Source of the DNA: Catenulispora sp. EB89
GTDB lineage: Bacteria > Actinomycetota > Actinomycetes > Streptomycetales > Catenulisporaceae
Direction of reading: 5' to 3'
Assembly: GCF_041261445.1 (NCBI RefSeq)
Contig: NZ_JBGCCU010000021.1
Span: 1 to 64,000 of the forward strand
DNA: 64,000 nt
In this document: positions 1 through 64,000 of the stretch, in pieces
Numbering within the stretch: the first letter of the stretch is position 1
Layout of the letters: each line of letters opens with the position of its first letter
Notes under the pieces: model-generated
What the model was told of the DNA's origin: nothing
Seen by the model: only the letters and a program-made list of their open reading frames with translations
The model's database searches: none
Position numbers and translations under genes: made by a program

Positions 1-339
1 GGATCCGGGACTCGGCGACCAACACACGAACCGCCGCCGACGCGGGGGGTTGGGGATCCCTCAGAGTCTCGAGTGCCCCCGCCGGAGGCGCCTGCTCTTG
101 ACTTCAGGTGCCCACCACGCCCGACGATTGCCGCCTACGCAACGCATGCGCAGTGACTCGGACCGGTGCGCGGTCGTGTCCAGCAACACCGCCGGCCGCC
201 AACGCGACGCCAGGCACACTACCGAACTGCGTCCCCCTGCGAGGTCACCAAACCTTAGGCGAAGCCGTAAAAAGCCTCTTAAAAACCCACCAACAAACCG
301 CACCCACCACACCCACCACACCTCAAGCAGGAGCACCCC
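1..339 (+). repeat. Left arm of long inverted repeat
   Basis: This non-coding block reappears in reverse orientation at about 39547-39906. Base-by-base comparison shows long identical runs (for example around 61-110, 145-175 and 243-300) with scattered substitutions and few gaps. It starts at the very first base of the window, so it probably extends further left. It includes a GGATCCCTCAGAG box at 54-66 that recurs near 39840 and 40110. Open frames across it are shared by the two arms only because the DNA is shared. I see no convincing gene in 1-458 and nothing recognisable in 340-440. Confidence 0.85.
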
Positions 340-458
340 TCTTGGCCATCATCACGTCCAGCGCCCGATACGTAATACCGCGTATTGCCCCGCGTAAGTT
401 CGAACCCTGACACAACCGTGGATCGTGCCCTATGCAGCCACCGAGAAGGGAGAACCTG

Positions 459-599
459 ATGAAGAAGAGCTACCGCAAGTTCGCAGCCGCCATGGTCCTC
501 GCGTCGGCGCTCGCGGTCGCGGTCGTCACCGCGGCCCCGGCGTCGGCCGGCGTGATGCAGCCGGCCTGCCACGAGGGGACTACCTGCTACCCGTGGTAG
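459..599 (+). CDS. Tiny secreted two-cysteine peptide (46 aa)
   Basis: The 46-codon frame has a purine-rich ribosome site (GAAGGGAG, about 446-453) upstream of ATG 459. The N-terminus is a textbook Sec signal: a basic start (MKKSYRK), a hydrophobic Ala/Val/Leu stretch at residues 8-25, and APASA before a predicted cut after residue 30. The mature part would be only 16 residues, GVMQPACHEGTTCYPW, with cysteines at 37 and 43 that could form one disulfide. I do not recognise the family. The gene stands alone and is followed by short tandem repeats and a hairpin. It could be a signalling or antimicrobial peptide; function is unknown. Confidence 0.6.
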   Translation: MKKSYRKFAAAMVLASALAVAVVTAAPASAGVMQPACHEGTTCYPW

Positions 600-602
600 A
601 CC

Positions 603-658
603 GCTAGTCCGCTAGTCCGCTAGTCCGCTGGTCCGTCAGGCCGCTGGTCCGCCGGACC
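603..658 (+). repeat. 8-bp tandem repeats ending in a small hairpin
   Basis: Immediately after the small peptide gene, GCTAGTCC occurs three times in tandem (603-626), followed by variants GCTGGTCC at 627-634 and 643-650. The last one forms a short hairpin, GGTCC-GCC-GGACC (646-658). It may act as a weak transcription end for the peptide gene; no T-run follows. Confidence 0.6.
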
Positions 659-712
659 GCGCCATACCGTCGGCGTCTCCCTTCTCGGGGGCGCCGACGT
701 GCTGTTCTGCCG

Positions 713-1066
713 TCACGCCGGGTCGGTGACGCCCATCCGCAGGTGGTCGGCGTGGTAGATGGCCTGGTCGAGCAGTTCGGCCACGTGGTTGTCGTAGAGC
801 GCGTAGATCATCGACTTGCCGCGGCGTTCGGCGGTCACCAGGCCGAGGTTCCGCAGTAGGCGCAGTTGGTGGGAGCAGGCCGACTGCTCCATGCCGACCT
901 CGGCGGCCAGGGCGGTCGCGGCCAGTGGTCCTTCGCGCAGCCGGGCCAGGATCAGCAGGCGCGACGGGGTGGCCAGGGCCTGGAGCGTGGTCGCCACCCG
1001 GGCCGCGCTGGCGGCGTCCAGGCGGACGCGCGGTACGGCTTCGGCGGGGGGAGCTCCATGACCCAT
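713..1066 (-). CDS. nmtR: NmtR-type ArsR/SmtB nickel/cobalt-sensing repressor
   Basis: A 117-aa winged-helix repressor of the ArsR/SmtB family. The chosen ATG gives an N-terminus MGHG, as in mycobacterial NmtR, where Gly2 and His3 bind Ni/Co. The other NmtR ligands are visible in the last helix: Asp92, His94, His105 and His108 (in YDNHV and IYHADH). The recognition helix lies in GMEQSACSHQLRLLR (about 58-72). It is divergent from a P1B-type ATPase, with a palindrome between the genes. The expected role is to repress the exporter until Ni or Co binds. A longer frame starting nine codons upstream would lose the N-terminal metal site. Confidence 0.9.
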   Translation of the reverse strand: MGHGAPPAEAVPRVRLDAASAARVATTLQALATPSRLLILARLREGPLAATALAAEVGMEQSACSHQLRLLRNLGLVTAERRGKSMIYALYDNHVAELLDQAIYHADHLRMGVTDPA

Positions 1067-1091
1067 GGTCGAAGTGTACCTGCGCGAACGC

Positions 1092-1107
1092 ATGAACCAT
1101 TATTCAT
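1092..1107. promoter_or_regulatory. Palindromic operator for NmtR
   Basis: The sequence ATGAA-CCATTA-TTCAT is a perfect 5-bp inverted repeat with a 6-bp spacer in the divergent gap between nmtR and the ATPase gene. ArsR/SmtB repressors typically bind such AT-rich palindromes. Its position argues that the ATPase starts downstream, at 1149 or 1170, not at the earlier ATG 1065. Confidence 0.7.
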
Positions 1108-1169
1108 TTGTTCCTGTAGGGTGGGGCCGTCGGACCGTCCGGCGTGCCGTGACCAAGGATTCGCCGCTG

Positions 1170-3125
1170 ATGTCTCCCTTCACCCTGCCCGAGGTCCGGT
1201 GGGCCTCCGCCGCGCTGGTGCTGTTCCTGGTCGCGCTGCCGCTGCAGCTGACGGGGGCGCCCGCGTGGGCCTGGGCCCCGCTGTATGCCGTGGTCTATGT
1301 GACCGGCGGTTGGGAGCCTGGTTGGGCCGGGCTTGGGGCGCTGCGGGAGAAGACGCTGGACGTCGACCTGCTGATGGTGGTCGCCGCGCTGGGCGCGGCG
1401 GCCGTCGGCCAGGTGCTGGACGGTGCCCTGCTGATCGTCATCTTCGCCACCTCCGGCGCGCTGGAGGCGGTCGCCACCCACCGCACCGAGCAGGCCGTGC
1501 GCGGGCTCCTGGACCTGGCGCCCGAGCGTGCCACCCGGATCGCCGCGGACGGCTCCGAAGACGTCGTCGACGCCGTCGCGCTCCGGGTCGGCGACACCAT
1601 CCTGGTCCGGCCCGGCGAGCGCGTCGCCGCCGACGGCCAGGTGGTCCGCGGCGCCTCCGACGTGGATCAGGCCACGATCACCGGCGAGCCGCTGCCGGTG
1701 GCGAAGAACGCCGGCGACGAGGTGTTCGCCGGGACGCTCAACGGCGTCGGTGCGCTGACCGTGCGGGTCGACCGGGCGTCCGCGGACACCGTCGTGGCGC
1801 GGATCGTCGCGATGGTCGAGGAGGCCTCGGCCACCAAAGCCAGGACGCAGCTGTTCATCGAGAAGGTGGAGCAGCGCTACTCGATCGGCATGGTCGCCGC
1901 GACGCTTCTGCTGTTCGCCGTCCCGCTGCTGGCCGGCGCCGCGTTCCAGCCGAGCCTGCTGCGCGCCATGACCTTCATGATCGTCGCCTCACCGTGCGCG
2001 GTGGTGCTGGCCACGATGCCGCCGCTGCTGGCCTCGATGGCCAACGCCGGGCGCCACGGCGTGCTGGTGAAGTCCGCGGTGGTGATGGAACACCTCGGGA
2101 CCACGACCCGCGTCGCCTTCGACAAGACCGGGACGCTGACCGAGGGACGCCCGCGCCTGGCCGAGATCACGGTCCTGCCCGGCGGCGAGTTCGACGAGAA
2201 GCAGATCCTGGCACTCGCCGCCGCCGCTGAGAACCTTTCGGAGCATCCGTTGGCGCGCGCGGTTGTGACTGCGGCGAAGGACGCCGGACTGGAGCTGGCG
2301 CACGCCGAGGACTTCGTGGCCAGGCCAGGACGCGGTGTCAGTGCCCTGATCGACGGTCGGCGCGTCGAGGTCGGGAGTCCGGCGTATCTGCTCGCCGAGG
2401 ACACTGGTGCGGTAAGCACCGGTGCCGCGACCAAGAACGCCATCACCAAGAACGCCATCACCGAGAACGCCATCGCCGCCATGCAAGAGTCCGGCCAGAC
2501 CGCCACCGTCGTCCGCATCGACGGCACGCCGGCCGGGCTGCTGGGCATCGCCGACCGCGTCCGTCCGGCCGCCGCCCGCACGGTCGCCAGGATCGAAGCA
2601 TTGATCGGCACCGCGCCGATCGTCCTCACCGGTGACAACGCCGCCGCCGCACGCCGCCTGGCCGCCGAGGTCGGCATCACCGACGTCCGCGCCGGCCTGC
2701 TCCCCGAGGACAAGGTGAGCGCGGTCCGCGAGTGGGAGGCGGCAGGAGAGCGGGTGCTGCTGGTCGGCGACGGCGTCAACGACGCCCCGGCGCTGGCCGC
2801 CGCGCACACCGGCGTCGCCATGGGCCGGGCCGGCTCGGACCTCGCGCTGGACACGGCCGACGCCGTCGTGATGCGCGACGACCTGGCGACCGTGCCGGCG
2901 GCGATCGCGCTGTCCCGGGCCGCGCGCCGCGTCGTGGTCGCGAACCTGGTGATCGCGGGCGCCATCATCGCCGGCCTGGTGACGTGGGATCTGGCCGGCA
3001 CGCTCCCGCTGCCGCTCGGCGTGCTCGGGCACGAGGGCTCGACGGTCATCGTCGGGCTCAACGGTCTGCGCCTGCTGCGCAAGAGCGTGTGGGACAAGGC
3101 GCTGAACGCAGGCACCGCGGCATGA
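1170..3125 (+). CDS. P1B-4-type Co/Ni efflux ATPase (CtpD/CoaT/NmtA-like)
   Basis: A 651-aa heavy-metal P-type ATPase that would export Co2+ or Ni2+ across the cytoplasmic membrane. Key motifs: TGE (about 171), membrane metal motif SPC at 274-276, phosphorylation site DKTGTLT with Asp318, HP motif (SEHPLA), hinge GDGVND near 533, and HEGST at 621-625 in the last membrane segment. SPC plus HEG-T marks subgroup P1B-4; copper pumps have CPC. There is no N-terminal metal domain. A 15-bp unit encoding KNAIT is repeated around 2430-2478 in the nucleotide-binding domain. GTG 1149 is an alternative start. Regulation by the divergent NmtR is inferred from the operator. Confidence 0.9.
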   Translation: MSPFTLPEVRWASAALVLFLVALPLQLTGAPAWAWAPLYAVVYVTGGWEPGWAGLGALREKTLDVDLLMVVAALGAAAVGQVLDGALLIVIFATSGALEAVATHRTEQAVRGLLDLAPERATRIAADGSEDVVDAVALRVGDTILVRPGERVAADGQVVRGASDVDQATITGEPLPVAKNAGDEVFAGTLNGVGALTVRVDRASADTVVARIVAMVEEASATKARTQLFIEKVEQRYSIGMVAATLLLFAVPLLAGAAFQPSLLRAMTFMIVASPCAVVLATMPPLLASMANAGRHGVLVKSAVVMEHLGTTTRVAFDKTGTLTEGRPRLAEITVLPGGEFDEKQILALAAAAENLSEHPLARAVVTAAKDAGLELAHAEDFVARPGRGVSALIDGRRVEVGSPAYLLAEDTGAVSTGAATKNAITKNAITENAIAAMQESGQTATVVRIDGTPAGLLGIADRVRPAAARTVARIEALIGTAPIVLTGDNAAAARRLAAEVGITDVRAGLLPEDKVSAVREWEAAGERVLLVGDGVNDAPALAAAHTGVAMGRAGSDLALDTADAVVMRDDLATVPAAIALSRAARRVVVANLVIAGAIIAGLVTWDLAGTLPLPLGVLGHEGSTVIVGLNGLRLLRKSVWDKALNAGTAA

Positions 3126-3198
3126 ACGGCGTGAACGGCGTGAGCCGCGCCGAGGGCGAACACGCGGCGCGGCGTTCGTCGATCCGCTCGCGACGCGC

Positions 3199-3999
3199 TC
3201 AGGCAGGCATCGGCAGCAGCATGACCGGTGTCGTCGTGGGCTGAGCCGACCCGCCGGCCGGCTCCACCGTGAGCCCGATGGTCTGTGCGTCGCCCAGGCC
3301 GTGCGCCAGCACCGGTCCGGTGGAGCCGTCGGCGCCGGCGGCCAGCAGCCCGCCCGAGCGGGTCCCGGAGGGCCCCATCATCCACAGCTGGTAGGCCTTG
3401 CCCGGCGGCAGCTTCGCGAGTCCGTCGACGGTGATCGCGGCCGCGTCGTGCGAGCGGGACACGAGCACCGTCCCGACCCCGCCGGTGCGGACGCTTGCGG
3501 TGTCGGTCCGGGCGTCGGGTGCGGACAGCAGTGCGGTGATGCCAGTGCTCTGCTGCCGCGCCTGGTCGAGCTGGTGCTGCTGGTCGCCCGACTGGACGCC
3601 CAGGACCGCCACGGCCGCGGCCAGCCCCGTGGCCAGTCCCCAGCCGAGCGCGGTGAACCAGCGGCGGCGGGGGCGGGGGTTGGGGCCGTGCGACGGCTGC
3701 CGCGACGTCTGCCACGCGGGGCGGGGCGCGGTGTGTCGCGTCGGCGCGTGAGCGAGGACCGGCGCGATCTGCCGGGTGACGGCCACCCGTGCGTCGACCG
3801 CGGCCTTCAACCGCGGCGGCGCGGTCTCGGCGACGGCCGAGGCCAGTAGCGCGGTGGTCTCCTGCAGCTCGGCGACCTCCTGCGCGCAGACCGGGCAGCG
3901 GGCCAGGTGGCGTTCGAACGCGGTGCGTTCCGCCGGGTCCAGCGCGTGGCAGACGTAGGCGCCGGTCAGGGAGTGGACCTCCGGGTCCATCGTGTTCAT
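3199..3999 (-). CDS. rskA: RskA-type anti-sigma-K factor
   Basis: A 266-aa single-pass membrane anti-sigma factor. The N-terminal zinc anti-sigma motif H-x3-C-x2-C (His31, Cys35, Cys38) would hold SigK. A membrane helix lies in the middle (rich in Leu/Ala, after RRRWFTALGW), followed by an extracytoplasmic RskA C-terminal domain (PPGKAYQLWMM, then GLTVEPAGG). The ATG overlaps the sigK stop codon in a TGATG arrangement, so the two are translationally coupled. In mycobacteria RskA is cleaved by regulated proteolysis to release SigK. Confidence 0.9.
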   Translation of the reverse strand: MNTMDPEVHSLTGAYVCHALDPAERTAFERHLARCPVCAQEVAELQETTALLASAVAETAPPRLKAAVDARVAVTRQIAPVLAHAPTRHTAPRPAWQTSRQPSHGPNPRPRRRWFTALGWGLATGLAAAVAVLGVQSGDQQHQLDQARQQSTGITALLSAPDARTDTASVRTGGVGTVLVSRSHDAAAITVDGLAKLPPGKAYQLWMMGPSGTRSGGLLAAGADGSTGPVLAHGLGDAQTIGLTVEPAGGSAQPTTTPVMLLPMPA

Positions 4000-4595
4000 C
4001 ACGCCACCCCCAAGCAGTCGCGGAGTCGGGCCAGCCCGTCGCGCAGACGGGTCTTCACAGTGCCGAGCGGGGTGTCCAGGAGCTGCGCCACCTGCGAATA
4101 GGTGTAGCCGCCGTAGAAGGCCAGCGTCACCGACTGGCGTTGCAGCTCCGTCAGGCCGCCCAGGCAGTGCCGGACGCGCTGCCGGTCCAGCCGCGCCTCG
4201 ACGGCCTCCACCACCTGGTCGAACGGTGCGTCCACCATAAGCTGCGCGTCCCGGGCGTCCCGGCGCGCGGCGGCGTCGGCGGAGCGCACGCGGTCCACGG
4301 CCCGGGCGTGCGCCATGGTCAGGGCCCAGGCGCGGGCCGAGCCGCGGGCCGGGTCGAAGCGGCTGGCGGTGCGCCAGATCTCCACCAGCACCTCCTGCGC
4401 GACCTCCTCGGCCTGGGCCGGGTCGCGCAGGACCCGGCGCGCCACGCCCAGGATCGGGCCGGCGAGCTGCGCGTAGACCGCGTCGAACGCGTCGCGCTCG
4501 CCGAGGGCCACCCGGTGCAGGTGCGACTCCAGCGTCGCCGCCGGCGTCGCCCCCGGTACCGGACTAAGCGTCGCGTCTCCCGATTCTCGACTCAC
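3999..4595 (-). CDS. sigK: ECF RNA polymerase sigma factor, SigK type
   Basis: A 198-aa ECF sigma factor. Region 2 spans about residues 30-100 (EEVAQEVLVEIWRTASRFDP) and region 4 about 135-190, with the helix-turn-helix in YSQVAQLLDTPLGTVKTRLR. I chose the GTG at 4595: it gives normal ECF length and lies 6 bp after a promoter-like CCGAATA, suggesting a leaderless, self-activated transcript. Longer frames run through the divergent promoter region. It is coupled to rskA. The same promoter pattern occurs at three other transcription starts within 9 kb. Confidence 0.9.
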   Translation of the reverse strand: MSRESGDATLSPVPGATPAATLESHLHRVALGERDAFDAVYAQLAGPILGVARRVLRDPAQAEEVAQEVLVEIWRTASRFDPARGSARAWALTMAHARAVDRVRSADAAARRDARDAQLMVDAPFDQVVEAVEARLDRQRVRHCLGGLTELQRQSVTLAFYGGYTYSQVAQLLDTPLGTVKTRLRDGLARLRDCLGVA

Positions 4596-4601
4596 GTCCG
4601 G

Positions 4602-4630
4602 TATTCGGAGCGGAGCCGCGGCCGGATTGG
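4602..4630 (-). promoter_or_regulatory. SigK-type promoter of sigK-rskA
   Basis: Read on the minus strand: CCAATCC (4630-4624), 15-bp spacer, CCGAATA (4608-4602), then 6 bp to the GTG of sigK. It resembles the published mycobacterial SigK consensus (CCATCC, 16-17 bp, CCGAATC) and matches three other promoters in this window. Autoregulation is inferred. Confidence 0.6.
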
Positions 4631-4660
4631 TGCGGACGGGTGATTCACGAAAAACACCGA

Positions 4661-4689
4661 CCAATCCGAATCCGCTCCGGCTCCGAACA
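4661..4689 (+). promoter_or_regulatory. SigK-type promoter of the Tat protein-DUF4331 operon
   Basis: CCAATCC (4661-4667), 15-bp spacer, CCGAACA (4683-4689), divergent from the sigK promoter. A second candidate is TCATC (4697-4701), 17 bp, CCGAATC (4719-4725). Either would give a leader of roughly 180-210 nt before ATG 4909. The rest of 4596-4908 holds no gene I can support. Confidence 0.55.
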
Positions 4690-4908
4690 AGCACCGTCAT
4701 CAGGACCCGGACACTGTCCCGAATCCCCGCGAAGGAGAACTCCCGTGACCTCGAACCGGGACCTTGGTCCGGAGCTTGGCCCGGAGCACGTCGCGACGTC
4801 GCCGGAGCCTGCTGGGGCGCCGCAGTCGAGCGCGTCCTCCCGCACAGCTCAGTCACTCTTTGACAAGGTACAGATATCCCGCAGATCCTCCCCAGGAAGT
4901 AGGCAGGC

Positions 4909-5205
4909 ATGGAATCAGGCATGCAGCAGACCGGCGTGTCCCGTCGAGGTGTCGTGAAAGGCGCGGCCGGCGCCGCGGCCGTCGGCGCCGTGACGCTGGC
5001 CTCCCCGCGCACCGCGCAGGCCGAGACGGCGCCCGCGCCGGCCCGCCCCGGCGCGCGCGGGCCGGTCCATCCCGTGATCGAGGAGACCATGACGGTCCAC
5101 GTGCGCGACGCGCGCGCCGGGCTGCTCGACATCTACGTCGGCGAGCGCCACGTCCAGGTCCGCGACAAGGACCTGGCCGCGCGTCTCATCGCCGCCGCCC
5201 GCTAG
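4909..5205 (+). CDS. Small Tat-exported protein of unknown function
   Basis: A 98-aa protein with a twin-arginine signal: SRRGVVK at residues 11-17, then an Ala/Gly-rich hydrophobic stretch ending near TAQA. The mature part (about 60 aa) holds a single compact block, METIVHV-like (MTVHVRDARAGLLDIYVGE), with charged strands and no cysteine. I do not recognise the fold. A purine-rich site (AGGAAG) precedes both ATG 4909 and ATG 4921; the latter is also possible. It is followed 50 bp later by the DUF4331 gene, so the two probably form one SigK-controlled operon. Tat export suggests the protein folds or binds a cofactor before export. Confidence 0.75.
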   Translation: MESGMQQTGVSRRGVVKGAAGAAAVGAVTLASPRTAQAETAPAPARPGARGPVHPVIEETMTVHVRDARAGLLDIYVGERHVQVRDKDLAARLIAAAR

Positions 5206-5255
5206 TCGACGACCCCTCCCCACGTCCACTCCGCCCAGTAATCGAGGCTCCCCTG

Positions 5256-6647
5256 ATGTCCTCCCACCGCGAAGCTCCCGAGATCTCCAAGGACTCGGTC
5301 GCCGACAGCACCGACCTGTACGCCTTCGTCAGTCCGAACGCGCCTGACACCGTCACCCTGATCGCCAACTACCTGCCGTTGCAGGGTCCGGCCGCCGGCC
5401 CGAACTTCTACGAGTTCGGCGACGACGTGCTGTACGAGATCCACATCGACAACACCGGCGACGGCCGTCCGGACGTGACCTACCAGTTCCGGTTCACGAC
5501 CACCGTCCACAACCCGAACACGTTCCTGTACAACACCGGCCCGATCACCTCGCTGGACAGCGCCAACTGGAACCGCCGCCAGACCTACTCGGTCACCCGC
5601 GTCGACGCCTGGGGCCGCTGCACCATGCTGGGCCAGGGCCTGGCCTGTCCGCCGTGCAACATCGGGCCGCTGTCCACGCCCGACTACCCGGGCCTGGCCC
5701 AGGCCGCGGTGCACAACCTGGGCGGCGGGCGCACGGTCTTCGCCGGCCAGCGCGCCGAGGGTTTCTACGTCGACCTCGGGTCGATCTTCGACCTGGGCGA
5801 CCTGCGGCCGTTCCAGAACCTGCACACCACCTTCAACATCCCCGGCCTGACGCTGAACGCGCAGCAGGGCGTCAACAGCACCGCGCAGCTCAACGTGCAC
5901 AGCATCGCGATCCAGGTGCCGATCACCGACCTGACCCGCGACGGCTGGCACGGAACCAACGTCGCCGACCCGCGCGCGGTGGTCGGCGTGTGGACGACGG
6001 CGTCCCGGCGCAAGGTCACCGTCCGCGAGATCGAGGCCGGCCGGGACGACGAGAACGGCCCGTTCGTCCAGGTCTCCCGGCTGGGCAGCCCGCTGTTCAA
6101 CGAGGTCCTGGTGCCGATGGCGCGCAAGGACGAGTGGAACGCGCTGCCGCCGGCCGACGACAAGCGCTTCGCGCAGTACGTGGCGCACCCCGAACTGGCC
6201 TCGCTGCTGCCGGCCCTGTACCCGGGGGTGTTCCCGAACCTGGCCGCGCTGGACGCCGCCGGCACCGCCCGGGCCGACCTGCTGGCGATCCTGCTCACCG
6301 GTATCCCCTCCGGCGTCATCCCCGGCTTCCAGAACAACACCGGCACCGTGCAGGCCGACATGCTCCGCCTGAACACCGCGATCAAGCCCTCGGCCACCCC
6401 CAACAACCTCGGCCTGCTCGGCGGCGACCTCGCCGGATTCCCCAACGGCCGGCGCGTCGCTGACGACGTCGTCACCATCGAGCTGCGCGCTATCGCCGGC
6501 GTCACCTACGCCCTGGTCGCCACCTACACCCCGGACGCGGCAGCGGGCCTCGTGACCGACTTCAACCCGCCGGTGCCGGGTCTGCCGGCGTATCTGCCGA
6601 CGTTCCCCTACCTCGGCGTCCCCTACAGCGGCTACAGCGTCCAGTGA
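5256..6647 (+). CDS. DUF4331 family protein
   Basis: A 463-aa protein of the DUF4331 family. It begins MSSHREAPEI, the usual start of this family, followed by SKDSVADSTDLYAFVSP and the conserved TYQFRF block around residue 75. The central part has FAGQRAEGFYVDLGSIFDL and the C-terminus ends in a Pro/Tyr-rich tail. There is no signal peptide. Biochemical function is not known. DUF4331 genes commonly sit near ECF sigma factors; here the gene follows a SigK-type promoter and the Tat protein, and its stop overlaps the next start (GTGA). Confidence 0.9.
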   Translation: MSSHREAPEISKDSVADSTDLYAFVSPNAPDTVTLIANYLPLQGPAAGPNFYEFGDDVLYEIHIDNTGDGRPDVTYQFRFTTTVHNPNTFLYNTGPITSLDSANWNRRQTYSVTRVDAWGRCTMLGQGLACPPCNIGPLSTPDYPGLAQAAVHNLGGGRTVFAGQRAEGFYVDLGSIFDLGDLRPFQNLHTTFNIPGLTLNAQQGVNSTAQLNVHSIAIQVPITDLTRDGWHGTNVADPRAVVGVWTTASRRKVTVREIEAGRDDENGPFVQVSRLGSPLFNEVLVPMARKDEWNALPPADDKRFAQYVAHPELASLLPALYPGVFPNLAALDAAGTARADLLAILLTGIPSGVIPGFQNNTGTVQADMLRLNTAIKPSATPNNLGLLGGDLAGFPNGRRVADDVVTIELRAIAGVTYALVATYTPDAAAGLVTDFNPPVPGLPAYLPTFPYLGVPYSGYSVQ

Positions 6648-7006
6648 GCGAGCAGATCCACGGTCCCTCCCCGGCCGGCAGCGTCGTGCTGAATCTGGGG
6701 GCGAACATCGGCGCGCTGATCCTGGAGGCCGACGCGAGCCTGCTCGGTGCTGAGATCGAGATCAGCCGGGCAGACCTCGGTGCCGGTGCCGGTGACCACG
6801 CTGTGCACGCTCACCGCACGCACAGCATGGTCCGCGAACGCCACACCGTCCCGAACCCCCGCTACGACGCGGTCTACCCGGACCTCGAGGCCGGCCGCTA
6901 CACGATCTGGCGGGACGCCGAAACCCCCGACGCGACCATCACCGTCGTCGGGGGACAGATCACCACCCACACGTTCTCGCGCGCAGTGGGAGCGGAGCAG
7001 AGCTGA
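6644..7006 (+). CDS. Conserved hypothetical protein coupled to DUF4331
   Basis: A 120-aa protein starting at GTG 6644, which overlaps the DUF4331 stop codon by 4 bases (GTGA), so it is translationally coupled. It has a beta-rich pattern: VVLNLGANIGALILEA near the N-terminus, then a histidine cluster (DHAVHAHRTHSMVRERH, about 51-67) and a C-terminal RYTIWRDAE block. No signal peptide, membrane segment or catalytic motif that I recognise. The histidine cluster could bind metal. Similar proteins occur as short downstream partners in actinomycetes; function unknown. Confidence 0.8.
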   Translation: MSEQIHGPSPAGSVVLNLGANIGALILEADASLLGAEIEISRADLGAGAGDHAVHAHRTHSMVRERHTVPNPRYDAVYPDLEAGRYTIWRDAETPDATITVVGGQITTHTFSRAVGAEQS

Positions 7007-7372
7007 TCACTCTCCGCGCCGGGGGTCCGCCCCTCGGCGCGGAGACAGTCCGGCCTCGACGCCGAGGACATGGCATGTCCGTTCCCAGGCGAGCGAGGTC
7101 TTGCGGGCTGCCTCCACGGCTTTCGCCAGATCGCGGTGGGACCTGGCGATCTGCTGCGGGTCGCCGCTGTGTTGAGCGGCAGTAAGGCTTTGCTGAGCGT
7201 CGTCGCAGCGCGCAGCTGCGCGCCGCAGCGCCGCCTCCATCTCCTCGCGGCGCTCGGCCAGCTGGGCGATCCAGGCGCCGTGGACGATGGCCTCGGCTTC
7301 CCGGACCAACCGGCTCGGCGCGCTGCGGGAGGCCGCCTTGCGGGTACGGATCGTTCTTCGCAGATGGCACAT
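7007..7372 (-). CDS. Small coiled-coil protein, SigK-type promoter
   Basis: A 121-aa, strongly charged, mostly helical protein (REAEAIVHGAWIAQLAERREEMEAALRR, then a second helix in QIARSHRDLAKAVEAARK), probably a coiled-coil or helical hairpin. No membrane segment. A clear ribosome site (AGGAAGGG) lies 8 bp before the ATG, and a CCAATCC-N15-CCGAATC promoter lies about 23 bp upstream. Its stop abuts the stop of the convergent gene ending at 7006. I do not recognise a family; SigK control is inferred. Confidence 0.7.
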   Translation of the reverse strand: MCHLRRTIRTRKAASRSAPSRLVREAEAIVHGAWIAQLAERREEMEAALRRAAARCDDAQQSLTAAQHSGDPQQIARSHRDLAKAVEAARKTSLAWERTCHVLGVEAGLSPRRGADPRRGE

Positions 7373-7394
7373 CGTCGCGTTCCCTTCCTCCCAT

Positions 7395-7423
7395 GATTCG
7401 GTCCCGGCCGGGTTCCGGATTGG
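7395..7423 (-). promoter_or_regulatory. SigK-type promoter of the coiled-coil gene
   Basis: Minus strand: CCAATCC (7423-7417), exactly 15 bp, CCGAATC (7401-7395). The predicted transcript would start near 7388, giving a short leader that contains the AGGAAGGG ribosome site. This is the closest match in the window to the SigK -10 consensus. Confidence 0.65.
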
Positions 7424-7433
7424 ATCCGGGCGC

Positions 7434-9131
7434 TCAGTGGATGGCGACCGGGATCTGCACGGTCGTCTCGTCCACGTCGTCGGTGCGTACCGTGACGGCC
7501 AGCCGCCACGTGCCGGACAGCGGCAGCGAGGCGTCGCCGATGAGGTGGCCGGCTCCCGCGGTGCGCAGCGTCACCGGCAGCGGGCCCAGCGCGCGGGAGG
7601 CGAGCGTGAAGGACGCCTGGACTTGCAGCACCTGCTCCTGCTTGCCGGTCGGGCCGAGGGTGTAGAGGTGGACGGTGTCGGCGCCGGTCTTCGCCGGGTC
7701 GACGGTCACCTGGACGGTGCCGGTCCCGCCGGGGCCGCCGGTGTCGAACGCGGCCGAGCCGCTGACCGGTCCGGCGGACGCCGCGTGCGCGGTGCGGGCC
7801 GGCGGGGCGTTGACCAGTGCCGCGGTCAGTGCCAGGACGCAGATCCCCACGCTGACCTCGCCGGCCACGGAACGGCGCAGCCTGGAGATCGCGGCGCGGT
7901 CCGTGGTCCCCGGGTTCCGGTCCTCGCGGTGTCGGGCGATCCAGGATCGGGCCAGGTAGCCCAAGCCGATCAGCAGGGCGACGCCGAGCAGCTTGAGCAG
8001 CAGCAGCTTCCCGTACGCGGTGCCGGTCAGCGCCGAGAACGAACCGACCTGCCGCCAGCTCTGGTACGTGCCGGTCCCCACGAGGACGATCACGCAGGAC
8101 AGCGCGACCGGCGAGAACTTGCGCACCATCTCGGCCCGCTCGCCCGGTGTCCCCTGTCCGCCGCGGCGCAGGACGATCGCGCCCAGCATGGTCAGTCCGC
8201 CGAGCCAGACGGCCATCGCGCACAGGTGGGTGACGTCGACCGGCAGCGCGAGGGCCACCTGGATGCCGGTGTCCGAGTGTCCGGAGAAGGCCCACGTCGC
8301 GGCGATCCCCACGGTCAGGACGCCGCCGACCGCCGCTGCCAGCGTGCGGGCCCGCCGCGAGGCGTCCTGGAGGCGGGTGAAAAGCCAGGCCAGCAAGGCG
8401 GCGGCGAGGGCCAGCAGGACCAGCCGGATCCACAGCGCCTCGCCGAGGCGCGTCGACAAGGTCGTGCGCAGCACGCCGGTGTCCAGCGCGCGGCCGATCC
8501 CGAAGCCGGCGCCATAAGGGCCCTGGAGAAGTAGCACGCCGGCGGTGGCTACGGCGAGCCCGCTCCACGCCGACACCAGGAGGATCCGCACGGCCTTGGT
8601 GCGCGCGCCCTTGGGCCACCAGGCGAACACGAACAGCGCCGCGCCGACCAGGACGGCGAAGGAGGTGTAGGCCACGAAGCGTGCCACCGCGTAGAGCGCA
8701 CCGACCGCCTTGCTGCCGGAGGGATTCAGGGTCGAGGAGTTCACCGTGGAGGCGGAGGCCTGGCCGACGTTGAAGGTGAACGCCCCCTGCACCGGATGGG
8801 AGTCCGCGGAGATGACCCGCCACGCGACGGTGTACGTGCCCTGATTCAGTCCGGACGCGACATCGACGGCGACCTCGTCGGCGTGGCCGGGCGGATGTGT
8901 GGGGCTGCCCTCGTCGACTCGGGCGCCGGACGGCGCGAAGACGCGCAGCGCGCCGAACTGCAGCGCCACCGGCTCGTCGAAGGTCACCGACACCTGATGC
9001 GGGGCCGCGGCGACGGTCTGGCCGTCGCTCGGCGAGGTCGCCACGACGGTGGCGTGCGCGAAGGCGCCCTGCGCCGTCAGCACGATCAGGCAGATGACCA
9101 GAGCCGGGAGAACGAGCAGCCGACGAAGCAT
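7434..9131 (-). CDS. CopC-CopD fusion copper-resistance/uptake protein
   Basis: A 565-aa fusion. Residues 1-25 are a signal peptide; the mature protein starts with His (AHATVV), as in CopC copper-binding domains, followed by the CopC fold to about residue 120 (SPSDGQTVA, FDEPVALQFGALRVF, DSHPVQGAFTF). A CopD-like membrane domain with about eight helices follows (about 145-440). The C-terminal 100 residues form an extracytoplasmic beta domain (GTWRLAVTVRTDDVDE). Similar YcnJ-type proteins transport or buffer copper at the membrane. It is the last gene of the seven-gene operon, starting 10 bp after ycnI. Confidence 0.9.
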   Translation of the reverse strand: MLRRLLVLPALVICLIVLTAQGAFAHATVVATSPSDGQTVAAAPHQVSVTFDEPVALQFGALRVFAPSGARVDEGSPTHPPGHADEVAVDVASGLNQGTYTVAWRVISADSHPVQGAFTFNVGQASASTVNSSTLNPSGSKAVGALYAVARFVAYTSFAVLVGAALFVFAWWPKGARTKAVRILLVSAWSGLAVATAGVLLLQGPYGAGFGIGRALDTGVLRTTLSTRLGEALWIRLVLLALAAALLAWLFTRLQDASRRARTLAAAVGGVLTVGIAATWAFSGHSDTGIQVALALPVDVTHLCAMAVWLGGLTMLGAIVLRRGGQGTPGERAEMVRKFSPVALSCVIVLVGTGTYQSWRQVGSFSALTGTAYGKLLLLKLLGVALLIGLGYLARSWIARHREDRNPGTTDRAAISRLRRSVAGEVSVGICVLALTAALVNAPPARTAHAASAGPVSGSAAFDTGGPGGTGTVQVTVDPAKTGADTVHLYTLGPTGKQEQVLQVQASFTLASRALGPLPVTLRTAGAGHLIGDASLPLSGTWRLAVTVRTDDVDETTVQIPVAIH

Positions 9132-9141
9132 GGGGACCGCC

Positions 9142-9906
9142 TCAGTCCGAGGGCGCGGCGTCGGAAGACTTGCGGCGGGCCCGGGAGATGCCGAACGCGC
9201 CGACCCCCAGACCAGCCACGCCGACCGCGATACCCACGCCGCCGAGAGTCCGCGCGGTGGTGTCGCTGCCGGCCGGACTTGCCGCCGCCGGGCCGGCCGC
9301 GACCGACAGCGCGGTGGCCGCGGTATCCGAGGCCTGCGAACCTGACGCCGAACCGGAGCCGGTCAGGGCCAGGACCGGAGCCGGGTGGTCCGGCGCGGGC
9401 TGGCCGGCTTGGGCCAGATCGATCCAGCGCACCACATCGCCGTTCGAGTACGTCTGGACGGCCTTGAACACGAGTTGGTTCGTGTCATCGGGCAGCTTGC
9501 CCAGCATGACGTGGAATCCCTGGTACTGCCCCGGCGCCAGCGCGCCGCCGCTCCAGGTGAGCTCTGAGACGACCTGCGTGACCGTGCCGTCGTCGGTGGT
9601 GACGGGCTTGGGAAGCGTGGCGTTGGTTACCGCGACCGTCCAGCCGGGAGTGGGCTCCGGCAGCACGCCGGTGATCGGATGGTCGGTGGGGAAGACGACC
9701 TCCAGTTTCGTGGTGTTCGCCGCGACTTCCTCGTTCGGGACGCGGAAGGTCAGCTCGACATCGCTGCCGCCTTTGGCGGTCGTGTCCGGACCGATGGTGA
9801 CGTGTGCCGAGGCCAGGCCTGCTGAAGCGAAGACGAACAGCGCCGTGCCGGCGAGGACTGCTGCCAGCGGCTTTCCACCTCGCGACGATCTCTGATGACC
9901 AGACAT
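9142..9906 (-). CDS. YcnI-like DUF1775 copper-associated exported protein
   Basis: A 254-aa exported protein with a signal peptide ending at SAGLASA; the mature protein begins with His (AHVTIGPD), the copper-ligand arrangement of the YcnI/DUF1775 domain (residues about 35-180, including WTVAVTNATLPKP, VVSELTWSGG and a conserved YQGFHVMLGKLP). A linker leads to a C-terminal membrane helix and a basic tail (ISRARRKSSD), so it is likely membrane anchored. ATG 9906 follows AAGGAG at ideal spacing; an upstream ATG at 9924 overlaps that ribosome site. It sits directly before copC-copD, as ycnI does before ycnJ in Bacillus. Confidence 0.9.
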   Translation of the reverse strand: MSGHQRSSRGGKPLAAVLAGTALFVFASAGLASAHVTIGPDTTAKGGSDVELTFRVPNEEVAANTTKLEVVFPTDHPITGVLPEPTPGWTVAVTNATLPKPVTTDDGTVTQVVSELTWSGGALAPGQYQGFHVMLGKLPDDTNQLVFKAVQTYSNGDVVRWIDLAQAGQPAPDHPAPVLALTGSGSASGSQASDTAATALSVAAGPAAASPAGSDTTARTLGGVGIAVGVAGLGVGAFGISRARRKSSDAAPSD

Positions 9907-9939
9907 CACGGTTCTCCTTTCCACGGCCCGGCGTGGATG

Positions 9940-10359
9940 TCAGCCGGCGGCCGGAGCTTTGGCGCGGCTTCGGCGTGGCCTGATGATCAGCGGCGTCAGC
10001 GCCGCCACGGCCGCACCCTGGCCGATCAGAGCCCAGACCTTGTCGGCGTACCAAAGCGGCTCGTACATGTTCGGAAGCGGCCCGATCGCGCCGGGGTTCG
10101 CGTAGCGGTAGAACAGGATCGCCGCCAGGCCCGCGGCCGCGGTCAGCCAGGCGAAGGCGTCTCCGGCGCGCCGCCGCCACAGCACGACCAGCACGGCGGC
10201 GAGGATCGCGGCGCCCGCCTCGATGCGGAACAGCGTGCCCTGGCTGACGACCGACGAGCTGATCGGGTCGTAGCGGTGCGCCAGTTTCAGGTGGATGTAG
10301 GCGTCCACTACCAGGCCGGCGGCTGCGATCGCCCGCAGAGCGACAGGGATGACCGTCAT
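9940..10359 (-). CDS. Four-helix membrane protein of the copper operon
   Basis: A 139-aa protein with four predicted membrane helices (about 5-22, 45-62, 70-86 and 105-125) and a basic C-terminus (RPRRSRAKA). Conserved-looking polar residues include His23 (AYIHLKLAHRYD) and a PNMYEPLWYADK loop. I do not know its function. An AGGAGG-type ribosome site precedes the ATG, and it starts 10 bp after the cupredoxin gene, so it belongs to the operon. A role in metal or redox transfer is suggested by context only. Confidence 0.75.
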   Translation of the reverse strand: MTVIPVALRAIAAAGLVVDAYIHLKLAHRYDPISSSVVSQGTLFRIEAGAAILAAVLVVLWRRRAGDAFAWLTAAAGLAAILFYRYANPGAIGPLPNMYEPLWYADKVWALIGQGAAVAALTPLIIRPRRSRAKAPAAG

Positions 10360-10369
10360 CAGGGGCCTC

Positions 10370-10825
10370 CTATCCGACCGTTAGGGTGCCGTGCATCGAG
10401 GCGTGGATGGTGCAGACGTACGGATACGCGCCGGGAGTGGTCGGGGCGGTGATCGTCGCCGACTTGCCGGGGTTGAGGGCGCCGGTGTCGAAGGCGGCGC
10501 CGGAGCTGGCCGTCAGGGTGTGGGTCACGGAGTCGTGGTTCACGACGGTGATGGTCTGCCCAGGGTGCACGGTGAGGTTCGCCGGGCTGAACGCGAAGTT
10601 GTCGATGACGATCTGCGCGGCGGCCGTTGTGCTCGGTGCCGTGCTTGGTGCGGTACTCGGCGCCGGCGTACTCGGGGCCGTGGTCGTCGAGGGCGCGGTG
10701 GGGGAGCTCGGCGCCGTCGCGGGCGGCGTGCTGCTCTTGCTCGTCGTCGAGGAGCAGCCGGCGGCCGCGAGGATCACGAGGGCGGCCGGGACCGCGACGC
10801 GTCGCAGGGTTCTGGTTCTGGTCAT
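10370..10825 (-). CDS. Cupredoxin lipoprotein (plastocyanin-like)
   Basis: A 151-aa lipoprotein: signal with lipobox AAGC (Cys at about 24), a long Ser/Thr/Pro linker (about 25-68) that would span the cell wall, then a cupredoxin domain (about 70-151). Type 1 copper ligands are visible: His in NHDSVTHTL, and Cys, His and Met in the C-terminal loop VCTIHASMHG. It probably carries electrons or buffers copper outside the membrane. The ATG has an AAGGGA ribosome site; the longer frame upstream has none. It lies between the Cys-rich lipoprotein and the four-helix membrane protein in the operon. Confidence 0.88.
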   Translation of the reverse strand: MTRTRTLRRVAVPAALVILAAAGCSSTTSKSSTPPATAPSSPTAPSTTTAPSTPAPSTAPSTAPSTTAAAQIVIDNFAFSPANLTVHPGQTITVVNHDSVTHTLTASSGAAFDTGALNPGKSATITAPTTPGAYPYVCTIHASMHGTLTVG

Positions 10826-10838
10826 GGCGCTTTCCCTT

Positions 10839-11396
10839 CTACTTGCCGGTCCAGCAGCCGAGGATGTCGGTGGTGACCTCGTAGGCCACATCGGCGCGGC
10901 TGAGCTTGCTCGCGCCGGATGTCGCCGGCAGGCCGGTGGCATCGACGTGCAGGGTCTTGTCGTCCTTCAGGACGACGACGTGCCCGGCGGCGTTCTGGAA
11001 CCCGGGGTTGCCCAGGCCCTCGCTGCCGGTGAGCGGCGTGGTGGAGCCCAGTTGGTGCTTGAGCGCCGCGAGGTAGGCGTTCGCGGACGGAGCGTCCGGC
11101 GATTCCTTCACCGACAGCACGAGCGTGCTGGACCCCAGGTGATACGTGCAGGTGTAGAGGTGGTCGGTCCAGGTGGCCGTGGTGGTCGGGGCCGGCGTGG
11201 CAGCCAGGATCGTCTCCACCGCGGTCTGGATCTCCGTGTCGCAGACCATTCGCGCGGACGCGGAGGGCCCGGCCGCCGTTGAAGCAGCGGACGACGTGCT
11301 CGGAGCGGGGGCGGCCGGCGTGGCGGCCTTCGCCGACGCGCAGCCGGCCATCGCGGCCGTCACGGAGACGGCGGCGAGGAGTCTCAGTCCCCTCAT
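10839..11396 (-). CDS. Lipoprotein of unknown function
   Basis: A 185-aa lipoprotein with lipobox MAGC near residue 19, an Ala/Pro/Ser linker to about 45, and a globular domain with Cys pairs (VCDTEIQTAVETILAA and LYTCTYHLG) plus one Cys near the C-terminus (ILGCWTGK). The pattern of a short alpha/beta domain following a linker resembles many actinomycete surface lipoproteins, without a known function. A GGAGGA ribosome site precedes the ATG. It is 20 bp downstream of the sortase gene. Confidence 0.75.
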   Translation of the reverse strand: MRGLRLLAAVSVTAAMAGCASAKAATPAAPAPSTSSAASTAAGPSASARMVCDTEIQTAVETILAATPAPTTTATWTDHLYTCTYHLGSSTLVLSVKESPDAPSANAYLAALKHQLGSTTPLTGSEGLGNPGFQNAAGHVVVLKDDKTLHVDATGLPATSGASKLSRADVAYEVTTDILGCWTGK

Positions 11397-11416
11397 GATG
11401 TCCTCCTCTCTGGCGG

Positions 11417-12142
11417 TCAGGCCGGGTGCGTCCCGGTCAGGGTGGCGTAGACGACGATGTCGTCCAGGTAGTGCTGGTTCTCGAACGGTCCGGCACAGGT
11501 GATCAGCCGGAGCTGCGGGTTCGTGGTGTTGCCGTAGACGGTCAGGGTCGGGAACGAGCTCTTGGCGTACTTGTTGACGCCGTCGATCCGGAACACGGCC
11601 ACGGTGTGGTCGCTGCGCGTCACGTCGACCGTCTCGCCGGGCCGCAGCGCGCCCAGGTTGTAGAAGACGCCCTCGGCACCGGTGGTGCCGTCGATGTGGC
11701 CGACGATGACCGCCGGTCCGATCTGGCCCGGAGCCGGGGAGTAGCGGTACCAGCCCGGAACTTCGGGTGCGGTCAGGGGCGGCGTCTGGATGCTGCCGTC
11801 CGAGTTCTGGCCCAGCTGGATCAGCGTGTGGCTCACGCCGATCTCCGGGATGCTGATCGCGGTCGGCGTGGCCGCCGGGGCTGGCGACTTCTGGGGCGTC
11901 GTCGGTGTTACCGAAGGCGACGTCGTCGAAGGCGGTGTCGTCGACGGCGGCACAGTGGGCGCTGTCGACATGCTGGAGGCCGGCAGCGCGGCCGAGGCCG
12001 GCGGCTGCGGCGGATGGTGCTGCGCGGAGAGCCCGAGGACCAGCGTCCCCACCGAAGCCAGCAGGAGGACGGCAGCCGCCGACGCCAGCAGACGCCGGCG
12101 GCCACTACCGAACAGCCTTGTCAGCAAGGACATGACCGACAT
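11417..12142 (-). CDS. Class F sortase
   Basis: A 241-aa sortase with an N-terminal membrane anchor (about 15-35), a Pro/Thr-rich spacer to about 88 and a sortase barrel. Catalytic His149 lies in VGHIDG and Cys216 in LITCAGPF, with the class F pattern ending HYLDDIVVYA; the Arg of the triad is probably in the same strand or nearby (LRLITC). Sortases cut a C-terminal signal and attach proteins to the wall, but class F enzymes often lack clear substrates. Its only neighbour with a C-terminal membrane helix and basic tail is the CHRD-like protein 6 bp upstream. Confidence 0.88.
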   Translation of the reverse strand: MSVMSLLTRLFGSGRRRLLASAAAVLLLASVGTLVLGLSAQHHPPQPPASAALPASSMSTAPTVPPSTTPPSTTSPSVTPTTPQKSPAPAATPTAISIPEIGVSHTLIQLGQNSDGSIQTPPLTAPEVPGWYRYSPAPGQIGPAVIVGHIDGTTGAEGVFYNLGALRPGETVDVTRSDHTVAVFRIDGVNKYAKSSFPTLTVYGNTTNPQLRLITCAGPFENQHYLDDIVVYATLTGTHPA

Positions 12143-12148
12143 GACTGC

Positions 12149-12946
12149 CTACTTCTGGACGGCGTTCCGGCGCCGCAGGTACAGCGCGCCACCAGCGGTG
12201 GCCGCCAGGCCCGCGCTCGCGGCGAACATCCACGGCTGCTGCAGACCCGAGGTCCCGCCGCCGCCGGTGTTCACCCCGCCGCCGGGCACCGAAGACATCT
12301 GCGACACCTGGAGCGGGCCGCACAGCGCCGGCGAGGTCGCGGCCAGCGGCAGCGACGGAACCAGGTCGCTGGGCTCGGCCTGCGCCTGGGCGCTGAGGGT
12401 CGTCGGGTCCAGGCCGTGGACCACGATCACGGCCTTGCCGGCCTCGATCGAGGACACGGTCGCCGAGTCCAGGGTGATGGTGCGCGAATAGCTGTACGAT
12501 CCGCCGGACGGCGCGATCTTCACGTCGGTGCCGGCCGCCGGACTGGTGTCCCCGCTGACGCTCAGCGTGGTACCGATCCCGCCGTAGAACGAGGCGCCTT
12601 CGGTGGTGCTGACCACGCCGTCGCCGTTCTTGTCGGCCGAGGCGGTCGGGCAGGTGCCCGCGGCACCGATGTGGATGTGCTGGACGTGCGGATAGGCCGC
12701 GCCCATGAAGGTCGTGGCCAGCCCCTGCACGTTCTCGGTGATGACGGCCTGGTCACCGTTCAGCTGAAGCATCAGCGTCCCGGAGCCGGTGGCGTGGTTC
12801 AGCGGGTTCAGCGTCGCCATGTAGGTGGCGGTGCCGGACGTCTGCGCGCTGGCCGTCGAGGCGGCGAAGGCCAGCGGAAACGCCAGCAGGGCCGCGGGGG
12901 CGGCGGCCAGCGCCAGGATCCTGGTGGTTCTCTTCGGGTGCGTCAT
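12149..12946 (-). CDS. CHRD-like exported, C-terminally anchored protein
   Basis: A 265-aa exported protein: signal peptide to about residue 35 (AASTASA), then a CHRD-like domain (ATLNPLNHATGSGTL, then HVQHIHIGAAG near residue 88). A loop DKNGDGVVSTTEG (about 104-116) looks like a calcium-binding EF-type loop inserted in the domain. A Gly-rich linker, a membrane helix (about 237-256) and LRRRN tail end the protein. No LAXTG or LPXTG motif is evident. It heads the seven-gene copper operon, behind a SigK-type promoter about 140 bp upstream. Confidence 0.82.
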   Translation of the reverse strand: MTHPKRTTRILALAAAPAALLAFPLAFAASTASAQTSGTATYMATLNPLNHATGSGTLMLQLNGDQAVITENVQGLATTFMGAAYPHVQHIHIGAAGTCPTASADKNGDGVVSTTEGASFYGGIGTTLSVSGDTSPAAGTDVKIAPSGGSYSYSRTITLDSATVSSIEAGKAVIVVHGLDPTTLSAQAQAEPSDLVPSLPLAATSPALCGPLQVSQMSSVPGGGVNTGGGGTSGLQQPWMFAASAGLAATAGGALYLRRRNAVQK

Positions 12947-13084
12947 CGTGCTCTCCTCCAGCTAGCGGTTCAGCTCCGGATGACGTCTCTGATCTGCGGG
13001 TGGGCGATCGCCCACGAGGAGCAGGGACTGAAGGACGATGTGCGTCGGGGGTCCGGGAGCGCATCGGCTCGACCTTCAGGGGGT

Positions 13085-13113
13085 GATTCGGAGACGTCGG
13101 TACATCGGATTGG
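13085..13113 (-). promoter_or_regulatory. SigK-type promoter of the seven-gene copper operon
   Basis: Minus strand: CCAATCC (13113-13107), 15 bp, CCGAATC (13091-13085). The predicted start would leave a leader of about 130 nt before the CHRD-like gene. It is identical in both boxes and spacing to the promoter at 7395-7423. Confidence 0.65.
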
Positions 13114-13194
13114 TGGAGGATCTGAACCGCTGGCTGGAGGATGGTTGGCGAGCCGCTGGGCCGCCGGGCCGATGCCCTGGTGGGGCCCGGTTTT

Positions 13195-14343
13195 TCAGAC
13201 TGCGACGACGCCCTCGCCGCCGACGGCGTCCGGGACGGTCTCGGAGCCGATCGGGCTGAGCGTGCCGTCGGGGTTGATCGCGTACTCGTCCACGATGCCC
13301 TGGCCTCCGGTCTGCACGTACAGGAAGCGGCCGTCGCGCGAAGCCGCGGAGTCGACGGTGCCCGGGTCGGTGGCCGCGGTGCCGATCGGCGCCAGCGCAC
13401 CGCCCGCGCCGGCGCGGTAGATGCTGACGGTCGCGCTGCCGGCGTTGGAGGCGTACAGCAGATCGCCGACCGCGGTGATCCAGCAGGTCGCCTGCTGGCC
13501 GGTGGCCGCGGTCTGCCGGGGCGTGAGTGTTCCGTCGTGGTTCACGGTGAAGGAGGCCACGGCGTTCGGGCCGGCCTCGGTCAGGTACAGGGTCCGGCCG
13601 GCCGGGTCGGTGACGAAGGCGAACGGCACCGCGTTCGGAAGGTTGGTCACCACCGGGGCCGGCGCGGGGGCGCCGTCGTCGTCGAGGGCGAAGACGTCGA
13701 CATCGTTGCCGTTGGCCTTGGTGGTCACGACCAGCTTGTGGCCCCAGTCGGCGAACCCGACCTGACCGGGGGTGTTCGTGAACTGCGGCGTGGCGTTCGG
13801 GTCCAGCCCGAGGGGCCGGTTCCAGCCGTGGCGCGGGTGCAGACGACCGTCCTCGACGGTGTAGCCCTGGACCGAGCCGCCGTTCAGGGCGTTGAGGACG
13901 TACACCGTGTCCTCGTGCGCGGCGACGCTCACCGGGAAGGTGCCGCCGGACGGGATGATCTGCCGCAGCCGCAGCCGATCCCCGTGGACGGCGAAGACCG
14001 ACACCGTGTTGCTCCCGGCGTTGACCGCGTAGAGCAGGCTGTTCTCGCGGTCGAAGGTCAAAGAGCCCTGCGAGGCGAGGTGGTCGACCATCGACCCGTC
14101 CAGGACGCCGCCGAGCCCGCCGGTGTCGTAGGCGGCGAGCCGGGTGAGGCGGCCGTCGTCGCCGCGGTGGTAGACGACGACCTGGTTGCCGGTCGTGGCG
14201 TCGGTCTGCGCGAACACGACCCCGCCGGCACCCCGGTGGAAGCCGGGCCGGCCGTGCGCCGCGGCCGAGGCCGGGCCGGCCGAGACGCTCGTCGCCGCGA
14301 GGAGCGCCGCGGCCGCGGCCCCGAAACGCATGACGTTCTGCAT
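13195..14343 (-). CDS. Secreted seven-bladed beta-propeller (lactonase-like)
   Basis: A 382-aa exported protein with signal peptide to about residue 28 (GPASAAAHG), then repeated propeller blades with the pattern LYAVNAGSNTVSVF, VYVLNALNGGSVQGY, LYLTEAGPNAVASF and LYASNAGSATVSIY. This matches the lactonase/YVTN propeller superfamily; catalytic activity is not certain. The ATG 14343 is preceded by GGAGGG at good spacing, which lies in a perfect hairpin (14351-14380). A longer frame to 15414 crosses the divergent DUF5994 gene and is not real. It ends 80 bp from the next SigK-type promoter. Confidence 0.88.
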   Translation of the reverse strand: MQNVMRFGAAAAALLAATSVSAGPASAAAHGRPGFHRGAGGVVFAQTDATTGNQVVVYHRGDDGRLTRLAAYDTGGLGGVLDGSMVDHLASQGSLTFDRENSLLYAVNAGSNTVSVFAVHGDRLRLRQIIPSGGTFPVSVAAHEDTVYVLNALNGGSVQGYTVEDGRLHPRHGWNRPLGLDPNATPQFTNTPGQVGFADWGHKLVVTTKANGNDVDVFALDDDGAPAPAPVVTNLPNAVPFAFVTDPAGRTLYLTEAGPNAVASFTVNHDGTLTPRQTAATGQQATCWITAVGDLLYASNAGSATVSIYRAGAGGALAPIGTAATDPGTVDSAASRDGRFLYVQTGGQGIVDEYAINPDGTLSPIGSETVPDAVGGEGVVAV

Positions 14344-14350
14344 GGGAATC

Positions 14351-14380
14351 CCTCCGTGGAACCGATTGGCTCCACGGAGG
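14351..14380 (-). promoter_or_regulatory. Perfect hairpin sequestering a Shine-Dalgarno
   Basis: CCTCCGTGGA and TCCACGGAGG form a perfect 10-bp inverted repeat around a 10-nt loop. In the minus-strand transcript the 3' arm contains the GGAGG ribosome site of the propeller gene, 7 nt before its ATG. The folded state should block initiation. It may instead, or also, be a DNA operator. Confidence 0.65.
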
Positions 14381-14551
14381 TTATGGCAGTGATGACTCTG
14401 ATCTGTGCAGGCACAACGCGGTATCAGGCGGCTTAGCCCTATGAGAGTAGACAAGGATTTGATACTTTTTATCCGCAATGGCGCCTTTTTCGTGAAGCAG
14501 GAGTAGAATGAGGCCATCCGAGGAAGCGTTTTCGCACTAACATCCGCGCTG

Positions 14552-15046
14552 GTGTCGCCCCTGGGTGATGACAGGTCCGCTCGCGGACCGGATCGGCGGC
14601 TTGGCGTGACGCTTCCCACGTTCGTCCCTCCACCTCTCCGCGGCGACTCCTGCGGTGCCCCGCTCCTGCCGCGGCTGGTCCTGGAGCCGACCCTGTCGCA
14701 GACCGGAGTGTTCGACGGCGCCTGGTGGCCGCGCTCGAACGACGTCATGGCGGAGCTGCCGGACCTGATCACGGCGCTGACCGTGCATCTGGGCCGGATC
14801 GTGCGCGTCGGTCTCGACGCCGACGCCTGGGACGACGTCCCGCGCAGCGTCACCGTCGACGGCCGGGTGATCAGGATCAGCTGGTTCCCGGGCAGCGAGC
14901 GGACCATCAGCCTCAGCCTCGGCTTCCAGAACCACTTCCTGCTCCTGGTCGTCCCGCCGACGACCGGCCCCGGAACGGCGCGGACGGCCATGGCCGAGGC
15001 CGCCGGGCGCGACAACGACGCGACCGCCGCCGAACTCCTGCCGTGA
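14552..15046 (+). CDS. DUF5994 family protein
   Basis: A protein of up to 164 aa belonging to DUF5994, recognised by PRLVLEPTLSQTGVFDGAWWPRS and a later block RISWFPGSERT plus LLLVVPPTT. Function is unknown; the family is widespread in actinomycetes. The start is uncertain: GTG 14552 gives the full frame, but GTG 14606 (VTLPTFVPPPL) trims a Pro/Arg-poor match and is equally plausible. It stands alone, divergent from the propeller gene. The 340 bp downstream, to 15388, holds no gene, only CGGTAC-rich sequence and a doubled TTTTTCTTGC at 15301-15320. Confidence 0.82.
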   Translation: MSPLGDDRSARGPDRRLGVTLPTFVPPPLRGDSCGAPLLPRLVLEPTLSQTGVFDGAWWPRSNDVMAELPDLITALTVHLGRIVRVGLDADAWDDVPRSVTVDGRVIRISWFPGSERTISLSLGFQNHFLLLVVPPTTGPGTARTAMAEAAGRDNDATAAELLP

Positions 15047-15300
15047 CAGCGCGGCCGGAGCCCGTCCCCGGCGACTGAATCCGAGCTCTTATACCGGCCG
15101 CGTACGGTCCCGGTACGGCCCAGGTACAGCCCGGGGCCGGCCGCGGTTCGTCTCCCGCGAGCGAACCTGCTGCTACTGTCGACAGGGACACCGTCGTCCA
15201 GTGACGGTGCAGCCCACCGGCACAGCGCAGCCACCTGCTCCGCGTCTTGGTCCCCGGTCAGGGTCGTGGTCGCCCCGCACAACGCGACCGTCTCGAATGG

Positions 15301-15320
15301 TTTTTCTTGCTTTTTCTTGC
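15301..15320 (+). repeat. Exact 10-bp tandem duplication
   Basis: TTTTTCTTGC occurs twice head to tail in the pyrimidine-rich gap before the glycosyltransferase operon. Such a T-rich tract is unusual in this GC-rich window and may mark a promoter region; I cannot assign -10 or -35 boxes with confidence. Confidence 0.6.
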
Positions 15321-15388
15321 TTTCTCCGCGAGCAGCCGCGATACCGCCTGCCCGCTTTCCCGCCGATCGACGAAGTGAGGGCTCCGCC

Positions 15389-16552
15389 ATGACCAGCTTC
15401 GGCTTTCTGAGCACCTACCCGCCCACCCGCTGCGGCCTGGCGACGTTCAGCGCGGCCCTGCTGCGCCACCTGACCGGCCAGGACTCCGGCGACCGGGCCG
15501 GGGTGGTCCGGGTCGTCGACGCCGCGCAGCCGGCCGTCCATCCCGGTGTGGTCGCGCAGCTGGTCAACGGCTCGCCGACCGGGCCGGCCACGGCCGCGGC
15601 GGTGCTGAACCGGTGCGACATCGCGATCGTGCAGCACGAGTACGGGATCTACGGCGGCCGGGACGGCGAGGACGTGCTCCGGGTGCTGGCGCAGACGTCC
15701 AAGCCGATGATCGTCGTGCTGCACACCGTCCTGGCCGACCCCACCGCGCACCAGCGCCAGGTCCTGGAACGGGTCGCCGACGCCGCCGCGGCGGTCGTGG
15801 TGATGTCCCGGACGGCTGCCGACCGGCTGCGCGAGGGCTACCTCGTCGACGCCGCCAAGATCTCGGTCATCCCGCACGGCGCGTACCCCAGCCGGCGCAT
15901 GTCGCCGCTCGCGTCCCACAACCCGTTCGCCGCGCCGGCGCCGGTCGCCCCGCTGCGGCCGCTCATCCTCACCTGGGGCCTGCTCGGGCCGGGCAAGGGC
16001 ATCGAGCGGGCGATCGAGGCCTTCGCCGGGCTCGGCGACCTGGATCCGAAGCCGCGGTACGTGATCGCCGGCCAGACGCATCCCAAGGTTCTGGCACGCG
16101 AAGGCGAGGCCTACCGCGACTCCCTGCGGGCCCGCGCCGAAGAGCTCGGCGTCTCGGCCGACGTGGAATTCGATCCCGAATTCCGCAATCCCGAAGTCCT
16201 GATGGACCTCGTGCGCAGCGCCGACGCCTTGCTCCTGCCGTACGACACCACCGAGCAGGCGAACTCCGGCGTGCTCATCGAGGCGGTCGCCGCCGGCCGG
16301 CCGATCATCGCGACCCGCTTCCCGCACGCCGAGGAACTGCTCGCCGACGGCGCCGGGCTGCTGGTGCCGCACCACGACGTCCCGGCCATGACCGAGGCGC
16401 TGCGCAAGGTGCTCACCCAGCCGGCCCTGGCCGAGTCCATGACGCAGGCCAGTGCCCGCCTCGCACCCGACCTCGCCTGGTCCTCCGTCGCGGACGCCTA
16501 CCGTGCTCTGGCCGAGTCGTTGCTCCAGGCCCCGGTCCCGGCCGTGGCATGA
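15389..16552 (+). CDS. GT4-type glycosyltransferase
   Basis: A 387-aa GT-B glycosyltransferase. The N-terminal half begins TSFGFLSTYPPTRCGLATF, a typical acceptor-side start with a Gly-rich loop, and has VQHEYGIYGG. The C-terminal half carries the family 4 signature: WGLLGPGKGIERAIEAF (about 194-210), then PYDTTEQANSGVLIEAVAAGRPIIAT with the Glu-x7-Glu-like donor motif (about 287-312). ATG 15389 has GAGGG upstream. It heads a three-gene operon with 4- and 8-base overlaps. The sugar donor and acceptor are unknown; the next gene looks like an alpha/alpha barrel, so a glycan or glycogen-like product is plausible. Confidence 0.9.
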   Translation: MTSFGFLSTYPPTRCGLATFSAALLRHLTGQDSGDRAGVVRVVDAAQPAVHPGVVAQLVNGSPTGPATAAAVLNRCDIAIVQHEYGIYGGRDGEDVLRVLAQTSKPMIVVLHTVLADPTAHQRQVLERVADAAAAVVVMSRTAADRLREGYLVDAAKISVIPHGAYPSRRMSPLASHNPFAAPAPVAPLRPLILTWGLLGPGKGIERAIEAFAGLGDLDPKPRYVIAGQTHPKVLAREGEAYRDSLRARAEELGVSADVEFDPEFRNPEVLMDLVRSADALLLPYDTTEQANSGVLIEAVAAGRPIIATRFPHAEELLADGAGLLVPHHDVPAMTEALRKVLTQPALAESMTQASARLAPDLAWSSVADAYRALAESLLQAPVPAVA

Positions 16553-17655
16553 ACCCCGAGGTCTCCTTCGCGCACCTGCGCCGGCTCAGCGACGACACCG
16601 GCCTGTTCGAGCACGCGCGCGGCGCCGTGCCGCGCCGGGAGCACGGATACTGCCTCGACGACGTCGCCCGCGGCCTGCTCGTCATCTGCCGCGAACCGGA
16701 GCCCGAACCCGAAGCTGAACCCGAACACAAGCCGGACGCGAGCCTGATCGCTCTCGCCGAGACCTACCTGGCCTTCGTCGCCCACGCTCAGGACCCTGAC
16801 GGGGCGTTCCACAACCGGCTCGGCTTCGACCGGCTATGGCACGACGAACCCGCCGTGGGCGACTGGTGGGGACGTGCGTTGTGGGGCCTGGGCACCGCCG
16901 CGGTCCGCGGCCCGGCGCCCTGGATCCGCAGCGCGGCGCTGACGATGTTCGACACCAGCGCGGTCCTGCGCTCGCCCTGGTCGCGCAGCAACACCTTCGC
17001 GGCGCTCGGCGCGGCGGAGATCCTGGCCGCCGATCCGGACCACGCGATCGCCCGGGACCTGCTCGCCGACGCCGCCGAACTCGTCGGCGCGCCGCGGGCC
17101 GACCCCGCCTGGCCCTGGCCCGAGCCGTTGCTCAGCTACGCCAACGCCGCCCCCGCCGAGGTCCTGATCGCGGCCGGCCACCTGCTGGACGACGAGCGCC
17201 TGCTCGCCGACGGCCTGGCCCTGCTGGGCTGGCTGCTGGACGAGCAGACCCGGGACGGGCACCTGTCCCTGACCCCGGCCGGCGGCCACGGCCGGGGCTG
17301 GACCGGCCCCGGGTTCGACCAGCAGCCGATCGAGGCCGCCGCGCTGGCCGACGCCTGCGCCCGGGCCCTGGCCGTCACCGGGGCCGACCGCTGGGAGGCG
17401 GGCCTGGCCTTGGCGATGGCCTGGTTCCTGGGGATGAACGACTCGGGCGTCCCGCTCGCCGACGAGAGCACCGGCGGCTGCTGCGACGGCCTGGAGCGCG
17501 ACGGACGCAACGAGAACCAGGGCGCGGAATCGACGCTCGCGCTGATCTCGACTTTCCAGCACAGCCGCAATCAGCACAGCCGCAATCAGCTCGGCCGCAA
17601 ACAGCACAGCCGCACACAGCACACCCGCACACCAACGAAGGGGCATTTTGCGTAA
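16549..17655 (+). CDS. Alpha/alpha-barrel (six-hairpin) glycosidase-like protein
   Basis: A 368-aa protein overlapping the glycosyltransferase stop (ATGA). Helical repeats with paired Gly/Trp-rich turns (YCLDDVARGLL, GDWWGRALWGLG, SRSNTFAALGAAEIL, GFDQQPIEAAALADAC) resemble the six-hairpin glycosidase fold. Such proteins sit next to GT4 and GH130 genes in actinomycetes, but I cannot name an activity. Oddities: an acidic PEPEPEAEPE insertion around residue 52 and a C-terminal tail encoded by 15-bp repeats (QHSRN) that runs into the next gene, overlapping it by 8 bases. Confidence 0.75.
   Translation: MNPEVSFAHLRRLSDDTGLFEHARGAVPRREHGYCLDDVARGLLVICREPEPEPEAEPEHKPDASLIALAETYLAFVAHAQDPDGAFHNRLGFDRLWHDEPAVGDWWGRALWGLGTAAVRGPAPWIRSAALTMFDTSAVLRSPWSRSNTFAALGAAEILAADPDHAIARDLLADAAELVGAPRADPAWPWPEPLLSYANAAPAEVLIAAGHLLDDERLLADGLALLGWLLDEQTRDGHLSLTPAGGHGRGWTGPGFDQQPIEAAALADACARALAVTGADRWEAGLALAMAWFLGMNDSGVPLADESTGGCCDGLERDGRNENQGAESTLALISTFQHSRNQHSRNQLGRKQHSRTQHTRTPTKGHFA
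17560..17635 (+). repeat. 15-bp tandem repeats in the barrel-protein C-terminus
   Basis: About five imperfect copies of CAGCACAGCCGCAAT encode a Gln/His/Ser/Arg/Asn-rich tail (QHSRN units) just before the stop and the overlapping start of the next gene. The tail is unlike the rest of the protein and is probably a recent slippage expansion. Confidence 0.75.
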
Positions 17656-18808
17656 CCTCGAACTCGGCATCGTCGCGCACTCCCGCAAGGAGAACGAACA
17701 CCGGCTGCCCATCCACCCCGCGCACTTCGAGCGCATCGACGCCGACCTGCGGGCCCGCATCCACCTGGAGCAGGGCTACGGCGAGCACTTCGGGGTCCCG
17801 GACAGCCAGCTGGCCCCGTTCGTCGCCGGGATCCGGCCGCGGGCCGAGCTCGTGGCCGCGTGCGACGTCATACTGCTGGCCAAGCCGCTGCTCGAGGACG
17901 TCTCGGAGCTGCGCGAAGGCCAGATCCTGTGGGGCTGGCCGCACTGCGTGCAGGACACGAAGCTGACCCAGACGGCCATCGACCGGCGGCTGACGCTGAT
18001 CGCCTTCGAGGCGATGAACCACTGGGGCGGCGACGGCTCGTTCAACCTGCACGTGTTCCACAAGAACAACGAGATGGCCGGGTACTCCTCGGTGCTGCAC
18101 GCGATGCAGCTGCGGGGCTCGACCGGGGACTACGGCCGGCGGCTGCGCGCGGTCGTGATCGGCTTCGGCGCGACGGCGCGCGGCGCGGTGACGGCGCTGA
18201 ACGCGCTCGGGGTCCACGACGTCGACGTCCTTACCGGCCGCGGCGTCACCGCCGTCGCCTCGCCGATCCACTCGGCGCGGATCGTCCAGTTCGACCACGA
18301 CGACGCCGATGACACGGACGACCCGCGCCGCAGCCACGCCCTCACCGAGAGCGGACGCCAGCCGCTCGCGGAGTTCCTCGCCGAGCACGACATCATCGTG
18401 AACTGTGTCCTGCAGGACACCGCCGCGCCGCTGACCTTCCTGATCGACGAGGACCTCACGACGCTGAACCCCGGGACGCTGGTCATCGACGTGTCCTGCG
18501 ACGAGGGCATGGGCTTCAGCTGGGCCCGCCCGACGACGTTCACCGAGCCGATGTTCACCGTCGGCGACGGGGTGCACTATTACGGCGTCGACCACAGCCC
18601 GTCCTATCTGTGGAACTCCGCGACGTGGGAGAACAGCGAGGCCGTGATTCCGTTCTTGCGGCCGGTTCTGGACGGCCCGGATGCCTGGGACGCCGACGAG
18701 ACGATTCAGCGCGCGATCGAGATCCGGGACGGCAGGATCCAGAACCCGGCCATTCTCGCGTTCCAGCACCGGTCGGGGGAGTATCCGCACCTGGCGCAGG
18801 CTGTTTGA
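17648..18808 (+). CDS. Alanine dehydrogenase/PNT-family N5-carboxyethyl-ornithine synthase-like enzyme
   Basis: A 386-aa enzyme starting at TTG 17648 (8 bases inside the preceding gene; no ATG precedes a conserved N-terminus MRNLELGIVAHSRKENEHRLP). This start and the RLPIHP motif match the AlaDH/PNT family, whose nearest match is N5-(carboxyethyl)ornithine synthase, an NADPH-linked opine-type reductase. The nucleotide site is the Gly-rich VVIGFGATARGAVTAL (about 167-182). A charged insertion (DHDDADDTDDPRRS, about 219-232) is unusual. Substrate is a guess from family. Coupling to a glycosyltransferase and an alpha/alpha barrel is an odd combination. Confidence 0.8.
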   Translation: MRNLELGIVAHSRKENEHRLPIHPAHFERIDADLRARIHLEQGYGEHFGVPDSQLAPFVAGIRPRAELVAACDVILLAKPLLEDVSELREGQILWGWPHCVQDTKLTQTAIDRRLTLIAFEAMNHWGGDGSFNLHVFHKNNEMAGYSSVLHAMQLRGSTGDYGRRLRAVVIGFGATARGAVTALNALGVHDVDVLTGRGVTAVASPIHSARIVQFDHDDADDTDDPRRSHALTESGRQPLAEFLAEHDIIVNCVLQDTAAPLTFLIDEDLTTLNPGTLVIDVSCDEGMGFSWARPTTFTEPMFTVGDGVHYYGVDHSPSYLWNSATWENSEAVIPFLRPVLDGPDAWDADETIQRAIEIRDGRIQNPAILAFQHRSGEYPHLAQAV

Positions 18809-18927
18809 TGATTTCGGCGCAGGTTTTCCGGGGACGGATCCGTGGGGATTTCAGCTGGGGCGGTTTTCCCCACGGATCTGTGCTACAGTGATCTTGTTGC
18901 AGTAGTGGTACCCATGAACTTAGTGCG

Positions 18928-18963
18928 CGCCTGATGCTTTGCGGCTCAGGCGTCTTTTGTTTT
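18928..18963 (+). promoter_or_regulatory. Terminator-like hairpin in the cold-shock gene leader
   Basis: CGCCTGA (18928-18934) pairs with TCAGGCG (18946-18952), 11-nt loop, followed by TCTTTTGTTTT. This looks like an intrinsic terminator 90 bp upstream of the csp start. A second hairpin, ACCGGAG-GAC-CTCCGGT, follows at 18964-18980. Both lie between the end of the carboxyethyl-ornithine-synthase-like gene (18808) and the csp ATG. They may end the upstream operon, or form a cold-responsive leader; 18809-18927 shows no gene. Confidence 0.55.
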
Positions 18964-19053
18964 ACCGGAGGACCTCCGGTTGGGGACATTTCGGCGGCCG
19001 GGACTCCGCGCGGTGCGGAAATCCCTTCGTTCCCCACACAAGGAGGAAAAAGT

Positions 19054-19257
19054 ATGACTACCGGTACCGTGAAGTGGTTCAACGCGGAAAAGGGCTTCGG
19101 CTTCATCGAGCAGGACGGCGGCGGCCCGGACGTCTTCGCCCACTTCTCGAACATCGCCGCCGAGGGCTACCGCGAGCTCCAGGAAGGCCAGCGCGTGAGC
19201 TTCGAGGTCACGCAGGGCCAGAAGGGCCCGCAGGCCGCGAACATCGTCCCGGCGTAA
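19054..19257 (+). CDS. Cold-shock protein (CspA family)
   Basis: A 67-aa cold-shock domain protein that binds single-stranded RNA/DNA. RNP1 (KGFGFIEQ) and RNP2 (DVFAHFS) motifs are intact; the start is [14 protein letters not shown]. An excellent ribosome site, AGGAGG, precedes ATG 19054. It has a structured leader (18928-18980). It converges on rbpA, the two being separated by a 38-bp palindrome. A second csp gene lies at 63693-63902. Confidence 0.95.
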
Positions 19258-19295
19258 TCGCCGAGCAGGACGCCCGGAATTCCGGATGATTCCTG

Positions 19296-19333
19296 AGTGC
19301 GGCCCGGTACCTGATCAGGTACCGGGCCGCACT
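19296..19333. terminator. Perfect 38-bp palindrome, bidirectional terminator
   Basis: A perfect palindrome centred on TGATCA (19312-19317) lies between the convergent csp (+) and rbpA (-) genes. As RNA it would fold into a near 18-bp stem in either direction. It has no T-run, as is common for actinomycete terminators. Confidence 0.8.
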
Positions 19334-19347
19334 TCGTGGTTCGCGTG

Positions 19348-19680
19348 CTACGCGGCCGCGCGGAGCTTCGTCAGAGCCTCGGCGAGGATCGCGTCGGCGT
19401 CGGCGGGACTGCGCCGGTCGCGGACGTAGGCCAGGTGGGACTTGAACGGGCCGGTCGGCGCCAGCGCCGGCGGGTTGTCGGGGTCCAGGCCGGCGGGACG
19501 GTCGCAGGCGTTGCAGTCCCAGGTCGTGGGGACATCGGCGGTCGCGGCGAAGATGGGGCTCGTGGAATGGCCGATCGCGCACCAGAAGGTCACCGCCACC
19601 CGCGTCGCCAGTGGTCCTCGTTCGCTCTCGCCTCTGGGCCCTGCTCCGATTCTGCTCCCGCGAATTCCGCTGCGTCCCAT
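19348..19680 (-). CDS. rbpA: RNA polymerase-binding protein RbpA
   Basis: A 110-aa RbpA, an actinobacterial transcription factor that binds the primary sigma factor and RNA polymerase and stabilises open complexes. Family features are present in order: MGRSGIRGSRIGAGP start, zinc-type residues in FWCAIGH and TWDCNACDRPAG, the basic linker, and the C-terminal sigma-interacting region HLAYVRDRRSPADADAILAEALTKLR. It converges on csp. The upstream 200 bp (19681-19885) is shared with the divergent STAS gene and shows no further gene. Confidence 0.95.
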   Translation of the reverse strand: MGRSGIRGSRIGAGPRGESERGPLATRVAVTFWCAIGHSTSPIFAATADVPTTWDCNACDRPAGLDPDNPPALAPTGPFKSHLAYVRDRRSPADADAILAEALTKLRAAA

Positions 19681-19885
19681 TGTTTGGAGCCTCCTTAGCC
19701 GCGGCCGGCCCTGAGCTCAGCTGAGCGAACCGTTCCGCTGAGACGAACAGTACGCCTCCACGGCACCGCTGGTCAGGAATCGAGTCGATCGTGATCGCAT
19801 CGGCGCATACCGAGCTTGCGCCGAGCCCGCGCAGGGCCGCCGGGCCGCCGAATCCCGCGGCTGCCGCAGAACCTCCAGGAGCAAT

Positions 19886-20326
19886 GTGAACACATCCGTA
19901 TTGCCGCAGCAGCCGCAGACGCGGGACTTCCCGACGCTGCGGAGCACGCCGCCGGACAGCCTGCGCATCACCATCCAGGACACGGCGAAGGGCCCGGTCG
20001 TCGAGCTGGCCGGCTACCTCGACCTGGCGACGACGCCGATGCTGAAGGCGGCCTGCACCGAGGTGCTGCGCGGCTCCGTCGACCAGCGTGTCGCCGCCGA
20101 TCTGGAGCACGTGTCCTTCTGCGACTGCACGGGCTTGAACACACTGCTGCACATCCACCGCCTGGCGGAGAAGTCGGACGGCTGGCTGCGCTTGTGCGGG
20201 GCCGGGGCGACGTTTCACAAGGTTCTGCGAATCACGGGTCTGGCTCCGATGCTGCGCTGCTATGCCAGCGCCGCGGACGCTTTCAGCGATGTGGCGCCGG
20301 GAGGCCGTGCGGAGTCCCGGCCGTAG
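19886..20326 (+). CDS. STAS-domain anti-anti-sigma factor
   Basis: A 146-aa single STAS domain (about residues 25-125) preceded by a short flexible N-terminus. The phosphosite loop reads FCDCTGLNTLL, with Thr82 where SpoIIAA has Ser, a common variant in actinomycetes. Such proteins bind anti-sigma kinases and so free sigma factors. GTG 19886 has AGGAG upstream. No cognate kinase is in this window. The gene is followed by 12-bp tandem repeats and a palindrome. Confidence 0.88.
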   Translation: MNTSVLPQQPQTRDFPTLRSTPPDSLRITIQDTAKGPVVELAGYLDLATTPMLKAACTEVLRGSVDQRVAADLEHVSFCDCTGLNTLLHIHRLAEKSDGWLRLCGAGATFHKVLRITGLAPMLRCYASAADAFSDVAPGGRAESRP

Positions 20327-20333
20327 CGGACCT

Positions 20334-20393
20334 GTAGTCGGACTTGTTGTCGGGCTCGTTGTCGGACTTGCAGTGGGACTTGTGGTCGGCTGA
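20334..20393 (+). repeat. Five 12-bp tandem repeats
   Basis: Five imperfect copies of GTNGTCGGACTT run head to tail directly after the STAS stop codon. Individual copies differ by one to four bases. They do not form a hairpin and end at the start of a palindrome (20393-20417). Likely replication slippage; possibly a binding array. Confidence 0.8.
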
Positions 20394-20417
20394 TATCCCG
20401 GGCAGATCCGGGTATAT
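20393..20417. promoter_or_regulatory. AT-flanked palindrome, possible operator or terminator
   Basis: ATATCCCGG and CCGGGTATAT form a near-perfect inverted repeat around GCAGAT. It lies between the STAS gene and the HTH gene. The TATATA following could be part of a -10 region for the HTH gene, which would make the palindrome an autoregulatory operator; it could also terminate the STAS transcript. Confidence 0.5.
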
Positions 20418-20428
20418 ATGCTGCAACC

Positions 20429-20733
20429 ATGGAGTCGGGGGCCCGGATCCGGCGGAGGCTGTCGACCTCGCCGGGTTCATCAGCATGCTGGGACACTTGC
20501 GGGTTTGGGCGGGGTCGCCGTCGTATCGGACGCTCGCCAAACGGATCGGGCCTTTCATGCGGCCGCCCCAGGCGGTGTCGCAGTCCACTGTCGCCGATGT
20601 GTTCCAGTCCCGGCGGCGGCGGCTGAACCTGGACCTGGTGGTCGCGATCGTGCGGGCGCTGGACCTCGACGACGTCCAGCTGTTCGAGTGGGATGACGCG
20701 CAGTGGGCGCGGGAGGGAGGCCGGCCGGCTTGA
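20429..20733 (+). pseudogene. Small HTH protein gene with a possible frameshift at its start
   Basis: An intact 82-aa Cro/XRE-like frame runs from ATG 20485 (MLGHLRVWAGSPSYRTLAKRIG, then STVADVFQSRRRRLNLDLVVAIVRAL), but the upstream in-frame sequence GGPDPAEAVDLAGF looks like the true N-terminus and has no start codon. ATG 20429 (MESG) lies in another frame; adding one G to the run of five at 20437-20441 would join the two (MESGGPDPAEAVDLAG). Either a sequencing slip, a real frameshift or programmed slippage. The C-terminal part should still bind DNA or sigma-like partners. Confidence 0.55.
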
Positions 20734-20767
20734 CGCGTTCGCGGGAACCAGCGCCTAAGCTCCGTCC

Positions 20768-21181
20768 ATGCGGACCGTCTTCGCCTTCCCGACCAGCTCG
20801 CTGGCCGTCACGACCGAGCTGCTCGACCGGATGATGCCGGGCCGCAACGGCCAGTGGACTGACGGGAACCTGTTTGTCAGCCTTGCCGACGAGCAAGAGG
20901 GCTACCTCTTCAGTGACTGGGAACCGGACGACATCCGCCGGATCGAGTCCGTCCTCGGCTACCGCCCCACCTGGGCCGTGCAAGCCGACGTATCCGGCCG
21001 CGTCGACGGCACCCCCGAGATCCGCGACTTCCTCGGGCGGGTCCTCGAAGACGGCGGCGTCGCCGTCGACGACTACTCCGACCACTGCTGGACCTTGCAA
21101 GAAATCGAGAGTGGCTTCACGATCGAAGGCCTTGGGTTCTTCGACTTCCGCGGTCACTACGAAAGGCACTATCAGCCGTAA
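20768..21181 (+). CDS. Conserved hypothetical protein
   Basis: A 137-aa acidic soluble protein with no signal or membrane segment. It has a central block EQEGYLFSDWEPDDIRRIESVLGYRP and a C-terminal one, EIRDFLGRVLEDGGVAVDDYSDHCWTLQEI, that I have only met in uncharacterised actinomycete proteins. A TTGACG at 20730-20735 and a close downstream AAG could be a leaderless promoter. It converges on the GH3 gene across a long hairpin. Immunity-type proteins can look like this, but nothing here supports that. Confidence 0.7.
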   Translation: MRTVFAFPTSSLAVTTELLDRMMPGRNGQWTDGNLFVSLADEQEGYLFSDWEPDDIRRIESVLGYRPTWAVQADVSGRVDGTPEIRDFLGRVLEDGGVAVDDYSDHCWTLQEIESGFTIEGLGFFDFRGHYERHYQP

Positions 21182-21187
21182 GGGAGC

Positions 21188-21248
21188 GTGAGGGCCCTCC
21201 GGCGGTCGGCGTGCGAGTCTGGTCGCCACCGAGCCGGAAGGCCCTCAC
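21188..21248. terminator. Long hairpin between convergent genes
   Basis: A 16-bp stem with one mismatch, arms 21188-21203 and 21233-21248, starting GTGAGGGCC and ending GGCCCTCAC, with a 29-nt loop. It separates the hypothetical protein gene (+, ends 21181) from the GH3 gene (-, ends 21270). Confidence 0.7.
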
Positions 21249-21269
21249 CTACTTCAGGACCGCATTAGC

Positions 21270-24200
21270 TCACTGCACCACCGACCAAACGAACGTCGCC
21301 GTGCCGGAGACGCCCACGCTGTCCTTGGCCGTCACGGTCACGGTGTACGTCCCCAGCGTGGTGCCGGCGCCGCTGAAGGTGCCGCCGTTGCTGATGGAGA
21401 TGCCCGGGGGCAGCCCGGTTGCCGTGTAGCTGAGGGTCTGCGCGCTGTTCGAGTCCACGGCCTGCATCGGGAAGGACACCGCCGCGCCCTTCGGGCTGCT
21501 GTAGCCGAAGGGGTTGACCACGCCGACCGTCTCCGCGCCCGGGACGCCCGAGTTCGGTGTGACGTTCGCGCTGACCGCCGTGTTCGCCGACGACACCCCC
21601 GCATAGGAGGCGCCGGCGGCGACCTGACCGGTCAACGTGTTGGCCAGCGAAGTCGAACCGGTCAGCGGCAGGTTGTTGGAGGCGTCGCCGACCCGGATCG
21701 CGTACGTCCCGGCCTGTGCCTCCCACTGGTTGTCGGTACCGGACCACGAGGCCAGGTTGTGGACCGTCAACGGGAAGCTGACCTGCGTGCTCTGCCCCGG
21801 GTTGAGCATCACCCGCTGGAACCCGGCCAGCTGGTTCGGCGGGTCCTGGCTGGCTGCCGGGTCGCCGACATACATCTGCGCCACCTCGGCCCCGGCCGCC
21901 GAGCCGGTGTTGGTCACCGTCGCGGTCACCGTGGCCTGGCCGTTGGCGTTGAACCCGCCGACCGCCAGGTTGGAGAAGGCGAACTTGGTGTACGACAACC
22001 CGAAACCGAACGGGAACGCCGGCGTGATGTTCTGCGACTGATACCAGCGGTAGCCGATGTTCACGCCCTCGCTGTAGATCGGCCCCGTCGGCGTCCCCGG
22101 CCACTGCGCCGTGGTCTGCGCCGGAACCTGCGACAACGACGACGGGAACGTCACCGGCAACTTGCCCGACGGGTTCGCCTGGCCGAAGATCAGCGCTGCG
22201 ACAGCCGCGCCGGTTTCGCCGCCGCCGTACCAGTTCTCGAAGACGCCGGCCACCGAGTTCAGCCACGGCATGACCACCGGCGAGCCGCTGTTGATCACCA
22301 CGATGGTGTTCGGGTTCGCGGCGGCGACATCGGCGATCATCGTCTCGTCCGTGGTGGACAAGTCGAGCGTCTTCAGGTCGCTCTCCTCGCCCTCCGGCGC
22401 GTTGACGTAGGTGATCGCGTCCGTCGCGGCCTGCGCCGCGGCCACCGCCTGCGGGATGTTCGCCGTCCCGTTGTCGTTCCCCTGCGTGTACGTGACCTTC
22501 ACGTTCGGCCCGACCGCGTTCTGGATCCCGGTCAGCGGCCAGATCGTGTTGGCGCTCGTCACGGTCCCGCTGCCGCCGCCGGCGATCTCGACGCCGGCGC
22601 CGCCGTCGGTGCCGATCACCGCGATGGACTTCGCGCTGGTCGGGTTCGGGTTCAGCGGCAGGATGCCGTTGTTCTTCAGCAGGACCGTGCCCTCTTCACC
22701 GAGCTGCAGCGCGGTCTGCTGGTGCGCCGCGGTGGTGACGGTGTTGGACAACGAACCGGACGCCGGGTTGTCGAACAGCCCGAAGGCGAACGCCTGAGTC
22801 AGGATCCTGCTGACCGCCGCGTTCACCGCGTACTGGCTCAGCGTCCCGGCCTTGACCGCGTTGGCCAGGTCGGTCGGGATCGAGCCGGGGAACGGCATCC
22901 CGATGTCCATGCCGCCGACTTCGGAGGCGACGTTGTTGTAGTCGCCGCCCCAGTCGGAGGTGATGTAGCCGCCGTAGTTCGCCGCGTTGTCCAGACCCTT
23001 GATCTGCATGTACGAGTTCTGACATGAGGCGCTGCCGTTGACGACCGCGTAGGAGCACATGAACGAGGCCGGCGCGGACTGCGCGATGGTCGACTCGAAC
23101 GGAGCCAGGTACAGCTCCTGCAACGCCTGGTTGCTCACGGTCTCGTTGTTGCCGCCGTTCGGGTACGTCTCCTGGTCGTAGGCCGCGACGTGCTTCACCA
23201 TGGCCTGGACGCCCTGGCTCTGCAGACCCCGCACCTGCGCCGAGGTGATCTGCCCGGCCAGGAACGGGTCCTCGCCGTACGTCTCGTACGTCCGGCCCCA
23301 ACGCGGGTCGCGCACCATGTTCGTCGTCGGGCCGAGCGAGACGTTCACGCCCTTGCCCGCGAACTCGGCACCCATCGCGGTGCCCTCCTGCTGGATCAGC
23401 GCCGGGTCGAAGGTGGCCGCCGCGGACTCGCCGTCGGGGTAGGCGGTGACCCCGCCGGTCCCGTCGCCGACCCCGGTCGGGCCGTCCTGCATGTTCATCG
23501 GCGCGATGCAGAGGTTGGGGATGCCGGCGACCTGGCCGATGTACGACGAGCCGCCGTCGCCGGAGAGCAGGGTGAACTCCTCGGACTGGTCCATCGTGTT
23601 CAGGATCTGCTGGACCCGCTGCGCGACCGGAGCCGTCGAGTTGACCCACGGGCAGACGCCGTTGCCGCCGCTGCCGTTACCGCCGGAGAGTGGGGGCATG
23701 CTGGTCAGGCCGTAGACGTCGAACTCGAAGATCGAGTCGCCCCACTGCGTGGCACGCTTCGTCGCGTTCACCCGGATGTACCGAGCGGTCGCCGAGAACG
23801 TGAACGACTCGCTCCCGCCGGTCGCGGTGGTCGTGGAGTAGACCGTGTTCCAGTTCGCGTTGTCGGTCGACACCTGGATCTGGAACGCCGAGGCGTAGGC
23901 CGCCTCCCAGGACAGCGCGGCTGCGCAGATCGAGGTCTGCGAGCCGAGGTCGACCTCCAGCCACTGCGGGTCGCTGTACGCGCTCTCCCAGCGGGTGCCG
24001 GGGTCGCCGTCGGTGGCCGCGGAGGCCAGGTTGCCGGTGGCGGAGTACGTCGAGGACGCCGTGGTCGGCTGGTCCAGCGCGAGGTCTTGGTAGCCGCAGT
24101 ACTGGGTCGGGCCGCCGCCCCCGCCGCCGTTGTTCGACCCCTGCGCGAAGGACAGGAAGTGCAGGTTCCAGCCGCCCGCATCTTGAGCGACGGTCAGCGT

Positions 24201-25331
24201 CTGCGCGCCGGCCGCCAGTGTGACGTTCGCGGTGACCGTCGTCCAGGTCTGATACCCGCCGGTCGCGGGCACGGCGACCGCGCCGCTCAGGTTGGCGCCG
24301 GAGGAGTCGGCGATGTGCAGCGCGTCGCCGACCGCCGCCGGCGCGGACACCCGGAAGCTGACGGTGTAGATCCCGCTGGTGGCCACCTGAACTGTGTAGT
24401 TGAACCACTGTCCGGGGTTGGTCCAACCCAGGTCGTAGGGGCCGCCGGGCGGACTGGTGTCCTGGGTGTCGGCGGTGTTCTCCAGGTCTATGCCGTCAGA
24501 GCGGTAGCTGTTGGCGGTGCCATTGCCCGCCGCTGTGTTGTAGGCGACGCCCTGCCCGCCGGTGTCGTAGTTGGCGACCTGGACGGTGCCGGGCACCGGC
24601 GCCGGTGTACCGCCGAACGGCTTGTCGCCGCTACCGCCGCCACCACCGCTGGTGGTGAGAGTGAACGACATGTTGTGGAAGTTGAAGCCGTTCGAGTCCT
24701 GCTTCACTGTCAGCGTCTGGGTTCCGGCGGGCAGAACCAGGCTGGCGGTGACGGTGGTCCAGGTCTCGTAGCCGCCGGTGTTGGGGACGGCGACCGAGCC
24801 GGTGAGGTTGGCGCCGGAGGAGTCGGCGATGTGCAGCGCATCGGTCAGGCCGTATGGCGAGGACAGCCTGAACGCAACGCTATAGGTCCCGGCGGTAGCG
24901 ACGTTGACGGTGTAGTTGAACCACTGTCCCGGCGTGGTCCAGCCGATGTCGTAGCCGCCACCGGCCGGGCTGGTGCCCACCGTGTCGGCGGTGCTTTCCA
25001 AGTCGATGCCATCGGTGCGGTAGCTGTTGGCGGTGCCGTTTCCGGCGGCGGTGTTGTAGGCGACACCTTGCCCGCCGGTGTCATAGTTCGCAGCCTCGAC
25101 CAGACCCGGCAGAGCCGCCGCTGTCCCGCCGAAAGGCGTTCCGGCGGCGGCGTGCGCCTGGCTGGGCAAACCCGCCAGCGACGCGGCGAACAACGCCCCG
25201 GCCGCCAGCAGCGTCCGGAAAACCGGCCGTGGGCTGGATGATCTGGAAAGTCTGGACGATCTCGAAAGTCTGGACGACCCTGGTCGACCGCGTGCGGGCG
25301 TGGACCAGCGCGCGGGTGTGCGGAGCCTCAT
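21270..25331 (-). CDS. Secreted modular GH3 beta-glycosidase with two CBM6 domains
   Basis: A 1353-aa secreted enzyme. Order: long basic Sec signal (to about 72), CBM6-like module (about 80-215), a near copy of it (about 230-365, same NYDTGGQGVAYNTAAGNG core), F5/8-type C domain (about 385-530), GH3 N-terminal barrel (about 560-830), GH3 C-terminal domain, Fn3-like domain and a C-terminal Ig-like (He_PIG) domain. The likely nucleophile is Asp793 in ITSDWGG. It should release sugars from plant or fungal polysaccharides, probably beta-glucosidase or xylosidase. ATG 25331 follows GAAGGGA. It stands alone with convergent neighbours. Confidence 0.92.
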   Translation of the reverse strand: MRLRTPARWSTPARGRPGSSRLSRSSRLSRSSSPRPVFRTLLAAGALFAASLAGLPSQAHAAAGTPFGGTAAALPGLVEAANYDTGGQGVAYNTAAGNGTANSYRTDGIDLESTADTVGTSPAGGGYDIGWTTPGQWFNYTVNVATAGTYSVAFRLSSPYGLTDALHIADSSGANLTGSVAVPNTGGYETWTTVTASLVLPAGTQTLTVKQDSNGFNFHNMSFTLTTSGGGGGSGDKPFGGTPAPVPGTVQVANYDTGGQGVAYNTAAGNGTANSYRSDGIDLENTADTQDTSPPGGPYDLGWTNPGQWFNYTVQVATSGIYTVSFRVSAPAAVGDALHIADSSGANLSGAVAVPATGGYQTWTTVTANVTLAAGAQTLTVAQDAGGWNLHFLSFAQGSNNGGGGGGPTQYCGYQDLALDQPTTASSTYSATGNLASAATDGDPGTRWESAYSDPQWLEVDLGSQTSICAAALSWEAAYASAFQIQVSTDNANWNTVYSTTTATGGSESFTFSATARYIRVNATKRATQWGDSIFEFDVYGLTSMPPLSGGNGSGGNGVCPWVNSTAPVAQRVQQILNTMDQSEEFTLLSGDGGSSYIGQVAGIPNLCIAPMNMQDGPTGVGDGTGGVTAYPDGESAAATFDPALIQQEGTAMGAEFAGKGVNVSLGPTTNMVRDPRWGRTYETYGEDPFLAGQITSAQVRGLQSQGVQAMVKHVAAYDQETYPNGGNNETVSNQALQELYLAPFESTIAQSAPASFMCSYAVVNGSASCQNSYMQIKGLDNAANYGGYITSDWGGDYNNVASEVGGMDIGMPFPGSIPTDLANAVKAGTLSQYAVNAAVSRILTQAFAFGLFDNPASGSLSNTVTTAAHQQTALQLGEEGTVLLKNNGILPLNPNPTSAKSIAVIGTDGGAGVEIAGGGSGTVTSANTIWPLTGIQNAVGPNVKVTYTQGNDNGTANIPQAVAAAQAATDAITYVNAPEGEESDLKTLDLSTTDETMIADVAAANPNTIVVINSGSPVVMPWLNSVAGVFENWYGGGETGAAVAALIFGQANPSGKLPVTFPSSLSQVPAQTTAQWPGTPTGPIYSEGVNIGYRWYQSQNITPAFPFGFGLSYTKFAFSNLAVGGFNANGQATVTATVTNTGSAAGAEVAQMYVGDPAASQDPPNQLAGFQRVMLNPGQSTQVSFPLTVHNLASWSGTDNQWEAQAGTYAIRVGDASNNLPLTGSTSLANTLTGQVAAGASYAGVSSANTAVSANVTPNSGVPGAETVGVVNPFGYSSPKGAAVSFPMQAVDSNSAQTLSYTATGLPPGISISNGGTFSGAGTTLGTYTVTVTAKDSVGVSGTATFVWSVVQ

Positions 25332-25530
25332 TGCAGTCCCTTCAGTCCCGGAAGATCCCACAGATGGCAGCAGCCATCGGCTGGTGCGTTATCCGTGTGA
25401 CGTAATCAGGGAGGGCGCCCTCGTTCGGCTTGAATATTGCGCGCGGGTTAACCACTGTCAATGAAGAACCGGTTCCGGAACCGATCCCGGAACCGCATCC
25501 GTTACCGGTTCCGGGCGATCTTGACGGCTC

Positions 25531-25558
25531 GGCGGGGCGGGCAGCGGCCCGCCCCGCC
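25531..25558 (-). terminator. 12-bp GC hairpin after the nuclease gene
   Basis: GGCGGGGCGGGC and GCCCGCCCCGCC form a perfect 12-bp stem with AGCG loop, 12 bp beyond the stop codon of the extracellular nuclease gene (minus strand). The adjoining 25467-25516 is a patchwork of GGTTCCGG and CCGGAACC repeats in both orientations. Confidence 0.8.
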
Positions 25559-25570
25559 ACTGGCGCCGGC

Positions 25571-27982
25571 TCAGACCTTGAACCGCACCACCTGCGGGTC
25601 GTGGTCGCTGGCCTGGTCCGAGAACTCGGCGTTGACGTGCACCACCTGGTAGCTCAGGTCCTTGACGCCGCGGCTGACCAGGATGTGGTCGAGCACCTCG
25701 GAGACGCCGTCGTACACGTACGTGTACTGCTCGTTCGTCGGCAGGGTGCTGATCAGGTCGGTCAGGATCGGCTGGCCGCTGCCGTCGGAGGTGCCGGTCC
25801 GCAGGGCGCTCAGGGACGGGCTGAACTGGTAGTCGTTCAGGTCGCCGAGGACGACCACGTCGGCCTTCTTGTCGACGTCCAGCAGCTTCTGCACGAAGTC
25901 GTGCTCGACCTGGGCCTGGCCGGCGCGCTGCACGGCCGAGGACTGGGCCGGGTACTGGAAGCGGCCGTCCTGGTTCTGGTCGCCGAGCTTGGCGACGAAG
26001 TGGTTGGCGATGACGAAGACGTCCTTGCCGCGGAACTCGAACTCGCCGACCAGCGGCTTGCGGCTGGCGGTCCAGACCGGGTTCGCCGGGTCGATGCGGC
26101 CCGGGGACAGGGTCAGGGCCGGGTCGCCGTGCTTGCTGACGACCTGGGTGCCGGTGGTGGTGCGGTTGACGTTCGCGGGACCGGCGTCGACGAACTTCAC
26201 CCGGGCCGGGTTGTACAGGAACACGGTGCGGATGTTGCCGCCGGGCTGGCCGCCGTCCTGGTCGTTGGCCGGGTCGATCTCGCGCCAGGCGTACTGCGGG
26301 CCGCCGGCCGCCACGATCGCCGCGGTCAGCTTGGTCAGGGTCTGGTCGGCGGCGACGGTGCCGTCGTCGGTGGCGCCGCTGTTGTCCTGGACCTCCTCGA
26401 CCGAGACCACGTCCGGGGCGGCGAGGTTGGTGACGATGCCGGCGCCGAGGCGCTGGAACTTGGCGTCCGGGTCCGACGGGGCCAGGTTCTCCACGTTGTA
26501 CGTGGCCACCGACAGCTCCTTGGCCGGGTCCGCGGCGGCGACGACCGGGGCCAGGTGGTTGTTCTGCACCGTGCCCATCGTCGAGGCCGCGACGAGGAAG
26601 CCGCCGTACTGCGAGTAGTCCAGCGGGCCGACGGTCGCGCCGGTGAGGACGTCGCCGACGTTCACGTGCGGGTTGCTGCCGTCGTTGGCGACGACCTCCA
26701 GGCGGCCGGACGGGTACTGGTTGTCGCCGAGCAGTTCCGAGCCGCCGCGGTAGGTGGCGGCCTCGTTCGGCTTCACCGTCACGTACTGCTCGCCGTACTT
26801 GTCGGACGGGCCGACCACGCGCGCGTCGTCGACCTCGACCCGCATGCCCTGGATCGAGCGGTAGAAGTCGAGCACGGAGCGGGTCGGGACGACCGGCGTG
26901 CTCTCGATGTTCGCGCCGCCCAGGTCCGGGGCGTAGGTCGCGGGGACGTTCGCGGCCGACAGCACGATCGGGGCCGGGAGCGCGTTGCCGCTGCTGACCT
27001 CGGTGACCGTCGGGGTGCCGATCTCGGTGACCGACAGGTTCGAGGTGGTGGCGACGGTGTCGCCGGAGGCCAGCGGGTAGTAGGACTGCGCCTTGCCGGA
27101 GACCAGCACCGAGTCGCCGACCGCGACGGTCGGGGCGGAGCCGGTGTAGACGAACAGCGCCTCGCTGGTCGCGGGGTTGGCGTCCGGGGTCGGGTCCTGG
27201 ATCCAGAAGCCCTTGGAGCCGCTGGTGCGCAGCGCCGTCACGATGCCCGGCACGTTGGTCACGCTCTGGCCGTTGACCGGCGAGACCCAGCCGGCGCCCT
27301 GGATGTCGTGGATCCGCAGCGGCCCGGGCACCGGGGTGCCGCTGCCGGTGCCGGAGCCGCCGGGGGTCGGCGTCGGGGCGCCGGCGGTGAAGTCGGCGCC
27401 GTTCTGGTCGGTGTCCGTGCCGGCGGCGTCGCGCGCCACCGAGGTGGTGTTGGACGCGGCCGGGGCGTCGGCGGAGCCCTCGTGCACGACCGCGGTGCCG
27501 TAGCCGACCAGGTCCTTGATGCTGGTGTCGGCGGCGCAGTCGGCGGCGGTCTTGCAGGTCAGGGCGGTCTGCGAGGTGACCAGCGCGACCGTGCCGGAGG
27601 TGCCGCTGAGGTTGATCGCGCCGGTGGCGTCCGGGGTCGGCAGGTCGGCGGTGCCGCCGGTCCCGGCGGCCTCGGCGACCAGATAGGTCCTACCGGGGGC
27701 GATGCTCCCGGTCAGGTTGGTGACCTGCCACGTCGTGGTGGCCCCGGGCGCCGCCGAGATGTACTGCACCGACCACGAGGCCAGCGAGACCGGCGCGGTG
27801 CCGTTGTTCCGCAGCTCGATGAAGTCGTTCTTCAGGGTGGCACCGGAGTTGCCGCCACCGCCGTACACCTCGTTCACGACGACGTCGTTCGACACCGTCG
27901 CCTGCGCTGCGGGTAGTGCGAGCAGCGCGGCGACGGTGCTGGCCGAGATCGCGGCCGCGGTCAGTACACGGGTCCTTGGCAC
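25571..27982 (-). CDS. Secreted endonuclease/exonuclease/phosphatase-family nuclease with lamin-tail domain
   Basis: An 803-aa exported protein: signal to about residue 29 (ALPAAQA), a lamin-tail domain (about 32-130, VVNEVYGGGGNSGATLKNDFIELRNNG), a middle OB-like/linker region, and an ExeM/NucH-type EEP nuclease domain (about 500-800) with VATYNVENL, EEVQDN, VVLGDLNDYQ and the final QASDHDPQV. These carry the metal and catalytic residues of the family. It should degrade extracellular DNA, useful for phosphate scavenging. The next gene downstream on this strand is the convergent-side GH3; a strong hairpin ends the transcript. Confidence 0.92.
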   Translation of the reverse strand: MPRTRVLTAAAISASTVAALLALPAAQATVSNDVVVNEVYGGGGNSGATLKNDFIELRNNGTAPVSLASWSVQYISAAPGATTTWQVTNLTGSIAPGRTYLVAEAAGTGGTADLPTPDATGAINLSGTSGTVALVTSQTALTCKTAADCAADTSIKDLVGYGTAVVHEGSADAPAASNTTSVARDAAGTDTDQNGADFTAGAPTPTPGGSGTGSGTPVPGPLRIHDIQGAGWVSPVNGQSVTNVPGIVTALRTSGSKGFWIQDPTPDANPATSEALFVYTGSAPTVAVGDSVLVSGKAQSYYPLASGDTVATTSNLSVTEIGTPTVTEVSSGNALPAPIVLSAANVPATYAPDLGGANIESTPVVPTRSVLDFYRSIQGMRVEVDDARVVGPSDKYGEQYVTVKPNEAATYRGGSELLGDNQYPSGRLEVVANDGSNPHVNVGDVLTGATVGPLDYSQYGGFLVAASTMGTVQNNHLAPVVAAADPAKELSVATYNVENLAPSDPDAKFQRLGAGIVTNLAAPDVVSVEEVQDNSGATDDGTVAADQTLTKLTAAIVAAGGPQYAWREIDPANDQDGGQPGGNIRTVFLYNPARVKFVDAGPANVNRTTTGTQVVSKHGDPALTLSPGRIDPANPVWTASRKPLVGEFEFRGKDVFVIANHFVAKLGDQNQDGRFQYPAQSSAVQRAGQAQVEHDFVQKLLDVDKKADVVVLGDLNDYQFSPSLSALRTGTSDGSGQPILTDLISTLPTNEQYTYVYDGVSEVLDHILVSRGVKDLSYQVVHVNAEFSDQASDHDPQVVRFKV

Positions 27983-28130
27983 AGGCTCTCCTCGTCAGGG
28001 GTCTCAATCGGCACACAGTGTTCGGCATCTTCGCGAACCGTGAGCGTCCTGGACAAGGACAACAAGTGCTGATGTGGGGTCGCCCGATAGCGTGTCCGCC
28101 ACAGTGCGCGGCGTCCGCTCTCGGCCGCTC

Positions 28131-28292
28131 TCAGCTGGTGGCAGGCGGCATCTGCTGGGCTCCCGGGCCCCAGTCGGAGATCCACTCGCGGCCGGCGTGC
28201 TTGGCGAGCGCCCAGTTGTTGATCCCCAGTGGATTGCCGAAGAGCTTGATCTCCTTGCGCGAGTCCTCCGCCGCGTAGCCGACTACTCGATG
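28131..28292 (-). pseudogene. C-terminal gene remnant without a start codon
   Basis: A 53-residue open frame with the codon bias of a real gene, ending KLFGNPLGINNWALAKHAGREWISDWGPG then QQMPPATS and a TGA. There is no ATG, GTG or TTG at its head; a stop lies just upstream at 28293-28295. A neighbouring frame (VPAPQDDDIE) stops at once, so the 5' part is probably lost or frameshifted. I do not recognise the family. The rest of 27983-28456 holds no gene that I can support. Confidence 0.4.
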
Positions 28293-28375
28293 TCATCGTC
28301 CTGCGGGGCCGGCACCTTGGCTGACCTCGGGTAACGCAGTGCTCGAATACCCTTAGAACTTGGCGAATATCGGCC

Positions 28376-28403
28376 TTGACGTGGCCTTATGTCTTGCTAC
28401 GTT
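28376..28403 (+). promoter_or_regulatory. Housekeeping-type promoter of small exported protein
   Basis: TTGACG (28376-28381), 16-bp spacer, TACGTT (28398-28403). It lies about 50 bp before the ribosome site and ATG of the 115-aa secreted protein. The match to sigma-70 boxes is good for this GC-rich DNA. Confidence 0.5.
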
Positions 28404-28456
28404 GATGTGCACCCGCTGAAGTATCGGGCGCGGGTAACGACTTTCCGGGGAGCGGC

Positions 28457-28804
28457 ATGCGTGGGAGAAGCACGATCACATCGGGACTCGTGGTCCTGGC
28501 GACCGCCGGCCTGGCGGTCCTCGCACCGTCGGCCGCACGGGCCTCGGACGGACCGAGTTGTGAGCAAGGGGGCGCGACGCCCCAGAGGAACATCTACTAC
28601 TTCGACTGCGAGGAATACGCTCCCGGCGCCACGTACCTGACGTGGAGCGGCGCTCCCATCACGCACGGCCAGGGCACCAGCTCGATCACCGGGACCTGCG
28701 TCGGCGGCTCGCTGCCGTACTACATCACGGTCAAGTGGACGATCGCAGGCGTCGGCTACAGCGGGCAGACGCAGTTCACGTGTCGGGGCGGCGGGCCGGT
28801 CTGA
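28457..28804 (+). CDS. Small exported Cys-containing protein
   Basis: A 115-aa exported protein: signal peptide to about residue 29 (SAARAS), then a beta-rich domain with four cysteines (SCEQGG, FDCEEY, TGTCVGG and FTCRGGG) that could form two disulfides. The pattern of small aromatic-rich strands (TYLTWSGAPITHGQG, TVKWTIAGVGYSG) is Ig-like. Family not recognised. GGGGA precedes the ATG, and a promoter-like TTGACG-N16-TACGTT lies upstream. It is one of three unrelated-looking exported proteins in 28.4-30.5 kb. Confidence 0.72.
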   Translation: MRGRSTITSGLVVLATAGLAVLAPSAARASDGPSCEQGGATPQRNIYYFDCEEYAPGATYLTWSGAPITHGQGTSSITGTCVGGSLPYYITVKWTIAGVGYSGQTQFTCRGGGPV

Positions 28805-28916
28805 AACGCGTGACCCCCTCCCGAAAACCGCTGGATCAGAGCGCGAACACTCTCTGGTGCATCGCGGCTCCGGCCGGCTGTCGTGGAGGGGGAACACGTG
28901 GTGCCCGCCGCGCGGC

Positions 28917-29558
28917 CTAGTGGATGACGGGGTCCGGGACGAAGTTGCCGATCGTCACGACGTAGGTGGCGTTATCCGTCCACTCGTTGTTGCCGATCGC
29001 ATTGGTGTAGCCGACCAGCGACTCGCCGATGCACTGCGCGGAGAAGGAGAACTGGCGGTTGATGCCCGTCCCGAAGTTCAGCCCGATCGTGTACTGGCCG
29101 GCGCCGTTCCGGGTCAGCGTGTAGGTGAGCGGCACCAGGGAGCTGACCGAGAACGGCTGGTACGACCCGCCGAACCCGCCGCCCCCCGACGGGATGAAGG
29201 TGGACCGGTCGCTGAACAGGTAGCCGCCGGTGCTGCCGCTGAGCTGGCCCCCGCTGAACCGGCCCGGCACGCCGTCGGAGCCGCCGTAGCCGTACGGCGT
29301 GCCGCCGAAGCCGACGATCCCGTCCGGCTGGTTGCTGACGACGGTCACCGGATAGCTGCCGCCGGTCTGCGGCGACTGGAACACCTGGTCCAGCCCCGAG
29401 CAGGACAGGCCGGCCGCGGCCCGCGCGACCCCCGCCGCGTGCGGCGCGGTCGCCGCCTCGGCGGTGCCGCCCGACGCGGCGACCGCCGCCGTGACGCCGC
29501 CGCTCAGCACGATCCCGGCCGTGCAGACGGCCAGCGCGATACGCGTGAAACCCTTCAC
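28917..29558 (-). CDS. Exported Gly/Ser-rich protein of unknown function
   Basis: A 213-aa exported protein with a signal (MKGFTRIALAVCTAGIVLSG) and a probable cut near AVAAS. The mature protein is Gly/Ser/Tyr-rich (IVGFGGTPYGYGGSDG, STGGYLFSD, FIPSGGGGFGG) and has one Cys pair (LSCSG and QCIGES). It has no known domain. It converges on the 28457 gene with little spacer and has a divergent exported neighbour at 29834. Surface or aerial-growth functions are common for such proteins, but I have no evidence here. Confidence 0.7.
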   Translation of the reverse strand: MKGFTRIALAVCTAGIVLSGGVTAAVAASGGTAEAATAPHAAGVARAAAGLSCSGLDQVFQSPQTGGSYPVTVVSNQPDGIVGFGGTPYGYGGSDGVPGRFSGGQLSGSTGGYLFSDRSTFIPSGGGGFGGSYQPFSVSSLVPLTYTLTRNGAGQYTIGLNFGTGINRQFSFSAQCIGESLVGYTNAIGNNEWTDNATYVVTIGNFVPDPVIH

Positions 29559-29833
29559 GATTCACTCCCTGTGGATGGGTCGTCGGCCTCATGCGGAACC
29601 GAGTCCGTCGCAGCGTCCCCCGCAGCCCGACGAGGCGATTACGGAAACCACGCTAGGAGCGGCCGAACACGATTGAATCCGTGGAAACACGTGCGTTACG
29701 CCCCGCCCGGGGGCGGGTTTTCCCGGCCCCGGGCGCCGACCGATGGGCAATCGGCCGAGAGTGAATCAGAATACTGATGAACCGTTCGGTTCGAAGCAAG
29801 TGCGGAGCTCCCTCCAGGAAGAGGTAGAAGCAC

Positions 29834-30523
29834 ATGCACAGTCTCAAGACACTCGTCGCGGCGGCAGCCGTCGCCGTACTGGCCGGCGTCGCGGCGATCG
29901 GACCGGCCGCCGCGGCCGCCGCGCCGGTCAGCGTCCTCACCTTCGGCGCCCCGGGTCCCGGCGGCCCCAACGTCCCGCCCGGCCACGTCCTGACCGGCAA
30001 CCTCCAGCCAGGCACCAAGGCCACCTTCTTCACCGCCCCCGGCGGCCCCGTCGGCACCGCCTGCACGGTGTCGAACATCGGCGTACAGGTCCTGGCCAAC
30101 CCGGCAGCGCCGGGAGTCGCGGTGACCAAACTGGTCGCCCTCGGCTTCGGCGCCTGCGTCTCCACCATCCCCGGATCGACGGTCCTGAGCGTGACGGAGA
30201 ACAACCTCCCGAACAACAACGTCCTGTTCAACGACGCAGCCGGCTTCCCCGTCCAGTTCGTCCCGGCCGGCGCACCGGTCCAGCTCACCATCGTGGAATC
30301 CGTCCCCGGCGCCGTGTTCAACTGCGTGTGGCAACCAGTCGGCGGCATCTACCAGGGCAACTACGCGAACCCGGGAAACCGGTTGATCGTCGCCAACCAG
30401 AAGATCCAGCTCGTCGGCGGCCCCGCCGGCCCCTGCGGCGGCCCGCTCCAGTTCCTGTCGTTCACCTACCAGCCGGTGGTGGACTCGAGCGTGGCCGGAA
30501 ACCCGCCGGTGTTTGAGAACTAG
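29834..30523 (+). CDS. Exported protein of unknown function
   Basis: A 229-aa exported protein with a signal peptide ending near AAAAAAPVS, followed by a beta-rich domain with Pro/Gly-rich loops (FGAPGPGGPNVPPGHVLTG) and cysteines in TACTVSN, FGACVST, VFNCVWQ and AGPCGGP that probably pair. Family not recognised. AGGAAG precedes ATG 29834. The 275 bp before it shows no gene, and a strong hairpin (30551-30584) follows. Confidence 0.75.
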   Translation: MHSLKTLVAAAAVAVLAGVAAIGPAAAAAAPVSVLTFGAPGPGGPNVPPGHVLTGNLQPGTKATFFTAPGGPVGTACTVSNIGVQVLANPAAPGVAVTKLVALGFGACVSTIPGSTVLSVTENNLPNNNVLFNDAAGFPVQFVPAGAPVQLTIVESVPGAVFNCVWQPVGGIYQGNYANPGNRLIVANQKIQLVGGPAGPCGGPLQFLSFTYQPVVDSSVAGNPPVFEN

Positions 30524-30550
30524 CCGGTGCCGTTCTCTCGGGCAAAACAC

Positions 30551-30584
30551 AGGACCCCAGCTCAGAAGCCTGAGCTGGGGTCCT
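30551..30584. terminator. Perfect 14-bp hairpin, bidirectional
   Basis: AGGACCCCAGCTCA and TGAGCTGGGGTCCT pair perfectly around a GAAGCC loop. It sits between the exported protein gene (+) and the tRNA gene (-) and should end both transcripts. A short T-run (TTTTG) follows on the minus strand. Confidence 0.85.
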
Positions 30585-30592
30585 GCTACGGG

Positions 30593-30665
30593 TGCGCCGC
30601 CAGGGACTTGAACCCCGAACCCGCGGATTAAGAGTCCGCTGCTCTGCCTATTGAGCTAGCGGCGC
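30593..30665 (-). tRNA. tRNA-Lys (anticodon CTT)
   Basis: A 73-nt cloverleaf on the minus strand. The acceptor stem pairs GCGCCGC with GCGGCGC, the anticodon loop is CTCTTAA, and the T loop is GTTCAAGTC. No CCA is encoded. The tRNA is followed by a strong terminator. tRNA genes are frequent integration sites, but I see no integrase or att direct repeat here. Confidence 0.95.
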
Positions 30666-30847
30666 TTGATCTTGCTGGTGTCGCGTTGACGGGTGAAACA
30701 TTAGCAGACCTCCTGCCGTGGCCCGAAATCGTTAACCGGGCGTCGGGGGTTCGGCCACGTCGTGGCCACCGTGGGGGTGCGCGGGGTGTAACAGGGCCGT
30801 TGCCGACTTATTACCCGTCCTTGGCGCTTTGGGGGCGGGCAGGTGGC

Positions 30848-32095
30848 ATGGTCGGTGTCATGAGTGGTGCATATGGTGGCTGGACCCCGCAGGAACCCGG
30901 TAACTGGAGTCCGCAGGAGCCCGAACCCACTGTCGAGCTGCGTCCGCCTTCGGGGTGGGACCGGCTGCGGGGGCGGTTGCCGGGGGGCCGGCGGGACGGG
31001 GGTGCTTCGGGTGCTCCGGGGGGTCCTGGTTATCCGGGTGGGCCCGGGTATCCGGGTGGGTCGGACGGGCCTCGGCCGCCGAAGGTGCGGCGGTTCAGCT
31101 GGCCGAAGCGGATCCTGGCCGGTGCGGTGGTGCTGGTGCTGCTGGTCGGGGGGTACGCGACGTGGCTCTACTTCCATGCCTCGGGGCAGATCCAGCACGA
31201 GAATGTGATCTCCGACTACCCGGGGCGGCCTGCCGAGGGCAAGGGGACGAACTGGCTGCTGGTCGGTAGTGACAGCCGGGAAGGGCTCACGCAGGACCAG
31301 CAGGACGCGCTGCACACTGGGACCGGGGCGGTGACCGGTGACACGTCGCGGACCGACTCGATGATGATCCTGCACTCCGGGGCGAACGGGAACTCGCTGA
31401 TCAGCCTGCCGCGCGACTCCTATGTCACCATCCCGGCCTGGACCGACAGCAAGGGCAAGCAGCACAAGGAGTCGAAGAACAAGCTCAACGCCGCCTATGC
31501 CTTCGGTGACGCGCCGCTGCTCATCAAGACCATCGAGGTCACCACCGGGGTGCGCATCGACCACTTCGCCGAGGTCGGCTTCGGCGGCTTCGTGAAGGTC
31601 ACCGACGCCGTCGGCGGGGTGAACCTGTGCCTGGACAAGCCGATCCAGGACCAGCTGTCCGGCGCCAACCTGAAGGCCGGCTGCCAGACCCTCAACGGTG
31701 CCCAGGCCCTGGCCTACGTGCGGGAGCGGTACGCCGACCCGCTCGGCGACATCGGACGTATGCAGCGCCAGCGCACCTTCCTGGCGGCCCTGGCGCACAA
31801 GGTGTCCTCCGCCGGAGTGGTGCTGAACCCCTTCAAGCTGGTCCCGGTGCTGGACAACTCGCTGGCCGCGTTCAAGGTGAACGACGGCACCAGCCTGGGC
31901 GACCTCTACGACATGTTCCAGCACATGAAGGGCGTCAGTGACGGCAGCGGCCACACCGTCGTGGTGCCGATCGCCACCGACAACTACAACGTGCCGGGGG
32001 TCGGGTCCTGCATCCTGTGGGACAAGACCAAGGCCGCCCAGCTGTGGAGCGCGGTGATCAACGACACCGCGATGCCGAACCTCCCGGCGACGTGA
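30848..32095 (+). CDS. LytR-CpsA-Psr (LCP) family cell-wall ligase
   Basis: A 415-aa LCP protein that attaches teichoic acid-like or glycan polymers to peptidoglycan outside the membrane. It has a Pro/Gly-rich cytoplasmic N-terminus with GPGYPGG repeats, one membrane helix (about 96-116), and the LCP domain with conserved DSMMI (RTDSMMILHS), LPRDSYV, AYAFGDAPLLIKTIE and YVRERYADPLGDIGRMQRQ. Two starts are possible: ATG 30848 and ATG 30860. No operon partner lies on this strand. Confidence 0.88.
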   Translation: MVGVMSGAYGGWTPQEPGNWSPQEPEPTVELRPPSGWDRLRGRLPGGRRDGGASGAPGGPGYPGGPGYPGGSDGPRPPKVRRFSWPKRILAGAVVLVLLVGGYATWLYFHASGQIQHENVISDYPGRPAEGKGTNWLLVGSDSREGLTQDQQDALHTGTGAVTGDTSRTDSMMILHSGANGNSLISLPRDSYVTIPAWTDSKGKQHKESKNKLNAAYAFGDAPLLIKTIEVTTGVRIDHFAEVGFGGFVKVTDAVGGVNLCLDKPIQDQLSGANLKAGCQTLNGAQALAYVRERYADPLGDIGRMQRQRTFLAALAHKVSSAGVVLNPFKLVPVLDNSLAAFKVNDGTSLGDLYDMFQHMKGVSDGSGHTVVVPIATDNYNVPGVGSCILWDKTKAAQLWSAVINDTAMPNLPAT

Positions 32096-32110
32096 CGGAC
32101 CGCCGGAGCA

Positions 32111-32146
32111 GGCTCGGGCAAGGTCGGAGGCTCGGGCAAGGTCGGA
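32111..32146 (+). repeat. 18-bp direct repeat between convergent genes
   Basis: GGCTCGGGCAAGGTCGGA occurs twice in perfect tandem, with a partial third copy beyond, in the 75-bp gap between the LCP gene and the MFS gene. Probably slippage; no function is evident. Confidence 0.75.
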
Positions 32147-32170
32147 GCAGGCTCGGGGCGGGCCGCCGGA

Positions 32171-33631
32171 TCAGTCCACGACCTCGCCGGCCGTGACCCC
32201 GCTCTCCGTGTCGACGGCGACGGTGCTCGCACCGTCGCCGACTCCGGCGCCGTTCGCGGACCCCTGTGCGGGGATGACGACCGGCGCCGCGATCGCCTCC
32301 GCCGCGCCGGTCTCCGGTGTAGCCGTAGTCGCACCCGCACCCGCACCCGTCGTGGCCGCCGGAGCAGTCCCAGCGGCCGCAGCAGCCGCCGGAGCAGTCG
32401 CAGCAGCCGCCGCGGCCGGCTCCGGCGTCGCGTCCAGCCCCCGCACCCGCCGGAACGACGTCGCGAGCACCCCGGCGTACACCGCCGCGCACACCAGGTA
32501 CGGCAGCCGCCCGCTCGACTCGGCCAGCGCCCCGCCGATGAGCGTGCCGACCGTCCCGGCGGCGAACATCACCGTCTGGTAGCCGCCGGTCATCCGGCCG
32601 AGCATCTCGCGCGGCACCAGGCGCATGCGCGCCGTGGTCAGGCTGACGCTGACGATCAGCACCGCGGAGGCGTCCATCGCCAGGCCGACCGACATCTGCG
32701 GGCCGCTGTGCGCGGTGCCCAGCAGCAGCTCGCCGATGATGCCGAAGACCAGGCTCACCAGCACCGCCGACGACGTCCGGAGCGTGGCCACCCGGCCGAT
32801 GGACAGCATCACGGCCACCGCCGCGACGTTCCCGGCCGCCAGCGTCCAGCCGAAGGCGGTCTTGTCCAGCCCGACAGTGTGCGTGCCGAGCACCACGATC
32901 GCCGCGACCGAACCGGCCTGCGCCACCGTCATCGTGCCGATCATCCCGGCCATCAGCCGCATCGGCCCGGAGCTGAAGGAGATGCGGACGCCGTCCTTCA
33001 CCTCGGTGATGAGGCGCCGGTCGGGCTGGGGCTCGGGGCGGGGGCGGGCGTTCGGCAGCCGCAGCACGGCCAGGACCGCGGCCGCCACCGCGAACGAGCC
33101 GGCGTCGATGATCAGCGGCAGCTGCCGGCCGGTGGCGTAGAGCAGGCCGCCGAAGCCGGGTCCGATCACGAACGCGATCACCGTGTTGCTGGCCCGCAGC
33201 CAGGTGTTGGCGGGCCCGAAGTGTTCGGGTTCCACGACGTCGGCCAGCAGTGCGCCGTTCGCGCAGGTGAACAGCGTCCCCAGCGCGTCGGCCAGGAACG
33301 CGATGACGATCAGCGCGACCAGCCCGAGGTGGTTCCCGGCGACCAGCACCGCGGCGACGGCGAACAGCACGGCCTGCGCGACGTTGGTGGCCACCGCCGT
33401 GATCCGGGCGTTCCAGCGGTCGGCCAGCGCCCCGGCCGGCAGCGACAGCAGCATCGGCGCCAGGCGCTGGGTGACGATCACCGCCGCGATCCCCAGCGGC
33501 GAGCCGGTGAGCCCGGCGGCCAGCAGCGGGAACCCGACGACGATCAGGCCGTCCCCGAGCCAGGACACCGCCCCGGCGGCCAGGTACACCCAGAAATGCC
33601 GGGGGAGGGGATCCTTGTCAGGCTTGGCCAT
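32171..33631 (-). CDS. MFS transporter
   Basis: A 486-aa major facilitator superfamily protein with about 12 membrane helices, a conserved loop between helices 2 and 3 (PAGALADRWNARIT), and a mirrored one near helices 8-9. A long Ala/Thr-rich C-terminal tail (about 410-486) is cytoplasmic and low-complexity. It resembles multidrug or proton-coupled exporters. ATG 33631 is preferred over 33640. The upstream 230 bp contains an inverted repeat GTGTCA (33698-33703) and TGACAC (33719-33724) that could be an operator, but no regulator gene adjoins. Confidence 0.85.
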   Translation of the reverse strand: MAKPDKDPLPRHFWVYLAAGAVSWLGDGLIVVGFPLLAAGLTGSPLGIAAVIVTQRLAPMLLSLPAGALADRWNARITAVATNVAQAVLFAVAAVLVAGNHLGLVALIVIAFLADALGTLFTCANGALLADVVEPEHFGPANTWLRASNTVIAFVIGPGFGGLLYATGRQLPLIIDAGSFAVAAAVLAVLRLPNARPRPEPQPDRRLITEVKDGVRISFSSGPMRLMAGMIGTMTVAQAGSVAAIVVLGTHTVGLDKTAFGWTLAAGNVAAVAVMLSIGRVATLRTSSAVLVSLVFGIIGELLLGTAHSGPQMSVGLAMDASAVLIVSVSLTTARMRLVPREMLGRMTGGYQTVMFAAGTVGTLIGGALAESSGRLPYLVCAAVYAGVLATSFRRVRGLDATPEPAAAAAATAPAAAAAAGTAPAATTGAGAGATTATPETGAAEAIAAPVVIPAQGSANGAGVGDGASTVAVDTESGVTAGEVVD

Positions 33632-33867
33632 GCTCCCCATCCCCCGCTGTCGACGCCGAGCCTCGGCGAGCTCCGCCGGTTCGTGTCGATCGGCGTCGTG
33701 TCAATACGCTCATTCTCGTGACACTCGGTGACCGGGCGTGCCACGGTACGTCAATGTACTCTCACCGCAGGTTCTTGTGAACTCTTCGGTGATCACCAGT
33801 GAACACCCGTCCGGGTGAACTTCCTTGACAGCGCCTGTGAGCTCAGTGTTTACCCGGGGGTGGACGC

Positions 33868-34905
33868 TCAGCCCGTGACAAGCCGTACCGCCCCGGCGAA
33901 GACTGCCGGCAGCGCCCCGGCCGCCGGGACGATCCGCGGGCCGAGCACCGGGTTGCGCCGGGCCGCCAGCAGCCCGGCGGTCAGCAGGTTCGAGCGGCGC
34001 GAGACCTGGCGCCACCGGCGCTCGTAGTCGGCGGGCCGCCCGTCCGCCAGACACGCCGCGAGCGCCCGGGCCTGGGCCAGCCCGACGCTGATGCCCTCGC
34101 CGGTCAGCGCGTCGACGTAGCCCGAGGCGTCCCCGACCAGCAGGACCCTGCCGCCGGGCGCGACCCGGCGGCGTACGGCCTGCCGCAGCGGCCCGGCGCC
34201 GCGCACCGGGCCGGCGGTCGCGCCCGCGAGCCGGTCGACCAGCTCCGGGAACTCCGCCAGCCGGTCCTCGAAGCCGGCGCCGGGCGGCCCGAGGATCGCC
34301 ACGCCGACCAGGCCGTCGTCCACCGGCGTGACGTACGCCTCCGCGCCGGCCGACCAGTGCACCTCGACGAAGTCGGTCCACGGCGCGCTCTGGTAGTGCC
34401 TGCGCAGCCCGTAGCGCGCGTGCCGGGCCGGTGCCGGCTCCAGGCCGCAGACCCGACGGATCGGGGAGTGCAGGCCGTCGGCGGCCACGAGGTAGCGGGC
34501 CGTGATCCCCGAGGCCTCCACCGAGCCGGCGGACTGGCGGAACTCGGTGACGCGCTCCGACACCACCTTGACCCCGGCGCTCTCGGCCCGCTCGGCCAGC
34601 GCCGTGTGCAGCACTGTTCTGCGCACGCCGCGCCCCGGGCCGCTGCGGAACTCCGCGTCCACGCTGTGCCCCGGGTCGCGATACCGGATCCCGCGCAGCT
34701 GCCGACCCGCCGGATCGACGCCGAGGGCCCGCAGGGCGGCCACGGCGGGCGGCATCAGGCCCTCGCCGCACGCCTTGTCGATCGGCCCGCTCCGGGGCTC
34801 CGCGACGACCGCGGACAGCCCCGCCTCGGCCGCGTAGCACGCCGTGGCGAGCCCGATCGGGCCGCCGCCGACGACGAGGACGTCGACGTCGTACCCGGAG
34901 CTCAC
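33868..34905 (-). CDS. FAD-dependent monooxygenase of the phenolic cluster
   Basis: A 345-aa flavoprotein of the GG-reductase/PHBH type. Rossmann FAD motif VLVVGGGPIGLATACYAAEAG near residue 10, a later GD-type motif (GRVLLVGDASGYVDALTGEGIS, about 262-283) that closes the FAD site. This layout matches the alkylresorcinol monooxygenase SrsC, which oxidises a phenolic lipid to a quinone. GTG 34905 overlaps the methyltransferase stop by 4 bases, so they are coupled. Role inferred from cluster order. Confidence 0.85.
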   Translation of the reverse strand: MSSGYDVDVLVVGGGPIGLATACYAAEAGLSAVVAEPRSGPIDKACGEGLMPPAVAALRALGVDPAGRQLRGIRYRDPGHSVDAEFRSGPGRGVRRTVLHTALAERAESAGVKVVSERVTEFRQSAGSVEASGITARYLVAADGLHSPIRRVCGLEPAPARHARYGLRRHYQSAPWTDFVEVHWSAGAEAYVTPVDDGLVGVAILGPPGAGFEDRLAEFPELVDRLAGATAGPVRGAGPLRQAVRRRVAPGGRVLLVGDASGYVDALTGEGISVGLAQARALAACLADGRPADYERRWRQVSRRSNLLTAGLLAARRNPVLGPRIVPAAGALPAVFAGAVRLVTG

Positions 34906-35411
34906 GGTGTCGCGCACAGGGCTCTGATCTCGCACCGCAGCCGCACGGTCAGCAACCACGCGTTCAGCGCGGTGAACACCAGCGCCGTCACCCACGCCGA
35001 CCCGGCCAGCGGCAACGCGAAGCCCTCCACCACGACGGCCACGTAGTTCGGGTGCGCGAACCACCGATACGGCCCGGTGTCCACCAAAGGCAGCCCCGGC
35101 ACCACGATCACGCGGGTGTTCCACCGGTTTCCCAGGGTCCTGATGCACCACCACCGCAGCCCCTGCGCGCCGACGGCGAGCACCAGCATGGGGATCCCGA
35201 GCGCTGGGACGAACGACCGGTGCGCGACGGCCGGCTCGATCAGGCACCCGGCCAGCAGCCCGGTGTGCAGCACCACCATCGGCGGATAGTGCCCGCGTCC
35301 GCTCTCCACCCCGCCGCGCGCCAGGCTCCACGCCGCGTTCCGCTTGGCCACGACCAGTTCCGCGAGCCGTTCGAAGCACGTGGCGATCACCAGCGCGTAG
35401 TAGACGATCAT
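34902..35411 (-). CDS. Isoprenylcysteine carboxyl methyltransferase-like O-methyltransferase
   Basis: A 169-aa membrane protein with about four helices and the ICMT motif GPYRWFAHPNYVAVVVEG (about 112-129), which binds SAM. In the Streptomyces srs operon the corresponding protein SrsB methylates the alkylresorcinol. It overlaps the PKS stop (ATGA-type, 4 bases) and the monooxygenase start, so the three are one operon. The product would be a methyl ether of the phenolic lipid. Confidence 0.85.
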   Translation of the reverse strand: MIVYYALVIATCFERLAELVVAKRNAAWSLARGGVESGRGHYPPMVVLHTGLLAGCLIEPAVAHRSFVPALGIPMLVLAVGAQGLRWWCIRTLGNRWNTRVIVVPGLPLVDTGPYRWFAHPNYVAVVVEGFALPLAGSAWVTALVFTALNAWLLTVRLRCEIRALCATP

Positions 35412-36547
35412 CCGCGCCGCTCCAGCAACAGCAGCTCGATGCTCACGCCCGGCCCGAGGCCCACGATCACGATCGGGCCCGGTGTTGCGTCCGGCGCGGC
35501 CAGTTCCTTGCCCAGCACCTGCACGATCGAGGCCGAGGACATGTTGCCGGCCTCGGCCAGCGCCGCGCGGGCCGTGGCGACGCGGGCCTCCGGCAGCTCC
35601 AGCGAGTCGCGCACCGCGTCGATCACCTTGGGGCCGCCGGGGTGCACGACCCAGGCGACCACGTCAGGGACCTGTAATCCGTGGTCGGCCAGGAACCGTT
35701 TGACCACGCCGCCGAGCTCCCGTTCCACGACCTCGGCGAGCTCGGTGGTCAGCACGATGCGGAAGCCCTGCGGGCCCAGGTGCCAGCCCAGGACGTCGTG
35801 GGTGTTCGGGCACAGTTCGCTGCGGGTCGCGACGATCCGGACGGTCGGCGCGGCTGCCTGCTCGACGCCCGCGGCATGCTCGGCTTGCTCGGCACGCTCG
35901 GCATACCCGTCCCGATCGGCCCGTTCCGCGCGCTCGGCCCGCTCCGCCCCGCGCACCACCACCGCCCCGGCGCCGTCCCCGAACAGTGCGCTGACCACCA
36001 GGTCCGGCACCGTCGGGTCGACCAGCGGCACGCTGAGCGAGCACAGTTCGACCGCCAGCAGCACCGCCGTGTGGTCCGGCCACGCCCGCAGATAGTCGTG
36101 GATCCGCGCCAGCCCCGCCGCGCCGCCCACGCAGCCCAGCCCGAACATCGGGACCCGCTTCACGTCCGGCCGCATCCCGAGCCGCGGCACCAGCCGGGCG
36201 TCCAGCGACGGCACCGAGACGCCGGTCACCGACGTGGTGACGAACAGGTCCACGTCCTCAGCGGTGACCCCCGCCTGGCGCAGGGCGTCCTCGACCGCCC
36301 GCTCGCCGAGCTCGGTGGCGTGCTCGATATAGGTGTCGTTGACGCTGTCGATCCCGTCCAGCCGCCGGTAGCCGGTCAGCGGGAGCACGGTGTGCCGGGT
36401 CCGGACGCCGGCGTTGGCGGACAACCGGTCCAGCAATGCCCGCCGGGTCGGCGGCAGCGCGCACAGCTCCGCCGTGGCCGCGGCCAATTCATCCTGTTTG
36501 TGACGATGGGACGGGAGAGCCGTAGTGACTGCCGCGATGCGGGACAC
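35408..36547 (-). CDS. Type III polyketide synthase (alkylresorcinol-type)
   Basis: A 379-aa chalcone synthase-like enzyme. The catalytic triad is Cys139 (GLGCVGG), His302 (VVHPGG) and Asn335 (GNMSS). It would extend a fatty acyl starter with malonyl units to an alkylresorcinol or alkylpyrone. A low-complexity insertion with repeated AERAERA units (about 197-225) sits at a surface loop and is not family-typical. It is the first of three coupled genes. A UbiA prenyltransferase lies 107 bp upstream on the same strand. Confidence 0.9.
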   Translation of the reverse strand: MSRIAAVTTALPSHRHKQDELAAATAELCALPPTRRALLDRLSANAGVRTRHTVLPLTGYRRLDGIDSVNDTYIEHATELGERAVEDALRQAGVTAEDVDLFVTTSVTGVSVPSLDARLVPRLGMRPDVKRVPMFGLGCVGGAAGLARIHDYLRAWPDHTAVLLAVELCSLSVPLVDPTVPDLVVSALFGDGAGAVVVRGAERAERAERADRDGYAERAEQAEHAAGVEQAAAPTVRIVATRSELCPNTHDVLGWHLGPQGFRIVLTTELAEVVERELGGVVKRFLADHGLQVPDVVAWVVHPGGPKVIDAVRDSLELPEARVATARAALAEAGNMSSASIVQVLGKELAAPDATPGPIVIVGLGPGVSIELLLLERRG

Positions 36548-36653
36548 CCTTACTCCCTGTCCGGTCGCACGGAACTGCTGACGCGGGCGCGTCAGGTTAC
36601 CCGGTACCCGCGGCCGGGCCGAATAATGCGCACGTCTTGATGAATGCGGTGTG

Positions 36654-37466
36654 TCAGGACAGCGGCACTCCGCCGAGGACGAACATCGCCACGTCGATCC
36701 CGGCGATCGCCAGCGCGGCGAAGAACGGCGCGCGGCCCTCGCCGCTGATCCCGAGCCAGGCCAGCAGCGCCGCGACCGCGAAGCCCAGCCACAGCCACGG
36801 GGATCCGGCGATCGCCAGGAACCCCGAGGCGCCGAGCAGGAGCAGGACCGTGAGGATCCGCACGGTTCCGGCGCCGAAGCGCTCCGCCAGCACGTTCGGC
36901 AGCCCCCGCACCCCGGCCACGCGGTCGCCCTCCAGGTCCGGCAGCGCGTTCGCCAGGTGGCCGCCGACGCCCAGCAGCACCGCCGCGGCCAGCACCCCGG
37001 TCCGGGCCGCCGGCACGCCGGGCGCGGTGCTCGTCGCGAACTCCGGGATCAGCCCGAAGCCGACCGCGTAAGCGAGCCCTGACACCGGTGTGATCTTCAG
37101 CCCCGCGTTGTAGAACCAGCCTGCCGCCATCTGGACGACGTCCACGGTCCCGCAGGCCGTGTTGATCGAGAACGCCAGCACGATCGAGGCCGCGACTGCG
37201 ATGATCGCCGCTATGAGCACCGTGCGCTGCGAGATGACGCCGGAGACGATCGGTTTGTCGGTCCGGCGGGCCATCGCGTCGCGCGGGGCGTCGAAGTAGT
37301 CGTTCGACCACCCGATGGACATCTCGCCGAGCAGCACCGCCGGGATCGCCGCGGCCGGCCCCAGACCGTGCGGGGCGGCCTGTGCGATCAACGCCGCGAA
37401 CATCGCCGTGATGGCCAACGAGGGCAGCGGATGGCAGGTACGGAACAGGGCTTTGAGGATCGGCAT
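36654..37466 (-). CDS. UbiA-family prenyltransferase
   Basis: A 270-aa membrane enzyme with about eight helices. The first Asp motif is NDYFDAPRDAMARRTDKP (about 55-72) and the second DLEGD (about 183-187), the metal-diphosphate sites of the UbiA family. It would attach an isoprenoid chain to an aromatic ring, here presumably the polyketide. ATG 37466 follows GAGGAG. It is divergent from the O-methyltransferase with only 32 bp between starts and lies on the same strand as the PKS genes. Confidence 0.88.
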   Translation of the reverse strand: MPILKALFRTCHPLPSLAITAMFAALIAQAAPHGLGPAAAIPAVLLGEMSIGWSNDYFDAPRDAMARRTDKPIVSGVISQRTVLIAAIIAVAASIVLAFSINTACGTVDVVQMAAGWFYNAGLKITPVSGLAYAVGFGLIPEFATSTAPGVPAARTGVLAAAVLLGVGGHLANALPDLEGDRVAGVRGLPNVLAERFGAGTVRILTVLLLLGASGFLAIAGSPWLWLGFAVAALLAWLGISGEGRAPFFAALAIAGIDVAMFVLGGVPLS

Positions 37467-37498
37467 CAAGTTCTCCTCGACGGGGGTAAGCAAGGACC

Positions 37499-38569
37499 AT
37501 GCGACTGGCGCTGCGTGGCGACAACACTCTGGAGCGCGCGGCCCTGCGCGCCAACCTAGTCCCGACTCCGGCCGCCGAGGCATGGGGAGGTATTGCGGCC
37601 TCTGGCGTGTTGGTGGCGGCGGTGCGGACCGGGGTGGTCGCGCGCCTGGCTGGTGCGCCGGCCAGGACGGAGGAGATCGCGCGCGACCTGTGTCTGGCGC
37701 CGACGCCGACCCGGCTGCTCGTGGACTGCCTGATCGCCGCCGGGCACGCGCGCCGGGACCGGGACGGCACGGTGCGGCTGGCGCGGCGCGACCGGCGGTG
37801 GCTGGACCCGGAGTCCGAGGTCGGCGTGGCGCGGTTCGTGAACGCCTGCGGCGACTACTTCGACTGGTGGCGGGATCTGGACCGGTTGATAGAGACCGGT
37901 GCTTCCGTCGAGCACCACGAGCGGGGTCCGGAGGATCCGTACTGGCGCCGCTACGTCCTGGGCCAGCTGGACCTGGCGCGGCTGTCGGCGTCGGAGGTGG
38001 CGCGCCGGCTGGTGCTGCCTTCGAGCGCGGGCAGCGTCCTGGACGTCGGCGGCGGCCACGGCTGGTACTCGGCCACGCTGTGCCGTCGGCACCCCGCGCT
38101 CACCGCGACCGTGCTGGACCTGCCGGGCAGCGTGCGGGTCGGGCGGGAGGTGATCGAGGCCGCCGGCCTGGCGCACCGGGTGACCTTCGTCGAAGGCGAC
38201 GCGCGCTACGCGGAGTTCCCCGAGGGCCAGGACGCCGTGCTGTGCTTCAACCTGCTGCACCACCTCACCGAGAGCGAGATCCCGGCGCTGCTCGCGCGGG
38301 CCGCCAAGGCCCTGAAGCCGGGCGGCACGCTGGCCGTCCTGGACGCCTTCGCCGACCCGCCGCGCCCGGCCCGGCTTCGGGGCCGGGGCCGCGCCAACGC
38401 GGCCGCCACGCATCTGGCGCTGTTCGTCCGGCTGACGTCCGGATCGACCGTGTACACGCCGGCGGAGCTCCAGAGCTGGCTGCGCGGTGCCGGATTCGAC
38501 CCGGCACGCCGGGTACGTTCCGCCCGGATCCCCGGTCTGGCGCTCTACCAGGCCTGTAAGAGTTGGTGA
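37499..38569 (+). CDS. SAM-dependent O-methyltransferase (Methyltransf_2 type)
   Basis: A 356-aa class I methyltransferase with an N-terminal dimerisation/winged-helix domain (about 25-110) and a SAM domain starting at SVLDVGGGHGWYSATL (about 180-195), then FVEGDA and the catalytic-loop region FNLLHHLTE. It would methylate a phenolic hydroxyl. It is divergent from ubiA with 32 bp between; ATG 37499 has a short AAGGA site. Its inclusion in the type III PKS cluster is inferred from the shared promoter gap. Confidence 0.85.
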   Translation: MRLALRGDNTLERAALRANLVPTPAAEAWGGIAASGVLVAAVRTGVVARLAGAPARTEEIARDLCLAPTPTRLLVDCLIAAGHARRDRDGTVRLARRDRRWLDPESEVGVARFVNACGDYFDWWRDLDRLIETGASVEHHERGPEDPYWRRYVLGQLDLARLSASEVARRLVLPSSAGSVLDVGGGHGWYSATLCRRHPALTATVLDLPGSVRVGREVIEAAGLAHRVTFVEGDARYAEFPEGQDAVLCFNLLHHLTESEIPALLARAAKALKPGGTLAVLDAFADPPRPARLRGRGRANAAATHLALFVRLTSGSTVYTPAELQSWLRGAGFDPARRVRSARIPGLALYQACKSW

Positions 38570-38635
38570 GCGTGTTACCGTGCGTTCAGTCGGTACCAGG
38601 CTGATCGGGCGGCACGAAGGGGACAGGGACATCCG

Positions 38636-39427
38636 ATGCTGGCAGCGCAGCGGCAGGCGCGGATCCTCGAGGAGGTCCAGCGGACCGGGGGCGTGCGGGT
38701 CAACGATCTGACGCGCCTGCTCGGCGTGTCGGACATGACCGTGCGCCGGGACCTGGACGTCCTGGACTCGCGCGGACTCCTGACGAAGGTCCACGGCGGC
38801 GCCACGGTGCGCCGCGCCGGATCCACCGACGAGCCGGCCTTCACGGTCAAGGCCGAGATGGAGCAGCCGGCCAAGGACGCGATCGCCCGCCAGGCGGCCG
38901 AGCTCGTCCGCCCCGGCACCGCCATCGGCATCAGCGGCGGCAGCACGACGTACACCCTGGCCCGGCACCTGGTCGGCGTCCCGGACCTGACGGTGGTGAC
39001 GAACTCGCTGCGGGTCGCGGACGTCCTGCACGCCCACGAGAGCGCCAACCCCGGCAACAACCAGACGGTGATCCTCACCGGCGGCATGCGCACCCCCTCG
39101 GAGGCCCTGGTCGGCCCGATAGCGGTCCAGGCCATCCGCACCCTGCACCTGGACCAGGTCTTCCTCGGCGTGTACGGCATGGACGCCGCCGCCGGCTACA
39201 CCAGCCCGAACCTGATGGAGTCCGAGACCAACCGGGCCCTGGTGTCCGCGGCCCGCAACCTGGTCGTCGTCGCCGACCACACGAAGTGGGGCGTGGTCGG
39301 CCTGTCGGCGTTCGCCGCGCTGGGGGACGCGGCGGTGCTGGTGACCGACGACGGGCTGCCGCGCGAGGCGCGGGAGGTGCTGGTCGAGGAGGTCGGGGAG
39401 CTGGTGCTGGCGGAGCGGGGGGAGTAG
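38636..39427 (+). CDS. DeoR-family transcriptional regulator
   Basis: A 263-aa regulator: N-terminal winged helix (about 1-60; DMTVRRDLDVLDSRGLLTKVHGGA), then a DeoR C-terminal sensor domain with the sugar-phosphate site ISGGSTTYTLARHL (about 98-111) and a GG-type second loop (ILTGGMRTPSEALVGP). It would repress a sugar catabolic gene set, with a phosphosugar as signal. Its target is not adjacent; it precedes the 850-bp repeat region. AAGGGG precedes ATG 38636. Confidence 0.88.
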   Translation: MLAAQRQARILEEVQRTGGVRVNDLTRLLGVSDMTVRRDLDVLDSRGLLTKVHGGATVRRAGSTDEPAFTVKAEMEQPAKDAIARQAAELVRPGTAIGISGGSTTYTLARHLVGVPDLTVVTNSLRVADVLHAHESANPGNNQTVILTGGMRTPSEALVGPIAVQAIRTLHLDQVFLGVYGMDAAAGYTSPNLMESETNRALVSAARNLVVVADHTKWGVVGLSAFAALGDAAVLVTDDGLPREAREVLVEEVGELVLAERGE

Positions 39428-39436
39428 GGCTCGCGG

Positions 39437-39530
39437 GTTGGTTGGTTCGGCTTGGTTCGGTTTGGTTCGGCTTGGTTCGGTTTGGTTCGGCTTGATGGTG
39501 GTCGGCTGTGGTCGGCTGTGGTCGGTTGCT
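39437..39530 (+). repeat. 10-bp T/G-rich tandem repeats
   Basis: Copies of TTGGTTCGGY run in tandem at about 39437-39493, followed by three copies of GTGGTCGGCT (about 39498-39530). They open the 850-bp gap that ends at the malE start. Low sequence complexity on one strand suggests a slipped repeat or R-loop-forming tract. Confidence 0.8.
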
Positions 39531-39546
39531 GGGTACATGCGATTTT

Positions 39547-39906
39547 CGGGGGCTCCTGCTTGGTGTGCGGGTGCGGGTGGCTGGGGTGCGGTGGGTGTGG
39601 CGGGTGCGGTTTGTTGGTGGGTTTTTAGGAGCTTTTTACGGCTTCGCCTAAGGTTTGGTGACCTCGCTGGGGGACGCAGTTCGGTGGTGTGCTGCGGGTG
39701 GCGCTGGCGGCTGGCGGTGTTGCTGGGCACGACCGCGCACCGGTCCGAGTCACTGCGCACGCGTTAGGTCGGCGGCTGGCGGCCGCGTGTGGTGGGCACC
39801 GAAAGTCAAGAGCAGGCGCCTCCGGCGGGGGCACTCGAGACTCTGAGGGATCCCCAACCCCCCGCCTCGGCGGCGGTCCGAATGTTGGTCGCCGAGTCCC
39901 GGATCC
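39547..39906 (-). repeat. Right arm of long inverted repeat
   Basis: Reverse complement of 1-339, with the same GGATCC-rich outer end (39906) and the same AAACCTTAGGCGAAGCCG segment near 39640. It is intergenic between the DeoR gene and malE. The 850-bp gap 39428-40280 has no gene that I can support; it holds this arm, the tandem repeats before it and short related boxes after it. Confidence 0.85.
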
Positions 39907-40125
39907 CTCGTCGCTGACGTCGCCCTAAAGGGAACCATCCCGGCCTGGCGGGGTAAAGCCGCATCACACGCTGCTGTGGTCCGGTCTCGTCCGGCTTGAC
40001 CCCGCCAGTCCGGGCTGGTTGTGCAAGCACCGCCGACAGCGACGAGGGATCCGGGACAACCCCACCTGTGGTGTGGACGGGGTCCACTTGGGTGTCTGAG
40101 CCCTCCAGGCTCTGAGGGATCCCCC
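39897..40125. repeat. Short GGATCCCTC boxes in both orientations
   Basis: GGATCCCTCG at 39901 is mirrored by CGAGGGATCC near 40045, each flanked by matching CGTCGCTG / CAGCGACG, and a third box, CTCTGAGGGATCCCC, lies near 40110. The last matches the box inside both arms of the long inverted repeat. They look like partial copies of the same element. Confidence 0.6.
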
Positions 40126-40162
40126 TGCGTAAAGCCCACGTTGCCGCATCGTTATCCGCAAG

Positions 40163-40183
40163 TTGCAGAAATCTTGCAGCAAA
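40163..40183. promoter_or_regulatory. TTGCAG direct repeats, likely MalR operator
   Basis: TTGCAG at 40163-40168 and CTTGCAGCAAAG from 40173 place two TTGCAG boxes 11 bp apart, one helical turn, about 100 bp before malE. CTTGCAG boxes are reported MalR sites in Streptomyces. Further CTTGCAG/CTGCAAG copies lie inside the malE signal sequence (about 40341-40371). The LacI-type regulator at 45337 is the likely binder. Confidence 0.5.
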
Positions 40184-40280
40184 GCCTTTCATCCTTGCCC
40201 CGCCCCTTGCTAGCGTCAGCACCCGCGCCGCGCACACAGCAGCGCAGATCCCCTCAAAGTCATCCTTCAAGGAGTCTTCG

Positions 40281-41591
40281 ATGCGACGCAGCACGGCCGC
40301 CAAGCGCGGCGCCGGTATCGCGGCGATAGCAGTCCTGGCACTTGCTGCAAGTGCTTGCAGCAGCAGCAAGTCCGGTGGCTCCGCGAGCGGTTCGGCCGCC
40401 AAGGACCCGGCGTCGGTCAAGGGCACGGTCACCTGGTGGGACACCTCTGACGCGACCAATGAGGCGCCGAACTACCAGCCGATCATCAAGGCGTTCGAGG
40501 CGAAGTACCCGAACATCAAGGTCAACTACGTCAACGTGCCGTTCTCCGACGCCGAGGACAAGTTCAAGACCGCCGCGCAGTCCGGCAGTGGTGCGCCCGA
40601 CGTGCTGCGCGCCGACGTCGGCTGGACGCCGGCCTTCGCGCAGCTCGGTTACCTGCAGCCGTTGGACGGCACCCCGGCGCTGGCGAACGACTCCGACTAC
40701 ATGCCGGGCCCGTATGCCTCGGACCACTACAACGGCAAGATCTACGGTGTTCCGCAGGTCACTGACACGCTTTCGCTGCTCTACAACAAGGACCTGCTCG
40801 CCAAGGCCGGCATCACCACCGCGCCGAAGACCTGGGACGAGCTGAAGACCGACAGCCTGCAGATCAAGGCCAAGACCGGCGTCGACGGCACGTTCCTGAA
40901 CGCCGCGTCCTACTATCTGCTGCCGTTCATCTACGGCGAGGGCGGCGACATCATCGACGCCTCGGCTAAGAAGATCACGGTCAACGACGCCACCGCGCTC
41001 AAGGCCGTGGGCATCGCGCAGGACTTGGTGAAGTCCGGCGCGGCGGTCACCGACGTGACCAAGGACGGCTACAACAACATGCAGACCGCCTTCAAGGACG
41101 GCAAGGTCGCCATGGTCGTGAACGGTCCGTGGTCCACCGCCGACGATCTGAAGGGGTCGGCGTTCAGCAACGCGGACAACCTCGGCATCGCCACTGTCCC
41201 GGCCGGCTCGGTCAAGGCCGGCGCCCCGGTCGGCGGCCACAACCTGGTGGTCTACGCGGGTTCGAAGAACCTCGACGCCTCCTACCTGTTCATCGCGTAC
41301 CTGAACGACGCGCAGAACCAGGCCACCATCGCCGCCAAGAACAACGTGCTGCCGACCCGCACCTCGGCCTACTCCGACCCGCAGGTCGCGAACAACAAGA
41401 TCCTGTCGGCGTTCGAGGGCCCGCTGAAGAACGCGGTCGGCCGTCCGCCGGTCGCCGGCGCCTCGGACCTGTTCACCCCGCTGGACACCGACTACCAGGC
41501 GATCCTCGGCGGACAGAAGTCGCCGCAGGCCGCGCTGAATGACGCCGCGACGCAGTTCGCGCAGATCCTGCCGGGTTTCAGCAAGAGCTGA
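40281..41591 (+). CDS. malE: Maltodextrin ABC transporter substrate-binding lipoprotein
   Basis: A 436-aa lipoprotein: lipobox ASAC at about residue 26-29, a Ser/Gly linker, then a family 1 solute-binding protein with conserved VTWWDTSD, IKAFEAKYPNIKVNY, DVLRADVGWTPAFAQLGYL and VPQVTDTLSLLYNKDLL. It binds maltose/maltodextrins outside the membrane. The operon malE-malF-malG-glucosidase-malR supports this. A hairpin (41608-41648) follows, as expected where the binding protein is made in excess. GGAGT lies 10 bp before ATG 40281. Confidence 0.92.
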   Translation: MRRSTAAKRGAGIAAIAVLALAASACSSSKSGGSASGSAAKDPASVKGTVTWWDTSDATNEAPNYQPIIKAFEAKYPNIKVNYVNVPFSDAEDKFKTAAQSGSGAPDVLRADVGWTPAFAQLGYLQPLDGTPALANDSDYMPGPYASDHYNGKIYGVPQVTDTLSLLYNKDLLAKAGITTAPKTWDELKTDSLQIKAKTGVDGTFLNAASYYLLPFIYGEGGDIIDASAKKITVNDATALKAVGIAQDLVKSGAAVTDVTKDGYNNMQTAFKDGKVAMVVNGPWSTADDLKGSAFSNADNLGIATVPAGSVKAGAPVGGHNLVVYAGSKNLDASYLFIAYLNDAQNQATIAAKNNVLPTRTSAYSDPQVANNKILSAFEGPLKNAVGRPPVAGASDLFTPLDTDYQAILGGQKSPQAALNDAATQFAQILPGFSKS

Positions 41592-41607
41592 CATCCGCGT
41601 AAGCCGG

Positions 41608-41648
41608 CCGCGCGGGAGGTGGGAAGTGAGGGTCCCCCTCCCGTGCGG
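41608..41648 (+). terminator. Intercistronic attenuator hairpin, malE-malF
   Basis: CCGCGCGGGAGG (41608-41619) pairs with CCTCCCGTGCGG (41637-41648), with one G-T pair and a 17-nt loop. No T-run follows. It probably lets only part of the transcripts continue into the permease genes, giving excess binding protein. Confidence 0.65.
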
Positions 41649-41683
41649 CTCACCACCGAAGACGGCATGACAGGGTCCGAAGG

Positions 41684-42625
41684 ATGGAAATGCGTCCACT
41701 CAAGCGCTTGGGCCGCTCGTTCGACAAATACTGGTACGGCTGGGCCATGGCGGCCCCGGTCGTCATCGTGATGCTCGTCCTGGTCGGCTACCCCTTCATC
41801 TGGGGCGCGTACCTGTCGACCACCAACGCCGACGAGTCCAACATCGGCCACGACATCGGCGTGAACCACATCCCGCCGAGCTACCACTCCGTCGGGCTGC
41901 ACAACTACTGGGACATCCTGTCCGGCAACGACGGGCACTTCTACAGCACCCTGACGTGGACCCTGATCTGGACCTTCGTCAACGTCTTCTTCCACATCAC
42001 CATCGGCCTGGGGCTGGCCGTCCTGTTGAACCGCAAGATCCGGTTCCGCGGCGGCTACCGGCTGATGCTGATCCTGCCGTGGGCGGTGCCCGGCTTCGTG
42101 GCGGCGTTCGCGTGGCGCCTGCTCTACAACGACAACGGCGTGTTCAACGCGGTGCTGAAGTACTTCGGGATGCACGGCGTGCAGTGGCTGGCGCAGCCCA
42201 CGTCGGCGAAGATCGCGGTGATCGCGGTCAACGTCTGGATGGGCGTGCCGTTCATGATGGTCTCCTTCCTCGGCGGGCTGCAGACCATCCCCAAGGAGCT
42301 CTACGAGGCCGCCGAGATGGACGGCGCGACCGCCTGGCAGCGCTTCCGCATGGTGACGCTGCCGGGGCTGCGGCCGGTGATGATGACCGTCACGCTGCTC
42401 GGCGTCATCTGGACGTTCAACAAGTTCGACGTCATCTTCCTGGTCACCGAGGGCGGCCCGGCCGGGTCCACCGACATCCTGGTCACCCACGCCTACCAGG
42501 TCGCGTTCGCGAACATCCGGCAGTACGCCGAGGCCGCCTCCTACGGAGTGGTGATCCTGTCGATGCTGCTCGTCTTCGCCACCGTCTACCGGCGGTCGCA
42601 GGCCAAGCTGGAGGTGCAGGCATGA
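41684..42625 (+). CDS. malF: Maltodextrin ABC permease (MalF-like)
   Basis: A 313-aa inner-membrane permease with about six helices and the EAA loop (YEAAEMDGATAWQRFRMVTLPGLRPV, about 207-232) that contacts the ATPase. An ATPase gene (MsiK-type) is not in this window; in Streptomyces one shared MsiK serves several sugar importers, elsewhere. The stop overlaps the malG start (ATGA). AAGGATGG precedes the start. Confidence 0.9.
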   Translation: MEMRPLKRLGRSFDKYWYGWAMAAPVVIVMLVLVGYPFIWGAYLSTTNADESNIGHDIGVNHIPPSYHSVGLHNYWDILSGNDGHFYSTLTWTLIWTFVNVFFHITIGLGLAVLLNRKIRFRGGYRLMLILPWAVPGFVAAFAWRLLYNDNGVFNAVLKYFGMHGVQWLAQPTSAKIAVIAVNVWMGVPFMMVSFLGGLQTIPKELYEAAEMDGATAWQRFRMVTLPGLRPVMMTVTLLGVIWTFNKFDVIFLVTEGGPAGSTDILVTHAYQVAFANIRQYAEAASYGVVILSMLLVFATVYRRSQAKLEVQA

Positions 42626-43572
42626 GCGCGGCCACCGAGTCCGTGAATCCCACGACGCCGGGCCGGGCGGCCGGCCGGGCAACCGGCCGCGCGACCGGCC
42701 AGGCAGCCGGCCGCGCCGTCGCCGAGCCCGGCAAGAAGTACTCGCGCACCAGGCGCTCCCCGCTGGCGTCCGTCGCGATCCACGCCACGCTGATCGCCGC
42801 CTCCTTCATCGCGATCTTCCCGATCGTCTGGGTGGCGCTGACCTCGCTGAAGACCAAGGACGGCCAGTGGGCCCACCCCGGCGACTTCAGCCATCTCAAC
42901 TTCGGCAACTACAGCCAGGTGCTGAACGACACCGACTTCCTCACCTGGTTCCGCAACTCGCTGATCGTCTCGGTGGGCACCATGGCGCTGGCCGTGTTCA
43001 TCGCGGCCACCTGCGGCTACGCCGTCTCGCGCATGCGGTTCCCGGGCTTCCGGGCCACCATGTGGCTGCTGCTGGTGGTCCAGATGTTCCCGATCGCGGT
43101 GCTGATCGTGCCGCTGTACAACATCATGTCGAAGCTGCACCTGGTGAACTCGTTCGGCGGCCTCATCCTCGTGTACTGCACCACCGCGGTGCCGTACTGC
43201 GCGTGGATGCTCAAGGGCTACTTCGACACCATCCCGATCGACATCGACGAGGCCGGCAAGGTCGACGGGCTCTCGCCGTTCGGCACCTTCTGGCGCCTGG
43301 TGCTGCCGCTGGCCCGGCCGGGGCTGGCCGTGACCGCCTTCTACTCCTTCCTGACGGCGTGGGCCGAGGTCGCCTTCGCCAACACCTTCATGCAGAGCTC
43401 GGACAAGTACACGCTCGCCGTGGGCCTTCGCACCTTCGTCTCGCAGTACAAGGGCGAATGGGGCCTGATGACCGCGGCCTCGGTGCTGATCGCGATCCCG
43501 GCCGGCGTGATGTTCCTGCTCGTGCAGCGCAACCTGGTCGCCGGCCTGACCTCCGGCAGCGCCAAGGGCTGA
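42622..43572 (+). CDS. malG: Maltodextrin ABC permease (MalG-like)
   Basis: A 316-aa permease with a hydrophilic N-terminus, about six helices and EAA loop (DIDEAGKVDGLSPFGTFWRLVLPLARP, about 211-237). The N-terminus contains tandem GRATG/GRAAG units (about 14-32) that are not family-typical, encoded by a repeat at about 42661-42720. It is translationally coupled to malF and 79 bp before the glucosidase gene. Confidence 0.9.
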   Translation: MSAATESVNPTTPGRAAGRATGRATGQAAGRAVAEPGKKYSRTRRSPLASVAIHATLIAASFIAIFPIVWVALTSLKTKDGQWAHPGDFSHLNFGNYSQVLNDTDFLTWFRNSLIVSVGTMALAVFIAATCGYAVSRMRFPGFRATMWLLLVVQMFPIAVLIVPLYNIMSKLHLVNSFGGLILVYCTTAVPYCAWMLKGYFDTIPIDIDEAGKVDGLSPFGTFWRLVLPLARPGLAVTAFYSFLTAWAEVAFANTFMQSSDKYTLAVGLRTFVSQYKGEWGLMTAASVLIAIPAGVMFLLVQRNLVAGLTSGSAKG

Positions 43573-43651
43573 GCCCGGGCCTCGGGCGGACCCGCCCGAC
43601 CCGGCGCCGACCCGGCCGACCGTACGAACTACCTCTGGGGCAACTGAGTTC

Positions 43652-45310
43652 ATGACAACCGAGACACTCACCGTCGAAGCCGAGCTGGCCCGCGAATCCG
43701 GCGCCCGCCGTACCGACTGGTGGCGCGACGCGGTGATCTACCAGGTTTACATCCGCTCCTTCGCCGACTCCGACGGCGACGGGGTCGGCGACCTGCCGGG
43801 CATCCGCTCCCGGCTGCCGTACCTGGCCGAGCTCGGCGTGGACGCGCTGTGGATCACGCCGTTCTACTCCTCGCCGATGGCCGACTTCGGGTACGACGTC
43901 GCGGACTACCGGGCCGTGGACCCGGTGTTCGGCACGCTGGACGACTTCCGGGCCCTGATGGTCGACGCGCACGCCAAGGGCCTGCGCGTGATCGTCGACC
44001 TGGTGCCGAACCACACCTCCGACCGGCACGCGTGGTTCGTCGAGGCGCTCGCGGCACCCGAGGGGAGTGCCGCGCGGGCCCGCTACATCTTCCGCGAGGG
44101 CCGCGGCGCGCACGGCGAGCTGCCGCCGAACGACTGGGAGTCGGTCTTCGGCGGCCCGGCGTGGACCCGGACGGTGAACCCGGACGGCACGCCCGGGCAG
44201 TGGTACCTGCACCTGTTCGCGCCCGCGCAGCCGGACCTGAACTGGGAGCTGGAGGAGGTGCGGTCGGAGATGCTGGACGTCCTGCGGTTCTGGCTGGACC
44301 TCGGCGTCGACGGCTTCCGGATCGACGTCGCGCACGGCATGGTCAAGGCGCCGGGGCTGCCGGACGTCGGGCACGCCGACCACGTGGAGATGATCGGCAA
44401 CGCGGTGCTGCCGTTCTTCGACCAGGACGGCGTGCACGAGATCTACCGCGCCTGGCGGCTGCTGCTGGACTCCTACGACGGCGAGCGCATCGGCGTGGCC
44501 GAGGCCTGGGCGCCGACGCCGGAGCGGCTGGCGAACTACGTGCGGCCGGACGAGCTGCACCAGGCGTTCAACTTCGACTTCCTGGGCCGTCCCTTCGAGG
44601 CCGAGGCGCTGCGCACGGCGATCGACCACTCGCTGGCCACCGCCGGCTCGGTCGGCGCGCCGTCGACGTGGGTGTTGTCGAACCATGACATGAAGCGGCA
44701 CGTGACCCGTTACGGCGGCGGCGCGGTGGGGCTCGCGCGGGCCCGGGCCGCGGCGCTGCTGATGCTGGCGCTGCCGGGGTCGGCGTACATGTACCAGGGC
44801 GAGGAGCTGGGGCTGCCCGAGGTCCTGGACATCCCGGTGGAGTTCCTGGTGGACCCGCAGGGCATCCAGTCCGGCGACCCGTCGAAGGGCCGGGACGGCT
44901 GCCGGGTGCCGCTGCCGTGGTCGGGCGTCGCTCCGACCTACGGCTTCGGGCCGGAGGGGTCCACGGCCTCGTGGCTGCCGGCGCCGCCGTCGTGGGGCGC
45001 GCTGTCGGTGGCGGCGGAGTCGGGGGACCCGAGCTCGATGCTGGAGCTGTACCGCTCGGCGCTGGCGCTGCGGCGGGAGCTGCCGGACCTCGGCGCGGAG
45101 ACCGACGAGACGGCGCTGGTGTGGCTGCCGGCGCCGGACGGCGTGCTCGCGTTCCGGCGCGGGGACGGGTTCGTGTGCACGGTGAACACCGGGGCGGCGG
45201 CGGTCGCGCTGCCGGTTCCAGGCGCGTTGCTGCTGGCTTCCACTCCTGTGTCGGTGACCGCCGACCGTGTCGAACTGCCGGAGGACTCGGCCGCCTGGTG
45301 GCGGATCTAG
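43652..45310 (+). CDS. GH13 alpha-glucosidase
   Basis: A 552-aa cytoplasmic GH13 enzyme. Catalytic residues: nucleophile Asp225 (GFRIDVAHG), acid/base Glu284 (VAEAW), stabiliser Asp346 (SNHDMKRH). Early motif IYQVYIRSFADSDGDGVGDLPGI is the usual GH13_23/31 start. It would cut imported maltose and maltodextrins to glucose. It follows malG and precedes the LacI regulator within one operon. Confidence 0.92.
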   Translation: MTTETLTVEAELARESGARRTDWWRDAVIYQVYIRSFADSDGDGVGDLPGIRSRLPYLAELGVDALWITPFYSSPMADFGYDVADYRAVDPVFGTLDDFRALMVDAHAKGLRVIVDLVPNHTSDRHAWFVEALAAPEGSAARARYIFREGRGAHGELPPNDWESVFGGPAWTRTVNPDGTPGQWYLHLFAPAQPDLNWELEEVRSEMLDVLRFWLDLGVDGFRIDVAHGMVKAPGLPDVGHADHVEMIGNAVLPFFDQDGVHEIYRAWRLLLDSYDGERIGVAEAWAPTPERLANYVRPDELHQAFNFDFLGRPFEAEALRTAIDHSLATAGSVGAPSTWVLSNHDMKRHVTRYGGGAVGLARARAAALLMLALPGSAYMYQGEELGLPEVLDIPVEFLVDPQGIQSGDPSKGRDGCRVPLPWSGVAPTYGFGPEGSTASWLPAPPSWGALSVAAESGDPSSMLELYRSALALRRELPDLGAETDETALVWLPAPDGVLAFRRGDGFVCTVNTGAAAVALPVPGALLLASTPVSVTADRVELPEDSAAWWRI

Positions 45311-45336
45311 CCATTTCCAGGACCGGGAGCGAAAGA

Positions 45337-46389
45337 ATGGGCGCCATGACGGACAACGCTTCACTGCCATCGACCGCACGACTCGCGGACATCGCCGCGC
45401 AGGCGAAGGTGAGCGAGGCGACGGTGAGCCGGGTGCTGAACGGCAAGCCGGGGGTGGCCGCCGCCACGCGGCAGGCGGTGCTGGCGGCGCTGGACGTCAT
45501 GGGCTACGAGCGGCCCACGCGGCTGCGGCAGCGGACCGCGGCGCTGATCGGGCTGATCATCCCGGAGCTGGACAACCCCATCTTCCCGGCGATGGCGCAG
45601 GCGGTGGAGCGCGCGCTGACGCACCACGGCTACACGCCGGTGCTGGCGACCGTGTCGCCGGGCGGCGCGACCGAGGACGACCTGGTCGAGCTGCTGATCG
45701 AGCACGGGGTGGCGGGCATCGTGTTCGCCTCCGGCCTGCACGCCGACACCACCGCCTCGCGCGACCGGTACCACCGGCTGTCGGACCGCGGCGTGCCCTT
45801 CGTCCTGATCAACGGTTACGCCGACGGCATCGCAGCACCCTTCATCAGCCCGGACGACGCCCTGGCGGCCAGGCTGTCGGTGAACCACCTGGCCGACCTG
45901 GGGCACGAGCGGATCGGGCTGGCCGTCGGGCCGAAGCGCTATGTGCCGGTGATCCGCAAGATAGAGGGCTTCACGGCGGCGCTGCGCGACACCCTCGGCG
46001 TCGAGAACCCGGCGGACTTCGTGGAGTACTCGCTGTACGGCTTCGAAGGCGGCCGCGCGGCGGCGGCGAAGCTGCTGGACAAGGGCTGCACCGGCATCGT
46101 GTGCGCCTCGGACATGATGGCGCTCGGCGCGATCGCCGAGGTGCGGGCGCGGGGGATGGCGGTCCCGGGCGACATCTCGGTGGTCGGCTACGACGACTCG
46201 CCGCTGATCCCCTACACCGACCCGCCGCTGACGACGGTGCGCCAGCCGGTCGCCGCGATGGGGGCGGCGGCGGTGCGCGCGCTGCTGGAGGAGGTCGGCG
46301 GCGGGCACGCGCCGCACACCGAGTTCGTGTTCGCGCCGGAGTTGGTGGTGCGGGGGTCGACGGGGTCGGGGCCGCGGGTGCGGCGGTAG
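45337..46389 (+). CDS. malR: LacI-family regulator of the maltose operon
   Basis: A 350-aa LacI/GalR regulator: N-terminal HTH (about 18-40, LADIAAQAKVSEATVSRVLNGKPGV), then a periplasmic-binding-type sensor domain. The HTH has the Ala-Leu-type hinge following (YERPTRLRQRT). ATG 45337 fits GGAG at 45325; ATG 45346 is 9 bases further on. It is last in the operon, 26 bp after the glucosidase gene. It probably represses malEFG until a maltodextrin or glucose-type signal binds; CTTGCAG boxes upstream of malE are candidate sites. Confidence 0.9.
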   Translation: MGAMTDNASLPSTARLADIAAQAKVSEATVSRVLNGKPGVAAATRQAVLAALDVMGYERPTRLRQRTAALIGLIIPELDNPIFPAMAQAVERALTHHGYTPVLATVSPGGATEDDLVELLIEHGVAGIVFASGLHADTTASRDRYHRLSDRGVPFVLINGYADGIAAPFISPDDALAARLSVNHLADLGHERIGLAVGPKRYVPVIRKIEGFTAALRDTLGVENPADFVEYSLYGFEGGRAAAAKLLDKGCTGIVCASDMMALGAIAEVRARGMAVPGDISVVGYDDSPLIPYTDPPLTTVRQPVAAMGAAAVRALLEEVGGGHAPHTEFVFAPELVVRGSTGSGPRVRR

Positions 46390-46575
46390 GGGAGCGCGGG
46401 CGGAGGCTTGGGCTCCGGCTTCGGCACGGGTGCCGCTGGGGTGCGGTGGTAGTCCGGGGCGCCCTCGGTGGTCATGAGGTACGGCGGTTGGGCAAGCGCA
46501 GGCAGAAGCTCGGGCTTCGGCGCGGCGGATGTGGCGGCGGAGGTCCAGGGCCCCCTCGGCGGTCATGAGGCGCGT
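46390..46575 (+). repeat. Two imperfect 90-bp direct repeats
   Basis: The gap between malR and the PfkB kinase gene contains a duplicated block. The clearest match is GTCCGGGGCGCCCTCGGTGG with GTCATGAGG after it (about 46450-46480), repeated as GTCCAGGGCCCCCTCGGCGG with GTCATGAGG (about 46541-46570). Weaker similarity extends upstream of each. No gene is evident. Confidence 0.65.
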
Positions 46576-46592
46576 CGGGGTTCGTTTCGGCG

Positions 46593-47513
46593 ATGGCGGA
46601 GGTCGGGGCAGTGGCGCAGAATGCTGAGTCAGCGAGCGAGTTCGACGTGCTCGTCGTCGGCGGCGCGGGCATCGACACCATCGTCCGCGTGCCGGAGCTG
46701 CCGGTGCCGTACGCGGATTCGGTGCTCGTGGAGCCCATCGAGTCCTACGTCGCGCACACCGGGACGGCCGTGGCCCTCGGCGTGCGGTCGCTCGGGCTGC
46801 GCGTGAAGTTCGTCGACTTCCTCGGCGAGGACACCTTCGGCGACCTGGTCCGGCGCCGGTTCGCTGACGAGCGGCTGGACTTCTCCTGGCTGCCGTCGCC
46901 GGCCGGCACGGTGCGCGCCGTGAACCTGGTCTCGGCCGACGGCCGCCGCATGTCGTTCTACGACCCGCGCGGCGTGCCGGGCCGGCGGATGCCGGAGGAC
47001 TTCTATGAGGGCTGGCTCGCTCGCTCGCGGCACGTGCACGTGGTCATAGCCGACTACGCGCGGCACGTCCTGCCGGTCGCGCTGCGCCACCAGGTCACCA
47101 TCTCGACCGACCTCCATGACTGGGACGGCGCCGACGACCACCACAAGGACTTCGCCCACGCCGCCGACCACGTCTTCCTGAGCGCCGCGAACCTCGGCAG
47201 CCGGCGCGACGCGGTCCTGACCGAGGTGCTGGCACGCGGTCGGGCCAGGACCGTCGTGGCCACGGACGGCGCGCGTGGTGCCTACTTGGCCGTGCGCGGG
47301 GAGGGCATCCGGCACTTCCCGGCCGTCATACCGGCGGCGCCGGTCGTCGACAGCAACGGCGCCGGCGACGCCTTCGTGTCCGGATTCATGTCCGGGGTCC
47401 TGCGCGGCGCGGCTCCCGAGGAGTGCATGCGGCGCGGACTGCTGTCCGGCGCCTTCGCCTGCACCGTCCACGGGACGGCCGAGCGGTTCGCCACCGAAGC
47501 CGATCTCGGCTGA
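46593..47513 (+). CDS. PfkB-family carbohydrate kinase
   Basis: A 306-aa ribokinase-like sugar kinase. N-terminal signature VVGGAGIDTIVRVPELP (about 22-38), later FVDFLGEDTFGD, and the catalytic GAGDAFVSG with Asp259. It would phosphorylate a monosaccharide, identity unknown. The DeoR-family regulator upstream of malE would be a natural partner but is 7 kb away. Starts after the duplicated block; ATG 46593 lacks a strong ribosome site. Confidence 0.88.
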   Translation: MAEVGAVAQNAESASEFDVLVVGGAGIDTIVRVPELPVPYADSVLVEPIESYVAHTGTAVALGVRSLGLRVKFVDFLGEDTFGDLVRRRFADERLDFSWLPSPAGTVRAVNLVSADGRRMSFYDPRGVPGRRMPEDFYEGWLARSRHVHVVIADYARHVLPVALRHQVTISTDLHDWDGADDHHKDFAHAADHVFLSAANLGSRRDAVLTEVLARGRARTVVATDGARGAYLAVRGEGIRHFPAVIPAAPVVDSNGAGDAFVSGFMSGVLRGAAPEECMRRGLLSGAFACTVHGTAERFATEADLG

Positions 47514-47527
47514 GGCAGAGTCCTACC

Positions 47528-48364
47528 TCACACCGTCATCGCCCGCCCGAGCTCCTCCGTGGCGTCCAGATCCGCGCCGACCCGCGCCAGCTTCGCCCGG
47601 ATCTCGTCCACCGCGTCGTTCCCCAGTGCCAGGCGCAACGGCGGCTCCTTCCACCCCAGCACCTCCAGCACCGCCGCCGCGGCCTTCGCCGGATCGCCCT
47701 CCTGCGTGCCGTGCGCCGTCGGCAGGGCGTTGCGCGTGGCGCCCGCCGTGCCGTCGTAGTCCGCGATCCGCGTCTCGACCGCCTGCAACGACGCCGGGCC
47801 GGCGAAGCCCGTGCGGAACGCGCCCGGCTCGACGATCAGTACCTTGATTCCCAGCGGCGCCACCTCCCCGGCCAGCGCCTCGCTCGCCAGCTCCAGCGCG
47901 CCCTTGGCCGCGCAGTACGCGCCGACGCCCGGGAACGCCAGCATCCCGCCCATGCTGCTCAGCTGGACGATCGCGCCGGAGCGGCGAGCGCGCATCTGCG
48001 GCAGCACCAGCCGCGTCAGCTCCAGCGGTCCGAAGAACATCACTTCCATCGCGCTGCGGAGCTCGGCCTCGCCGGTCTCCTCGATCGCGCCGACGAGGCC
48101 GAAGCCGGCGTTGTTCACCAGGATGTCGATGCGTCCGGCGGCCTCGACGGCCGCGCCGAGCCGGTCGTGGTCGCGGAGGTCGAGGTCGACGACCGACAAC
48201 CGGCCGCCGGAGGCCGCCGCCAGCTCGCGCATCGTGTCCGGGCGCCGGACCGCCGCGACCACCTCGTCGCCGGCCGCCAGGGCGGCGTGCACGAGGGCCA
48301 GGCCGAAGCCGCTGTTCGCCCCGGTGACGAACCAGCGGCGCGGGGTGGGGGTTCCATCTGTCAT
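47528..48364 (-). CDS. Short-chain dehydrogenase/reductase
   Basis: A 278-aa SDR with TGANSGFG (about 14-21), NNAG (about 87-90), the Ser (QLSSMGG) and Y-x3-K (AYCAAKGAL) active site. Substrate unknown. Its divergent neighbour is a LuxR regulator, with a 46-bp gap that must hold both promoters. Confidence 0.88.
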   Translation of the reverse strand: MTDGTPTPRRWFVTGANSGFGLALVHAALAAGDEVVAAVRRPDTMRELAAASGGRLSVVDLDLRDHDRLGAAVEAAGRIDILVNNAGFGLVGAIEETGEAELRSAMEVMFFGPLELTRLVLPQMRARRSGAIVQLSSMGGMLAFPGVGAYCAAKGALELASEALAGEVAPLGIKVLIVEPGAFRTGFAGPASLQAVETRIADYDGTAGATRNALPTAHGTQEGDPAKAAAAVLEVLGWKEPPLRLALGNDAVDEIRAKLARVGADLDATEELGRAMTV

Positions 48365-48410
48365 GCCTTCATCTTGCGCCGGGGCGGGGTGGCTCCGGTA
48401 TGGCCCGAAG

Positions 48411-49238
48411 GTGGAACATCGGAGGGTGACCGTCGCCCTGCCCGGACCCGCCCCGCGCCCCCGACCGCTGCCCGCCGACGAGCCGCTGAGTCCGGAGGAC
48501 TACCGGCGCGTGGTCGGCGTGGTGGAGGCCGTGGACCACGCCGGGGATCTCGCCGAGTTCCGGGAGCTGCTGGTCACGGCGTTACGGACGTGGTTCGGCT
48601 ACAACGGCGTGACCGTCCTGCACGGCGACACCGCGGTCGACGCGGTCGAGAACGGCTGTGGCGTGCTCGCCGGGTACTCGGCCGAGTTCCTGGAGACCTA
48701 CGCCGCCGGCGGCTGGGAGCGCGTGGATCCGTTCCGCGACCAGGGTTTCCTGCGACGGCTGGCCGAGGTCGGGGTGGCGCGGCTGACCGACATCGAGGAG
48801 GGGGCGGAGGGCGCGCGCTTCCGCGACCGGTTCCTGCTCCCGCGCGGCATCGCCGACAAGGCCGCGATGCTCATCGACGCCGCGCCGGCCGGGGTGCTGT
48901 GGGTCGGCCTGGCCGTGCCGGACGGCGTGCCCAAGGTCCCGGACCGCGACCTGGCCGTGCTGCGGGTGCTGCGCCGGCACCTGACGCCGCTGGCCGTCGA
49001 GCAGCTGGCCCGGCACCGCTCGCGCCAGGCCACCCGGGCCGATTGGGACCTGACGCCGCGCGAGTGGGACGTCGCCGACCTCGCCGCGCAGGGCCTGACG
49101 AACCGGCAGATCGCCGCGCGCCTGTTCATCGGCGTGGACACGGTCAAGAAGCACCTGACGCGGGTCCTGGCCGCCACCTCCTGCGGCAGCCGTACGCAGC
49201 TCGCGGTGCTGTTCACCTCCCGCGACACGCCGGTCTGA
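48411..49238 (+). CDS. LuxR-family regulator
   Basis: A protein of about 275 aa with an N-terminal GAF/unknown sensor region and a C-terminal LuxR HTH (TPREWDVADLAAQGLTNRQIAARLFIGVDTVKKHL, about 210-245). The start is uncertain: GTG 48411 or GTG 48426, the latter with GGAGG immediately adjacent. It probably controls the divergent SDR gene. No phosphoacceptor domain is visible. Confidence 0.8.
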   Translation: MEHRRVTVALPGPAPRPRPLPADEPLSPEDYRRVVGVVEAVDHAGDLAEFRELLVTALRTWFGYNGVTVLHGDTAVDAVENGCGVLAGYSAEFLETYAAGGWERVDPFRDQGFLRRLAEVGVARLTDIEEGAEGARFRDRFLLPRGIADKAAMLIDAAPAGVLWVGLAVPDGVPKVPDRDLAVLRVLRRHLTPLAVEQLARHRSRQATRADWDLTPREWDVADLAAQGLTNRQIAARLFIGVDTVKKHLTRVLAATSCGSRTQLAVLFTSRDTPV

Positions 49239-49319
49239 CCTTGATCTCGAGTCGTCCGGGCGGCGCCCGGGTCTACCCTCCTGGTGAAAACGACATTCAT
49301 TATCGAGAGGAAGTCCCGC

Positions 49320-49712
49320 ATGTCCCTGGACGTCGCACCGCACCTGCTCAAGCAGGCCGAAGTCGGCGAGGTGAACGAGACCGAGTTCGCCGATACGGTC
49401 GCGGCCTCGCTCCCGTATGCGCACACCCTGGTCGAGAAGCTCGCCGCCGAACTGCACGCCGACCCGGCCCGGCAGTTCGCCGACAACCAGCTCGCCCCGA
49501 GCGACGCCGAGCGCGCCGAACTCCTGCGCGCGCTGGCCTCCGACGCCATCCGCGGCAGCCTGGAGCGGCGCTTCGCGGTGAAGCTCGCGTTCCAGAACTG
49601 CCACCGGGTCGCGGTGTTCCGGTCCGAGGCGGTCGGCTCGGAGACGTACCGGCGTTTCACGTCGGAGCGTGCGCAGATCCTCAACCAGTCGCCCGGGCTG
49701 CGGGACTGCTGA
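49320..49712 (+). CDS. SCO5389-family conserved protein
   Basis: A 130-aa protein matching the SCO5389 family of Streptomyces: start MSLDVAPHLLKQAEVGEV, middle DNQLAPSDAERAELLRALASDAIRG, FAVKLAFQNCHRVAVFRSE, and the conserved end LNQSPGLRDC. The family is limited to actinomycetes and its function is not established. A GAGAGG site precedes ATG 49320. It converges on the DUF4190 gene with an 8-bp gap. Confidence 0.88.
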   Translation: MSLDVAPHLLKQAEVGEVNETEFADTVAASLPYAHTLVEKLAAELHADPARQFADNQLAPSDAERAELLRALASDAIRGSLERRFAVKLAFQNCHRVAVFRSEAVGSETYRRFTSERAQILNQSPGLRDC

Positions 49713-49720
49713 ACGAGGGC

Positions 49721-50245
49721 CTAAGCCAGCAACGATGCGACGGCGATCGCCAACAGCACCCAGAAGGCCATGCTGATCAGCGAACACACCAGTCCGGCGA
49801 TCGCCATCCCCTTGCCGGTGAAGCCCGGCTTCGAACTCTGCGACAGTCCGACTGAACTGAAGACGATCCCCAGGAGCGCCAGCAGCGGCCCCAGCAGGGA
49901 AGCCCAGAACAACACCAGGCTGAGGATCCCCATCACCATGCCGGTGACCGCCATACCGCTCGTCTGCTGCCGCAACATCGGCGGACCGTAGTACCCGCCG
50001 GGATACAGCTGCGGTGCGTAGCCCTGCGGATAGTTGGACGGCGGATAGTTGGACGGCGGATAGTTGGGCGGGGGATAGGAGCCCTGCGGATACTGCGGCG
50101 GCACCGGCATCGCGGCCTGCGTGGGCGGCGCGTCGCTCGACGGAGGGACGAAGCCGCCGTCGGGCGCGGCGAATCCTCCGGAGCCGAACCCCGGGCCGTA
50201 TCCCTCAGGACCCGAATCCCATCCGCCCTGCGAAGTGTCACTCAT
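49721..50245 (-). CDS. DUF4190-type membrane protein with Pro/Tyr-rich N-terminus
   Basis: A 174-aa protein with a Pro/Tyr/Gly-rich cytoplasmic N-terminus containing YPPSN repeats (about 60-82) and two membrane helices (about 97-120 and 142-165) in the DUF4190 pattern MAVTGMVMGILSLVLFW. Function unknown; such proteins are abundant in actinomycetes. ATG 50245 is preferred; 50254 is also possible. It converges on the SCO5389-family gene. Confidence 0.82.
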   Translation of the reverse strand: MSDTSQGGWDSGPEGYGPGFGSGGFAAPDGGFVPPSSDAPPTQAAMPVPPQYPQGSYPPPNYPPSNYPPSNYPQGYAPQLYPGGYYGPPMLRQQTSGMAVTGMVMGILSLVLFWASLLGPLLALLGIVFSSVGLSQSSKPGFTGKGMAIAGLVCSLISMAFWVLLAIAVASLLA

Positions 50246-50271
50246 TGGTGGCACATCCCCCCTCGTCCACG

Positions 50272-52017
50272 TCAGTCTCCCGATACCGGGTCGCCTTCAG
50301 TATTTCCCTCGCCGATGCGCCCGGCCAGCCCTCCGAAGCCGGCGCGCGTCGCGGCCACGATCAGCCGGTCGCCGGTCTGCAGGACCCGGCCGCGGTCGGC
50401 CCCCGACCAGTCGAACGCCGTGCTGCCGGTGCGCCGCACCGCCAGGACCCGGGTCAGGCCGGGCTTGTCGAGGTCGCGCTGCTCCTGTCCGGCCAGCTCC
50501 GAGCCCTCCTCCACCGCGACCTCGGCGATCAGCAGGACCTTGCGGTACACCGACAGCGTGCCCAGCACCTCGCGCCCCATCATCGCGGCGGCGAAGGCCG
50601 GGGCCGCGAGGTAGGACACCGAGCGGGAGGCGGTGTTGCCGAACTCCTTGTAGACGTGCGCGGCGAAGTCGTCGTCGAAGAGCCGCACCACCACCCGGAC
50701 CTCGGGGTTGATGGCCCGGGCCTCCATCACCGCCTCCAGGTTGGTGACGTCGTCGCCGGTCACCGCCACGACCGCGCGGGCCCGGGCGATCTGCGCCCGG
50801 CGCAGGGCGTCGTCGAGCGGCCGGTCGCCGACCACCGCCGGGACGTCCAGGTTGCGTGCCACGGCGATCCCGCGGGCGTCGCCGTCGCGCTCGATGCCGA
50901 CCACCGGCACGCCGAGCTCGCGGAACAGGCTCATGACCCGGGTGCCCGCGTTGCCGAGGCCGACCACCACCACGTGCTCGCGCAGGCCCGCGCTCGGCTG
51001 CCGGGTGCGCACGCCGCGGCGCGCGGCCGTGCCCTCGACGAACACCGCCGTCACCACCGGCATCAGCACGACGCCGGACAGCGTGATCGCCACCTGGAAC
51101 AGCCGCTGCAGGTTCCCGCCGACCGAGCTCGGCTGGCCGTAGACGTCGGGAACCGCGGAGCCGGCGACGTCGAGCAGCGTCTCGTACAACGCCCATCCGA
51201 GAGGCCGGGCCAACAGCCAGATCCCGACGAACGACGCCGCCAGCGTGGCCACCGACGCCATCAGGATCGTGCGCAGCTTGGCGCTGGTGAAGAACTTCAT
51301 CGTGTCCGACGCGCGCCACAGCAGCCGGGCCGCGAGCGGGGCGCGGTAAATGTGCCCTGGCGCGACGGCGTCGGACACGTCGAGGAACTGTAGTGCGGCG
51401 TGCCGAGGGGAGCGCTGCATGAGCAGCATCCACTCCTGGGTCCGGCTCCGCGCCGCGACCACCGGCAGCACCTCGATCTCCGACTGCCGGTCCCGGTCGA
51501 TGGCGTCGGCGATCAGGAACGGCGTCTGCCGCATGTTGATGTCCTGGCCGATGGCGATCCGCAGCGTGCGGCCGCCGGCGCTGACCGAGTGCGGCCGTTG
51601 CAGCGCGGCGTTGACGAAGGCCGGCGCGGCGGTCGCCGAGGCCGAGAGCACCGTGCAGTTGTCCACCAGCTGCGCGATGTGCACGCCGAGCCGCTGGTTG
51701 TACATGCGGATCACGATCCTGATACCCGGACGCAGCGCCGCGGCGCGCATCGCGGCGTGGATGTTGGTCCGGTCGTCGCCGTCGACGAACGCGATCGCCT
51801 GCGCCTGGTCGATCCCTGCTTCGCGCAGGGCTTCCTCGGAGACGTAGGCGTCGGCGATCGTGTTCTCCGGGCCGAGCGCCTTGCCGATCTGGATGGTGTA
51901 CGGCGTCTCCTGGGCCGGAATGATCGCGGCCGTTCGGACGCCGTACTGCCTGGTCAGCTCGACGGTGAGCCGGTATGCCAGGGCGTTGCCACCTACGACG
52001 ATGAACAAGTCCCCCAT
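50272..52017 (-). CDS. Two-RCK (TrkA-N) potassium-channel-like membrane protein
   Basis: A 581-aa protein with two RCK/TrkA-N domains (about 1-145 and 350-480, the second with VVVVGLGNAGTRVMSLFRELG) and about two membrane helices between them (about 260-285 and 310-330). The layout resembles actinomycete ion-channel proteins that sense NAD(H) or nucleotides, such as the CASTOR/POLLUX group. There is no canonical K+ filter (TVGYG) visible, so transport is uncertain. It stands alone after the acyl-CoA dehydrogenase. Confidence 0.82.
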   Translation of the reverse strand: MGDLFIVVGGNALAYRLTVELTRQYGVRTAAIIPAQETPYTIQIGKALGPENTIADAYVSEEALREAGIDQAQAIAFVDGDDRTNIHAAMRAAALRPGIRIVIRMYNQRLGVHIAQLVDNCTVLSASATAAPAFVNAALQRPHSVSAGGRTLRIAIGQDINMRQTPFLIADAIDRDRQSEIEVLPVVAARSRTQEWMLLMQRSPRHAALQFLDVSDAVAPGHIYRAPLAARLLWRASDTMKFFTSAKLRTILMASVATLAASFVGIWLLARPLGWALYETLLDVAGSAVPDVYGQPSSVGGNLQRLFQVAITLSGVVLMPVVTAVFVEGTAARRGVRTRQPSAGLREHVVVVGLGNAGTRVMSLFRELGVPVVGIERDGDARGIAVARNLDVPAVVGDRPLDDALRRAQIARARAVVAVTGDDVTNLEAVMEARAINPEVRVVVRLFDDDFAAHVYKEFGNTASRSVSYLAAPAFAAAMMGREVLGTLSVYRKVLLIAEVAVEEGSELAGQEQRDLDKPGLTRVLAVRRTGSTAFDWSGADRGRVLQTGDRLIVAATRAGFGGLAGRIGEGNTEGDPVSGD

Positions 52018-52046
52018 AGAGGGATGGTAGAGGTCTGCGGTGAATT

Positions 52047-53780
52047 CTAGGGACGCATTTCGTAAGCACCCGACAAATCCGCGACCCGCTCCCAGATCCG
52101 GCCGAACCGCTCGGCGTCCACCACCGGCTTGCGGACCGCGGACAGCGCCCAGGCCTGCTGTTCGGGGGTCGAGGACGGCTTGCCGTGCAGGGCGACGGCG
52201 TACTCGGAGAAGTCGCGGACCAGGAAGTCGAAGATCTGGTCCACGACCTCGTCCTCCAGCCCGGTCAGGCGGGCCTGCTCCAGCACCAGCTGGCCGTAGA
52301 CCACGAGCGTGAACAGGTGGCCGAGGTTCAGCAGGAAGTCCAGATCCTGCTGCTGCGCCTCGTCCGGCGGGCAGGTGGCGAGGAACTGCGTCAGCGCCTC
52401 GGCCTGCTCGGTGAATCGCGCGACGTTCGGCACGCCGGCGGCCTGGCGGTAGGCCGCGCGCCAGTCGTGGAAGCGCACCTTGCCCAGGCCGCGCGCCGGG
52501 CCCTGGTGGAACAGGAAGGTGTCGTCGGCGGCGTCGGTGCGGGTCGGGACCTCGGGGTACTCCTGCGGCGAGAACAGGTAGTTCGGCATGAACTTCAGCA
52601 CCAGGGCGAGGTTCACGTGGACCGTGCCCTCGAGCTTCGGCAGGGCCCTGATGTAGTGCGTGGCGCCGTTGAAGTAGGTGTCCTTCTCGAAGCCGCGGGC
52701 CGCGATCACGTCCCAGAGCAGGTCGACGACGCGCTCGCCCTCGGAGGTCACCTTCATCTTGGTGATCGGGTTGAACAGCAGGTAGCGGCGGTCGTCGGGG
52801 TTCGCGGTGCGGAAGTAGTCGACGGCGCGGGCGCTGAAGAGCTTCATCGCGATCAGGCGCGCGTAGGCGTCGACGAAGGAGGCGCGGACGTGGCCGAAGT
52901 CGGTGACCGGGTGGCCGTAGAGGATGCGGTTGTGGGCGTGCGTGATGGCCTCGTAGAAGGAGTGCTCCGCGATGCCCACGGAGGCCGTGCACAGGTTGAA
53001 CTTGCCGACGTTGACGGTGTTCAGGGCGGCGCTGAAGGCGTCGGCGCCGGCGTGCAGGATGTCGGCGTCGGTGACCGGGTAGGCGTGGAGCTTGAACTCG
53101 CTGACGAACATCTGGGAGTCGACGACGTTCTGGACCAGCTCGAACTTCTCGTGCCGGCTGTCCACGGCGAAGAAGACGTAGCCGTCCGGGCCCTCGACGT
53201 CGGACCGGCGGCCGAAGACGGACACCAGGCCGGCGACGTTGCCGTTGCCGATGTAGTACTTGCCGCCGGTGGCGGTGTAACCGCCCTCGCCGTCGGGGGT
53301 GAGGATCATGTCGGTGGAGTAGACGTCGGCGCCGTGCTCCTTCTCCGACAGGCCGAAGGCGAAGACGTGGCCCTCGTCGAGCAGCCGCGCGGCCCGCTCG
53401 CGCGCGGCGGCGTTCTCCGACATCCAGACCGGCCCCAGGCCCAGAACGGTGACCTGCCAGGTGTACCAGTACGGCAGGCCGTAGAAGCCGAGGATCTCGC
53501 TCAGCGCGGCGTTGCGCGCGGTGTCCCAGCGCTGCGCCGGCGCGGCGGGGCCGAAAGCGTCGGCGGCGGGGGTCTGGAAGGTCGCGAAGAGCTTCTCCTT
53601 CGCGGCGAACTCCAGGAAGTCGGCGTACCAGACCCGGTCCAGGTCCTCGGCCAGCAGGCGCCGCTTGCCGCGCCCCTCGAACCAGTCGACGACGGCGGTG
53701 AGCAGGCGCTGCGTCTCCTCGTCGAACTGCGAGAAGTCGAGGGTGCGCGGGTTGAAGAGCGCGGCCGGGGCGTGAGTCAT
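52047..53780 (-). CDS. Acyl-CoA dehydrogenase
   Basis: A 577-aa acyl-CoA dehydrogenase-fold flavoprotein. It contains FGLSEKEHGADVYSTDM (about 146-162, FAD/substrate-binding), GKYYIGNGNVAGL, and HNRILYGHPVTDFGHVRASFVDAYARL. The extended length suggests a fatty-acyl or specialised acyl-CoA oxidase/dehydrogenase subgroup. Partner electron-transfer genes are not adjacent. ATG 53780 region overlaps no neighbour; a 124-bp gap separates it from the divergent small gene pair. Confidence 0.88.
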   Translation of the reverse strand: MTHAPAALFNPRTLDFSQFDEETQRLLTAVVDWFEGRGKRRLLAEDLDRVWYADFLEFAAKEKLFATFQTPAADAFGPAAPAQRWDTARNAALSEILGFYGLPYWYTWQVTVLGLGPVWMSENAAARERAARLLDEGHVFAFGLSEKEHGADVYSTDMILTPDGEGGYTATGGKYYIGNGNVAGLVSVFGRRSDVEGPDGYVFFAVDSRHEKFELVQNVVDSQMFVSEFKLHAYPVTDADILHAGADAFSAALNTVNVGKFNLCTASVGIAEHSFYEAITHAHNRILYGHPVTDFGHVRASFVDAYARLIAMKLFSARAVDYFRTANPDDRRYLLFNPITKMKVTSEGERVVDLLWDVIAARGFEKDTYFNGATHYIRALPKLEGTVHVNLALVLKFMPNYLFSPQEYPEVPTRTDAADDTFLFHQGPARGLGKVRFHDWRAAYRQAAGVPNVARFTEQAEALTQFLATCPPDEAQQQDLDFLLNLGHLFTLVVYGQLVLEQARLTGLEDEVVDQIFDFLVRDFSEYAVALHGKPSSTPEQQAWALSAVRKPVVDAERFGRIWERVADLSGAYEMRP

Positions 53781-53904
53781 GGAGGCATGCTACCAGCGGG
53801 TAACTTTCCCGTGCTGTACCGGCGCGATGCGGCAGAAAGAGGACAGCGCGGTGTTGCGGGTGTCACAGTGGAGGTGGCTGCGGATCGGCAGGAAAGGAAC
53901 ATGG

Positions 53905-54192
53905 ATGGCACTCATCAAGGTCCATTTGGACCGTACTATTGCGGCGGTCCGCGAAGCGCTACCGGAAGATGAGGTCGACGAGTTCAACGCGGCCATGGAG
54001 ACGACCGAGGCCGACGAGTGGCGGCAGACCTTCGAGCGCTGGTTCCACCGCGCCGTTCTGCAGAAGGCCGGCCTGCTCGCGGACATCAAGGCCGGGATCA
54101 GCCACGCGACAGGCGACGGCATTCCCTTCGATGAAGCGTTTCCCGGCTACCGGGAGCGCTGGGAGCGGCAGCAAGGCCTTCGTGCTGCATGA
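53905..54192 (+). CDS. Possible antitoxin of a two-gene module
   Basis: A 95-aa acidic/helical protein (TIAAVREALPEDEVDEF, then EADEWRQTFERWFHRAVL). No clear DNA-binding motif is visible. AAGGA lies upstream of ATG 53905. It overlaps the next gene by 4 bases (ATGA). Context and size suggest an antitoxin or regulator, but this is not proven by homology I can recall. Confidence 0.55.
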   Translation: MALIKVHLDRTIAAVREALPEDEVDEFNAAMETTEADEWRQTFERWFHRAVLQKAGLLADIKAGISHATGDGIPFDEAFPGYRERWERQQGLRAA

Positions 54193-54443
54193 GGTACAGC
54201 CTGATCATCGGACTTGCGGTGACCGAGGCTATCGCCGCAATGCCTGAGATTCCGCACGAGCTGTTCACGCTGGAGTGTCTGGCCATCGGCCGCGCCCCCT
54301 ACGCAGGGGACACGGTCGTTTACAAGACGGCAGGCGCGCTGACGACATGTACTCGGGCGGTGGGGTCTATGGGTCTTATCGAATATGAGGTCGATGAGAT
54401 CAACGGTGTGGTTACCCTCACCAGCGTTATAAGCATGATTTAG
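54189..54443 (+). CDS. Possible RelE/ParE-like toxin
   Basis: An 84-aa protein, MRYSLIIGLAVTEAIAAMPEIPHELF, a start like the beta-helix-helix of RelE/ParE toxins, then a strand-rich C-terminus (LTTCTRAVGSMGLIEYEVDEINGVVTLTSVI) as in many such folds. Catalytic residues cannot be assigned. Coupled ATGA to the preceding gene; a strong terminator follows (54455-54481). Confidence 0.5.
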   Translation: MRYSLIIGLAVTEAIAAMPEIPHELFTLECLAIGRAPYAGDTVVYKTAGALTTCTRAVGSMGLIEYEVDEINGVVTLTSVISMI

Positions 54444-54454
54444 AAAGGAGTTCT

Positions 54455-54481
54455 GAGGGCCCGGTGGCGACCCGGGCCCTC
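54455..54481 (+). terminator. 10-bp GC hairpin with T-run
   Basis: GAGGGCCCGG (54455-54464) and CCGGGCCCTC (54472-54481) pair around TGGCGAC, followed by GACTCTTTTCT. This fits a classic intrinsic terminator for the small gene pair. The convergent permease gene ends at 54501. Confidence 0.85.
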
Positions 54482-54500
54482 GACTCTTTTCTCACCGACC

Positions 54501-55301
54501 TCACCGATAGTTCGCGCGTGTCCGAATCCGCGAGAACACCAGCAGCACCGCCAGGGTGATCGTCATCATCACCGCGGTCACCGCCGCCGCGACGAACTGG
54601 TGCCCGCGGTCGTCCAGGGCGTAGATGCGGAGCGGGAGCGTCGTCCAGTCCGCCGAGTAGACCATCGCCGTCGCGCCGAGTTCGCCCATCGACAGGGCGA
54701 AGCACAGCGCCAGCGAGCCGGTCAGCGCCGGGAGCAGCAGCGGCAGCTTCACCCGCAGCAGCGTGTAGTACGGCCGCGCCCCGAGCGAGGCCGCGGCCTG
54801 TTCGAACGCCGGGTCCAGGCGGGTGACCGCTGCCGAGACCTGCTGGAAGGCGTAGGCGGTGACCAGGATCGCGTGCGCCATGACCACGATCGTGTTGGTG
54901 CCGTTCAGGAGCACCGGGCCCTGTGAGAACGCGACCAGCAGGGCCAGGCCGACGACCACCGAGGGGACGGCGATCGGCAGCATGAAGACCGTCTGGATCA
55001 GGGTCTTGCCGGCGCGGTTGCGGACCGCGTCCAGGGCGAGTGCGGCCCAGGTGCCGACGACCAGTGCGATCACGCTCGACAGCAACGCGGTGATCAGCGA
55101 GGTCTCCAGGCCGTCCAGAGGGTCGGTGTGGAAGGCCGCGGTGATGTTGGAGAACGTGTAGGAGGACGGGAACGCGCCGTTCCACTGCCGGGTGAACGCC
55201 GCCAGGACCAGGACGCCGAACGGCAGGCCGAACAGCAGCAGGAAGAAGAAGCCGAAGACCGCCCACGCGATCCTCTGCGATCTACGCGTGTACAGCAGCA
55301 C
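54501..55301 (-). CDS. ABC transporter permease (PhnV-like)
   Basis: A 266-aa inner-membrane permease with about six helices and an EAA loop (FEQAAASLGARPYYTLLRVKLPLLLP, about 167-192). It is the second permease of a PhnSTUV-type importer, the last gene of the cluster. It overlaps the PhnU-like gene by 20 bases. The exact compound imported is unknown. Confidence 0.85.
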   Translation of the reverse strand: MLLYTRRSQRIAWAVFGFFFLLLFGLPFGVLVLAAFTRQWNGAFPSSYTFSNITAAFHTDPLDGLETSLITALLSSVIALVVGTWAALALDAVRNRAGKTLIQTVFMLPIAVPSVVVGLALLVAFSQGPVLLNGTNTIVVMAHAILVTAYAFQQVSAAVTRLDPAFEQAAASLGARPYYTLLRVKLPLLLPALTGSLALCFALSMGELGATAMVYSADWTTLPLRIYALDDRGHQFVAAAVTAVMMTITLAVLLVFSRIRTRANYR

Positions 55302-56219
55302 GACGGCCTCCAGACATCCGGGCGAGCAGCACGCGGTAGCCGGCGAACAGCGCCAGCGACAGCACGATGTTGATGACGGCCAGGGCGCAGGCCCCGGCGT
55401 AGTTGGTCTGTTCCTTGGCGAAGTTCTCGATCAGGACCGGCAGTGTCTGGTACTTGGCGCCGGTGAAGGAGACGATGCCGTACTCGTTCATCGTCAGCAT
55501 CAGCACCAGCGAGCCGCCGGCGAACACCGCGGGCAGCGCCTCGGGCAGGATCACCTGCCAGACCACGCGCCCGGCGCGGGCCCCGAGCGAGGCGGCGACC
55601 TCCAGCTGGCCGGAGTCGATCTGCGAGAACGCGGTCAGCAGCGGGCGCATCACGAACGGCGTGAAGTAGATCAGCTCGGCCAGCCAGATCCCCCACGGCG
55701 AGTACTCGATGAAGTTGACCGGCGTGTCATGCCGCCCGCCGGTGAGCGCCGAGGCGATGTGGTTCACCATGCCCACCCGGCCGTACAGGAACATGATCGA
55801 CACGGTGATCAGGAACGACGGGAACGACAGGAACACGTCGATGAAGCGGGACACCGCCTTCGCACCGGGGAACGGCACGAACGCGATGATCAGCGCCAGC
55901 AGGAAGCCCAGCACGAGGCACCCAGCGGTGGAGTAGACGGCCATCTCGATCGTGTTCTTGATGACGGTGCGGGTCCCCGGGTCCTTCAGGGTGTCCGAGA
56001 AGGACGTGGTGACCTTGAAGGGATTGGTCGGATCCGGCGGGCTGCCCTCGATCGCCTGCTTGACGACGAGGTAGAGCGGATAGAGGAAGGCTGCGGCCAG
56101 CAGCAGAACCGGGGGAGTGGACCAGAGCCACGCGGTGGAGCGGCGCGGCTTGTTGGCCTTCGCGCCGGGCCGGCCGCCGGGCGCCGCCGGTGCGGCGGGC
56201 GGGAGTTCGGTGACGGCGG

Positions 56220-56223
<4 letters not shown>
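55282..56223 (-). CDS. ABC transporter permease (PhnU-like)
   Basis: A 313-aa permease with a Pro-rich N-terminal tail, about six helices and an EAA loop (VAASLGARAGRVVWQVILPEALPAVFAG). It overlaps the ATPase gene by 4 bases (ATGA) and the next permease by 20. Two permeases of this family (2-aminoethylphosphonate/Fe3+ group) form a heterodimer. Confidence 0.85.
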
Positions 56224-57614
<1,391 letters not shown>

Positions 57615-57669
57615 GCTTGCTCCTGGTCGAGGAAATACGTGCGAGAACGGTAGGTGCTTCGGGATACGG

Positions 57670-57707
57670 CCAGGTGTCCCGCCCGGTAATTCGGGCGGGA
57701 CACCTGG
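57670..57707 (-). terminator. Perfect 16-bp hairpin between binding protein and ATPase genes
   Basis: A 16-bp inverted repeat, beginning CCAGGTGTCC and ending GGACACCTGG, closes over a GTAATT loop, 23 bp after the stop of the PhnS-like gene and 56 bp before the ATPase start. It probably reduces read-through so that the binding protein is made in excess. Confidence 0.75.
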
Positions 57708-57729
57708 CGGGTCGGCACGATCGGCTCGG

Positions 57730-58920
57730 TCAGCTCGGCGTGCCGGTGGCGCCGTCCCACGCCTTGACGTCGCTGTTGTAGTTCTGCGCGACCTCGTTCC
57801 AGTCCACCGGGAACACGGTGACGCCCTGCATCAGCGCGGTCAGCGCCGCGTAGTTGCTGTCGGTGGGCTTGATGTCGGTGCGGGTCGGGAAGCCGTAGGC
57901 GACCTTGGAGGCGTCCAGCTGCGCGCCCTCGGAGAGCAGGAAGTCGATCAGCTTCTTGCCGTTGTCGGCGTTCGGCGCGCCCTTGACCAGGCCGGCCATG
58001 TACGGCAGGGAGAAGGTGCTGGGCTTGCCGTCGTTGCCGGCCGGGAAGAAGATCTTGTTGTTCGGGTACTGGGTCGTGCTGTCGACGTAGTTCATCTGCA
58101 CGTCGCCGTTGGCCACCCACAGGTCGCCGGTGTTGACCTTGCTCTCCAGCGCGCCGGTGGACTTGGACGGCCCGACGTTGTTGGACTGCAGCTTCTTGAA
58201 GTAGTCCCAGGTGGCGTTCCGGTCGTCGCCGAAGGCGTGGATCGCCGCGATCATCACGCCGGTGCCGTCGCCGGCCACGCCGGGGGTGGAGTACTGCAGC
58301 TTCTTGGCGAACTTCGGGTCCAGCAGGTCGCTCCAGGTCTTCGGCGGACCGGCCGGCAGCATCTTGGTGTTGTAGATGAAGGACAGGTAGTCGCCCATCA
58401 CCGCTTCCCACTGGCCGTTCTTGTCCACCAGCGAGGGGTCGACCTTGTCCACGCAGACCGGGCTGTACGGCTGCAGCAGGCCGGAGGCCTCGGCCTTCTG
58501 GATGAACGGCGGCAGGGTGACGATGACGTCGGCCTTCGGGTTCGACTTCTCGGAGTCGACCTTGGTCTCGACCCCGCCGGAGCCGTCCTCGGAGTAGTTC
58601 ACGTGGATGCCGGTCAGGGCCGTGAACTTCTTGAACTCCTGGTTGTACCAGTTGTTGTCGTCCTTGGCGTCGTAGAGACCGTCAGCGCTGTATATGGTCA
58701 CCTGTCCGCCGGAGCCGTCGGCCTTCGCCGGCGCGGTCGGCGCCGCGGCGCCGAGCGCCGGGCAGGAGGAGGACGCGGCCGCGGGGGAGGTACCGCTGAC
58801 GGCGGCGGGGGTGTCATGGGCAGAGGAAGCACAAGCCGTCAGTCCGGTCAGCGCCAGTCCGCCGACGGCGATCAGGACGCCGACACGGCGGGTGCGCGGG
58901 CGGGACAGTACTTGCGACAT
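57730..58920 (-). CDS. ABC transporter substrate-binding lipoprotein (PhnS-like)
   Basis: A 396-aa lipoprotein (lipobox LTAC at about 27-30, then a Ser/Thr/Ala linker) with a family 1/AfuA-type binding domain: VTIYSADGLYDAKDDNNWYNQEF, NYSEDGSGGVETKVDSE, VIVTLPPFIQKAEASGLL. The name 2-aminoethylphosphonate-binding is a family match only; the ligand could be another small carboxylate or iron chelate. No phosphonate-degrading gene lies nearby. It is the first gene of the importer operon, divergent from the catabolic operon. Confidence 0.85.
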   Translation of the reverse strand: MSQVLSRPRTRRVGVLIAVGGLALTGLTACASSAHDTPAAVSGTSPAAASSSCPALGAAAPTAPAKADGSGGQVTIYSADGLYDAKDDNNWYNQEFKKFTALTGIHVNYSEDGSGGVETKVDSEKSNPKADVIVTLPPFIQKAEASGLLQPYSPVCVDKVDPSLVDKNGQWEAVMGDYLSFIYNTKMLPAGPPKTWSDLLDPKFAKKLQYSTPGVAGDGTGVMIAAIHAFGDDRNATWDYFKKLQSNNVGPSKSTGALESKVNTGDLWVANGDVQMNYVDSTTQYPNNKIFFPAGNDGKPSTFSLPYMAGLVKGAPNADNGKKLIDFLLSEGAQLDASKVAYGFPTRTDIKPTDSNYAALTALMQGVTVFPVDWNEVAQNYNSDVKAWDGATGTPS

Positions 58921-59177
58921 TGGTGGTGAGCCCTTCTGGATGGGTATCTCCGGGTTTGGTGTGACTCGGAGCCAGACCTTCGTGGTTCCTGGTGGCGCGG
59001 TCCCGCGCTGCAAGTGACTGACAGGCAGTTGCCAGGTGAACAATCAGCGTTCGCGATAGTGCGTCAGACCCCTGGCATCCGCAAGCCTGCTGCCGAAACC
59101 GCTCGTCGTCGCAGGTGCTCCGTGAACCGCAGTTTTCCTTCGCGCGCGGAGGCCGCCAACCGCCTGCCGGGCTATGG

Positions 59178-59300
59178 CCGCTATAGCGGAAGGCCTCGTC
59201 CCAGGCCCGGGCGCCGAGTCACCCTCCGGTTCACGCACTGTTCATCGAACCGCACGGGACCGTGCTTCGATGCGCACGCCGCCGCATAGCGTGCCGCTAT
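59178..59300. promoter_or_regulatory. ATAGCG/CGCTAT half-sites in divergent gap
   Basis: The 439-bp gap 58921-59359 separates the importer from the ALDH operon. It contains a perfect palindrome CCGCTATAGCGG (59178-59189) and a second inverted repeat, ATAGCG-TGC-CGCTAT (59286-59300), both with the same half-site. This suggests a shared operator for a regulator not in the window. I see no gene in the gap. Confidence 0.45.
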
Positions 59301-59359
59301 CACTTCCATGCCGAAGAGCGGTCTTGGCGGATGCCCGCGCTTATCCCAAGGTAGGAACC

Positions 59360-60826
59360 ATGGTTGATCATCTCCCTGTCCGCCCCGAACACCTCGGCAA
59401 CTTCGTCGGCGGGGTGTGGGGCCCGGCCGCGGCCGGCGGCACCCGGGCCGACGTCAGTCCCGCCGACACCTCCGACGTCCTCGGCCGCTTCGCCGACTCC
59501 ACGGCCGCCGACGCGGTGCGCGCCGTGGACGCCGCCGAGACCGCGCTGTCGGCCTGGCGGGCGCTCGGGCCGGTCAAGCGGGCCGAGTTCGTGCGCCGGG
59601 CGGAGCGGATCATCGGCGAGCGCGAGGACGAGTTCGCCCGCGCCATCAGCCGCGAGCAGGGCAAGCTCTACAAGGAGGCGCTCGGCGAGGTCCGGCGCGG
59701 GATGGCGATCCTGGACTTCACCGCCGGGGAGGGCCGCCGGCTCAACGGCTACACCACGCCGGCCGAGGAGCCGCGGACCGTCGCGATGACGTTCCGCCAG
59801 CCGATCGGCGTGGTCGGGCTGATCACGCCGTGGAACTTCCCGCTGACCATCCCGATCTGGAAGGTGGCGCCGGCGCTGGTGGCCGGGTGCACGGCCGTCC
59901 TGAAGCCCTCGCCGTTCACCCCCTACTCCTCGGCGCTGCTGGTGCAGGCCTTCGCCGACGCCGGGGTCCCGGCCGGCGTGCTGAACCTGGTGCAGGGCGA
60001 CCGGGAGCCGGGCGAGGCGCTGACGAACGACCCGCGGGTGGCCGGCATCTCCTTCACCGGCTCGCTGCCGGTGGGCCGCGCGATCCACACCGCCGGCGCC
60101 GGCCGGCTGCTGAAGACGCAGCTGGAGCTCGGCGGCAAGAACGCGGTGCTGGTGCTGGCCGACGCCGATCTGGACAAGGCCGCGGCGGCGATCGTGTTCG
60201 GCGCGTTCGGCCAGGCCGGGCAGCGGTGCTCGGCGACCTCCCGCGTGGTGGTCGACGTGAGCGTCAAGGAAGCGCTGCTGGAGAAGGTCGTCGCGAAGGT
60301 GAGCGCCCTGAAGGTCGGCAACCCCTTCGATCCGGAGGCCGACGTCTGCCCGGTCGTCAACGAGGACCGGATGAACGCCTGCCTGGCGGCCATCACCAAG
60401 GCCCAGGAAGTCGGGGCGAAGGTCGCGGTCGGCGGACACCGGTTCACCGACGGCGTCCCGGACGGCTACTACGTCGAGCCGACCGTGCTGCGCGACGTCC
60501 CGTGGGACTGCGAGATCGCGCAGGAGGAGATCTTCGGCCCGGTGCTCTCGGTCATCGACTGCGACGGCTTCGACGACGCCATGCGCATCTCCAACTCCGT
60601 GAAGTACGGCATGTCCGGCACCATCTTCACGCAGAACCCGGCGCACATCTTCGAGGCGCTGGAGCGCTTCGAGGCCGGCATGCTGCACGTCAACCGCCCC
60701 GGCGTCGGCGCCTACGCGCACCTGCCGCACATGGGCGCCAAACAGTCGCAGTACGGCGCGCCGGAGTGCTCGCCGGAGGTCTGGGACTTCTACACCGAAT
60801 GGCGGTCGGCGTGCATCAGCTTCTGA
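59360..60826 (+). CDS. NAD(P)-dependent aldehyde dehydrogenase
   Basis: A 488-aa aldehyde dehydrogenase, with general base Glu256 (LELGGK) and nucleophile Cys290 (GQAGQRCSAT). NAD-site motif TPWNFPLTIP (about 156-165). It would oxidise an aldehyde to an acid for the CoA-transferase that follows. ATG 59360 is chosen; longer frames lack a ribosome site. In this operon the product probably becomes the substrate of the CoA-transferase. Confidence 0.9.
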   Translation: MVDHLPVRPEHLGNFVGGVWGPAAAGGTRADVSPADTSDVLGRFADSTAADAVRAVDAAETALSAWRALGPVKRAEFVRRAERIIGEREDEFARAISREQGKLYKEALGEVRRGMAILDFTAGEGRRLNGYTTPAEEPRTVAMTFRQPIGVVGLITPWNFPLTIPIWKVAPALVAGCTAVLKPSPFTPYSSALLVQAFADAGVPAGVLNLVQGDREPGEALTNDPRVAGISFTGSLPVGRAIHTAGAGRLLKTQLELGGKNAVLVLADADLDKAAAAIVFGAFGQAGQRCSATSRVVVDVSVKEALLEKVVAKVSALKVGNPFDPEADVCPVVNEDRMNACLAAITKAQEVGAKVAVGGHRFTDGVPDGYYVEPTVLRDVPWDCEIAQEEIFGPVLSVIDCDGFDDAMRISNSVKYGMSGTIFTQNPAHIFEALERFEAGMLHVNRPGVGAYAHLPHMGAKQSQYGAPECSPEVWDFYTEWRSACISF

Positions 60827-60849
60827 ACCCGCTGGGCCAGGCGAGGGTC

Positions 60850-61740
60850 ATGTCCGCCGCTGAAGCGGTGCAGGCCTTCGTCGAGCCCGGGGCGGTGCTG
60901 GGCCTGGGCGGGCAGAACATCAACCGCTGCCCGATGGCGCTGGTGCACGAGGTGGTGCGGCAGGACGTCGGCGAGCTGACGGTCGTCGGCTGCAACCTGT
61001 CGCTGCCGCTGGACCACCTGGTCGCCGCCGGCCTGGTGGTCCGCACCGAGCAGGGCAGCGGCAACCTGGAGAAGTTCGGCACGCTGTTCAGCTGGCGCCG
61101 GGCGGTGGAGGCGAACCGCATCGAGGTGCGCGACTACTCGCACCTGTCGATGGCCTCCCGGTTCCTGGCCGGCGCGATGGGCCTGCCGTTCATGCCGGTG
61201 CGTTCGCTGCTCGGCTCCTCGGTGCTGGAACGCCTCGTCGCCGAGGAGGACGCGGTGGTCACCGCCGACCCCTGGAGCGGCGAGCCGGTGGTGCTGGTGC
61301 GCGCCTGCACCCCCGACGTGTCGCTGATCCACGCCAACGCCGCCGACGCCGACGGCAACGTGGTCATCGACGGCGTGACGAGCCACGAGGTGGACATGGT
61401 CCGGGCCTCCCGGCACGTCATCGTCTCGGTGGAGGAGGTGCTGCCGGCCGGGGCGTTCGACGACCAGCCGGAGCGCGTCACCATCTCCGGGGCCTACATC
61501 AGCGCGGTCGTCGAGCAGCCCTGGGGCGCCTGGCCGACCAGCGTCTACCGCCGCTACGACTACTACGAATCCGAGATCGACGGCTACCAGAAGAGCGCCA
61601 AGGCCGGCGACGAGGGCCCGCGGGCGTTCCTCGCCGAGCACGTCACGGCGCACGCCGATTTCGACGGCTATCTCGCCGCGACCGACCCCGGCGCCTCGGC
61701 GCGGACGGCGATGGCCGAACAGATGCGGAGCTTGTTGTGA
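60850..61740 (+). CDS. CoA-transferase subunit A
   Basis: A 296-aa alpha subunit of a glutaconate-type CoA-transferase: MSAAEAVQAFVEPGAVLGLGGQNINRCPMALVHE is the typical start of the family, with a Gly-rich loop. GGCGAGG lies 4-5 bp upstream of ATG 60850; GTG 60811, inside the ALDH gene, is an alternative. It overlaps the subunit B start by 4 bases (GTGA). Confidence 0.88.
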   Translation: MSAAEAVQAFVEPGAVLGLGGQNINRCPMALVHEVVRQDVGELTVVGCNLSLPLDHLVAAGLVVRTEQGSGNLEKFGTLFSWRRAVEANRIEVRDYSHLSMASRFLAGAMGLPFMPVRSLLGSSVLERLVAEEDAVVTADPWSGEPVVLVRACTPDVSLIHANAADADGNVVIDGVTSHEVDMVRASRHVIVSVEEVLPAGAFDDQPERVTISGAYISAVVEQPWGAWPTSVYRRYDYYESEIDGYQKSAKAGDEGPRAFLAEHVTAHADFDGYLAATDPGASARTAMAEQMRSLL

Positions 61741-62570
61741 CCGTCACCGAACCCACCGCGGCCCCTTCCGGCGGCCTGGAGCCGGCCGGCGCGCTGCCCC
61801 GCGAGCTGCTGGTGTTCGAGGGCGCGCGGCAGATCGCCGACGGCGACTGCGTGATCGCCGGCACCGGCCTGCCGCTGCTGGCCGGCCTGGTGGCGCAGCG
61901 CACGCACGCGCCGAGCGCGCGGCTGCTGATCGAATCAGGGGTCGTGTTCCCGAAAGTGGTGCCCACGCCGCTGTCGGTGGTGGACCCGCGGATCATGCAC
62001 GCGCCGTCCAAGCTCGGTTCGCTGATCGAGTCGCTCGGCGGCTTCGTGCAGCGCGGCCTGGTGGCCACCGGGTTCCTGGGCGGCGCGCAGATCGACGCCC
62101 GCGCCAACATCAACTCGACCTGGATCGAGCGCGGGTCGGGGCGGGTGCGGCTGCCGGGCAGCGGCGGCGCCAACGACATCGCCTCGCACTGCGCGACCAT
62201 CGTGGTGCTCACCAGCCACGAGAAGCGCCGCTTCCCGGAGCGCTGCGACTACATCACCTCACCGGGCTTCCTCGACGGCCCCGGCGCGCGCCGCCGTGCC
62301 GGGCTGAACCCGGTGCGGGTGAAGGTGGTCACCGACCTGTGCGTGATGGAGGGCGACGACACCGAGGGCGAGCTCACGGTCAGTGCCCTGATGCCCGGTG
62401 TCTCGATCGAGGACGTGCTGGCGAACACCGGCTTCACGCCGCGCGTCGCCGACCACCTCGACGTGGTTGCCGCCCCCTCCGCCGAGCACCTGGCGCTGCT
62501 GCGCGACGTGCTCGACCCCGAGTCCCGTTATTTTCCGGAACGACTGAAGAACGGAGTCACCCATGACTGA
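61737..62570 (+). CDS. CoA-transferase subunit B
   Basis: A 277-aa beta subunit. Catalytic-type Glu66 in IESG (E-x-G motif). It also has a conserved VRLPGSGGANDIASH loop. With subunit A it would transfer CoA between two carboxylic acids. GTG 61737 overlaps the subunit A stop; the stop overlaps the next start (62563). Substrate unknown. Confidence 0.88.
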   Translation: MTVTEPTAAPSGGLEPAGALPRELLVFEGARQIADGDCVIAGTGLPLLAGLVAQRTHAPSARLLIESGVVFPKVVPTPLSVVDPRIMHAPSKLGSLIESLGGFVQRGLVATGFLGGAQIDARANINSTWIERGSGRVRLPGSGGANDIASHCATIVVLTSHEKRRFPERCDYITSPGFLDGPGARRRAGLNPVRVKVVTDLCVMEGDDTEGELTVSALMPGVSIEDVLANTGFTPRVADHLDVVAAPSAEHLALLRDVLDPESRYFPERLKNGVTHD

Positions 62571-63396
62571 GAAGACCCCCTTCCACTGGAAGTCCAATAT
62601 CGCGTGGAAGAACCGCGACCGCATCGTGGTCCGCGGCTACGACGTCAATGAGCTGACCGGCAACCTGGACTTCGGCCAGATGCTGTTCCTGGTGCTCAAG
62701 GGCGAGCTGCCGACCGAGGCGCAGGCGAAGATCACCAACGCGATGATGGTCTCCCTCGCCGAGCACGCGATGTCGCCCTCCTCGGCCACCGTCCGCTTCG
62801 CCACCTCCGGCGGCGCCGAGCTGAACGGCGCGGTCTCGGCCGGCGTCGCGGCGATCGGCCGCCTGCACGGCACCGCCGACCGCCCGGCGAACATGTTCAT
62901 CGGCGTGGAGAAGCGCGCCGAGGACGAGGGCATCCCGATGGAAGAGGCCGCCGCGCTGACCGTCCAGGAGATGCGCGCCCGCCGCGAGAACATGCCCGGC
63001 TACCACCACGCGCAGCACATCCGCGACCCGCGCACGGTGCGGCTGCTGGAGCTGAGCGACAAGTGGGGCATCAGCGGCACCTACGTCGCCATCGCGCGTG
63101 CCATGGAGGACGCCACCGAGGGCGTCTTCGGCCGCCGCCTGTGGATCAACGGCCCCGGCGCGATGGGCTGCATCGGCCTCGACGCCGGTTACTCCCCGCT
63201 GGAGATGAAGGCGATGTTCATCACCGCGCGGACGCTTTCGCTGTGCGCCCACTCGATCGAGGAGTCGACGCGGGAGAAGGGCTGGCGCGCGTCGGAGAAC
63301 TCCGACATGGTGCAGCCGCTGTCGCTGCAGATGCAGGGGCCGGACTGGTACGACGGTCCGGGGGACCGGGAGCTGCCGGCGGCGTTCGCTGAGTAG
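62563..63396 (+). CDS. Citrate-synthase-fold protein, probable CoA-ester lyase
   Basis: A 277-aa protein, much shorter than citrate synthase (about 430), of the citrate synthase/citryl-CoA lyase fold. Recognisable blocks: ELTGNLDFGQMLFLVLKGELP (N-terminal), IGRLHGTADRPAN (first catalytic His position), MPGYHHAQHIRDPRTVRL (second His, Asp-Pro-Arg). The third catalytic position, usually N-V-D, reads INGPGAMG and appears to have no Asp. So it may cleave an acyl-CoA, or do something else. It is translationally coupled to the CoA-transferase genes (8-base overlap). Confidence 0.78.
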   Translation: MTEKTPFHWKSNIAWKNRDRIVVRGYDVNELTGNLDFGQMLFLVLKGELPTEAQAKITNAMMVSLAEHAMSPSSATVRFATSGGAELNGAVSAGVAAIGRLHGTADRPANMFIGVEKRAEDEGIPMEEAAALTVQEMRARRENMPGYHHAQHIRDPRTVRLLELSDKWGISGTYVAIARAMEDATEGVFGRRLWINGPGAMGCIGLDAGYSPLEMKAMFITARTLSLCAHSIEESTREKGWRASENSDMVQPLSLQMQGPDWYDGPGDRELPAAFAE

Positions 63397-63644
63397 CTGA
63401 GTGGTTGTCGGGTCTGCTGGGGCTCTGCGGAGCTTTTGCGGGGCTCGACCGGACCGGCGGTGATCGCCGATCTATCGCTTGCTTGGCGCGGGCGGCTTCG
63501 ATGCCGTCCGCGCTCGCGTTTTCTTGCGCTTTTCGTACGGCTCCCACGGCTCTCACGGCCCGCACAGCCCTCCAGGGCCCCGGACCGACGTTCTTGGAAA
63601 CTCGTACCCGCCGTGGTCCCCCACATGGCCCCCAGAGGCCGAGA

Positions 63645-63673
63645 AACCCCCGCGACAGGTTGTCGCGGGGGTT
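63645..63673 (-). terminator. Perfect 13-bp hairpin after the csp gene
   Basis: AACCCCCGCGACA (63645-63657) and TGTCGCGGGGGTT (63661-63673) pair around GGT, about 20 bp past the stop of the minus-strand csp gene, followed by TTTCTC on that strand. The 250 bp to the left, 63397-63644, holds no gene that I can support. Confidence 0.85.
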
Positions 63674-63692
63674 CTGTGAGTGTTGGGTCGGG

Positions 63693-63902
63693 TTACTGGG
63701 CGAGAGCCCGCACCTTCTCCGCCTGCGGGCCCTTCGGGCCCTGGGTGATCTCGAACTCGACCGGCTGGTTCTCCTCGAGGTTCCGGTAACCGGAGCCCTC
63801 GATGGCCGAGAAGTGGACGAAGACGTCCGGGCCGCCGCCGTCCTGAGCGATGAAGCCGTAGCCCTTCTCGCCGTTGAACCACTTGACCGTGCCAGTTGCC
63901 AT
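63693..63902 (-). CDS. Cold-shock protein (CspA family), second copy
   Basis: A 69-aa cold-shock domain protein, start [18 protein letters not shown], with RNP1 (KGYGFIAQ) and RNP2 (DVFVHFS). It differs from the csp at 19054 at many positions, so it is a paralog, not a recent duplicate. ATG 63902 is the normal family start; ATG 63926 is longer. Its leader runs off the window's right end. Confidence 0.93.
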
Positions 63903-64000
63903 GCTGCGTTCTACCTCGGAAATCACTCCCGCTGTGAGCGGGACCGGTGGTGGGTACCAGCGCCTGTCGCGCCGATACCGGTCGAGCTTGGAGTGAGTCC

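Follow-up and report, generated by a model that had tools for sequence, protein, structure and literature searches.

The window, that is, the whole 64-kb stretch of DNA that was analysed (G+C content 70%), carries a sigma factor gene with an adjoining anti-sigma factor gene, a unit encoding a Tat-signal protein and a DUF4331 protein, a gene for a putative coiled-coil protein, and a seven-gene operon (7434..12946, minus strand) that includes copper proteins and a sortase (Table 1). The sigma factor passes the cut-off of the SigK model and its partner contains an RskA_C domain, as the preliminary description of this DNA had proposed. The best sequence match of the window SigK in the PDB is M. 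tuberculosis SigK (4nqw), and the two redox cysteines of that protein (133 and 183) are present as C144 and C194, which align with the 4nqw cysteines and are invariant in 15 of 15 sequences. The anti-sigma factor also passes the cut-off for zf-HC2 and stays below the one for RskA_N (23.6 bits, cut-off 27). Its sole PDB sequence match is 3hug_B, which we take to be RslA and not RskA.

Table 1. Predicted genes and SigK-type promoter elements of the locus
Feature	Position	Strand	Match or remark
rskA-type anti-sigma factor	3199..4002	-	PF10099 RskA_C 99.5 bits, cut-off 29.4; adjoins sigK
sigK, window copy	3999..4595	-	NCBIfam SigK model 264.8 bits, cut-off 226
SigK-type promoter of sigK-rskA	4602..4630	-	exact motif; -10 box, 6 nt, GTG 4595
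SigK-type promoter of Tat protein-DUF4331 unit, divergent from sigK	4661..4689	+	exact motif
98-aa Tat-signal protein	4909..5205	+	NCBIfam Tat signal domain over cut-off
DUF4331 protein	5256..6647	+	PF14224 478.6 bits
120-aa protein, no known family	6644..7006	+	no Pfam/NCBIfam match; overlaps DUF4331 stop
121-aa protein, coiled-coil in the preliminary description	7007..7372	-	no Pfam match
SigK-type promoter before coiled-coil gene	7395..7423	-	exact motif; weakest of four
Operon gene 7, CopC-CopD fusion (YcnJ-like)	7434..9131	-	PF04234 + PF05425
Operon gene 6, YcnI-like (DUF1775)	9142..9906	-	PF07987 160.7 bits
Operon gene 5, small membrane protein, no known family	9940..10359	-	no Pfam/NCBIfam match
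Operon gene 4, cupredoxin	10370..10825	-	PF13473 51.8 bits
Operon gene 3, putative lipoprotein, no known family	10839..11396	-	no Pfam/NCBIfam match; lipobox-like start by eye
Operon gene 2, class F sortase	11417..12142	-	NF033748 190 bits, cut-off 166
Operon gene 1, secreted Cu/Zn-SOD-fold protein with GVDTG sorting signal	12149..12946	-	NF058571 36.7 bits, cut-off 29
SigK-type promoter of seven-gene copper/sortase operon	13085..13113	-	exact motif; kept in orthologous operons

The intergenic gaps of the operon are 6, 20, 13, 10, 33 and 10 nt. Its first two genes match the models for a GVDTG-tailed substrate and a class F sortase, both over cut-off, and anchoring of the gene 1 protein to the wall is predicted. 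Among five homologues that were scanned, three pass the cut-off and two fall just short of it. An AlphaFold2 model of the gene 1 protein (mean pLDDT 77.7) retrieved Cu/Zn superoxide dismutases (SODs) as the top rows of both Foldseek and VIA-align, and the protein is thus predicted to have a Cu/Zn-SOD fold. By eye, H90-x-H92 and H177 fit three of the four Cu-ligand positions, presumably the histidines numbered 46, 48, 63 and 120 in Cu/Zn SOD, and there is no invariant His between 92 and 177. A homologue scores as CHRD. Its fold aside, the gene 1 protein is not classed as a superoxide dismutase.

The C-x2-H-x2-M sequence of the cupredoxin aligns with solved cupredoxins, and the H, C, H, M pattern is kept. 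The predicted mature YcnI-like protein starts with a His that aligns with the first residue of solved YcnI, and the predicted mature CopC domain has an N-terminal His aligned with the solved CopC domain of YcnJ. We take these histidines and the cupredoxin H, C, H, M to be metal ligands. No copper-exporting ATPase is encoded within the seven-gene operon. A P-type ATPase at 1065-3122 is not supported as a copper member: its score of 331.9 bits falls below the Cu-ATPase cut-off (397), no SigK motif precedes it, and it has an SPC motif, which we assume to be of the non-copper type. To call the copper set complete, as had been done initially, is therefore too strong.

The promoter element and its distribution

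The motif CCAATCC-N15-CCGAAYM occurs letter for letter at the four promoter sites of Table 1, which are the sole zero-mismatch matches in the window. These sites with their 15-bp spacer had been reported in the preliminary description as pointing at gene starts, and they do so: the distance from the end of the -10 box is 6 nt to the GTG of sigK, 219 nt to the ATG of the Tat protein (4909), 22 nt to the ATG of the coiled-coil gene (7372) and 138 nt to the ATG of the operon (12946). The sigK transcript started from its promoter is probably leaderless. The 7395 site is the weakest of the four, because the element is degenerate or absent in three relatives with the gene: among four loci in which the coiled-coil gene was found, the motif is exact here only; it has one mismatch in L047, its spacer is lengthened to 16 in L219, and L043 does not have it.

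An order-2 Markov model predicts 0.0013 exact matches per 64 kb. With up to three mismatches, the window has 13 matches compared with 15 expected from shuffles, so the exact class alone carries the signal; window sites with two or three mismatches were rejected as extra targets since they show no excess over shuffles. In the own genome (11.9 Mb, 70 contigs), the exact motif occurs six times and its reversed control once. When one mismatch is allowed, the counts are 11 in all and seven for the reversed control; the setting was viewed for one of the five extra sites, the photolyase-side site described below, and it fits.

The two exact genome matches outside the window belong to another sigK locus, L007 on contig C9. 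In this locus, a photolyase gene is divergent from genes for an amine-oxidase-type flavoprotein, DUF1365 and DUF1295, behind which lie sigK and rskA; besides the two exact elements, the locus carries a one-mismatch site on the photolyase side. We take the order amine oxidase-DUF1365-DUF1295-sigK-rskA to be that of the mycobacterial sigK locus Rv0449c-Rv0444c and call this copy canonical. A search of the own genome with the SigK model returned 83 matches, two of them over the cut-off, and the third-best reached 95.6 bits (cut-off 226). These matches indicate two SigK-RskA pairs in the genome, one in the window and the canonical one on C9, which are 88% (SigK) and 70% (RskA) identical over their aligned parts; a tree does not firmly place the window-type SigK copies in one clade (support 45/67). 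The exact element precedes both sigK copies and resembles the target promoters, as expected for autoregulation, and either SigK could serve the element's sites.

In ten genomes of the genus, a scan with any spacer of 7-25 bases between CCAATCC and CCGAAY found N15 in 38 of 96 matches; with CCGAAT as the second box, N15 accounts for 32 of 33, and the reversed control of the spacer scan gave nine matches in all. Six bases separate the -10 box from the GTG in all ten genus sigK loci whose sequence was examined, of 11 in all. One of these ten has CCGAATG and one TCGAATC, and thus the edge letters of the -10 box vary. Sixty relatives hold 73 exact matches in 40 genomes, versus two for the reversed control. 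At the level of the class, CCAATCC-N15-CCGAAT gave 77 matches in 46 of 296 genomes and its reverse none. SigK exceeds the model cut-off in 158 of the 296 genomes: 44 of the 46 with the motif and 114 of the 250 others (Fisher p 1.8e-11, a value inflated by shared ancestry). Two motif genomes of this sample are without a SigK over the cut-off, and the exact element is absent from 114 of the 158 SigK genomes.

The neighbourhoods of SigK were analysed in the best 80 of 563 confirmed SigK loci (1.5 Mb), either C or T being accepted as the first letter of the -10 box. The element is found in 40 of these 80 loci (51 matches, none for the reversed control), and in 12 it lies no more than 300 nt upstream of the sigK match, which indicates that the exact pattern is not universal. 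DUF4331 is present in 27 of the 80 loci and has the element before it in 18; for the amine oxidase, this is the case in 7 of 17. Among 20 distant class-level loci, the element precedes the GVDTG protein and sortase in five. The fixed spacer, the co-occurrence with SigK in the class, the fixed distance to sigK and the recurrence of targets together argue that, in this class, SigK-RskA uses CCAATCC-N15-CCGAAT, at times with T in place of the first -10 C, as its predicted -35/-10 promoter. A likeness to mycobacterial SigK promoters (CCATCC, a spacer of 16-17 bp, CCGAATC) was proposed in the preliminary description.

The copper operon in the genus

Gene 1 has eight orthologues in seven of the ten genus genomes; of the three genomes without it, two are incomplete (77 and 81%) and G009 is 99% complete. 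The exact motif precedes seven of the eight orthologous operons. In pairwise comparisons of these seven, both boxes are 100% identical, the spacer 57% and the 45 bases upstream 31%. Inclusion of the eighth operon, from G007, gives 100% for the -35 box, 89% for the -10 box, 54% for the spacer and 31% upstream; the sigK and operon sites of G007 are degenerate but recognisable. Judged from these alignments, the copper-operon promoter is conserved beyond its flanks.

The position of the operon relative to sigK differs among the genomes. In G004 and G007, it lies directly behind a sigK-rskA pair. G001 keeps the operon, the DUF4331 unit with its 120-aa protein (88% identical) and both motifs, the 4661..4689 site being identical, and no sigK-rskA pair adjoins them. 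The one SigK match of this genome is at the canonical locus (the assembly has 870 contigs and 6% contamination). G001 thereby represents a natural deletion of the neighbouring sigK and suggests that the canonical SigK is able to act on the copper operon.

In G005, the wall genes are located directly behind the canonical pair, and no copper genes were found behind them up to the contig end. The other six genomes with gene 1 have YcnI-like, CopC-CopD-like and cupredoxin genes alongside, one of the two copies in G004 being partial. Outside the genus, a blastp search of the best 80 of 563 SigK loci and the 20 class-level loci with the window proteins found no full copper set beside SigK; single copper hits in these loci are copCD in L185 and cupredoxin in L121 and L191. 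The Cu/Zn-SOD-fold GVDTG protein and the class F sortase probably form an older wall module, which has SigK motifs in distant families too. Since G005 has the wall genes without copper genes and the other six genomes have both, the copper genes look like this genus's addition to an older SigK-sortase module.

SigK as a probable stress switch and its possible trigger

We consider it probable that the element is a SigK promoter which precedes both SigK-RskA pairs and drives four sets of targets, and we infer its use in transcription as follows. A signal at the membrane would inactivate RskA, possibly by stepwise proteolysis in analogy to mycobacteria. The freed SigK would then transcribe its own sigK-rskA genes from a leaderless start, the Tat protein-DUF4331 unit, and the operon for the wall-sorted Cu/Zn-SOD-fold protein, the class F sortase, the cupredoxin, YcnI and CopC-CopD; at the C9 locus, it would transcribe the amine-oxidase/DUF1365/DUF1295 operon and probably the photolyase gene. 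One stress switch, SigK, appears to turn on copper, wall-anchored-protein, and light- and oxidation-damage genes via one conserved promoter signal. The idea of a SigK regulon, put forward in the preliminary description, holds in so far as the element behaves as a SigK promoter throughout the class and the copper-operon promoter is conserved. The four window sites alone do not define this regulon; it is wider, because the canonical sigK-rskA locus bears the same element at three more sites, two exact and one with a mismatch.

The genes of the canonical arm, the likeness to Rhodobacter and the redox cysteines lead us to favour photo-oxidative or envelope redox stress as the trigger; the copper proteins would then be an output, and copper would not be the sole signal. 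The canonical arm, with its photolyase and flavin amine oxidase, resembles a photo-oxidative response, and SigK cysteines have been tied to the redox behaviour of SigK in a passage of PMC7509140. Even in mycobacteria, SigK-RskA stimuli are called obscure in a part of PMC9861118, in which light is reported to raise two genes with putative SigK sites in M. kansasii but not dipZ. In a soil actinobacterium, the abundance of RskA was lowered by UV, according to an excerpt of PMC8965627. Tentatively, we extend this to a class-wide SigK that acts as a photo-oxidative/envelope-redox sigma factor. Its old output would be lipid and DNA protection, DUF4331 and a wall-anchored SOD-fold protein with its own class F sortase, to which this genus would have added a copper supply line (YcnI, CopC-CopD, cupredoxin) that possibly loads the wall protein with copper. 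If this is true, SigK would switch on a copper-charged antioxidant cell wall.

It is rather unlikely, in our view, that copper itself is the signal, in which case the window SigK-RskA would be a sensor-regulator dedicated to copper and the canonical pair would not act on these genes. That sigK neighbours the copper operon here, and immediately precedes it in G004 and G007, would fit such a sensor, as would the metal-site residues kept by YcnI, CopC-CopD and the cupredoxin. However, the same promoter stands before both SigK-RskA pairs, the canonical SigK is the only one in G001, where the operon and its motif are kept, the wall genes of G005 follow the canonical pair without any copper gene having been detected, and the canonical arm contains a photolyase and lipid-type enzymes. 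Rip1, the cleaver of RskA in M. tuberculosis, is needed for survival of copper (a passage of PMC10449499), but the metal sensitivity of the rip1 mutant is independent of the known sigma pathways (as stated in part of PMC8131098), and therefore the copper link is not readily carried over from this organism.

Less probable still is that the SigK promoters are real while the copper operon is mainly under another regulator or a leader element and SigK adds little. The leader is 84% identical over its first 45 nt between G000 and G001, and a second promoter is compatible with all results; yet the boxes are identical in seven loci as opposed to 31% over the 45 bases upstream, and a search for known RNA elements in the leaders found no Rfam match in 4500-13400. 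We regard it as very unlikely that an ECF sigma factor other than SigK, with the same promoter taste, uses the sites. The many ECF-type sigma factors of the genome, reflected in the 83 matches to the SigK model, and the two motif genomes without SigK over the cut-off could point in that direction, but the spacing between the element and sigK itself is constant, and throughout the class the occurrence of the element goes with that of SigK. A chance or dispersed repeat, favoured by the small number of sites and nothing else, has a negligible probability given 0.0013 expected matches per window, differing spacer contents, a spacer length fixed at 15, and the genome and class counts.

A promoter that can be read as a pattern and small recurring target modules (its own gene, DUF4331, the SOD-fold protein with sortase, amine oxidase with photolyase and, here, copper proteins) make the regulon predictable and its signal testable in harmless soil actinobacteria. 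They also suggest what may regulate a class F sortase together with its GVDTG substrate. In line with the initial assessment, no description of a SigK-copper regulon was found in the openly licensed literature, a scope that leaves out most subscription papers. The same literature yielded no paper on SigK with CCGAAT or on DUF4331 with a sigma factor, none about SigK, by title or start of the abstract, for YcnI with sigma factor and copper, and none on the regulation of the class F sortase/GVDTG pair as judged from the listing.

Compared with known systems, the locus shares with M. tuberculosis SigK-RskA (ECF18/ECF19) the homology of SigK and RskA_C and the two conserved redox cysteines. It differs in the presence of two pairs in one genome and in the targets, which are mpt70/mpt83 in M. 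tuberculosis and copper proteins, DUF4331, a sortase and a SOD-fold wall protein here. In addition, the anti-sigma factor has a zinc-finger match, whereas M. tuberculosis RskA is described in a passage of PMC7406223 as not relying on one. The DUF1775 and CopC-CopD proteins, both starting with a His in their mature form, are reminiscent of Bacillus YcnI-YcnJ, but here they share an operon, preceded by an ECF-type promoter, with a cupredoxin, a SOD-fold wall protein and a class F sortase. We take RSP_1090 to be a DUF1365 protein. The singlet-oxygen regulon of Rhodobacter RpoE-ChrR is similar in its targets, a photolyase and an RSP_1091-like flavin amine oxidase, and in R. capsulatus, a SigK-like RpoE is 34% identical to M. 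tuberculosis SigK and the SigK/RskA-like locus is induced by singlet oxygen; unlike the present locus, these systems are portrayed in the relevant passages of PMC5507510 and PMC7074977 without naming copper or sortase genes. Finally, the class F sortase and its GVDTG-tailed substrate conform to the pair defined by NCBIfam, with both models over cut-off in adjacent genes, but here a SigK promoter and copper genes are attached to this pair.

SigK-type promoters and sigma factor units in relatives

At the canonical locus (gene order amine oxidase-DUF1365-DUF1295-sigK-rskA), three relatives carry extra exact SigK motifs (CCAATCC-N15-CCGAAYM) between sigK and DUF1295. The genes headed by these motifs fall outside the reference set used, and they are probably additional SigK targets. 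A second unit in G004, a genome of the same genus, combines a cupredoxin with a sigma factor that is 40 percent SigK-like and a DUF4331 protein (40 percent), and is accompanied by a one-mismatch SigK motif. Among the matches listed, relatives of the GVDTG protein and the class F sortase adjoin sigK in one Actinoplanes and two Micromonospora records (L109, L116, L126), and the exact motif was not found in these three loci.

Surroundings of the copper operon and of rskA

Several relatives share stretches of the copper-operon leader, e.g., around CAGAGACGTCATC, as seen by reading the compared sequences. An Rfam scan of 4500-13400 gave no match. A short distance ahead of this operon's promoter, and read in the same direction, lies a gene for a lactonase-type beta-propeller protein.

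The heavy-metal P-type ATPase contains an SPC motif and scored above the Cd-family cut-off and below the Cu cut-off in the family-model scan. A short distance past its 3' end comes rskA, encoded on the opposite strand. The ATPase is also retained in G001, a congeneric genome that keeps the copper operon without sigK-rskA beside it.

Features of the window and of related loci
Feature	Location	Strand	Basis
P-type ATPase (heavy-metal)	window 1065-3122	+	SPC motif, family-model scores
Copper-operon leader, ~130 nt	window 12947-13084	-	stretches common to several relatives
Lactonase-type beta-propeller protein	window 13198-14346	-	PF10282
Extra exact SigK motifs, canonical locus	L044 5743 and 7493		
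Extra exact SigK motifs, canonical locus	L049 3145 and 4858		
Extra exact SigK motifs, canonical locus	L051 12161 and 13853		
Second unit (cupredoxin, SigK-like sigma factor, DUF4331 protein)	L045 10199-12612 (G004)
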